Part shown: piece by piece, positions 1 through 64,000 of the stretch
How the letters are laid out: each line of letters begins with the position of its first letter
Position numbering within the stretch: the first letter of the stretch is position 1
Source: Syntrophotalea acetylenivorans
Lineage (GTDB): Bacteria; Desulfobacterota; Desulfuromonadia; Desulfuromonadales; Syntrophotaleaceae
Assembly: GCF_001887775.1 (NCBI RefSeq)
Contig: NZ_CP015519.1
Coordinates: forward strand, 1,922,001 to 1,986,000
Length of the DNA: 64,000 nt
Direction: 5' to 3'
Notes under the pieces: generated by a model
The model's input: the letters and a program-made list of their open reading frames with translations, nothing else
Told to the model about the DNA's origin: nothing
Database searches by the model: none
Program-made: the position numbers and the translations under genes

Positions 1-2404
1 CATAGCCCCGCACCGCGCCGTTGCGGCTGTTTATTTCAGCCACCGAGCAACGACGGCCGAAAAGAGTGTTTACATACCCCTGTTGCCGACCTTCTTCCTT
101 TTTCGCCTCCATGAACTCCAACACCTTGGGATAGCGGGCAAAGTAGCTGTCGATATATTCCTGTGCTTCTTTACGGCCGATCCCCAGGGACTTGGCCAGA
201 CCGAAAGCACTCATTCCGTAAAGGACACCGAAGTTGATGGTCTTGGCACTGCGGCGCATCTCCGGCGTGACCAGCTCAAGAAAGACACCGAAGATCTCGC
301 TGGCGGTGCGGGTATGGATATCCTCGCCCTGGGCAAAAGACTCCTTGAGGGCCGGCTCATCGGCCATATGGGCCAGAATGCGCAACTCGACCTGCGAGTA
401 GTCGGCGGCCAGCAACAGGTTGCCCTCCGCCGGCACGAAGGCCTCGCGAATCCTCCGTCCCTCTTCGGTGCGGATCGGAATATTCTGCAGGTTCGGCTCA
501 CTGGAAGAAAGCCGGCCGGTAGCCGTCACGGCCTGGTTGAAGGAGGTATGAATGCGCCCGGTATCGGGATGGACCAACCTGGGCAAGGCATCGCAGTAGG
601 TACTCTTGAGTTTGGCCAGGGAGCGATACTCGAGGATACGGGCGGCGATATCGTGCTCCTCCGCCAGCTTGGTCAATACTTCCACGTCCGTCGACCAACC
701 GGTTTTGGTCTTTTTACCCCGGGGCAGATCGAGCCGTTCGAAGAGTACCTCGCCAAGCTGTTTAGGCGAAGCGACATTGAAGGGCCCACCGGCTATGCGG
801 TGAATTTCTTCTTCCAGGGTCCGCATTTTGCCTTCCATCTCCTTGGACAGATTGTTGAGGAATTCACTGTCGATGCGAATGCCGGCCCATTCCATATCGG
901 CCAGTACCGCCAGCAGCGGCATTTCGATTTCGTCAAAAAGCTGCTGCTGCCCGGACTCAACCAACTGTGGCGCCAGCTTCTGCTGCAAACGCAAGGTGAT
1001 ATCAGCATCTTCGGTGGCGTAGGTCAGAGCTTTTTCAATCTCGACTTCCTCAAAGCCAATGCGATTACGGCCACTGCCGCAGACCTCGCTGTAGCTGATG
1101 GTCCGATAGCCAAGCAGGTCGCCGGCCAGATTATCCAGAGAATGGGACTTGGCCGCCGGATTGGCCAGGTAGGAAGCCAGCATGGTGTCGAAGCTCAAAC
1201 CGGCCACTTCGAGCCCGGCCCGGCGCAACACCAGCAAATCGTATTTACCGTTCTGAGCCACCTTGACCCGCTTTTCATCTCCCAACAGCGGCTGCAACCT
1301 GTCCAAGACCATCTGACAATCGAGCTGCTCAGGGGCGCCGAGGTAACGATGTCCGACAGGGACATACCAACCCTGTTCCGCTTCGATGGCAAAGGACAGA
1401 CCGACCAGGTCGGCCCGCAGGGGATCGAGAGAGGTGGTTTCCGTATCGAAGGCCACCATTTCGGCTTTCTGCAACGCCGCAAGCATGTCGTTCAGCTCGG
1501 CCTCGGTCAACACCAGGCGATAACCTTCGCCACTGGCGCGCTGGTCGCTGGAAAACTCCTGCAGCAACTTATGGAATTCCAGCTCCTTGAACAAGCCGGT
1601 TAGCTTCTCCCGGTTTGGCTCGCTGATCATCAGCTGTTCATAGTCGATTTCCAGGTTCAAATCGTCGACCAGGGTGACCAGCTGTTTCGACAACAGGGCC
1701 TGCTCACCGAACTGGCGTAGATTCTCCTGGCGTTTCTTGCCCGAGACCTGGTCGATGTTGTCCAACAGATTCTCCACCGAGCCGAAATCCTGGATCAACT
1801 GGCGAGCAGTCTTCTCGCCGATACCCGGCACCCCCGGCACGTTGTCGGAACTGTCACCGGCCAGGGCCTGCACCTCGACCACCTTGTCCGGTGTGCCGCC
1901 GAAACGCTCGGCGACCTCCTCCAGACCAACCACCTGATCCTTCATGGTATCGAGCAGCCGAATCCGTTCGTCGACAATCTGCATCAGGTCTTTGTCGCCG
2001 GTGACAACCGTCACGGCCATCCCCTCGGCCGCGAAACGCCGGGCCAGAGTAGCGATAATGTCATCCGCCTCGTATCCGGCCAGTTCCAGGGCCGGCATAT
2101 TAAATGCCTGCACCAACTCCTTGATCAGAGGAATCTGCGGCCGCAAGTCCTCGGGCATGGCGGATCGATTGGCCTTGTATTCGGGATAAATCTCTTTACG
2201 AAAGGTCGGACCCTTGGCGTCGAAGATGACGGCCAGATGATCGGGCTGTTCCTCCCGTACCACTTTAAGCAGCATATTGGTAAAGCCAAGAACGGCATTG
2301 GTCGCCAACCCTTTGGAATTGGACAACTGACGTATAGCGTAATAAGCCCGATAGATATAAGAAGAGCCGTCGATGAGATAAAGGCGCTGAGCCTGGTCGG
2401 TCAT
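1..2404 (-). CDS. polA: DNA polymerase I, C-terminus beyond the window edge
   Basis: Family A DNA polymerase I: Okazaki-fragment maturation and repair synthesis in the cytoplasm. Translating leftward from the ATG at 2404 (AGG-rich RBS just upstream) gives 801 codons that run off the left edge. Order seen: an N-terminal 5'-3' exonuclease/FEN domain starting MTDQAQRLYLIDGSSYIYRA with AGDSSDNVPGVPGIGEKTA near residue 190; a 3'-5' exonuclease domain retaining acidic residues (VAFDTETTSL, and a YATEDADITLRL segment), so proofreading is probably active; and the polymerase domain with TATGRLSSSEPNLQNIP, LLAADYSQVELRILAHM (motif A) and AKTINFGVLYGMSAFGL (motif B/O-helix). The final ~100 residues, including the HDE motif C, lie outside. 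It is transcribed away from the neighbouring barrel gene. Confidence 0.97.
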   Translation of the reverse strand, partial: MTDQAQRLYLIDGSSYIYRAYYAIRQLSNSKGLATNAVLGFTNMLLKVVREEQPDHLAVIFDAKGPTFRKEIYPEYKANRSAMPEDLRPQIPLIKELVQAFNMPALELAGYEADDIIATLARRFAAEGMAVTVVTGDKDLMQIVDERIRLLDTMKDQVVGLEEVAERFGGTPDKVVEVQALAGDSSDNVPGVPGIGEKTARQLIQDFGSVENLLDNIDQVSGKKRQENLRQFGEQALLSKQLVTLVDDLNLEIDYEQLMISEPNREKLTGLFKELEFHKLLQEFSSDQRASGEGYRLVLTEAELNDMLAALQKAEMVAFDTETTSLDPLRADLVGLSFAIEAEQGWYVPVGHRYLGAPEQLDCQMVLDRLQPLLGDEKRVKVAQNGKYDLLVLRRAGLEVAGLSFDTMLASYLANPAAKSHSLDNLAGDLLGYRTISYSEVCGSGRNRIGFEEVEIEKALTYATEDADITLRLQQKLAPQLVESGQQQLFDEIEMPLLAVLADMEWAGIRIDSEFLNNLSKEMEGKMRTLEEEIHRIAGGPFNVASPKQLGEVLFERLDLPRGKKTKTGWSTDVEVLTKLAEEHDIAARILEYRSLAKLKSTYCDALPRLVHPDTGRIHTSFNQAVTATGRLSSSEPNLQNIPIRTEEGRRIREAFVPAEGNLLLAADYSQVELRILAHMADEPALKESFAQGEDIHTRTASEIFGVFLELVTPEMRRSAKTINFGVLYGMSAFGLAKSLGIGRKEAQEYIDSYFARYPKVLEFMEAKKEEGRQQGYVNTLFGRRCSVAEINSRNGAVRGY

Positions 2405-2725
2405 GTATTCCTCCGGCAAATAATGAAGATACTGGCGCACATTATTCCACAGGCGCAGAAAAATACCAAGCAGCCACACGGCATACAATATTCAAGCTTT
2501 TACAACAAAGGGAAAAAGGCTCTTCAATCAGGCGGAAAATCTCTTTCGGCAGTTGCTAAATCTATTGAAGTGCTCGTAAGTCATGGTTTTATTTGCAAGT
2601 TAACCAGCAAAATGTTAAAGCTCATGGTTCACGTTCTGTAAATACCAATTAAAAGGGGTTTCATACCTGCACCAAGCAGAAAGCGACCCTATTGCCATTG
2701 ATCGCTTACTGAAGGGGCCGACACA
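2405..2725. other. Intergenic region between divergent polA and an outer-membrane barrel gene
   Basis: This 321-bp stretch is AT-richer than the genes on both sides and must contain the polA promoter (minus strand) and the promoter of the barrel gene (plus strand). An open frame crosses it on the plus strand, but it continues from the antisense of polA and has no RBS, so I do not call it. I see no hairpin terminator, tRNA or clear operator. Confidence 0.5.
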
Positions 2726-3712
2726 TTGAATTACAGGGTTTTTTGTACCTTATTTCTATTTTCGTTGATGGGTTTGGGGCTCGGAGAAAGCAACTGCGAA
2801 GCACAAACGGTTTTTTTCCAGGGAGCTGAGCTGCAATTGGGCAGCGGCTATCGCAGCGCTGAGCTGGACTGGAACATTGCCCACCCCAGCGGCAGTCCCG
2901 ATGTGCTCTCCGAGCTCGAATGGGATGAATTGGATATATTTCAGACCGAGGCCAAAGGCCAAACCTGGTTCGGTTCGGCAAAATGGCCCAAGCTCTCCCT
3001 TTACCTGAAGGGCTCGGCTGCCTACGGCTGGGTTGTCAACGGCGACAACCGGGACAGCGATTACGCCGGCAACAATCGTTCTTCAGAGTTCTCCCGTTCG
3101 GAAAACTGTGGCGACGGCGGGAACACCCTTGACCTGAGCATCGCCGCCGGCCCTCAGATCAAACTCTGGCAAGGCAAGCTCGCAATGGCCTTTCTGGTCG
3201 GCTGGTCTTACCACGAGCAAAACCTGGAAATCAGCGACGGCCAACAAACGTTGAGAGATGCAGGACTGGCGGCATCCATCGGCGCCAATCCTCCGCCGGC
3301 AGTTGGCCCCATCTCTGGTCTCGACAGCAGCTACGATACGAAATGGTGGGGTCCCTGGCTCGGCACCGACCTGACCTGGCAACTGAACGAGCGGGCGACC
3401 TTGGGTGGAGCCTTCGCCTGGCACTTCGCCGACTACGAAGCCAAAGCCGACTGGAATCTGCGGGACGACCTGGCCCATCCGGTCAGCTTTCGCCATTATG
3501 CCAACGGCCACGGTCTGACCCTGGGGCTGGGACTGGAATACCAGTTGAGCGACACCTGGCTGCTCGAACTCAGCTACGACTACCAGGATTGGCAGGCGGA
3601 TGACGGAAACAGCTACAGTTATGCCGCCGGTGGTGGCCGCAGCAAGACCCGCCTCAACGAGGTAAACTGGCGCTCCCATTCGACACTGCTCAGCCTGGGC
3701 TATCAGTTTTGA
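2726..3712 (+). CDS. Outer-membrane beta-barrel protein, omptin/Protochlamydia-OMP-like
   Basis: A 328-aa secreted barrel. The start is TTG 2726 behind a GAAGGGG ribosome site; an N-terminal hydrophobic signal (about residues 4-20) precedes mature protein. The rest is alternating aromatic/polar strands ending SLLSLGYQF, with a C-terminal Phe as expected for Bam-dependent barrels. The blocks GSAAYGWVVNGDNRDSDY, WSYHEQNLEISDG, DTKWWGPWLGTDL, AHPVSFRHYANGHG resemble a family related to omptins and the Protochlamydia outer-membrane protein. The acidic cluster DNRDSDY occupies a place like the omptin catalytic aspartates, but I cannot demonstrate the second Asp-His pair, so protease activity is not claimed. 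It stands alone; its TGA stop overlaps a palindromic repeat. Confidence 0.75.
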   Translation: MNYRVFCTLFLFSLMGLGLGESNCEAQTVFFQGAELQLGSGYRSAELDWNIAHPSGSPDVLSELEWDELDIFQTEAKGQTWFGSAKWPKLSLYLKGSAAYGWVVNGDNRDSDYAGNNRSSEFSRSENCGDGGNTLDLSIAAGPQIKLWQGKLAMAFLVGWSYHEQNLEISDGQQTLRDAGLAASIGANPPPAVGPISGLDSSYDTKWWGPWLGTDLTWQLNERATLGGAFAWHFADYEAKADWNLRDDLAHPVSFRHYANGHGLTLGLGLEYQLSDTWLLELSYDYQDWQADDGNSYSYAAGGGRSKTRLNEVNWRSHSTLLSLGYQF

Positions 3713-3836
3713 TGGTGTCGCAAAAAGTCCACTCTACGTCGTTACGGCGTTTTTTCAGGACCTCGACATACTAGATGTATGGCCTATTCCCCTGAAAAAC
3801 ACCAGGACTTGTAGAACGAATTTTAGCTTAGCCATC
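3711..3836 (+). repeat. Stop-codon-overlapping palindromic repeat, copy 1 (long form)
   Basis: A 126-bp element beginning GATGGTGTCGCAAAAA, whose first GA lies inside the TGA stop (3710-3712) of the barrel gene, and ending TTTTAGCTTAGCCATC. The two ends are imperfect inverted complements. Internal sequence holds another inverted pair (TTTTTTCAGG and CCTGAAAAA) around a short AT-rich centre. Shorter relatives lie at 18860, 20747 and 23544 (minus strand). Confidence 0.85.
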
Positions 3837-4061
3837 CATAGTAAGTTTTTGCGAATGCATAAACTAACCGCGCATTTGATATGTACCTGGACAAGAAGCT
3901 TATCCTTACGTATTAAAAATTCGGCTTTTTTCTTTTTTAGCCTTCAAGCCATTGATTTAGCAAGTATACTTGATAGGGCAAAACCCAATATTCAATCGGC
4001 AACATTCTAACCAGGGGGTTGCGCAGGCCAACCGAGCCCTGAGCGCAGTCGAGTCATCGCC
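3837..4061 (+). promoter_or_regulatory. Upstream region of the gsp operon with a candidate sigma-70 promoter
   Basis: With the preceding repeat this makes a 349-bp gene-free gap. A candidate promoter is TTCAAG (3943-3948), 16 bp, TATACT (3965-3970), about 90 bp before gspC. The flanking DNA is AT-rich (poly-T tracts near 3925-3938) as often seen for UP-like elements. The assignment is by eye only. Confidence 0.35.
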
Positions 4062-4925
4062 ATGCTGGCTAGTGTACACAAATATTTCTGGGTCTGTTAC
4101 CTGGTGCTGCCGCTCCTATTCGGGGCCGCTATTGGCCATTTAACCGCAGTGAGTACCGATATCTGGCTCGCCAAGCCTTTATCCGGAGCTTGGGAAAAGA
4201 GCGCCGCCCCGGCGCCCAAGGCAACCAATCTGCCTTTGAGCGCTTATGAATTGATACTACAACGCAACATATTCGATTCCCGGGGGCCGGCAACCGGCTC
4301 TTTGCAGGGGGCCGCTTTAGCCGATTCGGCAGAAGCCACCGCTCGCAGGGCTAACTTGACGCTGTTAGGCACCATGGTTGCAGGTGCTCAATCTTCTGCG
4401 CTGCTTTCCGTCGAGCAGGAAACAACCCTGCTGCACCTTGACGAAGAGCTGCCAGGTGGTGGCCGCATCAAACAGATCGACCGAAAGCGGGTTCTGATCA
4501 GCTGGCCCGACGGTTCCGAGCAGGAACTGCTCGTCAGCGATGAGGCTCCAACGGTCAGCGCCAAACCGAAAGTCAGCAACGGCCAAGGCGTTCGCGCCGC
4601 CGGTGAGAATCGTTGGCTTATCAGCCGCAACGAGATCGAGAAAGCCCGTGCCGACATGAATCAACTGCTCAAGTCGGCGCGCCTTGAACCGAAAATTGTC
4701 GGCGGAGTAACTCAAGGGTTTCTGGTCCGTATGGTGCGCTCCAACTCGCTGGTAGCGAAGCTTGGCATCAAACGGGGGGATCTGATCAAAGAGGTCAACG
4801 GCGTGCCTCTGGACAGTCCGGAAAAAGCGCTACAGGTATTTCAGCAATTACGGGAAGCGAAAAAGGTTTCCGTCAATCTGCTGCGCAGGGGAGAACCCCT
4901 CACCTACAGTTATGAAGTTGATTAA
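4062..4925 (+). CDS. gspC: Type II secretion inner-membrane clamp protein GspC
   Basis: GspC links the inner-membrane platform to the secretin GspD. This 287-aa protein has a short cytoplasmic N-terminus, one membrane helix (about residues 10-30, YFWVCYLVLPLLFGAAIGHL), a periplasmic homology region beginning near LILQRNIFDSRG and a C-terminal PDZ domain (GVTQGFLVRMVRSNSLVAKLGIKRGDLIKEVNG). The ATG at 4062 has no strong ribosome site. It is the first gene of a colinear gspC-N operon; gspD follows after 80 bp with its own good RBS. Family assignment rests on domain order and operon position and is firm. Confidence 0.93.
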   Translation: MLASVHKYFWVCYLVLPLLFGAAIGHLTAVSTDIWLAKPLSGAWEKSAAPAPKATNLPLSAYELILQRNIFDSRGPATGSLQGAALADSAEATARRANLTLLGTMVAGAQSSALLSVEQETTLLHLDEELPGGGRIKQIDRKRVLISWPDGSEQELLVSDEAPTVSAKPKVSNGQGVRAAGENRWLISRNEIEKARADMNQLLKSARLEPKIVGGVTQGFLVRMVRSNSLVAKLGIKRGDLIKEVNGVPLDSPEKALQVFQQLREAKKVSVNLLRRGEPLTYSYEVD

Positions 4926-5005
4926 TTCGTCAGAGGCTTAACCCGGTTGATCCGGTTATAATTCCTATAAATTTCATTTCCCGCAAAGGGAAGGAGCCCG
5001 GTGAA

Positions 5006-7555
5006 ATGTTACTTTCATCATTGAGGCCGAAAGCCGACCGCACCCGACTGCTGCACACGCTGTTACCGCTACTGGCAGCGATGCTCGTGAGCCTTGTGAT
5101 ATTACAGCCTCTGGCGGCCTGCGCCGAGGAGCTGTCTGCTGAAGCATTGCCAGCAACCGAGGGACCGGCCGCTACCCTGGTTGAAGAAGCCCGGGTCAAC
5201 CCGACTGGCGCCACCTTGATCACCGATGGTCAGATCGTCAAGTACCGCTACTTTGCCCTGCCCAGCCCGCCACGCCTGGTGGTCGACATCTACGATGTCG
5301 AACCTGCTTTTACTGAACGGGAGTTCGCCATGCAGGGCGCCTTCAGCCAAATGCGAGTCGGCATTTACCCGGACAAGACCCGGTTTGTCTTCGATGCTCC
5401 CCATGCCGTGCCGGAACATACCGTTGTCTCTACTGGCGAGGCCCTGGAAATCCTCTGGAGCACCGTTGACGGTTCAGCAAAGGAAGATCTGGCTATCGAC
5501 AATGCTGCTAAAACGGACCCCTTTGCCCTGCCTGCGGAAGCCACAGTCAACGGGCCAGCCGCTGCGGTCCGCAGCAGTGCAGTGACCACCAAGCCAACCG
5601 AAGGGAGCGATGTCTCTCTGGACTTCACCGACATCGAGCTTGCCGATCTGATTAAAACCATCAGCGAATTGACCGGGCGTAATTTTGTCTACGACGACAC
5701 TGTTAAAGGCAAGGTCACAGTCATCACCCCGGAAGGCATGTCCCGGGCCGAAGCCTATCAACTCTTTCTGACGGTCCTCAGCGTTAAAGGCTTCACAGTC
5801 ATCCCTTCAGGCAAGGTCCATAAAATCATTCGCGACAAGGACGCCAAGGAGACCAACCTGCCCCTTTTGGCTGACGGTCGACAAACAAGCGGCGAGCAAT
5901 TCGTTACCCGCTTGGTACGGCTGCAACATATCGATGCGGAAACCATGGCCAACAGCGTGCTGGCGCCGTTGATCCCCAAAACAGGCAATATCGTTTCTTA
6001 TCCGCCGGCCAATACCCTGATCATCACCGACAGTGCCGCCAACATTGAGCGCCTGGTAAAAATTATCCGCCGCCTCGACGTACCCAGCTCTGTCGACCGC
6101 CTGGAAGTCATTTCTCTGGAATTTGCCAACGCTGAAGAAGTCGCGGAAATCTGCCAGACCGTTCTCAGCCAAACCGGACCCAAGGCATCCTCAGGAAAAA
6201 ACGGCAAGTCTGCCCAGCAGGGAGCCACCAGCCAGGTGCTGCCCTATCCCCGCACCAATTCGTTGCTGGTAATGGCAAGCGAAGAAGATCTGCAAACGGT
6301 CCGCCAGCTGGTCAACCGCCTTGACCAGAAGCCGACCGAGGACCGATCGCCGATCAATGTCTACTACCTGGAGAACGCCGACGCTGAAAAACTGGCGGAA
6401 ACGCTCACCCATATCGTTGCCGGCAAAAAAGGGGTGGTTCGCAACGGCCGCAGTCAGTCGGGTTCCACCTCCTTGAGTGAAGACCTCAGCATCACCGCCG
6501 ACAAACCGACCAACGCCCTGATCATCAACGGCAGCCCGGAGGACTACGAACAGGTTCGGGAAATCATTGCCCAACTCGATATCAAACGGAAACAGGTCTA
6601 TGTCGAAACCCTGATCCTTGAACTTTCCATGGATGCCACCAAACAACTCGGTGCTTCCTTGCAGGGTGCCTTTAAAGTCGGCGATGGAGTCGTAAACATC
6701 AGCACCAACCAAGGCCTCGGCCCGGCCTCACTGAGCGATTTCACCGCGTCCGATGACAGTACCTTGCCCAGCGTGCTCGGCCAAGCCATCGACGGCATCC
6801 TTCTGGGCGGTCTGTTCAGCCCGATCAGCGTGGAAGGCGCGGACGGCAACGTGATCACCATACCAGCCTTCTCGGCCCTGATCGACCTGTCGAAAACAAA
6901 CAACGACGTCAACATTCTTTCGGCCCCCCGCCTGCTGACCTCGGACAACGAAGAAGCCGAAATCATCGTCGGCGCCAATGTGCCGATCATCACCGAACGG
7001 CTCACCGACACCGGCGGTAGTGACAGTCTGGCCCAGAGTGTTTCCGTGGAGCGGCAGGACGTCGCTCTGACTTTGCGCTTTACTCCGCAGATCACCGAGG
7101 GGGACCTGGTGCGGCTCAATGTCTTCCAGGAAATCACCGGCATCGCCCAAAACCAGATCGGCGATGTCGATTCCATCGGCCCGACCCTGACCAAGCGGCT
7201 GTTGCGCAATACGGTGCTGGCTGAAGATGGTCAGACCGTGGTCCTTGGCGGCCTGATTCGCAACGACGTTCAGGATATCGAGAGCAAGGTACCGCTGCTC
7301 GGCGATATCCCAGTGCTCGGTTGGCTGTTTAAGCACAGCACCAAAATCGAAAGCAAGGTCAACCTGCTGATCTTTATTACTCCGCGCATCATCAAGGACA
7401 AGGACGATCTGGCCGCCGTAACCCGCCGGAGCAGCCGAGCCATGGAAGCCTTCCGGCCTGAAGGGGCTCCGCCGCTGATTCCGGCTGAACTGCTCGGCAA
7501 CGACCTGCTCTATGCTCCCATTGAGAGCAACGATTCGTCGGCGTCGACCCGCTAA
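5006..7555 (+). CDS. gspD: Type II secretion outer-membrane secretin GspD, with N-terminal AMIN domain
   Basis: Forms the outer-membrane secretin pore. This 849-aa protein starts ATG 5006 with GGAAGGAG upstream and a signal peptide (hydrophobic stretch about 18-36, ending near CAEE). Residues ~50-155 look like an AMIN domain (VEEARVNPTGATLITDG, PPRLVVDIYDV, MRVGIYPDKTRFVFDA), the peptidoglycan-binding module more typical of PilQ. Then follow an N0/STN-like region (VSLDFTDIELADLIKTISE), several secretin N repeats (RLEVISLEFANAEEVAEICQ, NVYYLENADAEKLAETL) separated by a Ser/Gly-rich linker, and the secretin core (VETLILELSMDATKQLG, NDVNILSAPRLLTSDNEEAEI, ending FITPRIIKDK). There is no obvious pilotin-binding S domain beyond a ~50-residue tail, and no pilotin gene nearby. 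Confidence 0.95.
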   Translation: MLLSSLRPKADRTRLLHTLLPLLAAMLVSLVILQPLAACAEELSAEALPATEGPAATLVEEARVNPTGATLITDGQIVKYRYFALPSPPRLVVDIYDVEPAFTEREFAMQGAFSQMRVGIYPDKTRFVFDAPHAVPEHTVVSTGEALEILWSTVDGSAKEDLAIDNAAKTDPFALPAEATVNGPAAAVRSSAVTTKPTEGSDVSLDFTDIELADLIKTISELTGRNFVYDDTVKGKVTVITPEGMSRAEAYQLFLTVLSVKGFTVIPSGKVHKIIRDKDAKETNLPLLADGRQTSGEQFVTRLVRLQHIDAETMANSVLAPLIPKTGNIVSYPPANTLIITDSAANIERLVKIIRRLDVPSSVDRLEVISLEFANAEEVAEICQTVLSQTGPKASSGKNGKSAQQGATSQVLPYPRTNSLLVMASEEDLQTVRQLVNRLDQKPTEDRSPINVYYLENADAEKLAETLTHIVAGKKGVVRNGRSQSGSTSLSEDLSITADKPTNALIINGSPEDYEQVREIIAQLDIKRKQVYVETLILELSMDATKQLGASLQGAFKVGDGVVNISTNQGLGPASLSDFTASDDSTLPSVLGQAIDGILLGGLFSPISVEGADGNVITIPAFSALIDLSKTNNDVNILSAPRLLTSDNEEAEIIVGANVPIITERLTDTGGSDSLAQSVSVERQDVALTLRFTPQITEGDLVRLNVFQEITGIAQNQIGDVDSIGPTLTKRLLRNTVLAEDGQTVVLGGLIRNDVQDIESKVPLLGDIPVLGWLFKHSTKIESKVNLLIFITPRIIKDKDDLAAVTRRSSRAMEAFRPEGAPPLIPAELLGNDLLYAPIESNDSSASTR

Positions 7556-7571
7556 CCACAAGCAGTTATTT

Positions 7572-9269
7572 ATGAGTATCTGGAAGCCACTCGGCGAAAT
7601 TCTGCAGCAACAATGCAGCGTCCCGGCCGCAGCTATCGAGCAAGCGCTCACTGCTCAGCAGCAGAGCCAGCTGCGTCTTGGCGAATTGTTGATTCAGGCC
7701 AAAGCCATCGACTCAGCTACCTTGGCCAGGGCCCTTGCCCTGCAACTGGATCTCCCTTTTTGCGATCAGATCACCGAGCCGGCCGAAGATGAACTGCTGA
7801 AACTTATTCCCATCGCCTTCGCCAAAGAGCACCGCATTTTTCCCATTAAACGCAACAACGGCCGTCTTAAACTGGCAATTGCCGACCCTCTGGACGGCCG
7901 CGTCCTTAACGACCTGACCACCCTGACCGGCTGCCAGCCGGATATCGTCGTAGCCAGTGCTGAAGAGATCCTCCAAGCCATCAACCGGGGCTACGAGCAG
8001 CACGCCGACAAGGCGCAAAACGTGGCTGAAGAAATCAGCGACAGTGATAGCAGCGACCAGCTCGGCAAGCTGGAACCCGCCGACCTGCTGGACGCCTCCG
8101 ACGAGGGTCCGATCATCCGCTTCGTCAACAGCATGCTGACCCAGGCCTATAAGGAACGGGCCAGCGATATCCACATCGAACCCTTTGAAACCGACCTGGT
8201 GGTTCGCTATCGCATCGACGGCATCCTGTATGAGGTATTGCGGCCGCCAGCCAAGGCCCAGGCAAGCATCAGCAGCCGTATCAAGATTATGGCCAACCTG
8301 AATATCGCCGAGAAACGTCTCCCCCAGGATGGTCGTTTCGGGGTACGTATCGCCGGTAAAGATGTGGATGTGCGCGTCTCGACCCTACCCACCGCTTTCG
8401 GCGAACGAATCGTGCTGCGTCTGCTGGACAAGTCCACCAACGTTCTGACCCTGGAAGAGATCGGCATGGGCCCCGTGCTTCTGCGGCAGGTTCACAGCAT
8501 GATTCGCAAGAGTCACGGCATCTTCCTGGTCACCGGCCCGACCGGATCCGGCAAGACCACCACCCTTTATGCCGCCCTTTCCTTGCTCAACAGCCGGGAA
8601 AAGAACATCATCACCGTCGAAGATCCGATTGAATATCAGCTCGAAGGGGTTGGTCAGATCCAGGTCAACCCCAAGATCGAACTGACCTTCGCCGCCGGAC
8701 TGCGTTCGATCCTGCGTCAGGACCCCGACATCATCATGGTGGGCGAGATTCGCGATACGGAGACAGCGGAGATTGCCGTTCAGTCGGCCTTGACCGGCCA
8801 CATGGTCTTTTCCACCCTGCATACCAACGACGCCGCCGGCGCTCTGACCCGATTGGTGGAAATGGGCATCGAACCGTTTCTTGCAGCGTCCTCCATCGTC
8901 GGCGTTCTGGCCCAGCGACTGGTGCGCAATCTCTGTCCCCACTGCCGCGAGACCTACCAACCGAGTCCCGAGCTGTTACGGGAAGCCGGACTGTCGCAGG
9001 AACTGCCGACGGGAAGCATGCTTTACCGTGCGGTCGGTTGTGATCAGTGCATGGACATCGGCTACCGGGGCCGCAGCGGCATCTATGAGTTACTGACCAT
9101 CGATGAAAAAGTGCGTGACCTGTTGCTGCAGAATCAAGACGCCGGCGCTATCAAGCGGGCAAGCCTGGCAGCCGGCATGACCTCGTTGCGCGAAGCCGGG
9201 ATCGCCAAAGCCCTGGCCGGTGAAACGAGTATCGAGGAAGTCTTGCGCGTCACACAAGAGGAGACCTGA
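7572..9269 (+). CDS. gspE: Type II secretion ATPase GspE
   Basis: Cytoplasmic hexameric ATPase powering pseudopilus assembly. I choose ATG 7572, 16 bp after the gspD stop, giving 565 aa beginning MSIWKPLGEILQQQC; earlier in-frame starts overlap gspD and add a basic non-family extension. Order: GspE N-terminal (MshEN-like) domain to ~150, linker, then the ATPase core with Walker A GPTGSGKTTT (~320-330), Asp box and Walker B (ILRQDPDIIMVGEIRD, ~380), His box GHMVFSTLHTND. The C-terminal zinc module is intact: CPHC (~454) and CDQC (~490). gspF follows after 2 bp. Confidence 0.96.
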   Translation: MSIWKPLGEILQQQCSVPAAAIEQALTAQQQSQLRLGELLIQAKAIDSATLARALALQLDLPFCDQITEPAEDELLKLIPIAFAKEHRIFPIKRNNGRLKLAIADPLDGRVLNDLTTLTGCQPDIVVASAEEILQAINRGYEQHADKAQNVAEEISDSDSSDQLGKLEPADLLDASDEGPIIRFVNSMLTQAYKERASDIHIEPFETDLVVRYRIDGILYEVLRPPAKAQASISSRIKIMANLNIAEKRLPQDGRFGVRIAGKDVDVRVSTLPTAFGERIVLRLLDKSTNVLTLEEIGMGPVLLRQVHSMIRKSHGIFLVTGPTGSGKTTTLYAALSLLNSREKNIITVEDPIEYQLEGVGQIQVNPKIELTFAAGLRSILRQDPDIIMVGEIRDTETAEIAVQSALTGHMVFSTLHTNDAAGALTRLVEMGIEPFLAASSIVGVLAQRLVRNLCPHCRETYQPSPELLREAGLSQELPTGSMLYRAVGCDQCMDIGYRGRSGIYELLTIDEKVRDLLLQNQDAGAIKRASLAAGMTSLREAGIAKALAGETSIEEVLRVTQEET

Positions 9270-9271
9270 TC

Positions 9272-10483
9272 GTGCCCCGCTTCGAGTACGGCGGATTCGA
9301 TTCCAGCGGTGCCAAGATAACCGGAACCCTTGAGGCTCCCGGTCGGCGGGCCGCTCTGGAAACCCTGCGCAGCCAGGAGATTTTTGCCACCGAGGTGCAG
9401 GAACTCTCCAGCAAAAGCCCCCGCGCCTCTTTCCGCTGGCAGCGCCGACGCATTCCTCTGCTGGAGCTGGCCGCTGCCACTCGTCAGCTGGCAACCCTTC
9501 TCGGGGCGGGATTGCCCCTTGATGAGGTATTGGCCTCCGTCGCCGAACAAATCGATCGGCCGGCCCTGGCCCTGGCTTTAAACCGGGCACGTGAAGAGGT
9601 CGTACAAGGTTCGTCCTTGTACCAGGCTCTAGAAGCTCAGGGACAAATTTTCTCGCCCCTCTACGTCAACATGGTGAAAGTTGGGGAAAGCAGCGGCACT
9701 CTCGACCAGGTACTCACCCAACTGGCCGACTTGCAAGAGAACCAGGCCCGTACCCGTAGTCGCATCAGGGCGGCCCTGACCTACCCCGCTCTTATGGGCC
9801 TGGTCGGCAGCGCCGTACTGCTGCTGCTTTTCGTTTTTGTCGTGCCGCAAATCACCCGCATGCTGGACAATCTCGGCATGGAATTGCCTTTGATGACCCG
9901 CTTGTTGATCGGGACCGGCAACCTGCTCTCCAGCAGCTGGTGGCTGTTACTGCTGCTGGCCATCCTGGCGGTTATCTTCCTGCGGCGCTACGCCCGCAGC
10001 GAAAAGGGTTCTCTGGCCCTGCATCGCCGTGCCCTGCAACTACCCCTTATCGGACGGCTCAACCTTTTTACCGCCACCGCCCGGCTCAGCCGCACCCTGG
10101 CAACCCTGCTCCAAAGCGGCGTGCCCCTGCTCACCGCCCTGGACATCGCCCGGGGCCTGATCAGCAACAAAATCCTGCGGCGGGCGCTGGCCGATACCGC
10201 CGTCAGTATTCGCGAAGGCGAAGGGCTGGCCGCCCCCCTGCAACGGAGCGGGGTCTTTCCCCGCCTGCTGGTACAAATGGCGGCAGCCGGTGAAAAGAGC
10301 GGTCAGCTGGAGAAGATGCTCTTGCGAGCGGCGCAAAGCTATGAACAGCAGGTGGAATTATCCATCGCCGCCCTGCTGCCGTTGCTGGAACCGCTGATGA
10401 TTCTGGTCATGGGCAGCGTGGTCGGAGTCGTGGTCATGGCTATCCTGCTACCCATCTTTCAAGCCAGCCAGGGCATGGGTTAG
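9272..10483 (+). CDS. gspF: Type II secretion inner-membrane platform protein GspF
   Basis: Polytopic platform protein that contacts GspE and GspL. 403 aa from GTG 9272, RBS AGAGGAGA inside the end of gspE. Two homologous T2SSF cytoplasmic domains are visible ([21 protein letters not shown] near 70 and [22 protein letters not shown] near 270), each with the conserved [11 protein letters not shown] / [12 protein letters not shown] signature. Membrane segments: ~170-195, ~220-240 and the C-terminal ~370-395. Length is normal for the family. Confidence 0.96.
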
Positions 10484-10538
10484 CAGCACGTTTAAGGTTT
10501 CGGGTATAATTCTAAATAGCAGGCAAGGAGTTGAAATA

Positions 10539-10979
10539 ATGAATCGACATATCGGCAAATGCCAACGGGGATTCACCCTTATCGAAATCCTGGTAGTGGT
10601 CACCATTCTCGGCATTCTCGCCGCGATCGTGGTCCCGCGCATCCTCGAACGTCCGGAGCAAGCCCGGCGCACCAAGGCTACCGTAGACATCAAGGGGATT
10701 GAAGAGTCCCTCGGTCTGTTTAAGCTCGACAACGGCTTTTACCCCTCCACCGAGCAGGGTCTGCAGGCCCTGGTGGTGAAACCCGAGACGGGACGCATCC
10801 CGGGTCGCTATCCGGAGGATGCCTATCTGAAGAAGGTCCCCATCGACCCTTGGGGCAGCCCCTATATCTACCTGTCTCCGGGTGTGCATGATCGATACGA
10901 TATTATTTCCTATGGCGCCGACGGCGAACCGGGAGGCGAAGGAAACGATGCCGATGTCAATAGCTGGGAGCTGGATTAG
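10539..10979 (+). CDS. gspG: Major pseudopilin GspG
   Basis: Main subunit of the type II secretion pseudopilus. 146 aa with a short basic leader [11 protein letters not shown] and the prepilin peptidase site [11 protein letters not shown], Glu5 present, followed by the hydrophobic N-terminal helix. The C-terminal half has the [15 protein letters not shown] block and a calcium-binding-type loop ([19 protein letters not shown]) as in GspG proteins. RBS AAGGAG precedes ATG 10539. No prepilin peptidase gene lies in this window, so processing probably relies on a PilD encoded elsewhere. Confidence 0.97.
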
Positions 10980-11061
10980 TGTTTCGCGCGGCTGTTCCTG
11001 ACTGCCCATTCTGGCCTTTTGGGGCATTGCATGCGTTAGCAGCGCCTTGACAGCACACAAA

Positions 11062-11592
11062 ATGACTCAGAATTCATTGTCACGCTCAACCACACGGGGC
11101 ACTGGCCACTCCGGATTCACCCTGATCGAACTGGCGGTGGTCACCCTGCTCATCGCCCTGTTTGCCGGATTGACCGTACCACTGCTTAGCGGTGGAGGAG
11201 CAAGGGATTTACGGTCGACGGGTCGCCGCATCAGCGGCATGACACGCTGGTGCTATAACGAAGCCGCTCTTACCGGTCTGGAGCACCGGTTGGTGTTTGA
11301 TCTACAACGCCAGGTATTTTTCGCTCAACGCCTGGAAGCCGATGGCGAACTGATCACCCTGGCAGGCCCCGGCCGGGAACGGTCACCGGCCGGAGAGGCC
11401 AAAATTAAAGACATCAGTATCAGTGGCCGCGGCAAGTTCAGCAGCCAGACGGTAACAACGCGCGTCTTACCCGCCGGCTGGCTGGAGGAAACGGTGATTC
11501 ACCTGGAAGCGGACAATAAAGCCGAGTCGACTGTGCGCCTGATGCCTCTCACCGGGATCAGCGAAACTTACGACGGCTACCGGGAGTTTTAA
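11062..11592 (+). CDS. gspH: Minor pseudopilin GspH
   Basis: Minor pseudopilin of the type II tip complex. A type IV pilin-like segment G|FTLIELAVVTLLIALFAGL follows a ~20-residue leader, with Glu5. The beta-rich C-terminal domain ends near DGYREF. Start choice is uncertain: ATG 11062 (MTQNSLSRS, 176 aa) is preferred over TTG 11047 five codons earlier because neither has a clear Shine-Dalgarno sequence. It sits between gspG and gspI in the usual order. Confidence 0.88.
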   Translation: MTQNSLSRSTTRGTGHSGFTLIELAVVTLLIALFAGLTVPLLSGGGARDLRSTGRRISGMTRWCYNEAALTGLEHRLVFDLQRQVFFAQRLEADGELITLAGPGRERSPAGEAKIKDISISGRGKFSSQTVTTRVLPAGWLEETVIHLEADNKAESTVRLMPLTGISETYDGYREF

Positions 11593-11599
11593 TAAGAGC

Positions 11600-11974
11600 G
11601 TGAAACGGCCTCGATACAACACTGCCCCAGGGGGATTTACCCTGCTCGAAGTGATGATCGCCCTGGTCATTGTGGCCACCGCGCTGATGGCGTTGCTGTC
11701 TTTGGGAAATCGCTCCATCGACGTCCATGATCGCCTGCAGAAGACCACGCGTGCGACCATGCTGGCCCAGTACAAAATGGCCGAATTTGAAAGTTCCGGC
11801 TTGCCTGAAGAGAAAGATGCTGAATCCTTTGCAGCACCCTTTGAAAATTATCGCTGGCACTTTACCGTCGCCGAGACACCCCTGCCATCGATTATTGAGG
11901 TGAAAGTAATTGTCGCCTGGGGCAACGAACAGAACAATGAGGCGGTCGACCTGACCTCCTTTCTGCTGCAATAA
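11600..11974 (+). CDS. gspI: Minor pseudopilin GspI
   Basis: 124 aa from GTG 11600, seven bases after the gspH stop. The prepilin signal is G|FTLLEVMIALVIVATALMAL with Glu5; the body QYKMAEFESSGLPEE and FHFTV/WHFTVAETPLPSIIEVKVIVAW are as expected for GspI, which nucleates the GspI-J-K tip complex. Length is normal for the family. Confidence 0.9.
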   Translation: MKRPRYNTAPGGFTLLEVMIALVIVATALMALLSLGNRSIDVHDRLQKTTRATMLAQYKMAEFESSGLPEEKDAESFAAPFENYRWHFTVAETPLPSIIEVKVIVAWGNEQNNEAVDLTSFLLQ

Positions 11975-11983
11975 GAGGAAGCC

Positions 11984-12586
11984 ATGACCGACAAAGGCTT
12001 TACCCTCATAGAAATGCTCATCGCGGTAACGGTCAGCGCCCTGTTGTTGACCACGACCTATGGTATTGTCAGTTCGGTCAGTCGCACCCGCGACCGCCTC
12101 AGCAGCGACGGCGAAAGCTTTCATTTGGCTCGCGTGATTAACGAACGCATGGCGAGGGAGCTGCGCGGCGCCTACTACAGTGCTACATCCGCAAACAGCC
12201 TTTTCGCCGGTGGCCAGGACGAGAACGGTGCCACTTTCCTGCAACTGGCGACTACTGCCGCCACCCCCGCTTCCGGCGGCAGCGGCATTGTTGTGGTTCG
12301 CTACCGATTAGCCGAAGAGACGGATGGTGAAAAAGTCCTGCTACGGGACGAGTATCCGCTCAATAATCAACCGGCCAGCGAAAGACCGGAAAAACGATTG
12401 GCAGCCGGAATTGAAAATCTGCAATTGCGATTTCGCCGTGGAACAGATTGGCAACCGGAATGGCGCAGCTCAGAACAAGCCGGGCTGCCCGATTTGGTGG
12501 AGCTCACCTTGACGGTCAAAGGGGCCGACGGATTGTTGCCCTTTTTGACGGCCATTGAGCTGGCCCCCTTACAGAAAAGCCTATGA
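11984..12586 (+). CDS. gspJ: Minor pseudopilin GspJ
   Basis: 200 aa, ATG 11984 with AGAGGAAG upstream. Very short leader MTDKG then FTLIEMLIAVTVSALLLTT (Glu5 present), followed by a globular domain with ARVINERMARELRGAYYS and a C-terminal LVELTLTVKG strand typical of GspJ. Its stop overlaps the gspK start by four bases (ATGA), pointing to coupled translation. Confidence 0.9.
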   Translation: MTDKGFTLIEMLIAVTVSALLLTTTYGIVSSVSRTRDRLSSDGESFHLARVINERMARELRGAYYSATSANSLFAGGQDENGATFLQLATTAATPASGGSGIVVVRYRLAEETDGEKVLLRDEYPLNNQPASERPEKRLAAGIENLQLRFRRGTDWQPEWRSSEQAGLPDLVELTLTVKGADGLLPFLTAIELAPLQKSL

Positions 12587-13497
12587 ATCGCCTGCGAGAG
12601 GAACAGGGCACGGTCCTTTTATTGGTACTGGTAGTGATTACTTTGCTCACCGCCCTGCTCAGCGATTTCGCTTTCTCGACCCTGGTCGACTTGCGCCTGG
12701 CGGAAAGTTTTCGCGATCGAACTAAAGCCTATTATCTGGCGAAGGGCGGGGTTCGTTTCGGCCGTATGCTGTTGCAAGAGGACAACAATGACCATGATAG
12801 CCGGGATGAAACCTGGGCCCAGGCCATCAGCGGCTATCCGGTGGGCGACGGCGTCGTCTCCATCAGCATCGAGGATCACGACGGCCGTCTCAACCTCAAC
12901 CGATTGGTCACCAGCCAGGGCAACACCGATGTTGTGATCAAAGAACGCCTGATTCGCCTTTTTGAAAGGCTGGAAATTAACGAGGGCGCCGATCTGACTG
13001 CGGCCCTGATCGACTGGCTCGACCCGGATGACGACCCCGAAGATCTGGGAGCCGAAAAGGATTATTATCTGGGGCTGGCGAACCCTTACCAGGTTAAGAA
13101 CAGCGCCTTCGACGAGCTGCCGGAACTGCTCAAAGTCCGAGGCTTTTCTCCGGAGATTTATAAACAACTCGCTCCCCATGTCACCATCTGGGGCGACCGG
13201 CTGGTTAATGTGAATACGGCCAGCCGAGAGTTGCTGCTGGCTCTGGCCGCCGAAATGGAATCGGAGGCGGCAGACGCTATCATAAACGCCCGTCAGCAGT
13301 CGCCCTTAACGGCGATTCGACAGCTCAAGGATCTTCCGGAAATGGAACAAAGCTATGGTTTCATCTTCCGGTACATCAAGGTCAGCAGTTCCAGCTATCG
13401 CGTGACGGCCTGGGCCGAGACCGGCGCCGGTATAAGTACCCTGAAGGCCGACATTAAAAAGGACGGAAACCAAATCCTCTATTTTAAGGTTGATTGA
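12583..13497 (+). CDS. gspK: Minor pseudopilin GspK, tip subunit
   Basis: 304 aa; start ATG 12583 overlaps gspJ. Leader MNRLREEQG then TVLLLVLVVITLLTALLSDFA: the usual Glu5 is absent, as is normal for GspK. The large inserted alpha domain contains ALIDWLDPDDDPEDLGAEKDYY, an acidic block like the calcium site of GspK, and an NVNTASRELLLAL helix-hairpin-helix-type segment. It caps the pseudopilus with GspI/J. Confidence 0.93.
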   Translation: MNRLREEQGTVLLLVLVVITLLTALLSDFAFSTLVDLRLAESFRDRTKAYYLAKGGVRFGRMLLQEDNNDHDSRDETWAQAISGYPVGDGVVSISIEDHDGRLNLNRLVTSQGNTDVVIKERLIRLFERLEINEGADLTAALIDWLDPDDDPEDLGAEKDYYLGLANPYQVKNSAFDELPELLKVRGFSPEIYKQLAPHVTIWGDRLVNVNTASRELLLALAAEMESEAADAIINARQQSPLTAIRQLKDLPEMEQSYGFIFRYIKVSSSSYRVTAWAETGAGISTLKADIKKDGNQILYFKVD

Positions 13498-13503
13498 CCG
13501 CTC

Positions 13504-14895
13504 ATGGACAAACGATTTATCGGCATCGACATCGACCGGGGCTGGGTACGGCTGGCCATTGCCGGTCACGACACAGACGGCCCGCACCTCCTCGCGACCG
13601 ACAAGCGCCCTTGGTCCGACCAGGAGGAGCTGCGTCAAGCTCTGGGCGAATTAACCGGGGACACCCGCATCTACGGCGACCGACTGGCTGCGGCCCTGCC
13701 TGCCGCTGCCGGGTTTTCCCGCTGGCTTGATTATCCTTTTGCCGATCCGAAAAAAATCGAGGAGGCCCTCCAGTTCGCTATGGCCGCACAGTTGCCTGTC
13801 GCCGATCAGGAGTGCATGATTGTGACCCATTTCCGGCAACCGGAAGATGAAGGCTGCCGGGTGGCCGCCAGCGCCGTGCCGGAAGCGGCAATAGCGGCAT
13901 TTTTAGAGCCTTTCGAGGCCGAGCAAATCCCCCTGCAGCTACTCGATGTGGCTCCCTTCGCCATGCCGCCGGCTCTGGCCGAGCGTGAGGAAATGGCTAT
14001 CGTGGTCCTGCTGCGTGAGGAGGAAACCGTTATCGCCCTGTTGCAACAGGGGCATACTGTTGACTATCGACTCTTTTCACAGATTCCCAACGGTCCGGAG
14101 CGATCTCCCTGGCTGCTACAGCAGAGCCGCATGTTGCAAGCCCAGCACCGATTAGGCGGGCTCCCCCTCTACCTAATCGGCTCCCAAGCAGACCCGATCC
14201 TTGTAGAAGGCTTACGCCAGCTGGGGCAACAAGCGGAAATCCCCGAATGGACGCTGGAAGGCCAACCGGTGGCCGCCGAATTTCTGCCGGCAGTGACTCT
14301 GGCCTGGCGTGCCCTGCGCTCTGATCGGGAAGACGGCGGCAACTTCCGCCGCGGCAACTTTGCTCTCAAGGGAGAATGGGCGGCGCTGAAGAAAAAAATG
14401 TTGATAGCCGGTGCCATCCTGGCCCTGACCCTGGCCATCGCCGGCGGTTCCGCGTGGCTCGGGTACGCCCACAAAGCGAAACGGGTCGAAGCCCTGCAAC
14501 AACAGTTAACGACCCTTTTTCGAAACACTCTGCCCAAAGCTCCAACCATCGTTGATATTCCTCTGCAGATGCGTCAGGCCATCGGACAGTTGCGCAACAG
14601 GGGGCGACTGCTCGGAGTCGACAGCAACGATTCAGCCCTGGCCGTCTTGCAGGAAATATCTGTTCGTATGCCCAAAGACATCCGCGTGGACATCGGCCAC
14701 TTTAACTACAGTGCCGACGGTCTGCGCCTGGAAGGCTCCACCGATTCCTACGATAATATCAACCGCATCGCCCGCAACCTGGAACAGTCGCCTCTGTTCA
14801 GCGAAGCCCAGATCAGCGACGCCAAGACCAGCATCGACAATAAAGGTATCGATTTTCGGCTCAACCTCACCTTTATCGGGGGGGGCAAACCATGA
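13504..14895 (+). CDS. gspL: Type II secretion inner-membrane protein GspL
   Basis: 463-aa bitopic protein: an actin-like ATPase-fold cytoplasmic domain (starts MDKRFIGIDIDRGWVRLAI, as in PilM/GspL), one membrane helix near 300-320 (MLIAGAILALTLAIAGGSAWL) and a periplasmic ferredoxin-like C-terminus (VLQEISVRMPKDIRVDIGHF). It anchors GspE to the membrane and pairs with GspM, whose ATG overlaps the gspL stop by four bases. Confidence 0.9.
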   Translation: MDKRFIGIDIDRGWVRLAIAGHDTDGPHLLATDKRPWSDQEELRQALGELTGDTRIYGDRLAAALPAAAGFSRWLDYPFADPKKIEEALQFAMAAQLPVADQECMIVTHFRQPEDEGCRVAASAVPEAAIAAFLEPFEAEQIPLQLLDVAPFAMPPALAEREEMAIVVLLREEETVIALLQQGHTVDYRLFSQIPNGPERSPWLLQQSRMLQAQHRLGGLPLYLIGSQADPILVEGLRQLGQQAEIPEWTLEGQPVAAEFLPAVTLAWRALRSDREDGGNFRRGNFALKGEWAALKKKMLIAGAILALTLAIAGGSAWLGYAHKAKRVEALQQQLTTLFRNTLPKAPTIVDIPLQMRQAIGQLRNRGRLLGVDSNDSALAVLQEISVRMPKDIRVDIGHFNYSADGLRLEGSTDSYDNINRIARNLEQSPLFSEAQISDAKTSIDNKGIDFRLNLTFIGGGKP

Positions 14896-15431
14896 ACCTG
14901 AATCAATTCAAACAGCTCAGCCCGCGAGACCGAGTGACACTGTTGGCAGGCGCTTTGATCGTCGTCGTGTTGCTGTTCATCTTCGGCATCGTCGCCCCCT
15001 ATCGAGCAGCCCTTGAGCGACTCGACAAAAAAATTACCTCGAAACAACGGCAACTGGTTGAAGTTCGCCAACTGAGCCAGGAATACCAGCAATTGCAACA
15101 ACAGCTCACCGCCAGCGAACAACGGTTGGCTGATAGCGGGGATTTTTCGCTGCTATCCTTCGTTGAAGCAACCAGTATCCGCCTGGCCGGGCGCGACAGC
15201 TTGACCGCCATGCGGCCGCAACCTGCTGCCACCCTGGAAGGCTTTCGTGAAGAAGCGGTCGAAGTCAAACTGGAAAAAATTCGCCTTAACCAGCTGGTAC
15301 AACTCCTGTTTGCAGCCGACAGCGCACCGGCGCCGATGCTGGTCAAATCCATGCGCATCAAGCCACGCTTCGATGACCGCGATCTGCTCGACGTGACGAT
15401 AACCTTTGCCAGCTATCGGAGGAGTTCATGA
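14892..15431 (+). CDS. gspM: Type II secretion inner-membrane protein GspM
   Basis: 179 aa with the expected GspM layout: short N-terminus (LNQFKQLSPRDRVTLLAG), membrane helix ~18-38, a coiled-coil rich in Gln/Leu (residues ~45-85), and a small periplasmic domain. Starts within the end of gspL (ATGA overlap) and ends overlapping gspN by four bases, consistent with one translationally coupled block L-M-N. Sequence conservation in this family is low, so the call depends on layout and order. Confidence 0.86.
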   Translation: MNLNQFKQLSPRDRVTLLAGALIVVVLLFIFGIVAPYRAALERLDKKITSKQRQLVEVRQLSQEYQQLQQQLTASEQRLADSGDFSLLSFVEATSIRLAGRDSLTAMRPQPAATLEGFREEAVEVKLEKIRLNQLVQLLFAADSAPAPMLVKSMRIKPRFDDRDLLDVTITFASYRRSS

Positions 15432-16297
15432 TCGGCACAACATCTTTGCGGCGGCTATTCGACCAACGCCTCGGCTGGTGGCTGCTGGCTCCGGCACTGC
15501 TTATTATCGCCGCACTGATCAGCTTTTACTGGGCCTTTCCCAGTCGTACCTTAAAAGCCCGCCTGGAACTGGAACTTGCTCAGGTCTACGGTTTACAGGC
15601 GCAACTTTCACCACCGAAACTACTCTTTCCCCCCGGCCTGTCCTGCAGCCAGCTTGATTTATCCTTTGCCGAACCGTACAACCGTTCTCTGCCTTTACGA
15701 AAGGTACGAATCTCGCCCTTGTGGTTTTCATTGCTGGGCGACGCCCCTGGCCTGCGCTTTCGCGCCGACCTGAATGGTGGCACCCTCAACGGAACCTCCC
15801 GCCGTAACGGCCAGACTAACCTTCTGGCCGACGGGGTAACCGTACAGGAAACGTTGCAGGTCAATGGTGGAGCGTCACTTCAGGGAGTAATACAGAACAG
15901 CCGCTTCAACGGCCGGCTACCGCTACAACTACCGGGCGCTAAAAACCTTGACCTGACCCTCAGCCGGATACGGCTTTCCGGCTTGGAGTCCTATGGTGTA
16001 AAAGACGGCAGTCTCGATCTTGGTCAACTGGTATTGCAAGCCGAAGGACAGGACAAGACCCTGCGTTTGAAAAAGCTATCCCTGCAGGGCGGTGTTTTAG
16101 AAGGCAGCGGAAAGGGAACCATCATGATCGGGGCATCACCGGCCACCAGCCGGCTCAATCTGACCCTCGAACTGCGGCCCGGGACCGGTCTCGACCCGAC
16201 ATTGAGCGAACTACTATCGTTAATCGGCAGCAGCGCTCCAAATGGCAGCCGCCGCGTGCGCCTGTCAGGCAACCTGCAGCAGCCGACCCTTCGTTAA
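15428..16297 (+). CDS. gspN: Type II secretion protein GspN
   Basis: 289 aa, last gene of the gsp operon, starting ATG 15428 inside the gspM stop with RBS GGAGG. One N-terminal membrane helix (WWLLAPALLIIAALISFYW) is followed by a beta-rich periplasmic domain with repeated GSLDLGQLVLQ- and LSRIRLSGL-type strands, as in GspN/AsmA-related proteins. The exact role of GspN is not settled in model systems. No terminator is evident before lon. Confidence 0.85.
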   Translation: MIGTTSLRRLFDQRLGWWLLAPALLIIAALISFYWAFPSRTLKARLELELAQVYGLQAQLSPPKLLFPPGLSCSQLDLSFAEPYNRSLPLRKVRISPLWFSLLGDAPGLRFRADLNGGTLNGTSRRNGQTNLLADGVTVQETLQVNGGASLQGVIQNSRFNGRLPLQLPGAKNLDLTLSRIRLSGLESYGVKDGSLDLGQLVLQAEGQDKTLRLKKLSLQGGVLEGSGKGTIMIGASPATSRLNLTLELRPGTGLDPTLSELLSLIGSSAPNGSRRVRLSGNLQQPTLR

Positions 16298-16343
16298 GCA
16301 ACTACGACATCCGCACAGATAATGTCCTACACGACCTAAGCGG

Positions 16344-16372
16344 TTGACATTCCTGCTTGCAATGCTTAGTTT
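16344..16372 (+). promoter_or_regulatory. Candidate sigma-70 promoter of lon
   Basis: TTGACA (16344-16349), a 17-bp spacer, then TAGTTT (16367-16372), 42 bp before the lon ATG. The -35 box is perfect and the -10 moderate. A heat-shock consensus was not seen, though sigma-32 sites in this group are not easy to recognise by eye. Confidence 0.5.
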
Positions 16373-16413
16373 GCCGTTATCCTATTACGGCATTTTCAAG
16401 GAGAGGGAAACCT

Positions 16414-18861
16414 ATGAGCGACGAACAGGAAACACCTGAAAACATTCCCCCTGTTTTCGATAGTGCAGACGGCCTGACAGACCCCGAAGAAGGGCATGAC
16501 GAATTTGAAAACCAGGATGCCCTGGTTTTGGCAAGCGATGCATTGCCGCCAACCCTGCCCATCATCTTGCTGCGACCTCGGCCTGCCTTTCCCGGCACTC
16601 TGGTACCCATGGTGCTAAGCGGGAAACAACAGCTGGCCATGGCCCAGCGGGCCTCCGAAAGCCCGACCAAAACCATCGGTTTTGTACTGGCCAAAGACCC
16701 GGAAGAACCCGATTCCGAAGAGAATATGTATCAAGTCGGTGTGGTCGGCAAGATCATGAAGGTCTTGCACACGGACGAAAACAGCATTCATCTGCTGATG
16801 AACTGCCTGGAGCGGTTCAGTGTCGATGAGGTTCTATCCTCCAAGCAGGGACTGTTTGCCCACGTCACTTACCATTTTGCTACCGAGTTGTCGGTCAACG
16901 CCGAGATGCAGGCCTATTCCATGGCCATCATCACCGCCCTCAAGGAGCTGGTGCAGATCAACCCCCTCTACTCGGAGGAGATCAAGCTGTTTCTCAACCG
17001 GCAGAGCATGGATGATCCGGGTCGGTTGTCCGACTTCGCCGCCAACCTCACCTCCAGCGACGGGCCGGAGCTACAGCAGATTCTCGAAACCTTCGATGTT
17101 CGAAAACGCATCGATAAGGTTTTGGTGCTATTGAAAAAGGAGTTGGAAGTCTCCCGCTTGCAGACCAAGATCTCCAAGCAGATTGAAGCCAAGGTCTCTA
17201 AACAACAGCGGGATTTTTTCCTTCGCGAACAGCTCAAAGAAATCAAGAAAGAGCTCGGGTTGGAAAAAGAAGGCAAGACCAGCGAAATCGAAAAATTCCA
17301 GAAACGCTTGCAGAAACTGATTCTTACCGAAGAAGCTCAAAAGACCATCGACGAAGAGATCGAAAAACTTCGTCTATTGGATCCGTCCTCACCCGAGTAC
17401 ACCGTTTCCCGGAACTACCTCGACTGGCTGACCATCCTGCCCTGGGGCAAGTACGGCAAGGATTCCTACGACCTGGCCCGGGCCAGAAAAGTTCTCGACC
17501 GGGATCATTACGGCCTCAAGGACGTCAAGGACCGGATTCTCGAGTTCATCGCCGTCGGCAAAATGAAGGGCGATATTTCCGGTTCGATCATTTGCCTGGT
17601 CGGCCCCCCCGGGGTCGGCAAGACCTCCGTCGGTAAAAGCATCGCCAGTGCCCTGAATCGGTCCTTCTATCGTTTTTCTCTGGGCGGCATGCGGGACGAA
17701 GCGGAAATCAAGGGGCATCGCCGAACCTATATCGGCGCCATGCCCGGCCGTTTTATTCAGGCCATGAAAAGTGCCGGCACCGCCAATCCCCTGCTGATGC
17801 TGGACGAGATCGACAAGATCGGCGCCTCCTTTCAGGGTGACCCGGCCTCGGCTTTACTCGAAGTCCTCGACCCGGAGCAAAACGCCACCTTCCGCGACCA
17901 CTACCTGGACGTTCCCTTCGATCTGTCCAACGTGCTGTTCGTAGCTACGGCCAATACCCTCGATACGATTCCGGCTCCCCTTCTCGACCGCATGGAGATC
18001 ATCCGTCTGTCCGGTTATATCCTCGAGGAAAAACTGGAAATCGCCCGTCGCTACCTGATCCCCAAGGCCTTGAAAAACCACGGCCTGAAAAAGTCCCAGA
18101 TCACGATACGTAAGGACGCTCTACGTACCATTATCGACGGCTATGCCCGTGAAGCCGGTGTGCGCTCTCTGGAGAATTTGATCAAGAAAATCATGCGCAA
18201 AGCGACCATGGCCTTTGCCGAGGGGCAAACGGAGCGCATCACCATCGGCAAACAGAATATTGAGGAATATCTGGGCAAACCGATCTTCACCAAGGAAGAG
18301 CTCTTCGAAGGGGTCCCGGGGGTCGTTACCGGGCTGGCCTGGACGGCTATGGGCGGGGCCACCCTGCAAATCGAAGCGACGGCTATGCCGAGCAAAAACA
18401 AGGGTTTTAAGCAGACCGGACAACTGGGCAACGTCATGGTCGAGAGCAGTGAGATCGCCTATTCCTATGTGATGGCTCACCTCCAGGAATACGGGATCGA
18501 TGCGGATTTCTTCGACAAACACTTCATCCACCTGCACGTGCCGGCTGGTGCCACGCCCAAGGACGGCCCTTCGGCCGGGGTTACCATGACCACCGCCCTG
18601 CTGTCGATGATCTCCGGAAAACCGGTGGTGAAAAAACTCGGCATGACCGGCGAGCTGACTCTTACCGGCCGCGTACTGCCCATCGGCGGCGTGAAAGAAA
18701 AAACCATCGCCGTACGCCGGGCCGGTCTGACCAAGATCATCTTCCCCGAAGAAAACCGTAAAAACTTTGACGAACTGCCCGATTATCTAAAAGAGGGACT
18801 CGAAGTCCATTTCGCCCAGGATTACCGGGACGTCTATCGGGTCGCTTTTGGCGAGGTTTGA
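16414..18861 (+). CDS. lon: ATP-dependent protease Lon
   Basis: Cytoplasmic AAA+ serine protease for misfolded and regulatory proteins. ATG 16414 follows AAGGAGAGGG; this gives 815 aa with a longer acidic N-terminus (MSDEQETPENIPPV). Order: LON substrate-binding domain (PIILLRPRPAFPGTLVPM, ~50-255), coiled-coil (FLREQLKEIKKELG), AAA+ with Walker A GPPGVGKTS (~396-404) and Walker B LLMLDEIDKIG, sensor region, and the proteolytic domain with catalytic Ser in PKDGPSAGVTM (~720) and Lys in GGVKEKTIAVRRAG (~762). Everything needed for activity is present. Some genomes of this type carry several lon paralogues; which one this is cannot be told here. Confidence 0.97.
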   Translation: MSDEQETPENIPPVFDSADGLTDPEEGHDEFENQDALVLASDALPPTLPIILLRPRPAFPGTLVPMVLSGKQQLAMAQRASESPTKTIGFVLAKDPEEPDSEENMYQVGVVGKIMKVLHTDENSIHLLMNCLERFSVDEVLSSKQGLFAHVTYHFATELSVNAEMQAYSMAIITALKELVQINPLYSEEIKLFLNRQSMDDPGRLSDFAANLTSSDGPELQQILETFDVRKRIDKVLVLLKKELEVSRLQTKISKQIEAKVSKQQRDFFLREQLKEIKKELGLEKEGKTSEIEKFQKRLQKLILTEEAQKTIDEEIEKLRLLDPSSPEYTVSRNYLDWLTILPWGKYGKDSYDLARARKVLDRDHYGLKDVKDRILEFIAVGKMKGDISGSIICLVGPPGVGKTSVGKSIASALNRSFYRFSLGGMRDEAEIKGHRRTYIGAMPGRFIQAMKSAGTANPLLMLDEIDKIGASFQGDPASALLEVLDPEQNATFRDHYLDVPFDLSNVLFVATANTLDTIPAPLLDRMEIIRLSGYILEEKLEIARRYLIPKALKNHGLKKSQITIRKDALRTIIDGYAREAGVRSLENLIKKIMRKATMAFAEGQTERITIGKQNIEEYLGKPIFTKEELFEGVPGVVTGLAWTAMGGATLQIEATAMPSKNKGFKQTGQLGNVMVESSEIAYSYVMAHLQEYGIDADFFDKHFIHLHVPAGATPKDGPSAGVTMTTALLSMISGKPVVKKLGMTGELTLTGRVLPIGGVKEKTIAVRRAGLTKIIFPEENRKNFDELPDYLKEGLEVHFAQDYRDVYRVAFGEV

Positions 18862-18918
18862 TGGCGGCGCAAAAAATCCCGCCTATGCCTTGTAGGTCGA
18901 TATTTTTGCTTAGCCATC
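18860..18918 (+). repeat. Stop-codon-overlapping palindromic repeat, copy 2 (medium form)
   Basis: 59 bp beginning GATGGCGGCGCAAAAA inside the TGA stop of lon (18859-18861) and ending TTTTTGCTTAGCCATC. Compared with the copy at 3711 the centre is much shorter, but both ends and an internal CTTGTAG are shared. The ends are mutually complementary, so a transcript reading through would fold into a hairpin. Confidence 0.85.
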
Positions 18919-18967
18919 TCAGCCATGAACGTCTCCCAACATCAACCAAGGAGGAAATACCCCGATT

Positions 18968-19201
18968 ATGACCCCAGAAGAACTTAAAGAGGCCGTACTG
19001 GCCCTTGATAACGAAGCCAGAAAAGCCTTTCTTCTCGATGCCCTGCCGGAACTGGCCAAAGACGCTATGCAGGACCAGATGTTTTTGATGCAGCTCTTCC
19101 CGATCTTCGTCAACCTGCTCAAGGAGAGCGGCATCGAACTGTCCCAGCTGTTGCAGATGGCCAGCATGTTCGCTCCAGCCGGTGGCGCCGACCAAAACTG
19201 A
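18968..19201 (+). CDS. Small hypothetical helical protein
   Basis: 77 aa (MTPEELKEAVLALDNEARK... GGADQN) with an AAGGAGG ribosome site about 13 bases before the ATG, a slightly long spacing. Predicted almost entirely alpha-helical and amphipathic (LLDALPELAKDAMQDQMFLMQLFPIFVNLLKE), no signal peptide, no cysteine. I do not recognise the family. It lies between lon and trpS on the same strand and is followed by a terminator. Codon use looks like its neighbours, which supports a real gene. Confidence 0.65.
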   Translation: MTPEELKEAVLALDNEARKAFLLDALPELAKDAMQDQMFLMQLFPIFVNLLKESGIELSQLLQMASMFAPAGGADQN

Positions 19202-19376
19202 TTTGGCCGTTGACGGACCATTACGGACCTGATAACGTAAGCGACCATGTTTACTCTGGATATTCTGCATATACTTTACTATTGGTGGCGCCGGCTCACA
19301 GTTTGATCCGGTTCGCGCACCCAGAACGACAGTTCGCCGTGAACCATAAAGGTTTGCGGTCTTTACAACAAGAAAA

Positions 19377-19406
19377 GCCGCGGCCTTCACTGCCCGCGGC
19401 TTTTTT
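19377..19406 (+). terminator. Rho-independent terminator upstream of trpS
   Basis: Perfect 7-bp stem GCCGCGG / CCGCGGC (19377-19383, 19394-19400) with a 10-base loop, followed by six T residues. It ends the lon / small-protein transcript. The A-rich left flank would also allow weak termination on the other strand. Confidence 0.9.
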
Positions 19407-19472
19407 ATAACTGCTCTATAACCTGGACCGGGTTATTCATGAGGCATCCGGTCTTACGACGAGGTACCGAAC

Positions 19473-20438
19473 ATGCGTGTTCTTTCCGGCATTCAGCCTT
19501 CCGGCTCCCTGCACCTGGGCAATTACTTCGGCATGATGAAGAAGATGATCGACTACCAGGAGCATCAGGAGTTGTTCTGCTTCATCGCCAATTACCACGC
19601 CATGACCAGTCTCAGCGACGGCAAAGCTCTGGCAACCGGCACCCTGGAGGCAGCCGCCAACTTCCTTGCCCTGGGCCTCGATCCGGAGAAGAGCGTCTTT
19701 TGGGTGCAGTCCGACGTTCCCGAAGTACAGGAACTGACCTGGATTCTGTCCAACTTCACTCCCATGGGGTTGCTGGAACGTTGCCACAGCTATAAAGACA
19801 AGATCGCCAAGGGGATCGCCGCCAATCATGGCTTGTTCGCCTATCCGGTGCTGATGTCCGCCGATATCCTGCTGTTTCAGAGTGAAACGGTGCCGGTGGG
19901 CAAGGACCAGAAACAACACGTCGAAGTCACCCGCGACATCGCCATCAAGTTCAACAACCACTACGGTGATACTTTCACCTTGCCGGACCCGGAGATCGAC
20001 GACCAGGTGGCCACGGTGCCGGGACTGGACGGCCAGAAGATGAGCAAAAGTTACAAAAACACCATTGATCTGTTTCTCGACGACAAGCCGCTGCGTAAGC
20101 AGATTATGCGCATTGTTACCGACCCAACCCCGGTGGAGGAACCTAAAGATCCGGACAATTGCAATGTCTTTCAGATCTATCGGCTGTTTTTGGACAAAGA
20201 ACAACAGGCGGCCTTGCGCCAGCGGTATCTGGCGGGTGGACTCGGTTACGGAGAGGTCAAGCAGGAGCTGTTTGAGACAGTGCGAGACTTTTTCGCTCCC
20301 TACACCGAAAGACGCAAGGAACTGCTGGCCGACAAGGAGGCCTTGCGGAAAATTCTGGCCGATGGAGCGCAGAAGGCCCGCTGGGCCGCTTCGAAAACCC
20401 TGCGCAAGGTGCGAAAAAAGACCGGCCTCATTTATTAA
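19473..20438 (+). CDS. trpS: Tryptophanyl-tRNA synthetase
   Basis: Class Ic aminoacyl-tRNA synthetase charging tRNA-Trp. 321 aa from ATG 19473. HIGH-equivalent motif HLGN at residues 14-17 in the usual RVLSGIQPSGSLHLGNYFG context; KMSKS at ~189-193 (PGLDGQKMSKSYKN). Length is that of bacterial TrpRS. Between terminators at 19377 and 20467 it appears to be a single-gene transcript. No T-box leader (no GGGTGG-type box) was seen upstream. Confidence 0.97.
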   Translation: MRVLSGIQPSGSLHLGNYFGMMKKMIDYQEHQELFCFIANYHAMTSLSDGKALATGTLEAAANFLALGLDPEKSVFWVQSDVPEVQELTWILSNFTPMGLLERCHSYKDKIAKGIAANHGLFAYPVLMSADILLFQSETVPVGKDQKQHVEVTRDIAIKFNNHYGDTFTLPDPEIDDQVATVPGLDGQKMSKSYKNTIDLFLDDKPLRKQIMRIVTDPTPVEEPKDPDNCNVFQIYRLFLDKEQQAALRQRYLAGGLGYGEVKQELFETVRDFFAPYTERRKELLADKEALRKILADGAQKARWAASKTLRKVRKKTGLIY

Positions 20439-20466
20439 GACCGGTCCGGAAGATAGTAAAAAAATA

Positions 20467-20501
20467 GACGGCTGCCGATAGATACTCGGCAGCCGTCTTT
20501 T
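20467..20501 (+). terminator. Rho-independent terminator of trpS
   Basis: A 12-bp perfect stem GACGGCTGCCGA / TCGGCAGCCGTC with a 7-base loop followed by TTTTGTTA. Confidence 0.92.
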
Positions 20502-20571
20502 GTTATAGTGATAGCAGGTACAATGGATACTTTATAGGAGAAACCCTTCGCTGAACCGATGAGGAGGCCCC

Positions 20572-20748
20572 ATGAGCATCTATCGCAAATGGTATTGCAC
20601 CTGCACCGGCAAACCCGTCGAGCTCGGTTCTGAAGAATTACTCGAAGACGAACCTCTGGAGCCGACCTGCGAAATCTGCGGCGCAACGCCCTCTTCCGAT
20701 CCCAAAAAGACCATCATCTACCGAGAAATCGAAGACTGGGACGACTGA
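20572..20748 (+). CDS. Small CxC/CxxC zinc-ribbon-like protein
   Basis: A 58-aa protein, starting MSIYRKWYCTCTGKPVELGS, with a strong RBS (GAGGAGG, 6 bases before ATG 20572). Four cysteines, C9-x-C11 and C33-x2-C36 (PTCEICGATP), suggest a small metal-binding fold; the C-terminus is acidic (YREIEDWDD). No signal peptide, so cytoplasmic. It lies alone between the trpS terminator and repeats. I do not recognise a named family. The strong RBS and paired cysteines make it convincing despite its size. Confidence 0.72.
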   Translation: MSIYRKWYCTCTGKPVELGSEELLEDEPLEPTCEICGATPSSDPKKTIIYREIEDWDD

Positions 20749-20761
20749 TGGCGTCGCCATC
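20747..20761 (+). repeat. Stop-codon-overlapping palindromic repeat, copy 3 (minimal form)
   Basis: GATGGCG T CGCCATC, a perfect 7-bp-arm palindrome whose first bases are in the TGA stop (20746-20748) of the zinc-ribbon-like gene. It looks like the two ends of the longer elements at 3711 and 18860 joined with the centre lost. Confidence 0.65.
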
Positions 20762-20842
20762 ATATAATTCTTTCTGGTTATGCACCTTATTCACGTTGCC
20801 CCCAATTTTTCGAAAACCGATGCACTGGGGCAAGTGGACAAC

Positions 20843-20970
20843 CAAATTGAATTTTTACCACGAAGGACACGAAGAACACGAAGAAATACTTATAAAACAA
20901 GCTATTGTGGTCTTCTATTGCTTTAGCTTTATCCTTCGTGCACTTCGTGAGCTTCGTGGTTCAAGCTTTC
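20843..20970. repeat. Inverted CACGAAG heptad repeat, copy A
   Basis: Left arm ACCACGAAGGACACGAAGAA and more heptads (from 20857), right arm with CTTCGTG units ending CTTCGTGGT (to ~20962), about 50 bases of loop. Flanks AAATTGAATTTTTACCACG and CGTGGTTCAAGCTTT are shared with the copy at 61617, so the mobile unit is larger than the heptads. Read as protein it gives the HEGHEEHEE-type spurious ORFs well known from many genomes. No gene here; with the neighbouring sequence it fills the 272-bp gap 20749-21020. Confidence 0.85.
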
Positions 20971-21020
20971 AGGTACTGTTTTTGGGCTAAGGACCTAGTT
21001 TTTGAAACAAGAAATCTGTC

Positions 21021-21203
21021 TCAATCGGTTGCGCTGCTCTGACGGGTGAAAAGCACGAATGCCATGGCCGGCCGTTTGCTGGCCTCGCGCATAGCGAACT
21101 GGATGCTTTCGTAATGCCAGCCGGCTGCGGTCCACTCGTTGAGGATCTCTTCCAGAGCTTCGTCCGTCACCAGGCTGGTTTCGACGACCTTGTATTCCAC
21201 CAT
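21021..21203 (-). CDS. DUF4177-like small protein
   Basis: 60 aa, start ATG 21203 with AAGGGA upstream on the minus strand. The opening MVEYKVVETSLVTDEALEEI and the EWTAAGWHYESIQ segment match the DUF4177 pattern (EYKVV ... LE..LNE....GWE). Function of the family is unknown. No signal peptide or membrane segment. It sits 60 bp upstream of the asnS stop, on the same strand but downstream of asnS, so it may be the last cistron of the asnS transcript. Confidence 0.7.
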   Translation of the reverse strand: MVEYKVVETSLVTDEALEEILNEWTAAGWHYESIQFAMREASKRPAMAFVLFTRQSSATD

Positions 21204-21261
21204 CGGTAATTCCCTTCAACATAAGGCCCATATGACTTACAGGTCCTATGAAATTTAAACA

Positions 21262-22668
21262 TCAGAATCGCGCGTTGCCCGGTGTACGGGGAAAAGGGAT
21301 CACGTCGCGGATGTTCTCCATGCCTGTGACATACATCAGCAACCGCTCAAAGCCGAGGCCGAAACCGGCGTGGGGACAGCTACCCCAGCGGCGACTGTCG
21401 AGATACCACCAGAGGTGTTGCGGATCGATGCCGCAGGCCGTCATCTTTCCTTGCAGAACGTCCAGACGCTCTTCCCGCTGGCTGCCGCCGATGATCTCGC
21501 CAACCCGGGGCACCAGCAGGTCCATGGCCGCCACCGTCTTGCCGTCGTCATTCTGGCGCATATAAAAAGCTTTGATGTCGGTCGGATAGTCGGTAACAAA
21601 CAAGGGCCCACCGACCACTTCTTCAGTCAGGTAGCGTTCGTGCTCCGACTGCAGATCCGCCCCCCAGGCCACCGGAAATTCAAAACTGCGGCCGGCCTTT
21701 TCGAGCCGCTGCACCGCTTCGCTGTAACTCATCGTCTGAAACTCGGCGGCAGCCAACGCCTCGAGTTTATCAAGCAGCCCCTTTTCAATTCGCTCATTGA
21801 AAAAGACAAGATCCTCCCCACACTCCTGCAGGGCAAAGGTCACCAGGTAGCGAAGAAAGTCTTCGGCCAGGGCACAGTCCTCGGCCAGGTCGGCAAAGGC
21901 CATCTCCGGCTCAATCATCCAGAATTCAGCCGCATGACGGCTGGTGTTGCTGTTTTCGGCACGGAAGGTCGGACCGAAGGTATAAACATCGGAAAAGGCG
22001 CTGGCAAAAAGCTCCCCCTGCAACTGACCACTGACGGTCAGACCGGTCCGGTCGCCGAAAAAGTCCTGACTCCAGTCGATGTTACCCTCACTATGCGGCG
22101 GCGCTGAAGCATCGAGAGTGGTGACCCGAAACATCTCGCCGGCTCCTTCGCAATCGTTGGCGGTAATGATTGGTGTATGGACGTAGAGGAAACCTCGTTC
22201 ACGGAAGAAATTATGAATCGCAAAGGACAAAGCGCTGCGCACGCGAAACACCGCGCCAAAAGCGTTGGCCCGGGGCCGCAGATGGGCAATAGAACGCAAA
22301 AAATCGAAGGAATGACGTTTCTTCTGTAGTGGGTAATCGGCGTCGCTGCTCCCTAGCAACCTCACCTGCCGGGCATGCACCTCCCAACGCTGGCCGGCTG
22401 CCGGGGACGCGACCAAAGCTCCCTCCACCTCCAGACAAGCGCCGGTACCGCAACGCACCGCTGCCTCATAGTGTTCAAGTTCGGGACTGAGCACCACCTG
22501 TAGCGAGGCGAAACAAGAACCGTCATTCAGTGCGATAAAGGCCACCTCCTTGCCGCGCCTCACGGTACGTGCCCAACCACGCACGGTAATTCGATCCCTG
22601 GCACCCTCAGCAGCCAAGGCCTCCTTGATGCGGGTACGAGTTTGCCGCCTGCCGATAAAATTATTCAT
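21262..22668 (-). CDS. asnS: Asparaginyl-tRNA synthetase
   Basis: Class IIb synthetase charging tRNA-Asn. I use ATG 22668 (RBS AGGAG nine bases upstream) rather than the TTG at 22677, which is too close to the RBS; 468 aa. N-terminal OB-fold anticodon-binding domain (ITVRGWARTVRRGKEVAFIALNDGS), then the catalytic core with motif 2 FRAENSNTSRHAAEFWMIEPEMAF and motif 3 GFGLGFERLLMYVTG, ending FPRTPGNARF as AsnRS proteins do. The QLQGELFASAFSDVYTFGPTFRAENS block separates it from AspRS. Confidence 0.96.
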   Translation of the reverse strand: MNNFIGRRQTRTRIKEALAAEGARDRITVRGWARTVRRGKEVAFIALNDGSCFASLQVVLSPELEHYEAAVRCGTGACLEVEGALVASPAAGQRWEVHARQVRLLGSSDADYPLQKKRHSFDFLRSIAHLRPRANAFGAVFRVRSALSFAIHNFFRERGFLYVHTPIITANDCEGAGEMFRVTTLDASAPPHSEGNIDWSQDFFGDRTGLTVSGQLQGELFASAFSDVYTFGPTFRAENSNTSRHAAEFWMIEPEMAFADLAEDCALAEDFLRYLVTFALQECGEDLVFFNERIEKGLLDKLEALAAAEFQTMSYSEAVQRLEKAGRSFEFPVAWGADLQSEHERYLTEEVVGGPLFVTDYPTDIKAFYMRQNDDGKTVAAMDLLVPRVGEIIGGSQREERLDVLQGKMTACGIDPQHLWWYLDSRRWGSCPHAGFGLGFERLLMYVTGMENIRDVIPFPRTPGNARF

Positions 22669-22943
22669 TCCATTCAACTCCTGGTTGCCTGTTCGATCGG
22701 TATTCTGTCCAAAAGAACATCATCTATTTATCCCAGGGCACAGAGTAAATCAAAAATGCGGATCAAGTCGAGAAGGTATCACAAAATTCCCGATTGTAAT
22801 CGCGATTTTCCCGGCGGTGAAGAAACAACTTGAAGACAGATGGTAGCCATTGCTAGCTGTTGCAAATGCTTGCTCTCTGGTTTAATCTGGCAGCGCTAGT
22901 GAATGCTTATTTTACCGTTTTTCCTCATCCGGAAAGGATCCTT

Positions 22944-23348
22944 ATGCCTCGAGGAGCTTGTCGCCAGGGCCGGGGACGTGGCCCGCAGGGCGGCGACTTC
23001 GGCAATATTCCCCGCTTTATTGAGCCGGTGGTTCTGTTGTTGCTTAAAAAACTCGGCAGCGCTCACGGCTACCAATTAGCCAGTGAGCTTCCCGAGCACA
23101 GTCTGACCGGCGCGGTCGTCGATCGCGGCGCTCTCTACAGAACCTTGCGCCAGCTCGAGGTTGGAGGTCACGTGACCTCCGACTGGGATGTGTCAGGTCA
23201 CGGCCCGGCCAAGCGTCTCTACCGCCTGACTCCGGGCGGTGAAAAATTTCTGCAACAGTGGACTCGGATGATCGAACAAATGGCGGGGGCCATGGGTGAT
23301 TTCGTCACAAAGGTACGGGATCTCGACCAACAGGGTGATAAAAAATAA
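22944..23348 (+). CDS. PadR-family transcriptional regulator
   Basis: 134-aa winged-helix regulator. ATG 22944 follows GGAAAGGATC; longer in-frame starts lack an RBS. A Gly/Arg-rich N-terminus (PRGACRQGRGRGPQGGDFGNI) precedes the PadR core: IEPVVLLLLKKLGSAHGYQLASEL, LYRTLRQLEVGGHVTSDWD, AKRLYRLTPGGEKFLQQW, then a C-terminal dimerisation helix. Ligand and target are unknown; no transporter or phenolic-acid gene is adjacent. It converges with prfC across a shared terminator. Confidence 0.9.
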   Translation: MPRGACRQGRGRGPQGGDFGNIPRFIEPVVLLLLKKLGSAHGYQLASELPEHSLTGAVVDRGALYRTLRQLEVGGHVTSDWDVSGHGPAKRLYRLTPGGEKFLQQWTRMIEQMAGAMGDFVTKVRDLDQQGDKK

Positions 23349-23372
23349 CAATATCCACACAGCAACAGAATA

Positions 23373-23406
23373 AAAAAAGGACGGCTCGCAGGCCGTCCTT
23401 TTTTTA
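23373..23406. terminator. Bidirectional terminator between padR-like gene and prfC
   Basis: Stem GGACGGC / GCCGTCC (23379-23385, 23392-23398) with A7 on the left and T8 on the right, so it can stop transcripts from both sides. Confidence 0.9.
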
Positions 23407-23512
23407 TTCTGTCAACTGTAATACCGCACCAGCCTCGATCACTGTGCGTCACGGCTCTTTTTAATTTAACGCAGCCCCGGTCAAATCCGTCATTTTCTCA
23501 GTCTCTAATTGT

Positions 23513-23544
23513 GATGCTCTCGTAAAAATTTTTGCGGCGCCATC
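23513..23544 (-). repeat. Stop-codon-overlapping palindromic repeat, copy 4
   Basis: On the minus strand the sequence after prfC starts GATGGCGCCGCAAAAATTTT and ends GAGAGCATC; the GA is part of the prfC TGA (23545-23543). The start GATGGCGNCGCAAAAA is the same as in the copies at 3711 and 18860; the right end is more diverged. The GATG/CATC ends and central AAAAATTTTT are self-complementary. Confidence 0.7.
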
Positions 23545-25129
23545 AATTATGCTCGCGCGTCTTGTGAAAGACGATCTCCGGCCACTGTTCGATGGTGTGC
23601 CCCAGACGCCATTCGCTGGAGGCAAGGAAGGCCAGCCCCCCCTCGGAGTCTTTGGCCAGGTTCGCCTGGTTTTTCTTCTCGAACTCTTCGAATTTTTTAT
23701 CGTCATCGCATTCCACCCAACGGGCGGTGGCGTAGTCGATTCCTTCATACAGAGCATCGACACCGTACTCGGTCTGCAGCCGGGACATGATAACATCGAA
23801 CTGCAGCACTCCGACGGCGCCGAGGATGTAATCGGTATTGATCAACGGCCGAAAGAGCTGCACCGCCCCTTCTTCGGCCAGCTGCTTCAATCCCTTTTCA
23901 AGCTGTTTGGTCTTCAAAGGATTCTTCAATCGTACCCGACGGAAGTGCTCAGGCGCAAAGCTGGGAATGCCGGTGAATTTCAAGGCTTCCTTGTCGCTGA
24001 AGGTATCCCCGATTTTGATCGTACCGTGGTTATGAATACCGATAATATCTCCGGGGAAGGCTTCCTCGACATTGGTACGATCCTGGGCCATGAAGATAGT
24101 GGCATTTGCCAGCGTCACATCCTTACCGATGCGATGGTGTTTGACCTTCATGCCGCGCTTAAAGGTACCCGAGCAGACCCGCAAAAAGGCGATGCGGTCA
24201 CGATGGGCCGGATCCATGTTAGCCTGAATTTTAAAGACAAATCCGGAGAAAGGATCTTCGTAGGGGGAAACCTCACGAGTCAGTGTCTGGGCAGGGCGAG
24301 GTGCCGGCGCCTGCTCGACAAAAGCCTCAAGCATCTCCTCGACCCCAAAGTTGTTGATAGCGCTGCCGAAAAAGACCGGCGTCTGATTGCCTTTGAGGTA
24401 GTGTTCCGGGTCGAAGGGATTGGCCGCCCCCTCCAACAATTCGATATCCTCACGCAATTCATCGGCCTGACTACCGAGAAGTTCATCGAGACGCGGATCG
24501 GACAGATCGTCAATCACCACCGCATCCTGAGGGCGGGTTTCCTGCCCCGGGGTAAACAGGCTAAGGCGCTTGCGATAGAGATTATAGGTACCCTTGAAAC
24601 GTTTGCCCATGCCGATCGGCCAGGACAAGGGCGCGCATTCGACCTGTAAGGTTTCTTCGATATCGGCCAGGATATCGAGAGGCTCCAACCCTTCACGGTC
24701 CAGTTTGTTGATGAAGGTCATGATCGGCGTGTTGCGCATCCGGCAGACTTCCATCAGCTTTCGGGTCTGGGTCTCGACCCCTTTGGCGTTGTCGATAACC
24801 ATCAGGGCGCTGTCGACAGCGGTCAGCACCCGGTAGGTATCTTCGGAGAAGTCCTGGTGACCGGGGGTGTCGAGCAGATTGACCTCGTAATCGTTGTAGT
24901 TGAACTTCATCACCGAGGAAGTAACCGAAATGCCTCGTTCCTGCTCCATGGACATCCAGTCGCTGGTGGCGTGCCGAGCCGCCTTGCGGGCCTTGACCGC
25001 ACCAGCCATCTGAATCGCACCGCCGAACAGCAGCAGCTTTTCGGTCAGGGTGGTTTTGCCGGCATCGGGGTGACTAATAATGCCGAACGTGCGCCGGCGG
25101 TCAACTTCCTTACGGTGGTTCTTGCTCAC
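23543..25129 (-). CDS. prfC: Peptide chain release factor 3 (RF3)
   Basis: Translational GTPase that recycles RF1/RF2. The start is GTG 25129 (AGAGG seven bases upstream), giving 528 aa beginning [20 protein letters not shown]; upstream in-frame codons cross the leader hairpin and are not coding. G1 HPDAGKTTL (~20-28), switch region [21 protein letters not shown]3 DTPGHQD, G4 NKLD, then the RF3-specific beta-barrel ([31 protein letters not shown]). Length equals that of E. coli RF3. Its TGA overlaps a palindromic repeat. Confidence 0.96.
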
Positions 25130-25160
25130 TTTACAACCTCTGTTGAAATATTCCGCTGAT

Positions 25161-25184
25161 AAAAAAACCGGGCCAAAAGGCCCG
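25161..25184 (-). terminator. Terminator-like hairpin in the prfC 5' leader
   Basis: On the minus strand: CGGGCC TTTT GGCCCG, then G-free T7, a canonical intrinsic terminator (stem 25184-25179 / 25174-25169, T-run 25167-25161). It stands between the candidate prfC promoter and the GTG start, 32 bases before the start codon. It may attenuate prfC or protect the mRNA 5' end. No gene lies upstream on this strand that it could terminate. Confidence 0.75.
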
Positions 25185-25195
25185 ATGAACAGTGG

Positions 25196-25225
25196 ATCAT
25201 ACCGCAAAACAAGGCAAAAGGTCAA
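25196..25225 (-). promoter_or_regulatory. Candidate sigma-70 promoter of prfC
   Basis: Minus strand TTGACC (25225-25220), 18-bp spacer, TATGAT (25201-25196). Expected transcription start is near 25189, which places the leader hairpin at the very 5' end of the mRNA. Confidence 0.65.
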
Positions 25226-25312
25226 TGGGTGGAAACAGCCAGCAACGCTATCGCGACCGCCCTTCCCCGGGCGGAAACCGCTTCAGACGTTCCCGATTTC
25301 AATAGTGCAATT

Positions 25313-25341
25313 TGACAGGAGCCCACTTATCAACTAGACAT
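25313..25341 (+). promoter_or_regulatory. Possible promoter of the TonB receptor operon
   Basis: TTGACA (25313-25318), 17 bp, TAGACA (25336-25341), about 70 bp ahead of the chosen receptor start. The -10 is weak. A CCGCCC / GGGCGG hairpin (25257-25275) lies between this and the divergent prfC promoter. Confidence 0.35.
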
Positions 25342-25411
25342 TTAAGTGTCACCAATGAACCTTTCCTATTGCAGCGCAGGGAATTGCACATACTTGACTT
25401 GGGAAAATATC

Positions 25412-27478
25412 ATGGTCGTAAAAATGTTTGGCGCCGACTCGGTTCAACCACAAACCCGTCTGCTCTTTTACACCCTCACGGTTCTGTGTTTGGTGTTATT
25501 GGGACTGCCAGCCAAAGCCATGACCACCCCAGCCATCAACAACCCGTCCACGGAGGCTCTGCTGAGTCTCAGCATCGAGGAACTGCTGCGCCTCGAGATC
25601 ACCTCGGCGGCTAAAAAACCACAGGCCATCAGCAATACGGCCGCCGCGATTTTCGTCATCACCCAGGAGGACATCCGCCGCTGCGGGGCCACCAGCATTC
25701 CCGAGGTGCTGCGCCTGGCGCCAGGCGTCAATGTGGCGCGTATCGACGGCAATAAATGGGCCATCACCGTCCGCGGCTTTAACGGCCGGTTCGCCAACAA
25801 GCTGTTGATCCTCATGGATGGCCGAAGCGTCTACACGCCGCTCTTCTCGGGGGTTTACTGGGACGTGCAGGACACCCTGCTGGAAGATGTCGAACGCATC
25901 GAAGTGATCCGCGGCCCGGGCGCCACCCTGTGGGGTGCCAATGCGGTCAACGGCGTGATCAACATCATCACCCGGCACGCGGAAAAGACCCACGGCCTTC
26001 TGGTCAAGGGAGGCTACGGTAGCGAGGAACGAGGATTCGGTTCCGTTCGATACGGTGGCCAGGTGGGCGCACAGGGCAACTACCGGGCCTATGTCAAATA
26101 CTTTAACCGGGATGGTCTCGATGCCATCGGCGGCGGCGAGGCGGCCGATGACTGGAGCGCTTTTCGCGGCGGTTTCCGCTACGACGGCAAACTAAGCTCC
26201 AGGGACACCCTGACCGTTCAGGGCGACGCCTACAGCGGATTCGAAGGGCAGACCAACGAAGAATACAGCCTGCTTCCGCCCGAATTTCGCACCGTATCCG
26301 ATACCGACACCGATTTTTCAGGCGGCAATCTGCTGCTGCGCTGGCAACGGTCCCTTTCCGCTGAATCCAACCTGGCACTGCAGGCCTATTACGATCACAC
26401 CCGGCGGGATGAAACAGCCCTACTGAAAGAAACCCGCGACACGCTGGATATCGACTTCCAGCACCGATTCCCCCTTGGGCGACGCCAGGAGGTCATCTGG
26501 GGCCTGGGCTACCGGGTCAATTGGGACGACATCGATCCGAACGAGCCGTTAATCATCTTTAACGATAACGACGAGACGGATCACATGCTCAGCCTCTTCA
26601 TCCAGGACGAGATTGCCCTGAAAAACGATTTGTTGAGACTGATTCTCGGCACCAAGCTCGAACACAACGACTACACCGGTTTCGAACTGCAACCCAATGC
26701 CCGCCTGATCTGGACCCCCAATAAAAACCACTCCGCCTGGGCCTCCGTGTCCAGGGCGGTGCGTACCCCATCCCGGGTCGAGGAAGACGGCAGGATGTGG
26801 CTCTACTTGATGCCGTCAACACCGCCCGGGGTCATCGTCGCCTACGGCAACCGCGATTACGACAGCGAAGAGTTGCTGGCCTGGGAACTCGGTTACCGGG
26901 TCATGCCGACCTCGGTGTTTTCCCTGGACCTGGCTTTGTTCCTCAACATCTACGACAATCTGCGCTCTTTCGAGGCCCTGGCTCCTGACTTCTCCACGCT
27001 GCCGGAGGGCTACGTAAGAATTCCCGGAATTATTGACAACAAGCTAAAGGCTAAAACCTGGGGCTTCGAGGTGGCCAGCGACTGGCAGGTAGCCGATTTC
27101 TGGCGGCTTCAAGCGAGCTACAGCTATCTGCAGATGGATGTCGACACCGGCAGGGGCAGCCACGATACGGACAGCATCGACCTGATGGAGGGGACCAGTC
27201 CCAAACACCAGCTTTCCCTGCGCTCGTCGCTGGACCTGCCGCGCCAGGTCGAATTCGATCTCTGGCTGCGCTGCGCGGACGAGCTCGAATCCCTGGACAT
27301 CAGCGGCTACCTAACCCTGGACCTACGCCTCGGCTGGCAGCCTTGTCCAGGCCTTGAGTTGGCCCTGGTCGGTCAAAATCTGCTGCAAGATAGCCACCAG
27401 GAATACGACCCGGAGTTCCAAACTCCGGCCTCAGAAGTGCCTCGCGGTATTTACGGCCACGCGGTCTGGCGCTATTAA
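25412..27478 (+). CDS. TonB-dependent outer-membrane receptor
   Basis: 688 aa from ATG 25412, chosen because it gives a clean signal peptide (FYTLTVLCLVLLGLPAKA); the RBS is weak. Plug domain ~55-165: LSIEELLRLEITSAAKKPQ, ISNTAAAIFVITQEDIRRCG, LILMDGRSVYTPLFSGVYWD, IEVIRGPGATLWGANAVNGVINIITR. The rest is a 22-strand-type barrel with FIQDEIALKNDLLRLILGTKLEHNDY, ending GIYGHAVWRY (terminal Tyr). Substrate cannot be read from the sequence; the plug resembles vitamin/siderophore-type receptors, but barrel loops are not diagnostic. It leads an operon with a YfiR homologue (41 bp downstream) and a GGDEF-EAL protein, suggesting a sensory role tied to c-di-GMP rather than only uptake. Confidence 0.9.
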   Translation: MVVKMFGADSVQPQTRLLFYTLTVLCLVLLGLPAKAMTTPAINNPSTEALLSLSIEELLRLEITSAAKKPQAISNTAAAIFVITQEDIRRCGATSIPEVLRLAPGVNVARIDGNKWAITVRGFNGRFANKLLILMDGRSVYTPLFSGVYWDVQDTLLEDVERIEVIRGPGATLWGANAVNGVINIITRHAEKTHGLLVKGGYGSEERGFGSVRYGGQVGAQGNYRAYVKYFNRDGLDAIGGGEAADDWSAFRGGFRYDGKLSSRDTLTVQGDAYSGFEGQTNEEYSLLPPEFRTVSDTDTDFSGGNLLLRWQRSLSAESNLALQAYYDHTRRDETALLKETRDTLDIDFQHRFPLGRRQEVIWGLGYRVNWDDIDPNEPLIIFNDNDETDHMLSLFIQDEIALKNDLLRLILGTKLEHNDYTGFELQPNARLIWTPNKNHSAWASVSRAVRTPSRVEEDGRMWLYLMPSTPPGVIVAYGNRDYDSEELLAWELGYRVMPTSVFSLDLALFLNIYDNLRSFEALAPDFSTLPEGYVRIPGIIDNKLKAKTWGFEVASDWQVADFWRLQASYSYLQMDVDTGRGSHDTDSIDLMEGTSPKHQLSLRSSLDLPRQVEFDLWLRCADELESLDISGYLTLDLRLGWQPCPGLELALVGQNLLQDSHQEYDPEFQTPASEVPRGIYGHAVWRY

Positions 27479-27519
27479 CCCGGGGCGAACCCATCAGGAC
27501 AAAACGTGGTACCCAATTT

Positions 27520-28098
27520 ATGAACCATTGCGTTTGGTCTAAACATATAGCGTTCTGGGCGGTTGTAGGGCTGGTTCTCCTCACCATACCGGTCACCGCT
27601 CGGGCTCAGTTTGAAAAAGAGCCGGTCATGACGGCCCTGCTGTATAATGTCGCTCGGTTTGTCACCTGGCCGGAAGGCTCCTTTGCAGATCAGGACGCCC
27701 CCCTGGTTATTGCCCTGCAGGGCGACGGTCCTCTGCAACAGGCGATCGCCAGCCTCAGCGGCAAACAGATCGAGGGCCGGACCATCATGATTCAGCGCCT
27801 GGCGTCAAATCAGCTTCCGGACCGGCATCAACCCTGCCATATCCTGTATATCCCTCAGAGCCCCTCGCAGACCCTAACAAACACCATGGAAGCGGTAGCA
27901 GGACAACCTATTCTAACTGTCAGCGATATGCAGGACTTCTCTCGCAAAGGGGGTATTCTTCACCTGGAGGGAGCCCAGAATGTCAGCTTTTCGCTTAACC
28001 TGGACAGTGCACAAAAAGCCGGTCTGGTCCTCAGTTCCAAATTGTTTCGTCTGGCCAACCTGGTCATCAAGGACGGGCAGGAAAGGGAGGGACCTTGA
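27520..28098 (+). CDS. YfiR-like periplasmic protein (DUF4154)
   Basis: 192 aa with an N-terminal signal peptide (about residues 9-29, ending ARA). The DUF4154 signature is clear: VMTALLYNVARFVTWPEGSF, QPCHILYIPQSPS, PILTVSDMQDFSRKGGILHL, and the C-terminal LVLSSKLFRLANLVIKDG. In Pseudomonas the homologue YfiR inhibits the diguanylate cyclase YfiN from the periplasm and is sequestered by the lipoprotein YfiB. Only one cysteine remains in the mature protein, so the disulfides of Pseudomonas YfiR cannot form. Its TGA overlaps the TTG start of the GGDEF-EAL gene by four bases, which implies a partnership with it. Confidence 0.92.
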   Translation: MNHCVWSKHIAFWAVVGLVLLTIPVTARAQFEKEPVMTALLYNVARFVTWPEGSFADQDAPLVIALQGDGPLQQAIASLSGKQIEGRTIMIQRLASNQLPDRHQPCHILYIPQSPSQTLTNTMEAVAGQPILTVSDMQDFSRKGGILHLEGAQNVSFSLNLDSAQKAGLVLSSKLFRLANLVIKDGQEREGP

Positions 28099-30179
28099 AC
28101 TTGCCGGCAGCGGATATCCGTAACTGGTCCATAAAAAACAAGCTCAAAGCGGTGATTGTTCTTACCAGCCTTGCGGTGCTTCTGGTGCTGTTTCTGGTCT
28201 TTGCGGTGAACCAGCGCAACTTTCTGCGCAACTCCCTGTTACAGGAGATGGATGTTCTTTCCCGCAATATCGCTAACAACTGTGCGGCATCGGTTATTTT
28301 CAACGATCGTCCCACCGCCGGAGAAACCCTCGAATCTCTGCAAGCCAACCCGCAGGTGATCGCCGGCATCATCTACGATGCGGATGGGCAGGTTTTTTCC
28401 AGCTATTACAAGCAGCAGACCAACAACTCGCCCATGCCCTATCCACCTGATTTGCTCCTTAATGCCGGACATCTTTTCTCCGGCCGTCATCTAGACATCG
28501 TGCAGGACATCGGCCACGGTCGCGAGCACCTCGGCATTCTGCACCTGCGGACGAATCTGGACAAAATCGAAACGACCCTGATGCGATATATCGGTTTCGG
28601 CTTTTTAGGCCTGGGTGGTGCGTTCATTCTCGCCTGGCTGCTTGCCGACCGGCTGCAAGGGATTATTTCAAAACCAATCGAACAGCTGGCAACCGCCATG
28701 CGCGCGGTTTCTAAAGAACGGAACTATCGACGACGGGTCAAGATGAACCGTCAAGACGAGCTCGGCAGCCTGATTGAAGATTTCAATGAAATGCTGGTGC
28801 AGATCGAGATTCGTGATCAGGAATTGCGCAGCAAACAGAACAGACTCGATTATCTGGCGCACCACGACACCCTCACCGACCTGCCGAACAGGCTTCTATT
28901 TCACGACCGTTTACACCATGCCATAACCAAGGCCCGCCGTATGCAGGCAAAACTTGCCTTATTGTTTCTCGACCTCGATCGGTTTAAAACCATCAACGAT
29001 TCCCTGGGCCATGAAGCGGGGGATCGGCTTCTGCAGGAAGTCGCCAAACGCCTGACCGGCATTATGCGTAAATCGGACACCCTGGCCCGACTCGGTGGCG
29101 ATGAATTCGTTATCGCTTTGGAGCATAATACCGAAACGCATGAAATTATCACCGTTGCTCAAAAAATTCTCGATACTCTCTCTGCTGCTTATTTCATTAA
29201 CGCTGAAGAGCTGTATATCACTGTCAGCATCGGCATCAGCCTCTTTCCAGCCAATGGCCTGACAGCTGAAACTCTTATGAAAAATGCCGATGTAGCCATG
29301 TACCGGGCCAAAGAAAAAGGCCGTAATAATTTTCAGTTTTTTACTGAAGACATGAACAAACTGGCCAAGGAGACCTTATTTCTGGAAAACAATCTGCGTA
29401 AGGCCATTGATAACCAGGAACTGGCCCTTCACTACCAGCCACAGGTGGAGATTGTCAGCGGGCAAATAATCGGCATGGAAGCTCTGGTCCGCTGGCATCA
29501 TCCAAAGCTGGGAATAATCCCGCCCAACAAATTCATTCCCATGGCCGAAGAAACCGGCTTGATTATCCCTCTCGGCAAATGGGTGATTCACACCGCGTGT
29601 CACCAAAACCTGCAATGGCAGAAGGCCGGTCTTTCTCCTGGCAAGGTTGCCGTTAATATATCTCCTCGCCAGTTTCGTCAAAGCGATTTGGTAAAAACAG
29701 TCGCGCAGGCCCTGGCTGCTTCGGGCCTGGAAGCGAAATGGTTGGAACTTGAAATCACCGAAAACGTTCTGGTCGATGACCTCACACCAACTATTGCAGT
29801 AATGGAAGATCTTAATACCATGGGGGTCAGCCTGGCCATCGACGATTTTGGCACGGGCTATTCTTCATTGAATTACCTGCACCGTTTCCCCCTTTCCAAA
29901 CTTAAAATCGATCAGTCTTTCGTGCAGAGCATAGGTGAACCGATGGGCAAGCATGCCATTGTTGAAGCCATCATTGCCCTGGCTCGTGCCCTGGACCTGG
30001 AAGTTATTGCCGAAGGGATCGAAAACCAGACTCATATTGCTTTTTTGAAAAGACACGGCTGCCGCTACGGGCAAGGGTTTTATTTCAGCAAACCCTTGCC
30101 GCAAAAAGCTTTCGAACAGTTTCTGTTGCGAGCTCAGCAGCCGCAACACACACACCCTGAAAATCCCCTTCGTAACTGA
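28095..30179 (+). CDS. CHASE8-HAMP-GGDEF-EAL membrane protein (YfiN-like c-di-GMP enzyme)
   Basis: 694 aa from TTG 28095 (RBS GGGAGGG). Order: membrane helix ~18-38 (LKAVIVLTSLAVLLVLFLVFAV), periplasmic CHASE8-type domain (LLQEMDVLSRNIANNCAASV, NPQVIAGIIYDADGQVF), second helix ~155-178, HAMP (RLQGIISKPIEQLATAM), GGDEF with intact RLGGDEF (~332-338) preceded five residues upstream by an RxxD inhibitory site (RKSD), then EAL with EALVRW (~462), NISPRQF, ELEITENVL, IDDFGTGYSSL, KIDQSF and EGIE all present. Both synthase and phosphodiesterase sites look catalytic. Pseudomonas YfiN lacks an EAL domain, so this is a bifunctional version presumably controlled by the YfiR homologue encoded just upstream. 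Confidence 0.94.
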   Translation: MNLPAADIRNWSIKNKLKAVIVLTSLAVLLVLFLVFAVNQRNFLRNSLLQEMDVLSRNIANNCAASVIFNDRPTAGETLESLQANPQVIAGIIYDADGQVFSSYYKQQTNNSPMPYPPDLLLNAGHLFSGRHLDIVQDIGHGREHLGILHLRTNLDKIETTLMRYIGFGFLGLGGAFILAWLLADRLQGIISKPIEQLATAMRAVSKERNYRRRVKMNRQDELGSLIEDFNEMLVQIEIRDQELRSKQNRLDYLAHHDTLTDLPNRLLFHDRLHHAITKARRMQAKLALLFLDLDRFKTINDSLGHEAGDRLLQEVAKRLTGIMRKSDTLARLGGDEFVIALEHNTETHEIITVAQKILDTLSAAYFINAEELYITVSIGISLFPANGLTAETLMKNADVAMYRAKEKGRNNFQFFTEDMNKLAKETLFLENNLRKAIDNQELALHYQPQVEIVSGQIIGMEALVRWHHPKLGIIPPNKFIPMAEETGLIIPLGKWVIHTACHQNLQWQKAGLSPGKVAVNISPRQFRQSDLVKTVAQALAASGLEAKWLELEITENVLVDDLTPTIAVMEDLNTMGVSLAIDDFGTGYSSLNYLHRFPLSKLKIDQSFVQSIGEPMGKHAIVEAIIALARALDLEVIAEGIENQTHIAFLKRHGCRYGQGFYFSKPLPQKAFEQFLLRAQQPQHTHPENPLRN

Positions 30180-30660
30180 TCTGCCCAAAAGCAGGCTCCA
30201 TTCCCCTTTAAAACGGTACTCAACAGCCAATCGACCGGAACAAATTCAGCTCTCGCAGGTCGTTGCGCCTAATCCAAAAACAATTAAAAAACAAAAAAAA
30301 GGTTGACAGCCACCGCCGCCACATCCTCTATGAAAATGCGACGGAAAAAATTTGTCTGCCAGTCCTCTATTCTCGCCCCGGCGTTAGCTTCTTTTTATGC
30401 AAAAAATGTTTTAACCGCCGTTAAATAGCCACAACGGGAGCGATCTGCAAAACGCCAACGATTTCTCTGCTTCAATAGTATTTTTCTTTGGTAAACAACT
30501 CCTTGATATTTTTTGGATTTGTCCAACATGCTTTTAAGTTAATCGCAACGAGGACGAAACTGGCGTGGGTATTGCGTATACACAAAGCAACAGACCGCCA
30601 CATGAATAAGATTTTGACACCTCTGTTGCCGGCAAGGTGACGCCAGAAAGGAATACCCGA
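30180..30660 (+). other. Long gene-free leader region before the barrel gene
   Basis: About 480 bp with low GC and poly-A tracts (30282-30300). A TTGACA at 30302-30307 has no well-spaced -10 box (TCTATG at 18 bp is the nearest). I see no terminator after the GGDEF-EAL gene and no recognisable riboswitch core. The sequence 30421-30660 probably carries the 5' leader of the following gene. Confidence 0.4.
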
Positions 30661-31338
30661 ATGAACGCCAAAATTACTCGCAACCTTTTCTTATCGGTCT
30701 TGCTACTTATTCTGACCGCTGCTTCAGCCTTTGCCGATACCGGTGACTTCGCTCTAGGTATCAAAGCCAGCACCCTGGGTGCCGGTGCCGAAGGGGTCGT
30801 CGGCCTGCTGCCTTCGCTGAATCTGCGAGGCGGTGCCAATGCATTGAGTGTCGATTTTGACATCAATACCAGCGATATCGATTACGATGTAGATGCCGAC
30901 CTGCTGAATTTTCCGATTATGCTTGACTGGTACCCTTTTAAAAAATCGGGTTTTCGTATCAGTGCCGGAGCCTTGATCAACAAAAATGAAGCCGACATTG
31001 AAGCCTCATCCCAAAGCAGCTATACCCTTGATGGCACGACCTATACGGCGGCCCAACTTGGCACTTTAAACGGTAAAGTCGACTTCAACGAAGTAGCGCC
31101 CTATGTCGGTATAGGTTGGGGAAATGCCCTCGGCAAAAGCACACGCTGGTCCTTCAGCTGCGATTTCGGCGTGGTTTTCCAAGGCGAGGCCAATGTCGAC
31201 CTTTCTGCCACCGGCCCGATTGCCTCGGACCCTACCTTTCAAGAAGATTTAGCCCGGGAAAAACGGGAACTGGAAGAGGAATTGGAGGATTACCAATACT
31301 ATCCTGTCATTGCCCTCGGCATTACCTACAAATTCTAA
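30661..31338 (+). CDS. Outer-membrane beta-barrel protein, unknown function
   Basis: 225 aa, ATG 30661 with AAGGA upstream (an earlier GTG adds a non-signal extension). Clean signal peptide MNAKITRNLFLSVLLLILTA ... ASAFA|D. Mature protein alternates GDFALGIKASTLGAGAEGVVG-type strands with YDVDADLLNFPIMLDWYPF, contains a charged insert EDLAREKRELEEELEDYQ near the end, and finishes VIALGITYKF with C-terminal Phe. It resembles small 8-strand OmpW/OmpA-like barrels. Monocistronic: a long leader before it and a terminator after it. Confidence 0.82.
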   Translation: MNAKITRNLFLSVLLLILTAASAFADTGDFALGIKASTLGAGAEGVVGLLPSLNLRGGANALSVDFDINTSDIDYDVDADLLNFPIMLDWYPFKKSGFRISAGALINKNEADIEASSQSSYTLDGTTYTAAQLGTLNGKVDFNEVAPYVGIGWGNALGKSTRWSFSCDFGVVFQGEANVDLSATGPIASDPTFQEDLAREKRELEEELEDYQYYPVIALGITYKF

Positions 31339-31355
31339 AACACAGAGGCTCTAAA

Positions 31356-31393
31356 ACAAAAGAGGCCCGGGCGTTTCGCCGAGCCTCTTTTGT
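31356..31393 (+). terminator. Rho-independent terminator
   Basis: Eleven-bp stem ACAAAAGAGGC / GCCTCTTTTGT around a 16-base loop that itself contains GGGCG/CGCC pairing. Serves the barrel gene and possibly the convergent response-regulator gene. Confidence 0.85.
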
Positions 31394-31482
31394 TCTGAAC
31401 GAAGCTCTCAAGTCTTGGCGGCCAGGACATAGCCTTATCAATCTTGGCAACAGAATAAGACAACAAAGTCTATTTATTGCGG

Positions 31483-32733
31483 TCAACAGACCAGACGGTT
31501 GCGGCCACTCTCCTTGGCCTGAAAAAGCAGGGTGTCGGCTTCATTGATCATCGCTTCGAGACTGGCACCCGGCTCCTTTGTAAGACCGATACTGACGGTC
31601 AAACGAATCGCCTCCGTACTGCCGGGAACCTCGAGGGAAGACAGCTCCAGGGTTCGTCGAATCGATTCGCAACACACGGCGGCATCCTCGCTGCCCTGGG
31701 GCAACAAGGCACAGAATTCCTCCCCGCCCATTCGAACGATAACAGCCTCGGCAGGCAGAGATTTCCGCAATACGCCAGCCACGTGCTGGATAGCCAGGTC
31801 TCCTGCGTCATGACCGAATCGGTCGTTGATTTTTTTGAAATGGTCGATATCGAACATGGCACAAGCCAGGGCCGCCCCTGTCTCGGCAGCCTGCTGCCAG
31901 ACCCGAACGCCATTATCGAAAAGATGGCGCCGATTGGGGAGCCCAGTCATGAAATCGGTAACCGAAGCCGACCGAATGGCGGCAATATTTTCCAGGTTTT
32001 CGATATTCTGGCTGACCCGGCAGTAAAACTCCTCGGTGAGAAATGACTGCTTGATCATGAAATCGTTGGCACCGCATTTAAGGAAGCGCGCCGCCATGAC
32101 ATTGTCGCCCCGGGCCGATATGCCGATAATCGCCATATCGTCCTTGGACCATTGTTTACGCAAGTTCTGGGTTAGTTCAAAGCCATCCATATTCGGCATG
32201 TGAAAGTCAGTAATCACCAGCTTGATCTGCGGATGCTCCTCCATAACTTGCAAAGCCTCACGCCCATCAGAAGCTTCAAAAACCTTATACCTGTGGATGC
32301 GCAAGAGAGCCGCAATGGTTTCCCGGGGCAAGGCCGAATCGTCGACTATCAGCACCTCGGTCTGGGGATTACGTTCCAGGCGTCTCAACAGGGCCACCAG
32401 GTAATCCAGACTCTGCACCCCTTCTTTCAGGACATAATCGACAACCTTTTTCCCCCAGATCTGGTCGCGGACTTCCTTGCTGACCACGCTGGTAAAGACA
32501 ATGACCGGGATATCGTACCCAACCAGTTGATCAACAATTTCTCCTTGCGGTGCATCGGGCAGATTAAAATTGACGATAGCTGCCACAAAATCGCTGGCAT
32601 CGTCCTTGACCAACGTAATAGCCTCGGCCATGGTCGTTACCCAACGCACCTTGGCGCCGGTTTCGAGGGCCAGTTTGTTTTTAAGCATTCGGCCGAAAAA
32701 ACTGGAGTCTTCAACCACGAGAATTTTTTTCAT
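31483..32733 (-). CDS. PleD-like response regulator with diguanylate cyclase domain (REC-REC-GGDEF)
   Basis: 416 aa from ATG 32733 (AGGAG upstream on the minus strand). First receiver domain (1-120) keeps the acidic pocket (VVED) and Lys (VLKEG) but has Asn55 in the place of the phosphoacceptor Asp (IVNFNLPD), so it is probably a non-phosphorylatable adaptor. The second receiver (125-245) is complete, Asp176 in VITDFHMPNMDG. The GGDEF domain has RMGGEEF (336-340) but no RxxD inhibitory site five residues before it. Expected role: c-di-GMP synthesis switched by phosphorylation of the second receiver. No kinase is adjacent; the PAS histidine kinase at 34833 is the nearest candidate. Confidence 0.93.
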   Translation of the reverse strand: MKKILVVEDSSFFGRMLKNKLALETGAKVRWVTTMAEAITLVKDDASDFVAAIVNFNLPDAPQGEIVDQLVGYDIPVIVFTSVVSKEVRDQIWGKKVVDYVLKEGVQSLDYLVALLRRLERNPQTEVLIVDDSALPRETIAALLRIHRYKVFEASDGREALQVMEEHPQIKLVITDFHMPNMDGFELTQNLRKQWSKDDMAIIGISARGDNVMAARFLKCGANDFMIKQSFLTEEFYCRVSQNIENLENIAAIRSASVTDFMTGLPNRRHLFDNGVRVWQQAAETGAALACAMFDIDHFKKINDRFGHDAGDLAIQHVAGVLRKSLPAEAVIVRMGGEEFCALLPQGSEDAAVCCESIRRTLELSSLEVPGSTEAIRLTVSIGLTKEPGASLEAMINEADTLLFQAKESGRNRLVC

Positions 32734-33028
32734 CTTGTCTCCTGCTATGATGCGGTAAGGTCCGGTTACTTTTTTTCGCTTCGGCCTTTGCAGGTGAGTA
32801 TTGAGAACCACAAACACCATGCTGACCGCCCTTCACCTCGAGGATTCCTCTTAGGGACGCCTTTTAGTGCAAAAGCTGGTCCAACAATATATAACAGCCA
32901 CCCACATTGCCCCACTTGACGAAATCCAGGAAAGCATCCTTCGCTAACCCCCTCAATTCGCCAGACGGGGGTAGAAGCTTCATCTCCATGAGGATCTACA
33001 CTAAAATCCCTAGGTTTAAGCCAAAACT

Positions 33029-33238
33029 GTGGCATGCCCCACCGGAAAGGTCACCATTTGTGTGGCATGCCACGCCTTTAGGGTTAAGGATGAAAAGGGT
33101 GTAAAGGTCCACCATATTTTCGAAGTTTCCGAGCTTTCTCTCAGCCAGTTGGACGGATGGCTTCCCCCTTCACCCAACAGACCCGCCCTGGTCTGGAGCG
33201 ATCATTTTTTCAACCTGATTCGCCTGATGAAATGGTGA
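33029..33238 (+). CDS. Possible small Cys-rich protein (doubtful)
   Basis: A 69-codon frame from GTG 33029 coding MACPTGKVTICVACHAFRVK followed by a hydrophobic, Trp-rich C-terminus (WLPPSPNRPALVWSDHFFNLIRLMKW). It holds a CxxCH heme-c-like or metal-binding motif, but no signal peptide, and no ribosome site precedes the start. The DNA has two direct GTGGCATGCC repeats (33029 and 33062), the second inside a perfect 12-bp palindrome. Could be a real small gene, a remnant, or chance. Confidence 0.3.
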   Translation: MACPTGKVTICVACHAFRVKDEKGVKVHHIFEVSELSLSQLDGWLPPSPNRPALVWSDHFFNLIRLMKW

Positions 33239-33326
33239 CGGCATAGCGCTCTTGATTGTACAACCGCAGGGAGTTACCATCAGGGGATCAGCAGTTTCAA
33301 AACCTTTCCCTTTACATGCTGGAATC

Positions 33327-33974
33327 ATGTCGAAATCTGTTTCTTATCTGATACCCGTGGGGGCCGTTTGCGTCGAACAGGAAGTCAAACGAAGTCGTTT
33401 TATTGCCCGACTCGGACGAGCTGCCGACCGCCCGGCGGCGATGGACTTTCTCCATACCGCCCGCAGAGCTGATAGCTTAGCCCAGCACCACTGTTGGGCC
33501 TTTATTGCCGGCAACCCGGCAAAAAGCGATGTTCTCGGCATGAGCGATGACGGCGAACCGGCCGGCACCGCTGGCCGACCGATACTCAGCGCCTTGCAAT
33601 ACAGCGGCCTCGGCGAAATAGTTGCCGTGGTCAGTCGTTACTTCGGGGGCATCAAGCTCGGCACCGGCGGTTTGGTGCGAGCCTACAGCGGCGCGGTCCA
33701 ACAAGCCCTGGGGGAACTGATCAAAGAACCCTTCGTCGAACGGATCGACAACCTGATCAGCCTGCCCTTTGCTCTCGAAGATCCGGTCCGACGCTTGCTG
33801 AGCGAACTGCAAGTGGATATCACTCAGGCAGATTATAGCCATGAAGTCACCCTGACGGTGGCCATAGCCAGCGGCCAGCTTGTCGAATTGGAAGAAAGAC
33901 TTTCCAATTGCTGCCAGGGACGTTTCAGAATGCGACGGGCAAAACAAACCACTATAGATAATAGCGGAAGCTAG
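33327..33974 (+). CDS. yigZ: YigZ/IMPACT family protein
   Basis: 215 aa; ATG 33327 is the first good start for the family (MSKSVSYLIPVGAVCVEQEV). UPF0029 N-terminal domain with SRFIARLGRAADRPAAMDFL, HHCWAFIAGN, SDDGEPAGTAGRPILSAL, VVSRYFGGIKLGTGGLVRAY, followed by the DUF1949 C-terminal ferredoxin-like domain. In eukaryotes IMPACT regulates GCN2; in bacteria the role is not firmly known, though ribosome/translation links are suggested. Monocistronic by appearance. Confidence 0.93.
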   Translation: MSKSVSYLIPVGAVCVEQEVKRSRFIARLGRAADRPAAMDFLHTARRADSLAQHHCWAFIAGNPAKSDVLGMSDDGEPAGTAGRPILSALQYSGLGEIVAVVSRYFGGIKLGTGGLVRAYSGAVQQALGELIKEPFVERIDNLISLPFALEDPVRRLLSELQVDITQADYSHEVTLTVAIASGQLVELEERLSNCCQGRFRMRRAKQTTIDNSGS

Positions 33975-34093
33975 CTCCCATCAGTCTGAGCTGCCGATTC
34001 TGCGGGGTGCGTTTTTCTGGTAAAATATCTAAGGAGCGAGTCTTTCTGACGAAATAACAGGATTATTGCACAGGAAGAGAGGATACAAGGCGA

Positions 34094-34732
34094 ATGCGAG
34101 GGAGAGACCAAAAGTATTCAACCACGAAGCTTTCGCGGCCATTATCAAAACAGAGCATGCTCTGTCTGGCCCTGCTCCTGGCAGGACTACTTGCTTCTCC
34201 GCACACAAGCCATAGTGAAATCCACAGCTATGAGGATGAACACGGCACCGACATATTTGTCGACGACGCTTACCTTTCCCCCACGGAGCGCCAGGACCTG
34301 CAGAAAAAAGTCCTGGAATCTGAAAAAGCCAAACGTAAATCTCTAACGACTTCAGTGAAAGTTTACGGCAACCAGGTCGTGGTGCCGGTAGAAATCAGCG
34401 ACGGCCAGCGCCAGGTCAGCGCCCGCTTGTTGCTCGATACGGGTGCGTCACAAACCGTCTTCCATCACCATGTCGTGGCGCCCCTGCGAACTAAACATCT
34501 CGGGAAGGGCTGGTCACGACTTGCAGGGGGGCAGCTTATCCCTACCGACAGGGTCCGTTTGGAGGTCTTGACTGTCGGCCCCTATACCTGGGAAGCTCCT
34601 GCCGTCTCCTTGATCGAACTCAGCGGCCCGGACGCTCCCTTCGACGGTCTGCTGGGCATGGATTTTCTCAGGCAGCACCAGTACCGCATCGATTTTCAAC
34701 AGCAGGTCATTCACTGGCAGTCTTCTAATTGA
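34094..34732 (+). CDS. Secreted retropepsin-like aspartic protease
   Basis: 212 aa, signal peptide/anchor ~20-40 (SMLCLALLLAGLLASPHTSH). Residues 42-58 (EIHSYEDEHGTDIFVDD) resemble a DUF4124-type segment. The protease core has the single-domain clan AA active site LLLDTGASQTVF, a flap region, and PFDGLLGMDFLRQHQYRIDF near the C-terminus, as in TIGR02281-type proteins. Retropepsin-like enzymes act as dimers, so the single DTG is expected. Periplasmic, substrate unknown. Confidence 0.85.
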   Translation: MRGRDQKYSTTKLSRPLSKQSMLCLALLLAGLLASPHTSHSEIHSYEDEHGTDIFVDDAYLSPTERQDLQKKVLESEKAKRKSLTTSVKVYGNQVVVPVEISDGQRQVSARLLLDTGASQTVFHHHVVAPLRTKHLGKGWSRLAGGQLIPTDRVRLEVLTVGPYTWEAPAVSLIELSGPDAPFDGLLGMDFLRQHQYRIDFQQQVIHWQSSN

Positions 34733-34832
34733 TTGCCGGCATCTGGCCACGACCTTATTTTTAGGATAAAGTTTAAAAACCCCCAGTTACAACAACGTTC
34801 GTAAAAGAGGCCCTATAGGGAAGGGGCGCCTC

Positions 34833-35960
34833 ATGCCGAAACTGCCGTCCAACATTGATGTAAACGACCTTTATTACCGGCTGTTCAGCCATTTGCCCGA
34901 TTGTCTGGTGGTGATTGACCGGCAACACCGTGTTGTCCTGTCCAACTGGCGCGGCGGTTTTGAAGATGTTCCTGTTGATAAACGGGAGGGCATGCCCCCC
35001 TGTGCCGCTATCTTTCATCCGGATGATGACATCCCCTTTAACACCTGCCCGGCCACTGAGGTCTTTCGTAGCGGCCGGACGACCAATCGCGAATTCCACA
35101 CCTCCCCTATCGGCACCTTCGAGTGCCGCGCCTTTCCAATTTTTGACCAGACCGGAGACGAGGTCATCTACGTCGCTCTGCAGATTAGCAACGTTTCCGA
35201 GCGCAAAGAATTGGAAAAACAGCTCACCCTCTGTCAGAGGATGGAAACCGTCTCCTGCATGGCGGCCGGTCTGGTCCACGACTTCAACAACCTGCTCACC
35301 GTAGTCGGCGGTTTTGGCCGCATTCTGCACCAGGCCCAAACCGAACCTAATCTGCAACAGGCCGCGCAGGCCATTCTGGATGCCGAACAGCGCGCTAGAG
35401 CCCTTTTAGATCGGCTGATGATGATCGGCGAGGGCCATCACGACCAAGCCGTGGAACTTAATCTCAATAACCTGATCGGCGATCTGGAAAGGCTGCTGCG
35501 AAGCATGCTCGAACCAAAGGTCGAGCTCGACATCCAACTCGATCCGGCCCTGACATCCATTCATGGCAAGGCCGACGAACTGGAACAGGTCATCCTTAAC
35601 CTGGCGATAAATGGCCGCGATGCCATGACCCATGGCGGGCGACTGACCATTTCCACGGCCAACCAACTACTGCCATGGGGCATCGACAGTACCGGCAGCA
35701 TCCTCCCTCCCGGCCCCTACGTGGTGCTGACCGTTACCGACACCGGGCACGGCATGGATGAAACCACTCGGGAGAAAATCTTCGAACCCTTCTTCACCAA
35801 CCAGAAGAGCCACAAAGGAACCGGCCTCGGCATGACGGTCGTCTTCAGTATCGTCAAACGCCACCTCGGTCACATCTCGGTTGCCAGTAGCCCGGACGGC
35901 GGCACCACCTTCGAGATCTATCTGCCTCACAACGATAAAAACCCGCCAGCAGACCTTTGA
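34833..35960 (+). CDS. PAS-domain sensor histidine kinase
   Basis: 375 aa, soluble: PAS domain ~12-125 (LFSHLPDCLVVIDRQHRVVLSNW, with Cys-containing PPCAAIFHPDDDIPFNTCPA), then an H-box GLVHDFNNLLTVVGG, N-box LNLAINGRDAM, G1 DTGHGMD, F FEPFFT and G2 GTGLGM. This is the NtrB/HisKA-like HDFNNLL subtype. No receiver domain or partner regulator is encoded adjacent. Lack of membrane helices points to a cytoplasmic signal. It converges with the following transporter gene, 21 bp apart. Confidence 0.92.
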   Translation: MPKLPSNIDVNDLYYRLFSHLPDCLVVIDRQHRVVLSNWRGGFEDVPVDKREGMPPCAAIFHPDDDIPFNTCPATEVFRSGRTTNREFHTSPIGTFECRAFPIFDQTGDEVIYVALQISNVSERKELEKQLTLCQRMETVSCMAAGLVHDFNNLLTVVGGFGRILHQAQTEPNLQQAAQAILDAEQRARALLDRLMMIGEGHHDQAVELNLNNLIGDLERLLRSMLEPKVELDIQLDPALTSIHGKADELEQVILNLAINGRDAMTHGGRLTISTANQLLPWGIDSTGSILPPGPYVVLTVTDTGHGMDETTREKIFEPFFTNQKSHKGTGLGMTVVFSIVKRHLGHISVASSPDGGTTFEIYLPHNDKNPPADL

Positions 35961-35981
35961 TCACTACCCCGTTTCATCTGC

Positions 35982-36911
35982 TCAATCCGCCGCACCCTTC
36001 ACTGGAGCGGTCGGGTCCCCGATCACCTTGCGCAGTACCAGCACCTGCAAAAAAAACGGCACGCTGTAAGTCGCAGCAAAAGTCGCTTCGGCAGGGCCGA
36101 AAAACTGGGCGCTGAAGGCTAGGATCAGGATGTAATTGGGGAACAAAGTACAAACCAGAGCCGTGGCGCGAAATTCCGGCTTGGTACCACGGAATAGCAG
36201 CGGCCCGGCGAGCAAAACCACCGTTACCAGCAGGGTTCCTGCCGCCATTGCCTCCAGTGCCAGGGCGGCATTGTGCAGAAAGTAATGGGAGTAGCGGGAG
36301 AAAACCCCGAGGTTGGTCAAGGCCACCGCCAGCAAGGACAACGGGTAGCTGCGCTGCAGCAACCAGTCGGCGGGGCGCGGCAACCAGCGAATGCAGGCCC
36401 GGCCGGCCAGCGCCGGAACAAAAACCATCAACGCCAGCATTTGAATCATGGCCCCGACCCCCACCTGCAGGTACTGCCCGACCAATCCGGACACCAGGGG
36501 TGGCAAGGTAAATGGCATCAACAGGGAGGAGAGGATCACCACCGCCGCCGTCAGGCCCACATCGGCTTGAAACAGGCGCGCAAAGAAGGGCGCCAGCACC
36601 GCCGTAGAAGCTCCGGCCACCAGCAAGGCTGCCAACCGGTAGTCCGGCCAGCAATAGTGATAGAGGGCGAAAGCCGCCACCGGCAACAGCAGACACTTGA
36701 CCGTCAACAGACGTAGAGTGTCGAGAGGGGCGTTCCTGGCACAACGGAATACCTGACCTAAGTCAACCGCCAAAAAGGACAGAAACAGCAGAAACATCAC
36801 ACAAGCCATGGGCACCGTCTTGAACGGCGCCGCCAGTTCCGGCAGTAGAATGCCAAGTAACATGGTGGCGTAAGTAATAACTAGCAATAGAGCGTCTTGC
36901 TTACGAAACAT
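35982..36911 (-). CDS. Bile acid:sodium symporter (SBF)-like membrane protein
   Basis: 309 aa with about nine to ten hydrophobic segments spread over the whole length (TYATMLLGILLPELAAPF, ACVMFLLFLSFLAVDLG, LRLLTVKCLLLPVAAFALYHY, LVAGASTAVLAPFFARLFQAD, and so on). The organisation and the VAGASTAVLAPFFARLFQADV / VVILSSLLMPFTLPPL blocks fit the SBF/arsenite-permease-like (BASS) superfamily, with two inverted halves. Substrate unknown; there are no arsenic or bile genes nearby. Terminates head-to-head with the kinase gene. Confidence 0.78.
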   Translation of the reverse strand: MFRKQDALLLVITYATMLLGILLPELAAPFKTVPMACVMFLLFLSFLAVDLGQVFRCARNAPLDTLRLLTVKCLLLPVAAFALYHYCWPDYRLAALLVAGASTAVLAPFFARLFQADVGLTAAVVILSSLLMPFTLPPLVSGLVGQYLQVGVGAMIQMLALMVFVPALAGRACIRWLPRPADWLLQRSYPLSLLAVALTNLGVFSRYSHYFLHNAALALEAMAAGTLLVTVVLLAGPLLFRGTKPEFRATALVCTLFPNYILILAFSAQFFGPAEATFAATYSVPFFLQVLVLRKVIGDPTAPVKGAAD

Positions 36912-37287
36912 AGTCCTCTCGATTGAAGAGTTCAGGTTATTTCAAAACAGCCGGCAAGGAATGACTCGGTACTATGCAGTCAACTCTCAGCAAAGGCAAG
37001 AACTAACTAGCACCGCAAAAGTAGCATTTCGCCTTGCTCAACACCTGGCTGGCTTGGTACTTTTCCTAGAAAGGCCGTCCCTAAACTTCTACTCGAAGGT
37101 CCTCGCAATTCTGTTCCAACCGATCCCCAAGCCAACCTGTCAACGAATGGCTGGTTCAATAAGAGCTTTGCCATCTGATATCGCCGCAAACCCTTGACAT
37201 TTACCATCTGAATGATCAAGCTGTTGACAGCTAAATGACTGACAAACAATTACCTAGCAACCAGATATCAGTTCACACGAGGGACAT
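36912..37287. other. Gene-free region upstream of the DUF1847 gene
   Basis: About 375 bp. TTGACA hexamers occur at 37194 and 37213 but without convincing -10 boxes at proper spacing. Open frames exist on both strands (e.g. 36961-37197) without RBS or recognisable product; I do not call them. Confidence 0.4.
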
Positions 37288-37785
37288 GTGAATCACAGCG
37301 CTCTAGCCACAACCGACCAGGAAGCAACGGAACAGGATTGCCTGGCTCTATACGACGAACAGGACCGGCAATTAATGAAGCTGGCGTCGGCCGCAAAAAA
37401 CCGGAGCATTGACCGGGCAGAAGAGATTCTACGTTTTGCAGAAACAGCGGGATGGAAGCGAATCGGCATAGCCCATTGCGTTGCCGTGGCAAAAGAAGCG
37501 GCCCTTCTCGAGCAACGCCTTGGACAGACCCTTGACATAACACGGGTCGACTGCAAGGTTTGCCGCATCCCGGCCGATGCCCTGGTACCAGGTGATCGCG
37601 GCACCTCCTGCAATCCGATTGGCCAGGCCATTCTGCTGGCTGAAAAGGGTACCGAACTCAACATTGCCATGGGCCTGTGCCTTGGACATGACCTGCTGTT
37701 CTCCAAGCACTCCAAGGCGCCGGCAACTACCTTGGTGGTAAAAGACCGGGTTCATAGACACAATCCCATCGCCGCACTAAAGTAA
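37288..37785 (+). CDS. DUF1847 metal-binding-type protein
   Basis: 165 aa from GTG 37288 (RBS GAGGG). The core matches DUF1847: GWKRIGIAHCVAVAKEAALLEQRL, VDCKVCRIPAD, TSCNPIGQAILLAEKGTELNIAMGLCLGHDLLF, TTLVVKDRVHRHNPIAALK. Conserved Cys (HC, CKVC, SC, LCLGHD) suggest metal or cluster binding; function is not established. Compared with longer family members the N-terminus lacks the usual Cys-rich lead-in and starts with a polar segment (TDQEATEQDCLALYDEQ). Confidence 0.82.
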   Translation: MNHSALATTDQEATEQDCLALYDEQDRQLMKLASAAKNRSIDRAEEILRFAETAGWKRIGIAHCVAVAKEAALLEQRLGQTLDITRVDCKVCRIPADALVPGDRGTSCNPIGQAILLAEKGTELNIAMGLCLGHDLLFSKHSKAPATTLVVKDRVHRHNPIAALK

Positions 37786-37824
37786 AGAGTAAGTGTTTTT
37801 ATCCAATTTTTTTCAGGAGGAAAA

Positions 37825-38211
37825 ATGAAGACCTGGCAAATCTTTGCCGCTGTTTTGCTATCAGCTACCCTGTCTGTGGGTAATGCTCAAGCCGACACCC
37901 GCGGCGTTAAACGCTTCGCTTGCATCGAAATGCGCTGGCTGGTACCCGATGGAAGCGAAACCGTCAGCATAGAATTTGTCCAAAGAGGAGAATCCTTTGC
38001 CCGGCTGACTATCAGCCCGCAAGAACGCTTTCGGCAGTTTAATTTCTCTACCGATGCAATCCTCGCCGAAGGACGGATGCGCTTGCACCTAGACAAGGAA
38101 CAAAATAAGGGGATTCTCAATCTCGACAGCCTCAGCTATCGTTGTTACGGACCTGCGGAACAAGCCTTTTCCGGTCCTCTAATGGAATTCGATCTGCCGG
38201 TAAAGCCCTAA
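37825..38211 (+). CDS. Secreted hypothetical protein
   Basis: 128 aa, strong RBS (AGGAGG, ATG 37825), signal peptide MKTWQIFAAVLLSATLSVGN ending AQA|D. The mature part has two cysteines (FACIEMRW and YRCYGPAE) that could form a disulfide and a beta-rich pattern. Family not recognised. Forty bases after the DUF1847 gene and followed by a terminator, so probably co-transcribed with it. Confidence 0.75.
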   Translation: MKTWQIFAAVLLSATLSVGNAQADTRGVKRFACIEMRWLVPDGSETVSIEFVQRGESFARLTISPQERFRQFNFSTDAILAEGRMRLHLDKEQNKGILNLDSLSYRCYGPAEQAFSGPLMEFDLPVKP

Positions 38212-38236
38212 AGTATAATGCTCTATCTTTGTCATT

Positions 38237-38277
38237 AAAAAGGCCGGTCCAACCTGGTGGTTGAACCGGCCTTTTTC
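38237..38277. terminator. Bidirectional terminator
   Basis: AAAAAGGCCGGT...ACCGGCCTTTTT stem with a further CAACC/GGTTG pairing inside; T-runs on both strands. Shared by the secreted-protein gene and the convergent AsmA-like gene. Confidence 0.88.
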
Positions 38278-38292
38278 TTAAGACAGCTCGCC

Positions 38293-39081
38293 TTATTTAT
38301 TAAATAGCCCCTTGAGTTTTTCCTTGGCGGCCTCAACTTCTCCAGCGGCTTTTTCTCCCACCTGCTCTACAGCTTTTTGACCAATTTGCTCGGCCCCGCC
38401 CTGCAGATCCTGCAGACCCTTGCTAAGCACACCGCTCACATCCGGAGAGGAAATCTTGCCGTAGAGGGCGGCAAAAATTTCACGGGCGGCCTCTGCCGGA
38501 GAAACACCGTCCTTTTTCTGACCGACATTAGTCAATTTAATCTCCGGTAATTTGGCACTGATTTCCTGGCCCGCGAGGCCTTTCACAGCCAGATGCACCT
38601 GGCCATCACGAATAACCAGTTCACGGATCAAAAGCTTTTTACTACTCTCGCCGCTGTCGGCAGAAGCCTTAGAGCTTCCTCCCCCTGCCTCCTTGGCAAT
38701 ATTTCTTTGCAACGCCTTGAAATTATCGCTTCCGGCACCCTTTTCGTAATAGATATCCGGCCCGACGACTTCAATACGTTCAATAATGATCGTTTCGCCG
38801 GTCAAGGACTTCTCATCGACATCGACATAAATCGACTTGACGGCCACGGCATGAGGAGAATTGAACCCCTTCGGGTTACCGAGCAGAAATTTCTGCAAGG
38901 TAACCTGACCGGACAAGAGGCTCACATCGACATCCCCCAGGCGCAATTCGGTGCCGGTAATCTTCGGACCCTGGGTGTTGACAGCCTTTTTGATGAGCGG
39001 TCCAAGATTGGACAGACCAAAAATCACCACCACTGCGGCAAGAACAACGACCGCAGCAATAAAAAACCACAGCTTTTTCAT
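38293..39081 (-). CDS. AsmA-like membrane-anchored periplasmic protein
   Basis: 262 aa from ATG 39081 (AAGGAG upstream). One N-terminal membrane helix (KLWFFIAAVVVLAAVVVIFGL) then a beta-rich domain typical of short AsmA/DUF748-type proteins: TELRLGDVDVSLLSGQVTLQ, LGNPKGFNSPHAVAVKSIYVDVD, IIIERIEVVGPDIYYEKGAG, LLIRELVIRDGQVHL. A low-complexity Gly/Ser linker is at ~150-165 and an Ala/Glu/Lys-rich amphipathic helix forms the C-terminus (EKAAGEVEAAKEKLKGLFNK). Role probably in envelope/lipid homeostasis, by family only. Confidence 0.8.
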   Translation of the reverse strand: MKKLWFFIAAVVVLAAVVVIFGLSNLGPLIKKAVNTQGPKITGTELRLGDVDVSLLSGQVTLQKFLLGNPKGFNSPHAVAVKSIYVDVDEKSLTGETIIIERIEVVGPDIYYEKGAGSDNFKALQRNIAKEAGGGSSKASADSGESSKKLLIRELVIRDGQVHLAVKGLAGQEISAKLPEIKLTNVGQKKDGVSPAEAAREIFAALYGKISSPDVSGVLSKGLQDLQGGAEQIGQKAVEQVGEKAAGEVEAAKEKLKGLFNK

Positions 39082-39468
39082 AATGACGAATCTCCTTGTT
39101 GATACCGATTGGTGGGCCCTGTTGCGTAACCCACGGGCGAGCATTACGGACTTGCTCTTTTAACAAAACTTGTTTAGCAAGAAAGCACCAAACCTGAAGC
39201 CATGGCGCTTGGACAAAACAACCCAGGCAGCCGCCCTGCCAGGTGACGATCTATTCATCTATACCTTATCCTCTTTGACAGCGTAAATCAATTGGCGGAT
39301 CATAATGTCTACTGCAGCCAGAAGCGCTATCGGCTCCATCAACAAAATCTTGTACTCAACCAAACACTACGGCTCGGCGATAAGCGTTGCCCAGTCTGTT
39401 ATCCGCCACCCTTTCGTGTCATAATAAACGGTCATTATTCTTTCAGTCTCTCATTACAGGATGTTGTC
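39082..39468. other. Divergent intergenic region between AsmA-like and HAD genes
   Basis: 387 bp, no gene called. TTGACA at ~39277 has a CATAAT 20 bp downstream (too long for a confident promoter). No terminator-like hairpin or tRNA seen. In-frame upstream extension of the HAD gene across 39292-39468 lacks an RBS and family similarity. Confidence 0.4.
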
Positions 39469-40218
39469 ATGGTCAAAGCTGTTTTCTGGGATAACGACGG
39501 AGTCTTGGTCGACACCGAACATCTCTACTTTGAGGCCAGTCGCGATGCCTTGCGACAAGTCGACATTGAGCTGAGCATAGAACAATTCGCCCACATAAGC
39601 CTCGGCCTTGGGAAAAGCTCCCTCTGCCTCGCCTCCGAGCAAGGCGTCAGCGACAGAACCCTGGAGACTTTGCGGCAGCACATAAACCAACGCTACGCCG
39701 AACTGTTGCAAAACGGCGCCGCCCCCATGGCCGGCGCTTCGGAAACCCTGCAAGCCCTTCACGGCAAGGTTGCCATGGCCATCGTAACCAGCTCCAGACG
39801 AGAGCATTTTGATCTCATCCATCAAAACAATGGTCTTTTGGGGTTTTTCGATTTTATTTTGACGCGAGAAGACTATCAATACAGCAAACCCAACCCCGAG
39901 CCCTATCTTAAGGCACTAAAGATCAGCGGCCTGCAAGCCGAGGAATGTCTGGTGATTGAAGATACTCGCCGCGGATTTGAAGCCGCCCGGCAAGCCGGCC
40001 TGCGTTGCGTGGTCTTGCCCAACCGATTGACCCCTAACAACGAATTCAACGGTGCTTTTCAAGTCATCCGCAAACTACAGGAAGTCCCCCCCTGGTTCTG
40101 GGAGAAATCTCTTCCGCGCCGCTTCCGCTGCCCCCTGGCTAAACTTCCGGTACAGTCGGAAAAAAGCCAAAGAGGTTTACATTTTTCCATGAAAGAACTA
40201 ATATTCTCCAATAGTTGA
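39469..40218 (+). CDS. HAD-superfamily hydrolase (beta-phosphoglucomutase-like)
   Basis: 249 aa, ATG 39469 (AGGAT upstream). Motif I FWDNDGVLVDTE (nucleophile Asp8, acid/base Asp10), motif II VTSSRR, motif III Lys in YSKPNPEPYL, motif IV VIEDTRRGFEAARQAGL. Cap domain C1 between motifs I and II. Phosphomonoesterase or phosphomutase of unknown substrate. The last ~45 residues (from PPWFWEKSLPRRF) look unlike the family; a C7 run at 40087 just before this point could hide a one-base error or frameshift, because the +1 reading gives EVPPLVLGE and stops soon. Confidence 0.88.
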   Translation: MVKAVFWDNDGVLVDTEHLYFEASRDALRQVDIELSIEQFAHISLGLGKSSLCLASEQGVSDRTLETLRQHINQRYAELLQNGAAPMAGASETLQALHGKVAMAIVTSSRREHFDLIHQNNGLLGFFDFILTREDYQYSKPNPEPYLKALKISGLQAEECLVIEDTRRGFEAARQAGLRCVVLPNRLTPNNEFNGAFQVIRKLQEVPPWFWEKSLPRRFRCPLAKLPVQSEKSQRGLHFSMKELIFSNS

Positions 40219-40265
40219 TATCCTGGCAACAAAGATTCTTCCCTCAGTAACAGGCGGTCATAATC

Positions 40266-42220
40266 GTGGACAACACCACTGCCAAAAACAACGACCTTGT
40301 CCCTTTCCACGCTCGGCACAACCTGTTAATGCTGGTTTTGCTATTCACTATCTTTCTGGCTTTCTGTTTTCTGCTGGTTCAGAACTTCCGTGTAAAAACA
40401 AAAACGGAACAACAGGTGCTGCAGAATCATTTTTCTGAGCGGGCCAAATCCATCGACGGTCTACTTGGGAATATCCGTAGCCAGGTGCGCACCCTGCAAC
40501 TCGGTGCGGAAGCCGATCTGGCCAACCGAGCCCGACACCAGGGCCAGCCAGTCCCATTGGCCTTTGGTGAGTTGAACGACAACTCTGAAGGCAACTATTT
40601 CCATCTGGACGACTTCCGTCCTCTGTTCAGCGAGGAAATGGTCGGCAACCTGACAGGCATGGGCAGTATCGAGAAGCGCAGTCCTGATTTTTATCGGGAA
40701 ATGCATATGGCTCTCGATCTTAATCACCGCTTTCATGCTATTCACGAAAACTTCACCGACCTTGCCTGGGTTTACTACCTCTCCAAGAACGATTTCATCA
40801 ATATTTACCCTTGGGTCTCGGCCGCTGATTTTCGTTATAGTTCCCGGCTGAAAGAGCACGATTTTTACCAGCTCGGTTTGCCGGAGCAGAACCCCACCCG
40901 ACAGACATTCTGGACCCAAGCTTATCTCGATGAATATGGGAAAGGGCTGATGACCACCTGCTCGGCTCCGGTCTATGATGGAAAGCGCTTTCTGGGCATC
41001 GTCGCCATCGACCTGACCACCGAGTACTTTTCCTCTTTGGTTAAAGACTTCGAGACCGACTCTGGCTCACTGCTGCTAACCAACAAGGAACAGCAGGTTC
41101 TGGCACATCCGAATCTCATCAATACCGCCAGCGCAAGCCCCCCCACCTTACAAGAAACCTTACCGGACCAATTACTAGAGGCAGGGACCGATCTTGAATC
41201 TCTTCCGGCCTGGCAACTCAACAAACTCGGTTCCTGGTCCGTATTGCGTGCCCCTTGGAAAACGCACCGTGGCAAATTGTTTTTTATCAGCAGCGGCCAT
41301 CCTTGCCCAAGGCCTTCGTCGCCCATCTGGGTGGCGGAGCGCTGACTGCCTTGCTGATGTTGCTTGGCATGATCAGCACCATGGCCTTTCTTAATCACTG
41401 GCATATTGTCTGGCCATCGGAACAGATGCTCCGTTTTATTAACGCCCTTGATCGGCGCAAAGCCCCGCTAATTGATTCCCGCATCCCCGTTGTATGGCGG
41501 CCCCACTTCGCCAATATCGAAAAGATCTTTCGCGACAACCAGGCCCTGGCCGAAGAGAACCGACAGCAAATCGAAATGCTTGATCAGCGAGTCAAGGAAC
41601 GAACTATCGAACTGGAGCGTCTGAACCTGGCTTTACGCGAAGAGATCGAAGAGCGTTCCAAAGCTGAAGGAGCTCTGCGACTGGTGAACCAGAAGATGCA
41701 GGAACTTTCTCTGGTCGATGGCTTAACCGGCATACCCAATCATCGAAAATTCGATGAATACCTGAATTTTTGTTGGAGCCAGATGTTGCGGGAGCAGTCG
41801 CCTATTTCGATCATCATGTGTGACATCACCTACTTAAAGCAGTTCAACGACACCTATGGTCATCAAGCCGGAGACCGTTGTCTGCAAGAAATTGCACAAG
41901 CCATTCAGGCATCGCTGCAACGGCCTACCGATATGGTCGCTCGCTACGGCGGCGAAGAGTTTTTCATTTTGCTGCCCGGTACCGACCACGCCGGCGCCAA
42001 ACGGGTGGCAACCAGCATTCAACAGACTCTCGCCAACCTGCAAATCCCCCATTCCGGCCCCTTGTCCGACTCCTGCGTGCGCTTCAGCCTGGGCATGGCA
42101 ACTTCGATACCGACCCATGGCGGCTCTCCCGAATCGTTGATGGAAGCTGCCGATCAATCCTTGTTTCGGGCCAAGGAAACCGGCCGCAACCGGGTTGTCG
42201 CTCTGCCCGTCAAACGCTGA
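40266..42220 (+). pseudogene. dCache-type sensor diguanylate cyclase, interrupted by a one-base frameshift
   Basis: Two overlapping frames together make one protein of about 650 aa. Part 1 (GTG 40266 to ~41250): membrane helix ~17-38, then a large periplasmic dCache-like sensor (FRYSSRLKEHDFYQLGLPEQ, GKRFLGIVAIDLTTEYFSSLV). Part 2 (from ~41255, one base earlier in phase): APWQIVFYQQ, second membrane helix (GGALTALLMLLGMISTMAFL), HAMP-like/coiled-coil linker, GGDEF domain with RYGGEEF, ending at 42220. A missing base in the CCCCTTGG run near 41250 would explain the break (RAPLENAPWQ restored). Everything else is intact, so a recent mutation, a sequencing error or a slippery site are all possible. 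Confidence 0.85.
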
Positions 42221-42246
42221 CCCCAGTTCCTTTTGGAGAGTTTTCG

Positions 42247-43821
42247 ATGAATGTCAGTACCGTCAACCAGATGCGGGCTATGGACCGCGCCGCCATTGAG
42301 CAATATGGCATTGCGGAAGAATTGTTGATGGAAAACGCCGGTCAGGCGGCCTGCACCGTTCTTCAGAGCATGGCCCCCATCGCCGGACGACGCGTATTGA
42401 TTTTTTGCGGTCTCGGCAACAATGGTGGCGACGGACTGGTATTGGCCCGCAAGCTTCACTCTCTGTCCGCCAAGGTTCAGGTCTATCTGCTGGGGGATCC
42501 AAACCGATTCACCGGCGCGGCGCGACTCAACCTTGACATCGTCCGCCGTCTGCCCCTGAATATGAGCCAGCTCAACGCCTGCGACACTCTGGCTGATGAA
42601 TTAACCGACTGCGATACGGTTGTCGACGCCCTTTTCGGCACCGGCCTGAGCCGCGAAATCAGCGGTTTGCAGGAACAGGTCATCGAGCTGATCAACAACA
42701 GCGGAAAACCGGTATTGAGCCTCGACATCCCTTCCGGTGTGGATGGAGACACAGGCCAGATATTGGGAACAGCTGTTCAGGCCACAGCCACCGTAACTTT
42801 CGGCCTGCCTAAAATCGGCAACCTGCTCTATCCCGGCTTTGCCCTTTGCGGCACCTTGCATGTCAGCCACATTTCCTTTCCTCTGGCCCTGACCGAGGAC
42901 AAACAACTGCAGGTAGCGATCAACCATCCGCCCCCCCTGCCACCCCGGGATGTTACCGGCCACAAAGGCAGCTTTGGCCAGGCCCTGTTCATCGCCGGTG
43001 CCGCCAGCTACTTGGGTGCGCCGCGCTTCGCCGCCCTGTCCTTTCTCAAGGCCGGGGGCGGCTACAGCCGACTGGCGACACCAGAGACTATCGTCCCCTA
43101 TTTGTCCATGCAGGCAGGCGAGGTGGTCTTTGTGCCTCAATTGACGACCCATTCCGGAAGTATCGCCCTGAGCAACCGCGCTGCCCTGCTTGAACTTGCC
43201 GCCAGCCAGGATTTCGCGGTGATCGGTCCCGGCCTCTCCCTGGACCCTCAAAGCCAACAATTGGTTTGCGAATTAGTAGCTACCCTCGATATTCCACTAT
43301 TGATCGACGCTGACGGCATAAGCGCCCTCTGCGCCAAACCGGAAATTCTGCAACAGAGAACCGCACCGACGGTACTCACCCCCCATCTCGGTGAAATGGC
43401 CCGGCTGACCGGTTACAGCATTACCGAAATCGAACAGGATAAAATCGGCATATTGCGACAGGCGGCAGCCAAACTGCAGGCGGTCATCGTCCTCAAAGGC
43501 CCTCATACCCTTATCGGAACCCCAGACGGCCAGATCTTCATCAACCTGTCCGGCAATAGCGGCATGGGCTCTGCCGGCACCGGTGACACCTTAACGGGGA
43601 CCATTGCCGCCGCGTTCTGTCTCGGCCTTCCCTTTGTTGACGCCGTTTGTAAAGGGGTATTGCTGCACGGCCTGGCTGGCGATCTGGCCGCCGAGGCTCT
43701 TGGTGAGGACGGCATGACCGCCGGGGATATTCTCGATTACCTTCCGACGGCTTTGCAGATGGAACGCAACGGTCTTCCGGCCTCCCTGGCCCTTCGATAT
43801 AGCGGCCCCCTGCCAGTCTGA
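42247..43821 (+). CDS. nnr: Bifunctional NAD(P)H-hydrate epimerase / ADP-dependent dehydratase
   Basis: Repairs damaged NADHX/NADPHX. 524 aa from ATG 42247 (GGAGA upstream); longer in-frame extensions overlap the GGDEF gene antisense to nothing meaningful. N-terminal YjeF_N epimerase (MRAMDRAAIEQYGI, GLGNNGGDGLVLARKL, SLDIPSGVDGDTG), C-terminal carbohydrate-kinase-like dehydratase (GHKGSFGQALFIAGAASYLGA, VLTPHLGEMARLTG, GNSGMGSAGTGDTLTGTIAA). Fusion order is the normal bacterial one. Confidence 0.95.
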   Translation: MNVSTVNQMRAMDRAAIEQYGIAEELLMENAGQAACTVLQSMAPIAGRRVLIFCGLGNNGGDGLVLARKLHSLSAKVQVYLLGDPNRFTGAARLNLDIVRRLPLNMSQLNACDTLADELTDCDTVVDALFGTGLSREISGLQEQVIELINNSGKPVLSLDIPSGVDGDTGQILGTAVQATATVTFGLPKIGNLLYPGFALCGTLHVSHISFPLALTEDKQLQVAINHPPPLPPRDVTGHKGSFGQALFIAGAASYLGAPRFAALSFLKAGGGYSRLATPETIVPYLSMQAGEVVFVPQLTTHSGSIALSNRAALLELAASQDFAVIGPGLSLDPQSQQLVCELVATLDIPLLIDADGISALCAKPEILQQRTAPTVLTPHLGEMARLTGYSITEIEQDKIGILRQAAAKLQAVIVLKGPHTLIGTPDGQIFINLSGNSGMGSAGTGDTLTGTIAAAFCLGLPFVDAVCKGVLLHGLAGDLAAEALGEDGMTAGDILDYLPTALQMERNGLPASLALRYSGPLPV

Positions 43822-43962
43822 ATCCAATCATTGTTCCGTTTTCCCATTACACTCCCTGCGTTTGGCGGCAATTACAGGGGCGGTAAAAGGCGTGAGGCGT
43901 AATCCAAAAATATTGCCCATGTACCTGAACCGAAGTGTTACCTATATATACGAACCGTACCT

Positions 43963-44033
43963 GGCAGCCATTTTTTGCCTACTTTTTGTTGGCTTGAACA
44001 AAAAGCAGGGCGACTGGCGGACCGCGACCCGCT
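43963..44033 (+). repeat. Dispersed AAAAAGTA-hairpin repeat, copy 1
   Basis: Seventy-one bp containing GGCAGCCATTTTTTGC, CTTTTTGTTGGCTTGAACAA and GGACCGCGACCCGC. The reverse complement of nearly the same sequence is at 63757-63827. The inner CTTTTTGTT...AACAAAAAG forms a hairpin. It lies in the 325-bp gap between nnr and cydB, where no gene is seen. Confidence 0.85.
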
Positions 44034-44085
44034 GGCCTTGCTCTATCGATGGCAACTAATCACAACCCGCTTCATTCCGAAAAAC

Positions 44086-44127
44086 AAAAAGGCCGATGGC
44101 AACACAACAGTCGCCACCGGCCCTTTT
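44086..44127 (-). terminator. Terminator of cydAB
   Basis: On the minus strand AAAAGGGCCGGTGGCG ... GCCATCGGCCTTTTTG: an 11-15-bp imperfect stem followed by T5. Also usable in the plus direction for nnr. Confidence 0.8.
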
Positions 44128-44146
44128 GAATCAACTTGCAACATGG

Positions 44147-45175
44147 TCAATAGGCATGATCATCCGCGGTCACCTCTTCGACAGTGACCGGCGCTCGGAA
44201 GATTCGATACGTCCAGATCTTATAAGCAATGACAATGGGCACGAAAACAAAAGCCACCACAGTCATGATTCCCAAGGTATAAGGACTCGACGACGAATTA
44301 AAGATGGTCAGACTCGACGCCGTATCAAGGCTGGAAGGAATCAGGTTGGGGAACAACCCAACCAGGGCGGTCGCTACCACCAGTAGAATAGTGGCACAGG
44401 AGGCGGCGAAAGCCTTAAGCAACTTGCCGCGGCCGAGCATGATACGCACCACGATCAATTCCAGGGCCGTCAACAGCGGCACCGCCCACAATGCTGGCTG
44501 AGCATAGTAATTGTCATACAGGAGGGTAGCCTTAGCAGTCGCGGCCAGGAAGACAACGGCGATCAGCAGCACCACCGGCCAAAGCATTTTGGCGGTGCGC
44601 CGGGCGCGCTCTTTGAGCTCCCCGGTCGTCTTGACCGACAGGTAGAGGGCACCGTGCTGCAGAAATAGCCCGACGAAGAGCAAACCGGTGAGCAGGCCGT
44701 AAGGATTGAGCAGGCCGATCAACGAGCCGTGATAGCCGGAGGCATCCATGGCCAGGCCGCCGAAGATATTGCCAAAGGCGACTCCAAACAGCAGGGCCGG
44801 CAAAAAGCTGCAGACTAAAATAGCAATGTCCCAGCCCTTCTTCCAACCGAGGCCGTCCATCTTGCCACGGAACTCAAAGGAGACACCGCGCACGATGAGC
44901 GAAAAGAGCAGAATCAGCAGGGCGCTGTAGAGATAGCTGAACATCAGGGCATAGGTAGTGGGAAAGGCGGCAAAAGTGGCGCCGCCGGCAGTAATCAGCC
45001 ACACCTCGTTGCCATCCCATACCGGCCCGAAGGTATTGATCACCACCCGCTTTTCCGCATCGTTACGGGCGACAAAGTTCATTAACATGCCGGCGCCGAG
45101 GACAAAACCATCGAGCATGAAATAGACCGCCCACAATACTCCCCAGAGCACGAACCAGGTAATTTGCAGCTCCAT
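44147..45175 (-). CDS. cydB: Cytochrome bd-type quinol oxidase subunit II
   Basis: 342 aa with nine or so hydrophobic segments; starts MELQITWFVLWGVLWAVYFM one base after the cydA stop. CydB hallmarks: LDGFVLGAGML, VWDGNEVWLITAGGATFAAFPTTYALMFS, the EVW and WDGN acidic/aromatic residues. Works with CydA to oxidise quinol and reduce O2 to water, in this lineage mainly for oxygen defence. Ends with a polar tail (VEEVTADDHAY). Confidence 0.95.
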   Translation of the reverse strand: MELQITWFVLWGVLWAVYFMLDGFVLGAGMLMNFVARNDAEKRVVINTFGPVWDGNEVWLITAGGATFAAFPTTYALMFSYLYSALLILLFSLIVRGVSFEFRGKMDGLGWKKGWDIAILVCSFLPALLFGVAFGNIFGGLAMDASGYHGSLIGLLNPYGLLTGLLFVGLFLQHGALYLSVKTTGELKERARRTAKMLWPVVLLIAVVFLAATAKATLLYDNYYAQPALWAVPLLTALELIVVRIMLGRGKLLKAFAASCATILLVVATALVGLFPNLIPSSLDTASSLTIFNSSSSPYTLGIMTVVAFVFVPIVIAYKIWTYRIFRAPVTVEEVTADDHAY

Positions 45176-45176
45176 G

Positions 45177-46520
45177 TTACGCCTCCTTCAGTATCGGTTG
45201 GGCCGCCGGGCTTTCTTCAGGACCCTTGCGGGAAAACTTGAACAAAAGATAGATATCGATAAACCCAAGGGCACTGTACAGCAGGGTGAAGCCGATCAGG
45301 GAAACCACCACCTGGGTGGCATTGATGGCGGTGGACACGCCCTCCGAAGTACGCATCACGCCATAGACCAACCAAGGCTGACGTCCGACCTCGGCGACCA
45401 GCCAGCCAAGCTGAATGGTCAGATAGGGTATAGGGATGAAGTAAATCAACAGACGCAGAAACAGCCGCTGCTTGTCCAGGGTGCCGCGCCAGACAAAGAA
45501 CGCTGCCAGAACCGAGGCCAGAACCATCAGGCCACCCAACCCGACCATGGCTCTAAAGCTGAGAAATACTGGCAGAATGGGTGGCCGATCCTCCCGGGGA
45601 ATGTCATTAAGCCCGACAACCTCGGCATCGAGATCTCGATAAGCCAAGTAACTAAGCACTCCCGGCACATAGGCAGCTTCGACGACGTTGCGCTCCTGCT
45701 CGGCATCGGGCCAGGCAAGCAAATGAATGCCGGCGTTGGTGCCTGTTTCCCAGTGAGCTTCCATAGCCGCCAGTTTGGCCGGCTGGTAGCGGGCCACCAC
45801 CTCGGCCTGATAATCGCCGGTCAACAGCGACAGGGCGATAGCGACCAAACCAAAGTACGCGCCCATGCGAAAGGAGCGGCGGAAGAATTCCGGTTTACTG
45901 CCCCGCAACAGGTGCCAGGCAGAAATGCCCATAACGAAAAAGGCCCCCACGGTATAGCAGGAAACCACCGTATGGTAAAACTTCCATACTCCGTAGGGAT
46001 TGGTAAACATGGCGCCAAAATCGACCATCTCGGCACGGCCGTTGCGCAGCACATAGCCGACAGGATTCTGCATCCAGCCATTGGCCAGCAGAATCCACAG
46101 TGCCGACAGATTGCTGGAGATCGCCACTATCCAGATCGACAGCAGGTGAACCTTTTTCGAGACCTTGTCCCAGCCAAAGGCCCAGACACCGATAAAGACC
46201 GATTCGAGAAAAAAGGCCGCCGTCGCCTCAATGGCCAGCGGCGCGCCGAAGATGTCGCCGACATAGCGGGAATACTCGGCCCAGTTCATGCCGAACTGAA
46301 ATTCCAGAGTGATGCCGGTAACAATTCCAAGAGCGAAGTTGATCAGGAACAACTTGCCCCAGAACTTTGCCATACGCTTGTACATCTCGTCGCCGGTGCG
46401 CACATAGCGGGTCTCCATCCAGGCCACCAGCAGTACCAGCCCCAGAGTCAGGGGCACAAAAATAAAATGAAACATACTGGTCACGGCGAACTGTAACCGG
46501 CTCAACGCCACCACATCCAT
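45177..46520 (-). CDS. cydA: Cytochrome bd-type quinol oxidase subunit I
   Basis: 447 aa from ATG 46520 with AAGGAGG seven bases upstream. His18 in SMFHFIFVPLTLGL and the His in KFYHTVVSCYTVGAFFVMGI (~183) are the d/b595 and b558 ligands; WLVAEVGRQPWLVYGVMRTSEGVS contains the conserved GRQPW. The quinol-loop region (VVEAAYVPGVLSYLAYRDLDAEVVGLNDIP) is short, as in CIO-type bd oxidases rather than E. coli long-loop CydA. cydB follows one base after the stop. No cydX-like peptide was found after cydB. Confidence 0.96.
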   Translation of the reverse strand: MDVVALSRLQFAVTSMFHFIFVPLTLGLVLLVAWMETRYVRTGDEMYKRMAKFWGKLFLINFALGIVTGITLEFQFGMNWAEYSRYVGDIFGAPLAIEATAAFFLESVFIGVWAFGWDKVSKKVHLLSIWIVAISSNLSALWILLANGWMQNPVGYVLRNGRAEMVDFGAMFTNPYGVWKFYHTVVSCYTVGAFFVMGISAWHLLRGSKPEFFRRSFRMGAYFGLVAIALSLLTGDYQAEVVARYQPAKLAAMEAHWETGTNAGIHLLAWPDAEQERNVVEAAYVPGVLSYLAYRDLDAEVVGLNDIPREDRPPILPVFLSFRAMVGLGGLMVLASVLAAFFVWRGTLDKQRLFLRLLIYFIPIPYLTIQLGWLVAEVGRQPWLVYGVMRTSEGVSTAINATQVVVSLIGFTLLYSALGFIDIYLLFKFSRKGPEESPAAQPILKEA

Positions 46521-46934
46521 AGCAATCCCTCCTTGCACAAAACGGTTGAGGTTGACACATTCCGCAGCGGTCCGACGGGTACAGAACCGCTTCTTCGGCA
46601 AACCTTAACAGAAAACAATTACCTTTTCAGTAACAAATTTCTTCAAAGACCCCGATAATGACCGAAATCATGGTAGCTGCGGCTATATTACAGGAAAGCA
46701 TTAACCAGTTTGACGGACTGTTTTGATGGCTCTGGTACAATTTACGATATGCCAAGACGCAGCAAGAATTGAGAACAGGCAGCTCTTGACTCCAGAAAGA
46801 GAAAAATATAAGGTTCTTTAGTTTTAATTTTTTAACTAACAGAAACAGGTTGCCGCAGGTTCAGATCCTCACCAAAGCAACCAGCGAAAAAATTAACTGA
46901 CGCATAACAGCGCACACATTTACGGAGCTTGACT
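46521..46934. other. Divergent promoter region between cydA and a nitroreductase gene
   Basis: 414 bp, AT-rich. TTGACG at 46709 and TACAAT at 46735 are 20 bp apart, too far for a firm promoter call. A T-loop-like GGTTCAGATCC at 46857 is not part of a tRNA. Poly-A/T tracts around 46810-46840. No FNR (TTGAT...ATCAA) or Rex-like palindrome was recognised, although redox control of cydAB would be expected. Confidence 0.4.
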
Positions 46935-47507
46935 ATGCAAGTCTTCGAAACCCTGATAAAAAGCCGCATCAGCTGCCGCAACTTTTCCAGTCAGGAGCTG
47001 AAACAGGAGGAAATCAAAACCCTTATCGATGCCGCAACCTGGGTTCCGAGCGGTTCCAACAATCAGCCCTGGCATTTTGTAGTGATCACAGGTCAGGACA
47101 AGCTGCGCTCCTATTCGGATGCGGCTAAAACGGCTTGGCTGGCGACATTGGAAGACAACCCCCACATGCACCAATACGAAGAGTATATTCGCGATCCGGA
47201 TTACAATATTTTTTACAATGCCCCTGCACTGGTCATTGTCTACGGCAACCGGGAGTCTTATTGGCATGTGTACGACTGCAGTATGGTCGCCTATAACTTG
47301 CACCTGCTGGCCGAAGAAAAAGGCCTGGGCTGCTGCTGGATCGGTTTTGCCCACAACATTCTGGCAGAACCGGCGGTGAAAAGGGGGCTGGGAGTTCCAG
47401 AGCAATACGAGCTGGTCGCGCCGGTTATTCTCGGTCACCCCGCTCAAGCAAGAAGCAGCGAAAGCAATCCCAATCCCCGCAAGAATTTTTATATCAATTG
47501 GCTCTAG
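46935..47507 (+). CDS. FMN-dependent nitroreductase family protein
   Basis: 190 aa, ATG 46935 with CGGAG upstream. Family marks: SRISCRNFSSQELKQEEIKTLIDAA (FMN phosphate-binding Arg), WVPSGSNNQPWHFVVI (Ser/Asn flavin contacts), YDCSMVAYNLHLLAEEKGLGCCWIGF, and C-terminal VILGHP. Oxidises NAD(P)H and reduces quinones or nitro compounds; actual substrate unknown. Followed by a strong hairpin. Confidence 0.92.
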   Translation: MQVFETLIKSRISCRNFSSQELKQEEIKTLIDAATWVPSGSNNQPWHFVVITGQDKLRSYSDAAKTAWLATLEDNPHMHQYEEYIRDPDYNIFYNAPALVIVYGNRESYWHVYDCSMVAYNLHLLAEEKGLGCCWIGFAHNILAEPAVKRGLGVPEQYELVAPVILGHPAQARSSESNPNPRKNFYINWL

Positions 47508-47540
47508 GTGTGCCCTTATATGGTTTAGTCGTAAAATAGT

Positions 47541-47573
47541 CGGTCCCCCCTGGAATGTTTCCAAGGGGGACCG
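47541..47573. terminator. Hairpin between convergent nitroreductase and LysE-type genes
   Basis: CGGTCCCCCCTGGAA / TTCCAAGGGGGACCG, nearly perfect 14-bp stem. There is no long T-run on either side, so it is a hairpin that may work as a terminator or as a 3'-end stabiliser. Confidence 0.6.
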
Positions 47574-47606
47574 TTATCGTTTGGCATTGATTGTTAAGCG
47601 GCCAGA

Positions 47607-48236
47607 CTAACGAGCATCCGGCCAGGCAAGACGTAAACCAAGCAGCACCAGCACACTGCCGGCCATCTGGCCCAGACGCCCCCCGACAGCAGGTTTTTCC
47701 CGCAGCCACCCCCCGATCCAGCCGGAGCAGAATCCGACCAGACCGAAACAGACCATGGTCAAGACCACGAACAGTGTGCCGAGCAACAACATCTGCAGGA
47801 CCAGGGAACCGCGCTGCGGATCAAGAAACTGGGGAAAGAAGGCGAGAAAAAACACCGCCACCTTCGGGTTGAGAATATTGGCCAGAATACTCTGCCAAAA
47901 GATCGTCCGACCTTGCAAGGGCTTTAACCCGCCTCCCCCGGCCAATTCGGTTTTGCTGCGAAACATGCGGATGCCGAGATAGATGAGATACAGGGCACCG
48001 GCATATTTGACCAATTGAAAAGCCCGAGCCGAGGACGCCAGCAACGCCGAAAGGCCGACCACTGCGAAGAAGATATGCACAAAATTGCCGAGGCTGAAAC
48101 CGGCGGCGGCAGCCAGGGCGGCCTTGCGCCCCTGGGCCACGCCACGAGTCATGACATAGATGATGTCGGGCCCCGGAGTGAAGATCAGCACCACCGAGGT
48201 CACCGAAAACAGCATCAACTGAGTTACCGATATCAA
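47607..48236 (-). CDS. LysE/RhtB-family amino-acid exporter
   Basis: 209 aa. I use TTG 48236 with RBS GGAGG seven bases upstream; extending further upstream only translates a dispersed repeat. Sequence: LISVTQLMLFSVTSVVLIFT, PGPDIIYVMTRGVAQGRKAALAAAAG (family PGPD signature), ALYLIYLGIRMF, FWQSILANILNPKVAVFFLAFFPQFL, and C-terminal helices. Six membrane segments expected. Exports amino acids or analogues; substrate not deducible. Downstream of ribB on the same strand but separated by a long repeat. Confidence 0.92.
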   Translation of the reverse strand: MISVTQLMLFSVTSVVLIFTPGPDIIYVMTRGVAQGRKAALAAAAGFSLGNFVHIFFAVVGLSALLASSARAFQLVKYAGALYLIYLGIRMFRSKTELAGGGGLKPLQGRTIFWQSILANILNPKVAVFFLAFFPQFLDPQRGSLVLQMLLLGTLFVVLTMVCFGLVGFCSGWIGGWLREKPAVGGRLGQMAGSVLVLLGLRLAWPDAR

Positions 48237-48303
48237 TTCATACCCTCCTGTGCCGAACTCACTCTTGGTTCCATCCAAAAAGCCCCGAATAAACAGTACC
48301 GAA

Positions 48304-48448
48304 GTTTCTGATTTGGAAACGAGCAATTTTTCGCAAGGTCAAGGAAGTCAAGCGGTTGCACGGAGGCGTAGTTTTCTACGCCGCACACGCAAACGCGCAG
48401 ACTGACGAAGAGATTGCGGAAAAGGGCCGTTTCCAGGCAGAAACTAGC
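48304..48448. repeat. Dispersed GTTTC...CTAGC repeat at the ribB 3' end, copy 1
   Basis: About 145 bp from GTTTCTGATTTGGAAACGAG to GCAGAAACTAGC, related along its whole length to 49468-49615 (shared blocks include GGAAACGAG, ATTTTTCG, GGAGGCGTA, CCGTTTCC, GAAACTAGCTG). Both ends carry GTTTC/GAAAC inverted pairs. Its CTAGC end contains the ribB stop codon (TAG on the minus strand, 48446-48444), so it forms the 3' untranslated part of the ribB mRNA. Confidence 0.85.
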
Positions 48449-49097
48449 TGGCTTTACGCTCCATCGCAATCCGATAGTTCACCAAATCAGCAACGGTCAT
48501 TACCGGCAAATAGCGCCGCTTGGCAAAATCGACTATCTCCGGCAGACGCGCCATGGTCCCGTCGGGATTGGTCACTTCGCAAAGCACGCCACAAGGCTTG
48601 AGTCCCGCCAGGCGCATCAGATCCACGGTCGCTTCCGTATGACCTTCCCGTTCCAGCACCCCACCGGGGCGAGCCCGAAGAGGAAACACATGGCCGGGCC
48701 GGCAAAGATCGGCCGGCTTGGCATCGTCGGCGATGGCTGCCTTGACGGTGGTTACCCGATCGGCGGCGGATACCCCGGTGGTCACACCCTCAGCCGCTTC
48801 GATGGTGACGGTAAAGGCGGTCTCGTAAGCACTGGAGTTGTCCTCGACCATCATCGGCAGTTCCAGTTGGCGAACCTTCTCATCGGGCAGACAGAGACAG
48901 ACGATACCGCTGCATTCGCGAATCAACAGGGCCATCTGCGCCTCGGTCAAGGACTCGGCAGCGTAGATCAGGTCGCCTTCATTTTCACGGTCTTCGTTGT
49001 CGGAAACCAACACACCACGGCCGGCACGCAGGGCCTCCAGGGCCCGCTCTACCCGCTGGATTGAATCGCCGAACTGACTTAACAAGGATTGACTCAT
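48444..49097 (-). CDS. ribB: 3,4-dihydroxy-2-butanone 4-phosphate synthase
   Basis: Riboflavin biosynthesis: ribulose 5-phosphate to DHBP and formate. 217 aa, E. coli RibB-type stand-alone enzyme (no GTP cyclohydrolase II fusion). Metal/active-site blocks [84 protein letters not shown]. An FMN riboswitch lies ~100 bp upstream on the same strand, so synthesis is presumably feedback-controlled by FMN. A dispersed repeat begins at its stop codon. Confidence 0.97.
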
Positions 49098-49195
49098 GGG
49101 AACACCCTTCTTCCATTCAGGAAAAAATCAGAATCAGGGCGTGAACAGGCAAAAAGCAGGGGCCGGGGAGAACATGGCGGGTTGCTGGCTGCCCC

Positions 49196-49342
49196 ATTCT
49201 CTTTCGTCCGGACTATAACCGTCGGCTCTGGAATCACACCAGATCTGCTGACCTCCTTTAACGACAAAAGGAGCGCTCGCGGGCTCCCCAGAGCAACCTG
49301 GGATACCGCCGGTGGGGACTCGCACCCCGCCCTGAGAATAAG
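49196..49342 (-). ncRNA. FMN riboswitch (RFN element) upstream of ribB
   Basis: Minus-strand reading contains the conserved RFN blocks in order: TCAGGGCGGGGTGCGAGTCC, CCACCGGCGGTA, GAGCCCGCGAGCG, TCTGGTGTGATTCCAGAGCC, GACGGTTATAGTCCGGACGA, AAGAG. All helices P1-P6 can be formed. The region between it and the ribB ATG (49098-49195) has a GC-rich stretch (GGCAGCCAGCAACCC, CCCCGGCCCC) that may hold the expression platform. Confidence 0.95.
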
Positions 49343-49467
49343 CGAGTGAACTGTAGAACGTCCAAGGGCCCGTTGTCAACCACCATTCTATTATTGTAAA
49401 GATGGGTGGCAGACAATAAAAAAGGCAGTCGCCTCGCAAAAGACAACTGCCCCGAAAACTCTGGTGG

Positions 49468-49615
49468 GTTTCCGAGTCGGAAACGAGGGATTTTTCGTCG
49501 TGGCAAGAAAATCAAGGGATTGCGCGGAGGCGTACATCATCGGTACGCCGTACAAGCAAGCCCGCGGATTGACGCCGCCACGGCGGAAAAGCACCGTTTC
49601 CGGACGGAAACTAGC
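49468..49615. repeat. Dispersed GTTTC...CTAGC repeat at the ppnP 3' end, copy 2
   Basis: 148 bp from GTTTCCGAGTCGGAAACGAG to CGTTTCCGGACGGAAACTAG. Each end is itself a perfect or near-perfect palindrome (GTTTCCGA/TCGGAAAC; GTTTCCG/CGGAAAC). It ends two bases before the ppnP stop codon on the minus strand. A further GGCAGTCGCCTCGCAAAAGACAACTGCC hairpin (49424-49451) lies beside it. Confidence 0.85.
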
Positions 49616-49617
49616 TG

Positions 49618-49932
49618 TTAGCGCATATACGAGCAGCAATAATCGGTGGGCTCTTTAACCTTGGCGACGAAAAAGGAGCCGGCCGGAACCACAAAAGCCT
49701 CGCCTCCCTTGAAGGTCTTCCATTCGTTGTCGCCGGCCACCTGCACCTCAAGTTCACCGCTCAAAATTTCCATAGTCTCCTGAGCATCGGCGTTAAAACG
49801 GTATTCGCCGGGCAACATCATGCCTAGGGTCTTTTCCGTGCCATCCTCAAAGCGGACAGTGCGACTAGTGACCATTCCGTCGAAATAGACATTGGCTTTC
49901 TTGATTACCGAAACATTTTTGAATTCACCCAC
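49618..49932 (-). CDS. ppnP: Pyrimidine/purine nucleoside phosphorylase (PpnP, DUF1255)
   Basis: 104-aa cupin from GTG 49932 (RBS AGGAG). Signature FDGMVTSRTVRFEDGTEKTLGMMLPGEYRFNADAQETMEILSGEL, FKGGEAFVVPAGSFF, ending DYCCSYM. Known E. coli PpnP phosphorolyses several nucleosides. Monocistronic; the mRNA 3' end is formed by the dispersed repeat. Confidence 0.94.
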   Translation of the reverse strand: MGEFKNVSVIKKANVYFDGMVTSRTVRFEDGTEKTLGMMLPGEYRFNADAQETMEILSGELEVQVAGDNEWKTFKGGEAFVVPAGSFFVAKVKEPTDYCCSYMR

Positions 49933-50028
49933 TGGAATCTCCTTGATCGATGACTTTTATCCATGGCTTTGGCCATGGATTATACCCAACTTAAAAAACA
50001 ACTTGATTGTTATTTGGTTATCTATTGT

Positions 50029-50340
50029 TCACTCTTCCACACTCACCGCGGCCAATCCCAGAATTTCCAACAGATCGCTACGACCAGGACTCTTGGCAAC
50101 CAGAAGTTCCTTGCGGGACTTGGGCAATCTTTTGATCCGCAACTCGGCCCTCAATGCCAGGCTACGGCACCCCACTTCGCAATCATAGACCAACTCCAGG
50201 GATTTACAACTGCGGGTAAACTTGCCGCCGCGACTGGAACGGCCACGATGTTCGCTGATCCGGCGTGAGAGATCCGTAGTAATCCCTGTATACAGGGCGT
50301 TACGTTCGTTGCGCAATAAATAAAGAAACCAGCGCTGCAT
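50029..50340 (-). CDS. GIY-YIG nuclease-fold protein
   Basis: 103 aa, start ATG 50340 (MQRWFLYLLRNERNALYTGI). Contains the GIY-YIG core in the YhbQ/URI style: FLYLLRNERNALYTGITTDLSRRISEHRGR, RGGKFTRSC, ALRAELRIKRLPKSRKELLV, the Lys/Arg-rich LPKSRK helix typical of this family. DNA-repair or nuclease role not proven. A TTG start three codons upstream at 50352 is less likely. Confidence 0.88.
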   Translation of the reverse strand: MQRWFLYLLRNERNALYTGITTDLSRRISEHRGRSSRGGKFTRSCKSLELVYDCEVGCRSLALRAELRIKRLPKSRKELLVAKSPGRSDLLEILGLAAVSVEE

Positions 50341-50372
50341 ATCCAGGGTCAATTCGTTTCAGCCGACACTCT

Positions 50373-50630
50373 TCAAGAAGCCACTTGCAAATGAGATTCG
50401 GCCAGGGCCGTGGCCAGCTGATCGGGGCAACTGGTGCCCTTGGCACCACATTCAATCCCACGCAAGCGTTCGATGACCTCGCTCACTGGCTGGCCTGCAA
50501 CCAGAGCGGCCACACCCTGAGCATTGCCGTGACAGCCACCGGAAAAGTAAACATTTTTTACCCGTTCACCTTCAAGTTCTATCGTGATGGCACTGGCACA
50601 GGTACCGTGAGTCTGATAGTCAATCTTCAT
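50373..50630 (-). CDS. TSCPD-domain protein (TIGR03905-like)
   Basis: 85 aa, three conserved Cys elements: THGTCASAITIELEG, VYFSGGCHGNAQGVAALVAG, GIECGAKGTSCPDQLATAL. The TSCPD motif is also found at the end of some class II ribonucleotide reductases; this stand-alone form is a family of unknown function with a probable metal site. 32 bp downstream of the GIY-YIG start (that is, upstream in transcription), so both may share a transcript with dctM. Confidence 0.87.
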   Translation of the reverse strand: MKIDYQTHGTCASAITIELEGERVKNVYFSGGCHGNAQGVAALVAGQPVSEVIERLRGIECGAKGTSCPDQLATALAESHLQVAS

Positions 50631-50666
50631 GCTCAGTCCATTTCAAGCGAAGACGCCCCTGTGGCA

Positions 50667-51953
50667 TTAACCGCCATAAAACAGCCGCGGCAGCCACAAC
50701 ACCAGATCGGGACAATAGGTCAGCAACAACAGGATTGCGATCTGAATCACCAGAAAAGGCAATACCGACCGGGCGACGTAAATCAGATCACGGTGAGCCA
50801 CGGCGCCGGAAATATAGAGGCTGACACCCAGGGGCGGCGTGCAGTAGCCAATGCCGAGATTCAAGGTCATCAGCAGACCAAAATGCAGGGTATCGATGCC
50901 GAACTGCGCCAGCAGCGGCAAAAAGATCGGTGTCAGAATCAGGGTGGCAGAGATGATATCCATGAACATGCCGATCAACAACAGCAGGATATTTACCGCC
51001 AGCAAAAAGACCCAGGGGCTGTGAATCTTGGCCACCACCAGCTTGGCCACCAGATTGGGAATCTGCTGAAAAGTCAAATACTCGCCGAACACAGAGGCTC
51101 CGGCCACTATCACCAACAGGCTGGCCGAGGTGACTGCCGAGGAGACCACCACCTGCTTGACGTCCCGCACGCGCATATCTTTGTGAATGACGATTTCGAC
51201 GAAAAAGGCATAGAAACAGGCCACCACCGCCGCTTCGTTGGCGGTAAACAGCCCGGAATAGATGCCGCCGAAAATCAGTACCGGCAACAGCAACGCCCAG
51301 GCGCTCTCCTTCAGCACTGCCAGCAATTCCTGCAACGACACCCTCTTAGAGGTGCGGGTGTTGCGGCGCCGACAGAAGAACCAGGCGTAGAGGGACATGG
51401 CGGCCATGATCAGCAACCCGGGCACGAACCCGGTCAAAAACAGTGCCTCCAGCGAATCGTTGGAAATCATCGAATAGAGGATCATGGAGATGGAGGGCGG
51501 GATAACTACCCCCAACACCGGAGCGGTGGTCATGATGCCGACGCTGAAGGAATGGTCGTACTCATGCTCAATGAGGGCCGGGATCATGAAACCGCCGATG
51601 GCCACCACCGTGGCCACCGTGGAACCGGAGATGGCTCCGAAAAAACCGCAGGCCAGAACCCCGGCCATGGCCAATCCGCCAGGCAGAAAACCCACCAGGG
51701 CATTGGCGGTCTTTATCAGCTTTTCAACGATGCTGCCGGTGGTCATGATATTGCCGCAGAGGACGAAAAAGAGCACCACGATAAGGGCGAACTTGTCCAT
51801 GCTGCGATACAGCACCTCGACCACGATCTGCGGATCGATGCCGGCCAGGCTCAGCCCGACCAGACCGGTGAAAAACAATGCCATGAAAACCGGAACGGTG
51901 GTTGCCAAAGCACCGACCAACAAGGCAAAAACAATTAAATAACTGATATCCAT
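50667..51953 (-). CDS. dctM: TRAP transporter large permease subunit DctM
   Basis: 428 aa, about twelve membrane helices. Start MDISYLIVFALLVGALATTV at 51953 with a modest RBS. Family blocks FFGAISGSTVATVVAIGGFMIPALIEHEYD, VLGVVIPPSISMILYSMIS, TANEAAVVACFYAFFVE, MFMDIISATLILTPIFLPLL, IGYCTPPLGVSLYISGAVA. Carries the Na+-coupled transport channel. It is separated from dctQ by a 206-bp gap with an inserted repeat. Confidence 0.95.
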   Translation of the reverse strand: MDISYLIVFALLVGALATTVPVFMALFFTGLVGLSLAGIDPQIVVEVLYRSMDKFALIVVLFFVLCGNIMTTGSIVEKLIKTANALVGFLPGGLAMAGVLACGFFGAISGSTVATVVAIGGFMIPALIEHEYDHSFSVGIMTTAPVLGVVIPPSISMILYSMISNDSLEALFLTGFVPGLLIMAAMSLYAWFFCRRRNTRTSKRVSLQELLAVLKESAWALLLPVLIFGGIYSGLFTANEAAVVACFYAFFVEIVIHKDMRVRDVKQVVVSSAVTSASLLVIVAGASVFGEYLTFQQIPNLVAKLVVAKIHSPWVFLLAVNILLLLIGMFMDIISATLILTPIFLPLLAQFGIDTLHFGLLMTLNLGIGYCTPPLGVSLYISGAVAHRDLIYVARSVLPFLVIQIAILLLLTYCPDLVLWLPRLFYGG

Positions 51954-52036
51954 AAAAGGTACTGTTCCCGTAAAGCAATAACTGTATCTGGGTTTTCACC
52001 AAGCTCTAGTGATGGCCCGCCACGGTCAAAATCTTT

Positions 52037-52098
52037 CACCACGGAGGACACAGAGGAATTCCGCAAAATCAACAGTCTTCTCTGTGACCTCTAGTGGG
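52037..52098. repeat. Inverted CACGGAG heptad repeat inserted between dctQ and dctM, copy D
   Basis: Left arm CACCACGGAGGACACAGAGG, right arm a worn TTCTCTGTGACCTCTAGTGG, spacer of ~22 bases. Clearly the same type of element as the CACGAAG copies, with GGAG heptads. It lies inside the TRAP operon gap (51954-52159). Confidence 0.7.
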
Positions 52099-52159
52099 CG
52101 GAGCAAACGGATGGTAAACAGAATTTGAGCCAAACGTAAAACCGGAAACCATATTCAAG

Positions 52160-52654
52160 CTATTCAGCCGGAAGGCCACGCCAATCCTCAATTAACACCA
52201 GCAAGGTGCGCAAAATAAGCATCACCCCCATCAGGGGCAGCACCGCATAAAAGAACCACTCGGGAATCTCCAGAGTAGCGGTACGGGCGAAAGGATCGTT
52301 CCAGGCCGATACGGTCATGGTCCAACCATAGCGCACCATAAAGACGGCAAAAATCAGCACCGCCAGATGACTGAAAGCCGTTAAAGGCTTTTTCAGCCCC
52401 TTCACCATCTGCGGCAAAGCGTCGATTCGAATCAGTGCCCGCTTGCGCACCGCCGCACTACAACCAATGTAAGTGGTAAAAAAGATGACCTTTTTCACCA
52501 CTTCATCGGACCAATAGAGGCTAATCGGTGTCAATTTGCGCAACACCACATTGGCCATGGCGACCAGCAAGGCCACTGCTACCGCGATAAAAAGGGACCA
52601 GTCCTCGACAAAACCGAGAGACCGGTCCACACGTTTGAGCATTTTCTGCATCAT
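52160..52654 (-). CDS. dctQ: TRAP transporter small permease subunit DctQ
   Basis: 164 aa from ATG 52654 (GGAAAG upstream), 20 bp after the dctP stop. Four hydrophobic segments (LFIAVAVALLVAMANVVLR, VIFFTTYIGCSAAV, LAVLIFAVFMVRYGW, FFYAVLPLMGVMLILRTLLVL), with the conserved SLYWSDEVVKKVIFFTTYIG, RALIRIDALPQMV. Partner of DctM. Confidence 0.93.
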   Translation of the reverse strand: MMQKMLKRVDRSLGFVEDWSLFIAVAVALLVAMANVVLRKLTPISLYWSDEVVKKVIFFTTYIGCSAAVRKRALIRIDALPQMVKGLKKPLTAFSHLAVLIFAVFMVRYGWTMTVSAWNDPFARTATLEIPEWFFYAVLPLMGVMLILRTLLVLIEDWRGLPAE

Positions 52655-52674
52655 TTCAGATCTTTCCGCCAACT

Positions 52675-53772
52675 TCAGTTACCGAGGCGCTGCTGCACCT
52701 TCTGCAGGTACTCGACACCAATCTTTTCACCCCAAACTTTATAAACCGGTGCACTCATCTCAATCAGCTTCTGCCGATCGGTCTCGGCCAGCTGAAAAAA
52801 TTCGACTCCCTTGGCTTCTGCCGCGGCAATCTGCTCCTGTTGTTGATCGCGAGTACGGGCTCTACTGGCAGCACTCTCTTCAGCGATGGCTTCCATCAGG
52901 ATCTGTTGCAGGTCAGCTGGCAGACGCTCAAACCAGGCCTTGTTCATCAGGTGAATAAACAACCCCTGAGCATAATCGATCTGAGTCAGGTAACGAGCCA
53001 CTTCAAACTTGCGGGTCAAGTTGCAAACGATGGGAGTGTGATCAAGACCATTAATAACACCGGTCTGCAGCGCTTGAGGCACATCACCCCAGGGCATAAC
53101 GGTGAACTTTAATCCCCAGGCCTTGTAGATATCCGCATTAACCGGCGCCTGTGCGATACGGAAGTTAACCTTGCGAGCATCCTCCAGGTTGCGCACCGGC
53201 TCCTTGGTCGCCCAGCCGTAAGAACCGTAACCGGTCACGTCGACAACTTTCAACCCCTGGCCCAAAGCGCTGTTGCTGAATTCGCTGAACAACTCCGGGT
53301 CGTTGCGGAAGGCATCCAATTTGTCGAAACTGTCGACCACGAAGGGCAGGTTGACAATGCCCAGGGTGTCGGCCACGTTCGCCGCCGCCACCGAAGAACA
53401 GAGCATGCCCTGAATCGCTCCGAGTTTGAGCTTACTGAGCACGGCCTTTTCCTGACCGAGCTGGGACAGGGGCCGGAAATCGACATAGAGCCGACCGCCG
53501 GAACGCTCCCAGACTTTGTCCCGCAGGCGATAACCGAAGGAGACCCCTTCGATAGCCGGGTGGGAAACATTGGACAACAGGTAAGTATATTCAGCACCGC
53601 TTGGATCAAATTTGGGTTGCCAAGCCGCCAAAGGATCCTGCTTAGCCGCCTTTTCAGCGGCGGCTGGCTTGGCCGGCTCCTGTACCTTCTCTTCGCTTTT
53701 CTTTTCGCCCGGACATCCAACCAAAGCCGCAACCATCAGCAGCCCGCCCAACAGGATACATAGTCGTTTCAT
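52675..53772 (-). CDS. dctP: TRAP solute-binding protein DctP, lipoprotein (paralogue 1)
   Basis: 365 aa. N-terminus MKRLCILLGGLLMVAALVGC is a lipobox-type signal (VALVG|C), so the binding protein is tethered. Then a Lys/Glu/Ala linker and the DctP fold: LSNVSHPAIEGVSFGYRLRDKV, SGGRLYVDFRPLSQLGQEKAVL, AIQGMLCSSVAA, VNLPFVVDSFDKLDAF, the conserved Arg in VNFRIAQAPVN for carboxylate binding, and LDHTPIVCNL. Its paralogue is 174 bp upstream. Substrate probably an organic acid, inferred only from the family. Confidence 0.93.
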   Translation of the reverse strand: MKRLCILLGGLLMVAALVGCPGEKKSEEKVQEPAKPAAAEKAAKQDPLAAWQPKFDPSGAEYTYLLSNVSHPAIEGVSFGYRLRDKVWERSGGRLYVDFRPLSQLGQEKAVLSKLKLGAIQGMLCSSVAAANVADTLGIVNLPFVVDSFDKLDAFRNDPELFSEFSNSALGQGLKVVDVTGYGSYGWATKEPVRNLEDARKVNFRIAQAPVNADIYKAWGLKFTVMPWGDVPQALQTGVINGLDHTPIVCNLTRKFEVARYLTQIDYAQGLFIHLMNKAWFERLPADLQQILMEAIAEESAASRARTRDQQQEQIAAAEAKGVEFFQLAETDRQKLIEMSAPVYKVWGEKIGVEYLQKVQQRLGN

Positions 53773-53946
53773 TGTCTAATCCCCCTAGTAACGAAGTTAA
53801 CTGAAATCGTCGATGACCTGAACGACCCTCGTCGAAATATTAAATCCTCACAAACTCAACCGTTTAGCACTATCGCAGGAGAATAACGACCGGCCGGCCG
53901 CCGGTCAAGGTTTATATTAGAAAGCGGATGCACGGAAGACCCGCAA

Positions 53947-55047
53947 TCAATCAGTCCCCAGAGCATCCCGGACTCGCGTTAAATAATCCTGCCCGATCTT
54001 TTGCGCCCAACTATCGTAGACCGGCTGCGAAAGCTTGATGAGTTGCTGACGATCGGCCGGGGCAAGTTGAAAGACCTGAACCCCGCGATTTTGTGCTGCG
54101 ACAAGCTCCTGTTCCTGCTGATCCCGGGTCAGAGCCCGTGCCTTGGCGCTTTCTTCTTTGATGGCCTGCAACAGGATGGCTTGCAGATCGTCCGGCAAAC
54201 CTTCCAGCCAGCGTTTATTGAGCAAATGGATATAGAGTCCTTGAGCATAGTCGAGCCGGGTGAAATTATTGGCGAAGTTGAACTTTTTGGTGATACTGCA
54301 AACGATAGGAGTATGGTCGAGACCGGTGACCACACCGGTTTGCAGAGCCTGAGGCACATCGGGCCAGGGCATAACCGTAAATTTAAGATCCCAAGCCTTG
54401 TAACTGTCGATATTTACCGGCGCCTGAGCTACTCGAAAATTGACCCGCCGAGCCTCTTCAAGAGTTCGAACCGGCTCCTTGGTAGCCCAGCCATAGGTGC
54501 CGTATCCGGTAAAGTCCACCGCAAGGATACCCTGTCCGGCAGCAGCATCGCGGAAATCATCGAATAATGCAGGGGTATTTCGGAAAGTTTCAAGTTTTTC
54601 AAAGCTGTCGACGACAAAGGGCAAATTCACCACGCCGAGCTTGTCGGCTACGTTAACGGCCGCTACAGACGAACAGAGCATGCCTTGCACCGCACCAAGT
54701 TTGAGCTTCTTGATGACATCTTTTTCCCCTCCCAGTTGGGCCATGGGGCGAAAGTCGACGTACAAACGACCGCCAGAGCGCTTCCAGACCTTGTCGCGGA
54801 TATGGTAACCGACGGCAATCCCCTCAATGGCCGGGTGGTCGACATTGGAAAGGATATAGGTATAGTCAGCTCCCTTCGGATCAAAAGAGGGTTGCCAGGC
54901 CGCCAAGGGGTCTTTCGCTACTTCCTTCGCCGCCGGTGGCGCTTCCTGTTTAGCCGACAGATCCGTTTCTTGCTTGCAGCCTGTCAAACCGCACAACACC
55001 ACCAACAATCCCAGCCCCACCATCAACATCTGCCGAAAGCACTTCAT
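53947..55047 (-). CDS. TRAP solute-binding protein DctP, lipoprotein (paralogue 2)
   Basis: 366 aa from ATG 55047 with strong RBS GGAGGTGGGA. Lipobox in GLLVVLCGLTG|C. It is collinear with the next dctP through its whole length with long identical blocks (LAAWQPSFDP, HPAIEGIAVGY, SGGRLYVDFRPMAQLG, PVRTLEEARRVNFRVAQAPVN, DVPQALQTGVVTGLDHTPIVC). Differences cluster around the C-terminal helices. No second permease is present, so both binding proteins may serve DctQM, or this one may have another role. It starts the transcript, divergent from tatD. Confidence 0.92.
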   Translation of the reverse strand: MKCFRQMLMVGLGLLVVLCGLTGCKQETDLSAKQEAPPAAKEVAKDPLAAWQPSFDPKGADYTYILSNVDHPAIEGIAVGYHIRDKVWKRSGGRLYVDFRPMAQLGGEKDVIKKLKLGAVQGMLCSSVAAVNVADKLGVVNLPFVVDSFEKLETFRNTPALFDDFRDAAAGQGILAVDFTGYGTYGWATKEPVRTLEEARRVNFRVAQAPVNIDSYKAWDLKFTVMPWPDVPQALQTGVVTGLDHTPIVCSITKKFNFANNFTRLDYAQGLYIHLLNKRWLEGLPDDLQAILLQAIKEESAKARALTRDQQEQELVAAQNRGVQVFQLAPADRQQLIKLSQPVYDSWAQKIGQDYLTRVRDALGTD

Positions 55048-55192
55048 TCCCACCTCCATCGATTTAAGTACAACTATTGCCACGTCATTGTGGAACAGCG
55101 CCTGGCAGCATAAAACAGCCGCCGTTATCCAGTAAAGAACATTTCATCTTTGCTTGCTGCAACCACCACCCAAGTTCGACACCACAGGGCCT

Positions 55193-56023
55193 ATGCGCAG
55201 CTTCCTTCTGTTTAATAGCTATGCTAGCATGGGCTCTATGCAAGCCCATCGCGAGGATTTTTTCGACACCCATGTGCATCTCGACCGCCTGCCTGACGAG
55301 CTCGATCCGGCCACAGAGATCGGCTGTGCCCAGCGAAAAGGCATCGGTCGTTTTCTGCTGCCCGGCATCGAGCCGCAAAACTGGCCGGGGTTACTGGAAA
55401 TAGCCACTACCCTTCCCGGCTGCCTGACGGCTCCCGGGGTTCACCCCCTGGCAGCCCACCTGTGGAACGACGACATCGCGAGCCAACTCAGGACGCTGGT
55501 CGACCGGCCACAGGTAGTCGCCATCGGGGAGATCGGCCTCGACGGCCACCTTGAGCACCCGGTGGCCGAAATCCAGGAACAGGCCCTGCGCGGCCAGTTG
55601 CGCCTGGCCCGGCAGGCTGGACTTCCGGTGCTGCTGCACTGCCGAAAGGCCAACGGCAGGCTGCTGGATATTCTGCGCCAAGAACAGGCAGCCGATTATG
55701 GCGGCATCTGGCACGCCTTTTCCGGCAGTCAGGAAACTGCCCTTGCCGCTATTAAATTAAATTTTGCCATCGCCTTCGGCGGCCCTCTGACCTGGCCCGA
55801 CGCCCGCCGTGGGCCCGAAGTGCTAAAAGCCCTGCCTGCCGAATGGATCGTACTGGAGAGCGACGCGCCGGATCTGGCTCCGCACCCACATCGCGGCGAG
55901 ACGAACAGACCGTCCTATCTCAGCCTGGTTGCCGAACGGGTTGCAAACTTGCGGGGCTGGAGCCTGGCGGAAACTGCTAGCATTACCACGGCCAACGCCT
56001 GCCGGGTACTAAGATTGAAGTGA
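55193..56023 (+). CDS. tatD: TatD-family metal-dependent hydrolase
   Basis: About 276 aa; start uncertain. ATG 55193 follows CAGGG; ATG 55238 (MQAHREDFFDTH) is an alternative closer to the family start. Metal ligands: DTHVHLD (HxH), GEIGLD (Glu), LLHCRK (His), WHAFSGS (His), LESDAPDLAPHPHRGETNRPSY (Asp). 3'-5' DNase/hydrolase family; cytoplasmic. Active-site set is complete. Confidence 0.92.
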   Translation: MRSFLLFNSYASMGSMQAHREDFFDTHVHLDRLPDELDPATEIGCAQRKGIGRFLLPGIEPQNWPGLLEIATTLPGCLTAPGVHPLAAHLWNDDIASQLRTLVDRPQVVAIGEIGLDGHLEHPVAEIQEQALRGQLRLARQAGLPVLLHCRKANGRLLDILRQEQAADYGGIWHAFSGSQETALAAIKLNFAIAFGGPLTWPDARRGPEVLKALPAEWIVLESDAPDLAPHPHRGETNRPSYLSLVAERVANLRGWSLAETASITTANACRVLRLK

Positions 56024-56075
56024 GCGCATTGTTTGTCGATAATCTTAACCCTGCCAGGAGGCATAAGACCTTAAG

Positions 56076-56192
56076 GCAACAAGCCTTACACCACGAAGGA
56101 CACGAAGATCACGAAGGAACCCAGCCCCGTCAATAGGCAGGTTGGGCCCTCTTCGTGTACTTCGTGCTCTTCGTGGTAAGAATGCCTTGTTT
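56076..56192. repeat. Inverted CACGAAG heptad repeat, copy B
   Basis: Left arm ACCACGAAGGACACGAAG plus ATCACGAAGG, right arm CTTCGTGTACTTCGTGCTCT then TCGTGGT (to 56177). Outer flanks AACAAGCCTTAC / GTAAGAATGCCTTGTT are also inverted. Fills most of the 287-bp gap between tatD and tcdA. Reading frames through it (DLRVLRGV and similar) are not genes. Confidence 0.85.
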
Positions 56193-56310
56193 TTAACAAA
56201 CTGATCGCTAGACTTTCGCAAGAGCTTAAGGCCTATACATTCCAAGCAATTTCCGCAATACAGCAAGATTTCGATAGTATTAATCCACACAAGGAGCCAG
56301 CTTTACAGAT

Positions 56311-57054
56311 ATGGAACATCACCGCTTTGAACGTCTAGAACTGCTGGTCGGCAGCGACGGCCTGCAACGGTTAAAAAATGCCTCCGTGGCCGTAGTCGGG
56401 GTCGGAGGGGTCGGCAGCTACACCGTCGAGGCCCTGGCCCGGGCCGGCATCGGCCGTCTCACTTTGATCGATTTCGACCGTATTGCCCTCAGCAACATCA
56501 ATCGCCAGATCCATGCCCTGGAGCAGACCGTCGGCCAAACCAAGGTGGAAGCTATGGCAAAGCGCTGCCTGTCTATTAATCCGGAAATCGAAGTTCGGCC
56601 CATCGAGGCCTTTTTCAGCGCCGACACCTCTGCCGAACTGCTGGACGGCGGCTACGACTACCTGTGCGACTGCATCGACAGCATTACCGCCAAGCTGCAC
56701 CTGATTGAAAGCTGCATGAACAGTTCCATCCCCGTCATCTCGGCCATGGGCGCAGCCAACAAGCTCGACCCTACCCTGATCCGGGTCGGCGACCTGGCCC
56801 GCACCCAGAAGTGCCGCATGGCGCGCATCATGCGCAAAGAACTGGGCCGAAGGGGCATCCGCCGGGGGGTGAAGGTGGTCTACTCCCTGGAAGAATTCCG
56901 TCCCCTCGCCGCAGAGATGCCGCAAGGGGATGGCACAGACGACGACCATCGGCCACGCGTCACCCTCGGCAGCTCTTCCTACATTCCGCCCATATTCGGC
57001 CTGACCATGGCCGGCGAAGTGATTCAAGAACTGCTCGGCGGGGATCAGACGTGA
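56311..57054 (+). CDS. tcdA: tRNA threonylcarbamoyladenosine dehydratase TcdA (ThiF/MoeB/HesA family)
   Basis: 247 aa, ATG 56311. Rossmann ATP site VAVVGVGGVGSYTVEALARAGIG, Asp-containing LTLIDFDRIALSNINRQ, adenylation-related Lys/Arg (HALEQTVGQTKVEAM), CDCIDSITAKLHLI. Cyclises t6A37 to ct6A on ANN-decoding tRNAs. Size and C-terminal block (SSSYIPPIFGLTMAGEVI) are those of TcdA/CsdL rather than of MoeB. Overlaps the next gene by four bases (GTGA). Confidence 0.93.
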   Translation: MEHHRFERLELLVGSDGLQRLKNASVAVVGVGGVGSYTVEALARAGIGRLTLIDFDRIALSNINRQIHALEQTVGQTKVEAMAKRCLSINPEIEVRPIEAFFSADTSAELLDGGYDYLCDCIDSITAKLHLIESCMNSSIPVISAMGAANKLDPTLIRVGDLARTQKCRMARIMRKELGRRGIRRGVKVVYSLEEFRPLAAEMPQGDGTDDDHRPRVTLGSSSYIPPIFGLTMAGEVIQELLGGDQT

Positions 57055-57806
57055 CCGCCACCTTTGCCTGGCAATGCGGATTTCTGGCGTTGATAGGCCT
57101 GCTGGCCGGATTCATCAATGTTCTGGCCGGCGGGGGTTCCTTGTTGACCCTGCCGACGTTGATCTTTCTCGGCCTGCCCGCGGCCACCGCCAACGGCACC
57201 AACCGCATTGCTATTCTCAGCCAGAACATCTTTGCCGCCTCCTCCTTTCGTCGTCACGGCGTACTTCCTCTTCGCCTCGCCCTGCTCTGCACCGTCCCGG
57301 CCCTGGCAGGCAGTTATTTTGGCGCCAACCTGGCCATAACCATCGACGAGCAACTCTTCCAGCGCCTGCTGGCCGTCATCATGATCGGTGTCCTGGTTTT
57401 TAACACCCTCGACCCCATGAAACGCTGGCGCTGCGCAGAGCTACATCTCAATCGCTGGCGCATTGCCGCATTGCTGCTCTGTTTTTTTGCCATCGGCGTT
57501 TATGGCGGTTTCGTTCAGGCCGGTGTGGGCTTTCTGATCATCAGCGCCCTGCTGGCCCAAGGCCTTGACCTGGTACGAATCAATGCGATCAAGGTATTCG
57601 TTGTCGGCATTTTCACTCTCGTCGCCCTGGCGGTCTTCATTCAACACCAGCAAGTCAACTTCGGTCTTGGTCTGGCCCTGGCCGCCGGAAACTCCATCGG
57701 CGGCACCATCGCCACCCGCATGGCGATAAACAAAGGGCACGATTGGATTAAAAATGTCGTCTCCCTTACCATCTTATGCTTTGCCATCAAACTACTGCTT
57801 GCCTAA
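57051..57806 (+). CDS. TauE/SafE (TSUP) family membrane permease
   Basis: 251 aa from GTG 57051, overlapping the tcdA stop. Two repeated halves of four helices: FLALIGLLAGFINVLAGGGSLLTLPTLIFLGLP and YGGFVQAGVGFLIISALLAQGLDL with the N-terminal LAGGGSL and ATANGTNR motifs of TSUP. Carries sulfite, sulfoacetate, acetate or related anions in known members; substrate here is unknown. A longer in-frame reading on the same strand runs antisense-like through tcdA and is not coding. Confidence 0.92.
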   Translation: MTATFAWQCGFLALIGLLAGFINVLAGGGSLLTLPTLIFLGLPAATANGTNRIAILSQNIFAASSFRRHGVLPLRLALLCTVPALAGSYFGANLAITIDEQLFQRLLAVIMIGVLVFNTLDPMKRWRCAELHLNRWRIAALLLCFFAIGVYGGFVQAGVGFLIISALLAQGLDLVRINAIKVFVVGIFTLVALAVFIQHQQVNFGLGLALAAGNSIGGTIATRMAINKGHDWIKNVVSLTILCFAIKLLLA

Positions 57807-58366
57807 TTCGTTCAGCACCCTTCAAATTCACTCGTAAAAACAAGGCAGTAACAAAAAATTATTCCCCACCGACCTTTGCATTCCCAACATCTCTGGTATA
57901 ATCGACAACAATTTGACCAATCGACACTTACGACCGCCAAAAAACTATAATCTTTTTTAGAACGATATTTGATATTTTTCACCAAACAGGGGAGCGCAGC
58001 TCAAACCATTCCCTCCAGGTGACATTGGGGACAAATATCAAAACCGTGAAACACCCGGAAAAACACTGAAGAAAAAAACATCCTGTCAACCAAGAGGAAG
58101 GGGCATAGCCAATAATTTTAAACCCTTCCACCCCTTGCCGGATGACACCTGTTGATATCCGGCGTACTGACATTGGCCCCTGGACATACCGGAGACAGCA
58201 TAACAACTGTTCTATTTTGGCGCTTTTTGTATTTTTTGCGCACATTTTGCACCAGCAGCCTTTTTGAAAAACATGGAACTTTGGCGTCTTTTTGACAAAA
58301 TACCCTAGGGTTTCAAGTAGATATGCCCATTGCAACAATTCTGGGCACATGGCACCGAAATTGCCC

Positions 58367-58395
58367 TTGTTAAAACAGCTGTTTATTTATAAAAT
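58367..58395 (+). promoter_or_regulatory. Candidate promoter of the porin gene
   Basis: TTGTTA - 17 bp - TAAAAT. The spacer contains AACAGCTGTTT, a small perfect palindrome (58375-58385) that could be an operator. Confidence 0.4.
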
Positions 58396-58413
58396 GCAAA
58401 GCAATCTTTTCCC

Positions 58414-58424
58414 GAAAGGAGGTG
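58414..58424 (+). promoter_or_regulatory. Orphan perfect Shine-Dalgarno near the predicted mRNA 5' end (STAB-SD-like)
   Basis: GAAAGGAGGTG, complementary to the 16S rRNA 3' end, but no start codon at usable distance follows; the porin ATG is ~300 bases downstream with its own AGGAGG. Only ~12 bases after the expected transcription start. Confidence 0.5.
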
Positions 58425-58726
58425 CGCTACCCAAACAGGCAAACTCCGTAAAATGACCAACCGGTTCCCGTGTCACACCCCGGCCGGGAACCCGCGACTT
58501 TTGGTATGAACTGATCTCGACTAGCTGCCGTACCCGGGAAAAAGATGCCCCCCAAGCTCTTTTTCTGGTAGTTCAGCAGAACAGTTCCCCACCCGAGAGT
58601 CGGCAAAGAGAGAAAAAGATGGAGGTTTTTGGACCGGACTTCGAAAGAAGTTCTGCAGGCGACCCATCCCACCGCTTGCACATTCGACAAACCGTGTATA
58701 TCTATGTAATCAGGAGGCTACACAAG

Positions 58727-59992
58727 ATGAGATTTACTAAGATTTCTGTACTGGCCCTTTTGGCGGCCATGATGTTCTTCGCATCCACCGCATCCGCAGC
58801 CATCGTAATCGGCGGCGCAGACGGCTGGTCCTTCAGCACCGACGGTATGGTTAACCTGTTCGCCACCTATCAGAGCGCCGACGATACCCCTGCCGGTGTC
58901 AATACTGGCTACGCCATTGACCAGGACGGTTTCCGTATCAAAAACGGTTTCTTGCCGAACATCCTGGCCTTCAACATCAAAGCCCCGACCATGAAGGGCC
59001 TGGACATGGGCGCCCGCGTTGGCTTCTACCCCGGGTCCGCCCACGAAAATGGCAAGAACGCCCGTTTCGACAGCCAAATCGACCTGCGTGAAGTCTTCTT
59101 CACCATCGACGGCGACTTCGGTCAATTCATGATCGGTAAAGGCCTGAGCTTGTTCATGGGCCAGAACCTGCTTACCGAGCAAACCCTGATGGGCGCCGGC
59201 CGCCTCGGCACCGCCCTCAACGCCGGACTGGGTGTAACCCTCGGCCGCATCGGCTACGGCTACCTCTACCCCAACTTCAATGCCCAGATTCGCTATACCA
59301 CCCCCGACATGGGCGGTTTTAAGGCAGCTGTTGCCCTCTATGACCCTAGCGTTATCAATGGTGGCGGCGGCGGACAAAATGCCGATGGCACCCTGGTTAC
59401 CACTGTGTCTGCCAGCGAAACCAAACTTCCCCGCGTGGAAGGTGAACTGTCCTACGCCGGTACCTACGGCAACGGCAACACCCTCAAGCTTTACACCAAC
59501 GGCATGTGGCAAGAAGCCGACTTCACTACCGCATTAGCAGATGGCACTGACGACGTCACCGCATGGGGCGTCAGCGGCGGCTTCGTAACCGGCATGGGTG
59601 GATTCGAACTGTCCGGCTCCATATTCACCGGTGAAGCCCTCGGTACTGCCACCATGCTTGACACCGACTCCCTTGACGCAGCCGGCGAAGAACGCGAAAC
59701 CTGGGGCTACATCGCCCAGCTGACCTACACCATGGCCAACGAAGGCAAGACCAAGTTCGGTGTCAGCTACGGCGCCAACGAAATGGACGAAACCGACGCT
59801 GATAAAACCGATCGACTAGATAACGACGCTGCCTTCCTCGAGTCCCAGTCCATGCTGACCTTCATGGTCACCCAGGACATCACCTCCAACCTCAAGCTCG
59901 TAGGCGAAATCAGCTTCTTGGAGCATGAGTGGCAGAACGGCAAAGACTGGAACGCTGAAATGTTCTCCGTCGGCACCTTCTTCCTCTGGTAA
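58727..59992 (+). CDS. Outer-membrane porin
   Basis: 421 aa, ATG 58727 with CAGGAGG upstream. Signal peptide MRFTKISVLALLAAMMFFAS ending ASA|A. Gram-negative porin pattern: GWSFSTDGMVNLFATYQSADD, ARFDSQIDLREVFFTIDGDFGQFMIGKGLSLFMGQN, FNAQIRYTTPDMGGFKAAVALYDP, ELSYAGTYGNGN, TWGYIAQLTYTMANEGKTKFGVSYGAN, ending MFSVGTFFLW (terminal Trp). GC-rich, strongly biased codons suggest high expression. General diffusion porin of Porin_4-like type; selectivity unknown. Confidence 0.9.
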   Translation: MRFTKISVLALLAAMMFFASTASAAIVIGGADGWSFSTDGMVNLFATYQSADDTPAGVNTGYAIDQDGFRIKNGFLPNILAFNIKAPTMKGLDMGARVGFYPGSAHENGKNARFDSQIDLREVFFTIDGDFGQFMIGKGLSLFMGQNLLTEQTLMGAGRLGTALNAGLGVTLGRIGYGYLYPNFNAQIRYTTPDMGGFKAAVALYDPSVINGGGGGQNADGTLVTTVSASETKLPRVEGELSYAGTYGNGNTLKLYTNGMWQEADFTTALADGTDDVTAWGVSGGFVTGMGGFELSGSIFTGEALGTATMLDTDSLDAAGEERETWGYIAQLTYTMANEGKTKFGVSYGANEMDETDADKTDRLDNDAAFLESQSMLTFMVTQDITSNLKLVGEISFLEHEWQNGKDWNAEMFSVGTFFLW

Positions 59993-60117
59993 ACAACACT
60001 GCTGATATTTGAAGCAGAAGGGGACTTGCAAGCAGGAAATCAGCTGTTACCATGAAACCATGCTTACTGTAATTCCGACAGTTTGAATCAAAAGTCTCGA
60101 ACGAAAGGATGACCATC

Positions 60118-60288
60118 ATGCGTAAACTGGTTGCACTGACAACATTGGTTCTGGCCCTCGCGGCATTTGGTTGCACGCCAGCCAAAAAGATGCCCAGCGA
60201 CAAGACCCTGATCAAATGCACGACCTGCGGTGTGGAATTTACCGTAGAGGAAGGCATGAGCGCTTATGAGTCGGCCCACGGACATTAA
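60118..60288 (+). CDS. Small CxxC lipoprotein
   Basis: 56 aa, RBS AAAGGA, ATG 60118. Lipoprotein signal MRKLVALTTLVLALAAFGC with lipobox AAFG|C; mature part TPAKKMPSDKTLIKCTTCGV and more, with a CxxC that may bind metal or be redox active, and C-terminal His residues (SAHGH). Not recognised as a family. 125 bp after the porin and followed by its own terminator; likely a surface or periplasmic accessory protein. Confidence 0.75.
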   Translation: MRKLVALTTLVLALAAFGCTPAKKMPSDKTLIKCTTCGVEFTVEEGMSAYESAHGH

Positions 60289-60314
60289 TAAGGCTGACCT
60301 ATAAGGTGTTTATC

Positions 60315-60343
60315 AAGCGGGCCGGGAAACCGGCCCGCTTTTT
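60315..60343 (+). terminator. Rho-independent terminator
   Basis: Perfect 11-bp stem AAGCGGGCCGG / CCGGCCCGCTT, GAAA tetraloop, T5. Confidence 0.93.
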
Positions 60344-60458
60344 ATGTCGATACCATCCCTGAAATAACCAAAAACTGTTTGACCTGCAACGGGTTCAACC
60401 TTATTATCTTGTAGTTGTCTGATCGCTACCTATTTCAATTCAATCGAAGGAGACCTCA

Positions 60459-61481
60459 ATGGGGCGCAAGGCTGTTTTTGGCAAGTGTAAGGCGCTGTAC
60501 GGGCGCACGATTCTGGCCGCTGTTCTGGCTCTGATCCTTTCTGGCTGCGGAGCCACCCTGCTGGGTGGCAACAAGGCTGAAATCAGCTCTGTTATCTGGA
60601 AGCACCGCGACCAATTTGTACGCATTGAATCTCAAGACCGCGGCAATACCACGCCCCCTGCCAATGATCACCCGGCGAATCTCTCCACCGAACAAATTCA
60701 GAACATGCTCGGCTCGCTGAATGTGCAATTTGAGGGCAATGAAAAGCCAGTGTCAGTCTTCACCTTCAAGGAACTGGAGATTCTGGGCGAAGCTATTAGT
60801 AGTGGCCTGGCCCAGGCCGGTCCCCGCGAAGATGTGACCTTCGCCATTACCGGCATTCACCGTGATTTTATCTCTTTCAACTCAGACCGTGCCGTCTCCA
60901 CCTATCGCGTCTTTGTTGAAAATGGTCAGTTCAACCTGATTATCGGCACCCTGCATGAAGAGTACATTGAAAACACCGAACGCCGCCTGTACCCCCTCGT
61001 CCCCGGAACTCGTAAATACACTCCGCCGAATCCTCGAAGAATAATCAAGACCTGGCAGGTAATGCCCGAGGCGGGCCTGGAAACAAAAACCATCGACGGC
61101 CGCGAGCGCCACGACTGGCTGGTACTGAATACCGACCCGGAACTCTGGAAATCCGCCATGGCTGAGAAAAAGGAAGCCAAGGAAACCGCCAAGGAAGCCT
61201 TCCGCGAAGCCAGCCAAGTACGAGAAGAAAGCGCACAGCTTGAAGTTGAACAACAGAAGCTGCGTAGCGAATTGCAGGAAATGAAGCAAACCATCGAGCA
61301 GATGAAGCAGGCTCCCGCAGCCAGCGCACCTGCCCCTGTTGCCGCCCCTGCACCTGCCGCACCGGCCGGTATAGATAAGATCGAGCAGCGCCTGCAGATT
61401 CTGCAGCGACTGAAGTCCAAGGGCCTGATCAACGAGCAGGAATTCCGCGCCAAGAAGCAGGAAATCCTCGACAGCATCTGA
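60459..61481 (+). CDS. Lipoprotein with coiled coil and C-terminal SHOCT domain
   Basis: 340 aa, ATG 60459 (GAAGGAG upstream). Signal with lipobox LALILSG|C at ~30. Residues 40-225 form a mixed domain of unknown family (SSVIWKHRDQFVRIESQD, FTFKELEILGEAISSGLAQAG, FAITGIHRDFISFNSDRAVSTYRVFV). Residues ~225-285 are a Glu/Lys/Gln coiled coil; then a Pro/Ala hinge (APAPVAAPAPAAPAG) and a SHOCT domain (IEQRLQILQRLKSKGLINEQEFRAKKQEIL). SHOCT domains are short C-terminal helical pairs thought to mediate oligomerisation. Function unknown; monocistronic between two terminators. Confidence 0.85.
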   Translation: MGRKAVFGKCKALYGRTILAAVLALILSGCGATLLGGNKAEISSVIWKHRDQFVRIESQDRGNTTPPANDHPANLSTEQIQNMLGSLNVQFEGNEKPVSVFTFKELEILGEAISSGLAQAGPREDVTFAITGIHRDFISFNSDRAVSTYRVFVENGQFNLIIGTLHEEYIENTERRLYPLVPGTRKYTPPNPRRIIKTWQVMPEAGLETKTIDGRERHDWLVLNTDPELWKSAMAEKKEAKETAKEAFREASQVREESAQLEVEQQKLRSELQEMKQTIEQMKQAPAASAPAPVAAPAPAAPAGIDKIEQRLQILQRLKSKGLINEQEFRAKKQEILDSI

Positions 61482-61510
61482 TCGTCTTCATCGAGCAATT
61501 GAGATCAAGG

Positions 61511-61534
61511 AAAAGGGGGCTTTTGCCCCCTTTT
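61511..61534 (+). terminator. Rho-independent terminator
   Basis: AAAAGGGGGC TTTT GCCCCCTTTT: 10-bp perfect stem with the terminal T's in the stem. Confidence 0.9.
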
Positions 61535-61616
61535 CTGTATTAAACTTGTCTTGTCCTGCACCGATCTTAAGTTTCCTCAATCCTTCGAAAGCCGGCGAAC
61601 TGATGCAATTGGACTA

Positions 61617-61733
61617 TCAAATTGAATTTTTACCACGAAGATCACGAAGTCCACGAAGGACAAAACCATAAGGGCTTGTTTTGTTGGCACTTCTTCGTGA
61701 TCTTCGTGTCCTTCGTGGTTCAAGCTTTTAGAT
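61617..61733. repeat. Inverted CACGAAG heptad repeat, copy C
   Basis: Left arm ACCACGAAGATCACGAAG plus TCCACGAAGG; right arm CTTCGTGATCTTCGTGTCCT, TCGTGGT. Flanks TCAAATTGAATTTTTACCAC and CGTGGTTCAAGCTTTTAG match copy A at 20843-20970 in the same orientation. Fills the gap between the SHOCT lipoprotein and ubiD. Confidence 0.85.
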
Positions 61734-61835
61734 TCAGCTTTTTTGCCACAAGGGCCTAAAAGCACAAAAAGGTCGAAGAGGAAATCTAATCGTTCTCCGC
61801 GGTAAATTGCCTAGACCTTCAACAGGAATCAACCC

Positions 61836-63677
61836 ATGGGCTACAGAAATCTCTCCGAATGCGTGTACGATCTGGAAAAAACCGGCCAACTGATCCGCAT
61901 CGACACCGAGCTCGACGCCAATCTGGAGATCGCCGCCGTACAGCGCCGGGTCTATCAATCTGGCGGCCCGGCCCTGCTCTTTACCCGGGTCAAAGGCTGC
62001 TCTTTCCCCATGCTCGGAAATCTGTTCGGCACCCTGGAGAGAACTCGGTTTCTATTTCGCGACACCCTGCCAGCGGTTCTGCACCTTCTGTCCCTGAAAA
62101 CCGACCCAATGCGGCTGATGAAATCCCCGGCAGCTTGGCCCGGGACCCTGCGAGGCACCCTCAACCTGCTGCCTCGCAAAGTATCCAGGGGGCCGGCACT
62201 CGACTGCCAAACCCGCATTGAGAATCTACCCCAGCTCGTATCGTGGCCCAAGGACGGCGGGCCCTTTATCACCCTGCCACAGGTCTATTCGGAAAGCGTC
62301 AGCCGACCCGGTTGGCGCCATTCCAATCTCGGCATGTATCGCGTGCAACTGGCCGGCAACCAATACCGCCCCAACGAAGAGGTCGGCCTCCACTACCAGA
62401 TCCACCGCGGCATCGGCTGCCACCACACCGAAGCCTTGGAGCAAGGCAAGCCTTTCCGCGTCAACATCTTCATTGGCGGTCCGCCGGCCCTGACCATGGC
62501 AGCGGTCATGCCCCTGCCCGAAGGCATGCCGGAGCTCTGCTTTGCCGGCCTGCTCGGTGGACGGCGAGTTCCGCTGATCTGTCAGCCCGGCCAACTGCCG
62601 GTGCCTGCCGAGGTCGACTTCTGTATCAGCGGCACGGTAATCCCGAACAAGACCCTGCCGGAAGGACCCTTTGGCGACCATCTAGGCTACTACAGCCTGC
62701 AGCATGATTTTCCGGTCCTGGCAGTGGACCGGGTCACGCATCGGCGCGGCGCCATCTGGCCCTTTACCAGCGTCGGTCGACCGCCCCAGGAAGACAGCAC
62801 CTTCGGCGCCTTTATTCACGAACTGACCGGACCGCTGATCCCTGAATTAGTGCCCGGCGTAAAAGCGGTACATGCCGTCGACGCCGCAGGTGTCCATCCG
62901 CTGTTGCTGGCCATCGGCAGCGAACGTTATGCTCCCTTCGCCGAACAGCAGGCCCCGCAGGAGCTATTGACCCAGGCCAGCGCCCTGCTTGGAACCGGCC
63001 AACTTTCCCTTGCCAAATACCTGTTCATCGTAGCCGGTCAGGACAACCCACAGCTGGACATTCATGATGTGCCGGCTTTTTTCAGTCACCTGCTGGAACG
63101 GGTGGACTGGCAACGGGATCTGCACTTTCACACCCGCACTACCATCGATACTCTGGACTATTCCGGCAGCGGGTTTCAGCAAGGCTCCAAGCTGGTGATC
63201 GCAGCAACAGGTCCGGTGCAGCGGCAATTGCCTTGCGAACTGCCTGGAGACCTCTTTCTTCCGGCCGGGTTCCGCAAGCCGCGTATCGTGCTGCCCGGAG
63301 TTCTGGTTATTGAGGCCCCAGCCCACCACGCCCCTCGCGGCGAGGCCGATACAGCAGCACAGTCCTTTTGCAACGCAATCGACCCGGAGCAAAGTATCAA
63401 TGGTTTTCCGCTGATCGTATTGACGGATGACAGCGACTGGACCGCCCGGAATCTGAACAACTTTCTCTGGGCCACCTTTACCCGCTCCGATCCGGCTGTC
63501 GACAGTTACGGTATCGGCGCGCATACAGTCTCTAAACATTGGGGTTGTAGCGGATCATTGGTGATCGATGCTCGGCGCAAGGGACATCATGCGCCGGCAC
63601 TGGAAGATGATCCAGTGATTGAAAAGAAGGTGGATGCTCTTGGGGCGCCCGGTGGACCGCTGCATGGGGTTATTTGA
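61836..63677 (+). CDS. UbiD-family (de)carboxylase
   Basis: 613 aa, ATG 61836 (AGGA upstream). prFMN-dependent UbiD-type enzyme: MGYRNLSECVYDLEKTGQLI, GNLFGTLERTRFLF, SNLGMYRVQL, IHRGIGCHH, LPEGPFGDHLGYYS (active-site Glu region), AIWPFTSVGRPPQEDSTFG, KAVHAVDAAGVHPLLLAIGSERY. The length is above that of the ~490-aa E. coli UbiD, as in the larger subgroup seen in anaerobes. No UbiX prenyltransferase is adjacent. Substrate (ubiquinone/menaquinone precursor or aromatic acid) cannot be decided from sequence. Confidence 0.9.
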   Translation: MGYRNLSECVYDLEKTGQLIRIDTELDANLEIAAVQRRVYQSGGPALLFTRVKGCSFPMLGNLFGTLERTRFLFRDTLPAVLHLLSLKTDPMRLMKSPAAWPGTLRGTLNLLPRKVSRGPALDCQTRIENLPQLVSWPKDGGPFITLPQVYSESVSRPGWRHSNLGMYRVQLAGNQYRPNEEVGLHYQIHRGIGCHHTEALEQGKPFRVNIFIGGPPALTMAAVMPLPEGMPELCFAGLLGGRRVPLICQPGQLPVPAEVDFCISGTVIPNKTLPEGPFGDHLGYYSLQHDFPVLAVDRVTHRRGAIWPFTSVGRPPQEDSTFGAFIHELTGPLIPELVPGVKAVHAVDAAGVHPLLLAIGSERYAPFAEQQAPQELLTQASALLGTGQLSLAKYLFIVAGQDNPQLDIHDVPAFFSHLLERVDWQRDLHFHTRTTIDTLDYSGSGFQQGSKLVIAATGPVQRQLPCELPGDLFLPAGFRKPRIVLPGVLVIEAPAHHAPRGEADTAAQSFCNAIDPEQSINGFPLIVLTDDSDWTARNLNNFLWATFTRSDPAVDSYGIGAHTVSKHWGCSGSLVIDARRKGHHAPALEDDPVIEKKVDALGAPGGPLHGVI

Positions 63678-63703
63678 CGTTATTCGGTATGCCCGATGCC
63701 GTC

Positions 63704-63756
63704 AAACCATAAACCATAAACCATAAACCATGAACCATGAACCATGAACCATGAAC
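63704..63756. repeat. Seven-base tandem repeat AAACCAT/GAACCAT
   Basis: About 7.5 copies: first units AAACCAT, later ones GAACCAT, so the array divides into two subtypes by one A/G change. It abuts the AAAAAGTA-hairpin repeat that follows. Simple VNTR; not CRISPR (no spacers). Confidence 0.9.
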
Positions 63757-63827
63757 GGCGGGTCGCGGCCCGCCAACCGCCATACTTTTTGTCCAAGCCA
63801 ACAAAAAGTATGCAAAAAATGGCTGCC
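63757..63827 (-). repeat. Dispersed AAAAAGTA-hairpin repeat, copy 2
   Basis: Inverse of the copy at 43963-44033. Contains CATACTTTTTGT / ACAAAAAGTATG, a 12-bp stem with a short loop, next to GGCGGGTCGCGGCCCGCC, another palindrome, so two adjacent hairpins are possible. Confidence 0.85.
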
Positions 63828-64000
63828 ACTGCGTGGGGCATGCTGTCACGAATGTTCGGAGAAGGCTAACAAACCTTGAGACATCTCACCGAGTCTTCAA
63901 TTTCTTTGGCCGGCCCCTCTTCCGAAAGCTGGTTACTAAAACGATCGATCTGTTTCTCTTACCAATAGTGGTCGAAGGGGCTGTTGGGTTTTAAAACCAA
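63828..64000 (-). other. Right end of window, possible 3' end of a minus-strand gene
   Basis: On the minus strand an open frame enters from the right edge and stops at TAA 63961-63959 (LVLKPNSPFDHYW visible); the same frame continues open after the stop to 63866 (EKQIDRFSNQLSEEGPAKEI). Thirteen codons are too few to judge; it may be a gene end or a degraded one. No terminator is visible before the adjoining repeats. Confidence 0.25.

Follow-up and report, generated by a model that had tools for sequence, protein, structure and literature searches.

A TonB-dependent receptor, a YfiR-like protein and a CHASE8 protein

We analyzed a 64,000-nt stretch of the Syntrophotalea acetylenivorans genome (the window), in which positions 25412–30179 of the + strand hold a three-gene operon encoding a TonB-dependent receptor, a YfiR-like protein and a CHASE8-HAMP-GGDEF-EAL protein, with all open reading frames intact. 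The open reading frames, their coordinates and the TTGA overlap given by an earlier sequence-only reading of this DNA were confirmed when re-read from the sequence.

25412–27478, + strand: TonB-dependent receptor gene (ATG at 25412, stop at 27478; 688 aa; Pfam, NCBIfam)
25592–25609, + strand: putative TonB box LEITSA of the receptor (aa 61–66; placed by eye relative to the plug)
25631–25957, + strand: plug domain of the receptor (Pfam PF07715, aa 74–182)
27520–28098, + strand: YfiR-like periplasmic protein gene (192 aa; Pfam PF13689, phmmer, AF2 model)
28080–28098, + strand: junction of the YfiR and CHASE8 genes, with SD-like GGAAAGGGAGG at 28080–28091 and the TTGA stop/start overlap (from sequence; overlap conserved in L139)
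28095–30179, + strand: CHASE8-HAMP-GGDEF-EAL protein gene, TTG start (694 aa, inner membrane; Pfam, motifs)
28224–28547, + strand: CHASE8 periplasmic sensor domain (PF17152, aa 44–151)
28284–28301, + strand: AASVIF, counterpart of the AAVVF motif of YfiN (alignment with E. coli DgcN, EAAVVF)
29094–29108, + strand: GGDEF active-site motif, with the I-site RKSD just before it (aa 325–338; motif inspection)
29388–30095, + strand: EAL phosphodiesterase domain (PF00563, aa 432–667; signature motifs)

An orthologous operon in L139, another Desulfuromonadales MAG, keeps all three genes and the TTGA overlap, with identities of 78% (receptor), 59% (YfiR) and 73% (CHASE8 protein) and dN/dS values of about 0.15, 0.21 and 0.11, respectively, at a dS near saturation. 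Thus, all three are genuine genes maintained by purifying selection. The S. acetylenivorans genome also has a paralogous operon; it encodes three TonB_C proteins and seven TonB-receptor barrels, three of which sit in its two YfiR operons, and the adjacency of receptor and YfiR is far above chance. No riboswitch or other known RNA hinting at a ligand was found upstream of the receptor, in the operon or in the paralogous operon, and a promoter scan gave nothing above chance. The only known RNA found was an FMN riboswitch elsewhere in the window.

The receptor comprises a signal peptide, a plug (Pfam E = 1.5e-21) and a TonB-receptor barrel (E = 2.5e-33) and belongs to the TOL_0244 family (NCBIfam NF053590, 716.7 bits, above the cut-off of 645). 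The motif around LEITSA is conserved in the alignment of the receptor's relatives, and its position relative to the plug is what we take to be that of the TonB box of BtuB. Pfam detects the plug, starting at residue 74, and the barrel, and no N-terminal STN signaling domain. The closest solved receptors, CirA and BtuB, are uninformative as to the class of ligand, their matches being confined to the plug region.

The YfiR-like protein has a signal peptide and a DUF4154 (YfiR/HmsC-like) domain at residues 37–179 (E = 3.7e-34), and a phmmer search links it to YfiR chains from P. aeruginosa (E = 1e-7). Superposed on YfiR structures, its AF2 model (pLDDT 94) reaches a Z of 19; the structural relatives ranking next are lobes of solute-binding proteins, including an L-Trp binder (Z 13.3). 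NF053591 is its best NCBIfam match, yet the score of 103.1 bits is below the cut-off of 125. The protein lacks the C145–C152 disulphide of its P. aeruginosa counterpart and, once mature, contains a single cysteine.

The third protein matches CHASE8 (E = 6e-16), HAMP (2e-10), GGDEF (1.6e-53) and EAL (1.6e-76) in Pfam. The AAVVF motif of YfiN was proposed to bind YfiR, and F162 of P. aeruginosa YfiR was implicated in YfiN binding (PMC3375315). The Phe of the CHASE8 motif is kept in 154 of 157 YfiR-linked CHASE8 domains, and F162 corresponds to F157 of the window YfiR, a site occupied by Phe in 121 of 158 cases. In YfiBNR/HmsCDE systems YfiR represses the enzyme through binding to the periplasmic domain of the latter; of the residues implicated in this YfiR–YfiN contact, most are kept in the window pair.

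On motif inspection, both the GGDEF (with its I-site) and the EAL domain proved intact, as the sequence-only reading had claimed, and all EAL signature motifs are present (EALVRW, VNIS, EITE, DDFGTG, LKID, AEGIE and QGF). Cyclase and phosphodiesterase activities are both possible, and the dominant one cannot be read from intact motifs. We give close to an even chance to the protein being mainly a phosphodiesterase with a regulatory GGDEF domain: the NCBIfam profiles that score highest for it describe phosphodiesterases (DibA with 532 bits and PRK10060 with 468 bits, none reaching its cut-off), and in the PDB it comes nearest to chains of GGDEF-EAL proteins (5m3c; 4rnh, a 'motility regulator'), but the intactness of the GGDEF, I-site and EAL motifs speaks against it. 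Such an activity would be compatible with every input model considered below.

Conservation of the receptor–YfiR pair and its outputs

The co-occurrence of TonB receptor and DUF4154, part of a check raised by the sequence-only reading, was recovered by two independent routes. Among loci with enough room, YfiR has a receptor as its neighbor at 55 of 62 in a sample from the window's phylum and at 32 of 51 in a sample from the class of Methylobacter. When loci were retrieved by the receptor alone (n = 80), YfiR was adjacent in 58 and elsewhere in the locus in 7 more. In the gammaproteobacterial sample, YfiR stands without a receptor next to it at about 37% of its loci, several of which hold a YfiR–CHASE8-GGDEF-EAL pair. 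Pairs of this kind lacking a neighboring receptor include L262, L264, L267 and L268. Close homologues of the window receptor sit next to YfiR in ten named phyla, and the receptor may lie upstream of YfiR, downstream of it or in divergent orientation. In three relatives (L181, L224 and L244) the receptor–YfiR pair is duplicated in tandem, and in two others (L136 and L269) DUF4154 is fused to a kinase and its neighbor is a divergent receptor. Receptor, YfiR and CHASE8 form a strongly conserved genomic unit.

Rather than being a rewired one-off, the arrangement is common and curated in NCBIfam (NF053590, NF053591 and NF053592). The usual output beside the pair is a histidine kinase, with GGDEF-EAL the minority form. 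The latter arose beside TOL_0244-type receptors at least three times, the number of changes forced on a tree of 109 receptors. A single origin was rejected by an AU test of 40 receptors with the 8 GGDEF-EAL rows constrained to one clade (p = 2e-10), a rejection to which the very distant receptor L222 contributes. The resolution of the YfiR tree is too weak for swaps to be counted. Between YfiR and CHASE8, pairwise distances show a Pearson correlation of 0.73, or about 0.44–0.47 without divergent receptors. The correlation between receptor and YfiR is modest (0.32–0.42) and falls to 0.03–0.25 once CHASE8 is partialled out, so that no direct contact is required to explain the sequence data; a shared history of the operon could by itself yield such correlations.

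Relation to known systems

With the YfiBNR/HmsCDE systems (P. aeruginosa; E. coli YfiR-DgcN-YfiB; Y. pestis), the window operon has in common the YfiR fold, a CHASE8-HAMP-GGDEF protein with an AAVVF-like motif, and a yfiR gene directly ahead of the inner-membrane gene, but it differs in the presence of a TonB receptor and an extra EAL domain and in the absence of the C145–C152 disulphide and of YfiB. The lack of a YfiB-like lipoprotein, claimed by the sequence-only reading, extends beyond the locus: the window contains no OmpA/YfiB-like open reading frame, and in about 200 YfiR loci no OmpA/YfiB-type gene lies next to YfiR, with E. coli YfiB detected as a control (E = 2.5e-31). Nor was a YfiB-type gene found to accompany YfiR elsewhere in the S. 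acetylenivorans genome, where E. coli YfiB finds no closer match than a distant YiaD-like glycine-zipper lipoprotein. The further suggestion that the receptor takes YfiB's first position does not hold, because the E. coli order is yfiR-dgcN-yfiB; with yfiB last, a receptor ahead of yfiR does not replace it positionally.

The set of TOL_0244, TOL_0243 and 'sensor histidine kinase, YfiR-like protein-associated' models in NCBIfam shares with the window its receptor family, a kindred YfiR-like protein and the CHASE8-HAMP N-terminus. In contrast to that set, the window output is GGDEF-EAL rather than a kinase, and both YfiR and the CHASE8 region (175.9 bits for the N-terminal region against NF053592, cut-off 194) fall below the cut-offs. 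Models for the receptor, the YfiR-like protein and the associated kinase are already known, as are YfiB-less YfiNR systems, published with GGDEF-EAL or kinase outputs and termed modular by Malone et al. in 2012 (PMC3375315). Those systems likewise combine YfiR with a GGDEF-EAL-bearing YfiN in the absence of YfiB; their description makes no mention of TonB receptors in its main text, and the present survey adds a likely outer-membrane input. Literature searches for a link between TonB receptors and YfiR found no paper.

Signaling by a TonB receptor is known from FecA–FecR–FecI, in which the partner is an anti-sigma factor. The window receptor would likewise signal inward, but no STN domain was found in it, and its partners are YfiR and CHASE8.

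Possible routes from receptor to c-di-GMP

We consider it probable that the operon is a trans-envelope sensory unit acting from the receptor through YfiR and CHASE8 on c-di-GMP turnover. The receptor would handle an extracellular ligand, and periplasmic YfiR would report either the state of the receptor or the imported ligand. YfiR would dock on CHASE8 at the AASVIF face, and HAMP would relay the change to the GGDEF-EAL module, altering c-di-GMP turnover. Given the conserved unit, the tandem duplication of the pair and the retained binding residues, this path is the natural reading; it had been proposed from the sequence, and it is not peculiar to this genome. We infer the coupling of receptor to YfiR, direct or via the ligand, from genome context, and we also infer which way the signal runs and what sign the enzymatic output takes. 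Against the model, the YfiR–CHASE8-GGDEF-EAL module can evidently function with no receptor adjacent to it, as at several gammaproteobacterial loci, and the receptor has no STN domain of the kind found in known signaling receptors.

For the step between receptor and YfiR, we consider it slightly more likely that the ligand is delivered to YfiR than that the receptor captures YfiR directly. Points for the ligand route are the likeness of the YfiR model to a solute-binding lobe, the weak binding of L-Trp and VB6 by P. aeruginosa YfiR (PMC4887326), and the kinase-fused DUF4154 domains, in which YfiR is unable to shuttle freely. Direct capture, in which the periplasmic face or N-terminus of the loaded or energized receptor would bind YfiR and release the CHASE8 protein, seems to us rather unlikely. 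It has a precedent in P. aeruginosa, where activated YfiB binds YfiR and where YfiB and YfiN use an overlapping surface on YfiR, and it would suit both the missing YfiB-type genes beside YfiR and the duplication of receptor and YfiR as a pair. However, receptor–YfiR co-variation is weak after accounting for CHASE8, some relatives carry YfiR as a fusion with a kinase, and the receptor shows no extension dedicated to YfiR. Less probable still is co-regulation only, with the receptor an uptake gene sharing its transcript with an independent YfiR–CHASE8 sensor (e.g., of periplasmic redox or envelope state), which would fit the receptor-free pairs and the redox response reported for P. aeruginosa YfiR and Yersinia HmsC, but whose predictions are exceeded by the conservation across about ten phyla, the variable placement of the receptor and the duplication of the pair, and whose redox version is at odds with the missing disulphide and single cysteine.

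Extending the trans-envelope model beyond this genome, we tentatively propose, with somewhat less than even confidence, that TOL_0244-type receptors in general may be the outer-membrane inputs of YfiB-less YfiR systems, with YfiR reading receptor activity or ligand and feeding interchangeable CHASE8 outputs. YfiR would then be an adaptor resembling a single solute-binding-protein lobe in shape, its outputs would be kinase, kinase-GGDEF-EAL or GGDEF-EAL, and the route would be distinct from FecA–FecR–sigma signaling. The occurrence of the receptor–YfiR pair in about ten phyla points to a widespread, unstudied receptor signaling route across the cell envelope. The source of YfiR's input in systems lacking YfiB has been a question since 2012. 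Were the receptor that input, the uptake of nutrients or chelates would directly set kinase or c-di-GMP signaling in many bacteria from the environment, and the literature searched describes no such mode of signaling by TonB receptors. In the CHASE8-GGDEF-EAL version, the output, c-di-GMP, is directly measurable.

The operon and its relatives in the same genome

The operon has three plus-strand genes, bordered on one side by a prfC-type gene running divergently and on the other by an outer-membrane-protein-like ORF at 30637:

25412-27478, plus strand: TonB-dependent receptor with plug and barrel domains (NCBIfam NF053590)
27520-28098, plus strand: YfiR, matching DUF4154 and P. aeruginosa YfiR
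28095-30179, plus strand: CHASE8-HAMP-GGDEF-EAL protein, its TTG start within the YfiR stop (TTGA)

The receptor scores above the curated cut-off of NF053590 ("TOL_0244 family TonB-dependent receptor"), and a strong Shine-Dalgarno-like sequence precedes the TTG start. Domain matches and sequence bear out the gene order and TTGA overlap described in the sequence-only reading, as well as its claim of an intact GGDEF domain with I-site alongside an intact EAL domain, for which all signature motifs are present. The overlap recurs in the orthologous operon L139, from a Desulfuromonadales MAG, whose receptor, YfiR and CHASE8 protein are 78, 59 and 73% identical to those of the window, with dN/dS of ~0.15, 0.21 and 0.11, respectively.

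The genome (3.22 Mb, one contig) encodes two DUF4154 and three CHASE8 proteins. The second YfiR belongs to a minus-strand series of receptor, YfiR, CHASE8-GGDEF-EAL and receptor (L003, from 12962 to 5861; C1 ~1100860-1107960), in which a single YfiR/CHASE8 pair is flanked by two receptors. No DUF4154 gene lies near the third CHASE8 gene, which encodes a hybrid histidine kinase (L016, 8246-10756). Three of the seven TonB-receptor barrels in the genome lie in the two YfiR operons.

In the leader of the prfC-type gene (25167-25225, minus strand), no more than ~10 nt separate a promoter-like TTGACC-18-TATGAT from a downstream G+C-rich hairpin and T-run, which could be an attenuator-like element. 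An FMN riboswitch (110.6 bits) is found at 49192-49343, minus strand.

Spread of the receptor-YfiR pairing and absence of YfiB

DUF4154 matches were drawn from genomes sampled across the window's phylum (297) and across the class of Methylobacter marinus (229), and their surroundings were annotated with profile HMMs built for this analysis. Where a locus had 1.2 kb or more of upstream sequence, a receptor adjoins YfiR at 55 of 62 in the phylum sample (52 on the same strand, directly upstream) and at 32 of 51 in the class sample. When loci were collected by receptor alone, YfiR was adjacent in 58/80, and another 7 had it elsewhere in the locus; these 80 were the best-scoring matches and are thus not a random sample of the receptor family. 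Going by record titles, many of them of MAGs, these YfiR-containing loci come from Thermodesulfobacteriota, Deferribacterota, Verrucomicrobiota, Omnitrophota, Planctomycetota, Pseudomonadota, Acidobacteriota, Myxococcota, Nitrospirota and Nitrospinota. The gene order is also kept around very divergent DUF4154 proteins (L137, L138). Tandem copies of the receptor-YfiR pair occur at L181, L224 and L244; at the first two, the pairs stand before one CHASE8 kinase, as though two inputs converged on a single output.

The lack of a linked YfiB-like lipoprotein, stated in the sequence-only reading, was confirmed with an OmpA-domain HMM that detects E. coli YfiB (E 2.5e-31): across ~200 loci it found just four OmpA ORFs, none adjoining YfiR. 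A YfiB homologue elsewhere in the genome that strictly co-occurs with YfiR had been named as counterevidence; here the protein closest to E. coli YfiB is a distant match, a YiaD-like glycine-zipper lipoprotein encoded far from the operon. The contrast with complete YfiBNR is based on E. coli and Malone et al. 2012.

YfiB-less YfiNR systems with GGDEF-EAL, HPT or kinase outputs were described by Malone et al. 2012 (PMC3375315), and the GGDEF-EAL and kinase outputs are common to those systems and the present loci. The neighbourhood of receptor, YfiR-like protein and associated kinase is evidently known to NCBIfam curators, since all three have models there. Within the open-access literature, we found no paper linking YfiR to a TonB receptor, and the pattern is broad and apparently unstudied.

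Exchange of CHASE8 outputs

In the phylum sample, the CHASE8 output is a kinase in 43 cases and GGDEF-EAL in three (the window operon, its paralogue in the same genome and L103); the class sample contains 24 kinases, eight GGDEF-EAL proteins and one kinase-GGDEF-EAL fusion. Because the kinase is often followed by a separate GGDEF-EAL gene (e.g. L143, L159, L183, L204, L250), c-di-GMP may, judging by gene association, be a common endpoint. In a tree of 109 YfiR-linked receptors, the GGDEF-EAL output requires four changes, three of them forced by well-supported branches; those of the window operon, its paralogue in this genome and L139 form one clade. Holding all eight GGDEF-EAL-linked receptors together as one group was rejected (p 2e-10).

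Single ORFs of ~1600-1700 aa combining CHASE8, histidine kinase, GGDEF and EAL adjoin receptor and YfiR at L166, L190, L194, L205, L255, L272 and L277. At L261 and L266, YfiR and a TonB receptor stand beside a classical CHASE8-GGDEF protein without EAL.

Proposed route of the signal

From the contact residues, distance correlations, YfiR fold and DUF4154-kinase fusions, we propose that the signal would run from the receptor, perhaps through a ligand, to YfiR and on to CHASE8. The main rival, slightly less favoured, is that the receptor captures YfiR directly.

Malone et al. proposed that a hydrophobic C-terminal YfiR surface around F162 binds the YfiN AAVVF motif (PMC3375315). F157, the equivalent of F162, is conserved as Phe in 121 of 158 copies linked to a receptor; the Phe of AASVIF, the CHASE8 equivalent of AAVVF, is kept in 154 of 157. 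Other named YfiR residues differ, however: compared with P. aeruginosa YfiR, the window YfiR has S158 for E163 and A164 for I169, and it lacks the C145-C152 disulphide. Distance correlation is stronger between YfiR and CHASE8 than between receptor and YfiR.

The AF2 model of the window YfiR (pLDDT 94) matches YfiR structures with Z 19, and its next structural matches are solute-binding proteins (Z 11-13). This modelled likeness is in line with the weak binding of L-Trp and vitamin B6 by P. aeruginosa YfiR (PMC4887326). At two loci, DUF4154 is fused to a membrane histidine kinase in one ORF (L136, 5699-8338; L269, 5412-8132), and a TonB receptor and a second kinase are its divergent neighbours. 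These fusions argue against a general need for YfiR to shuttle freely.
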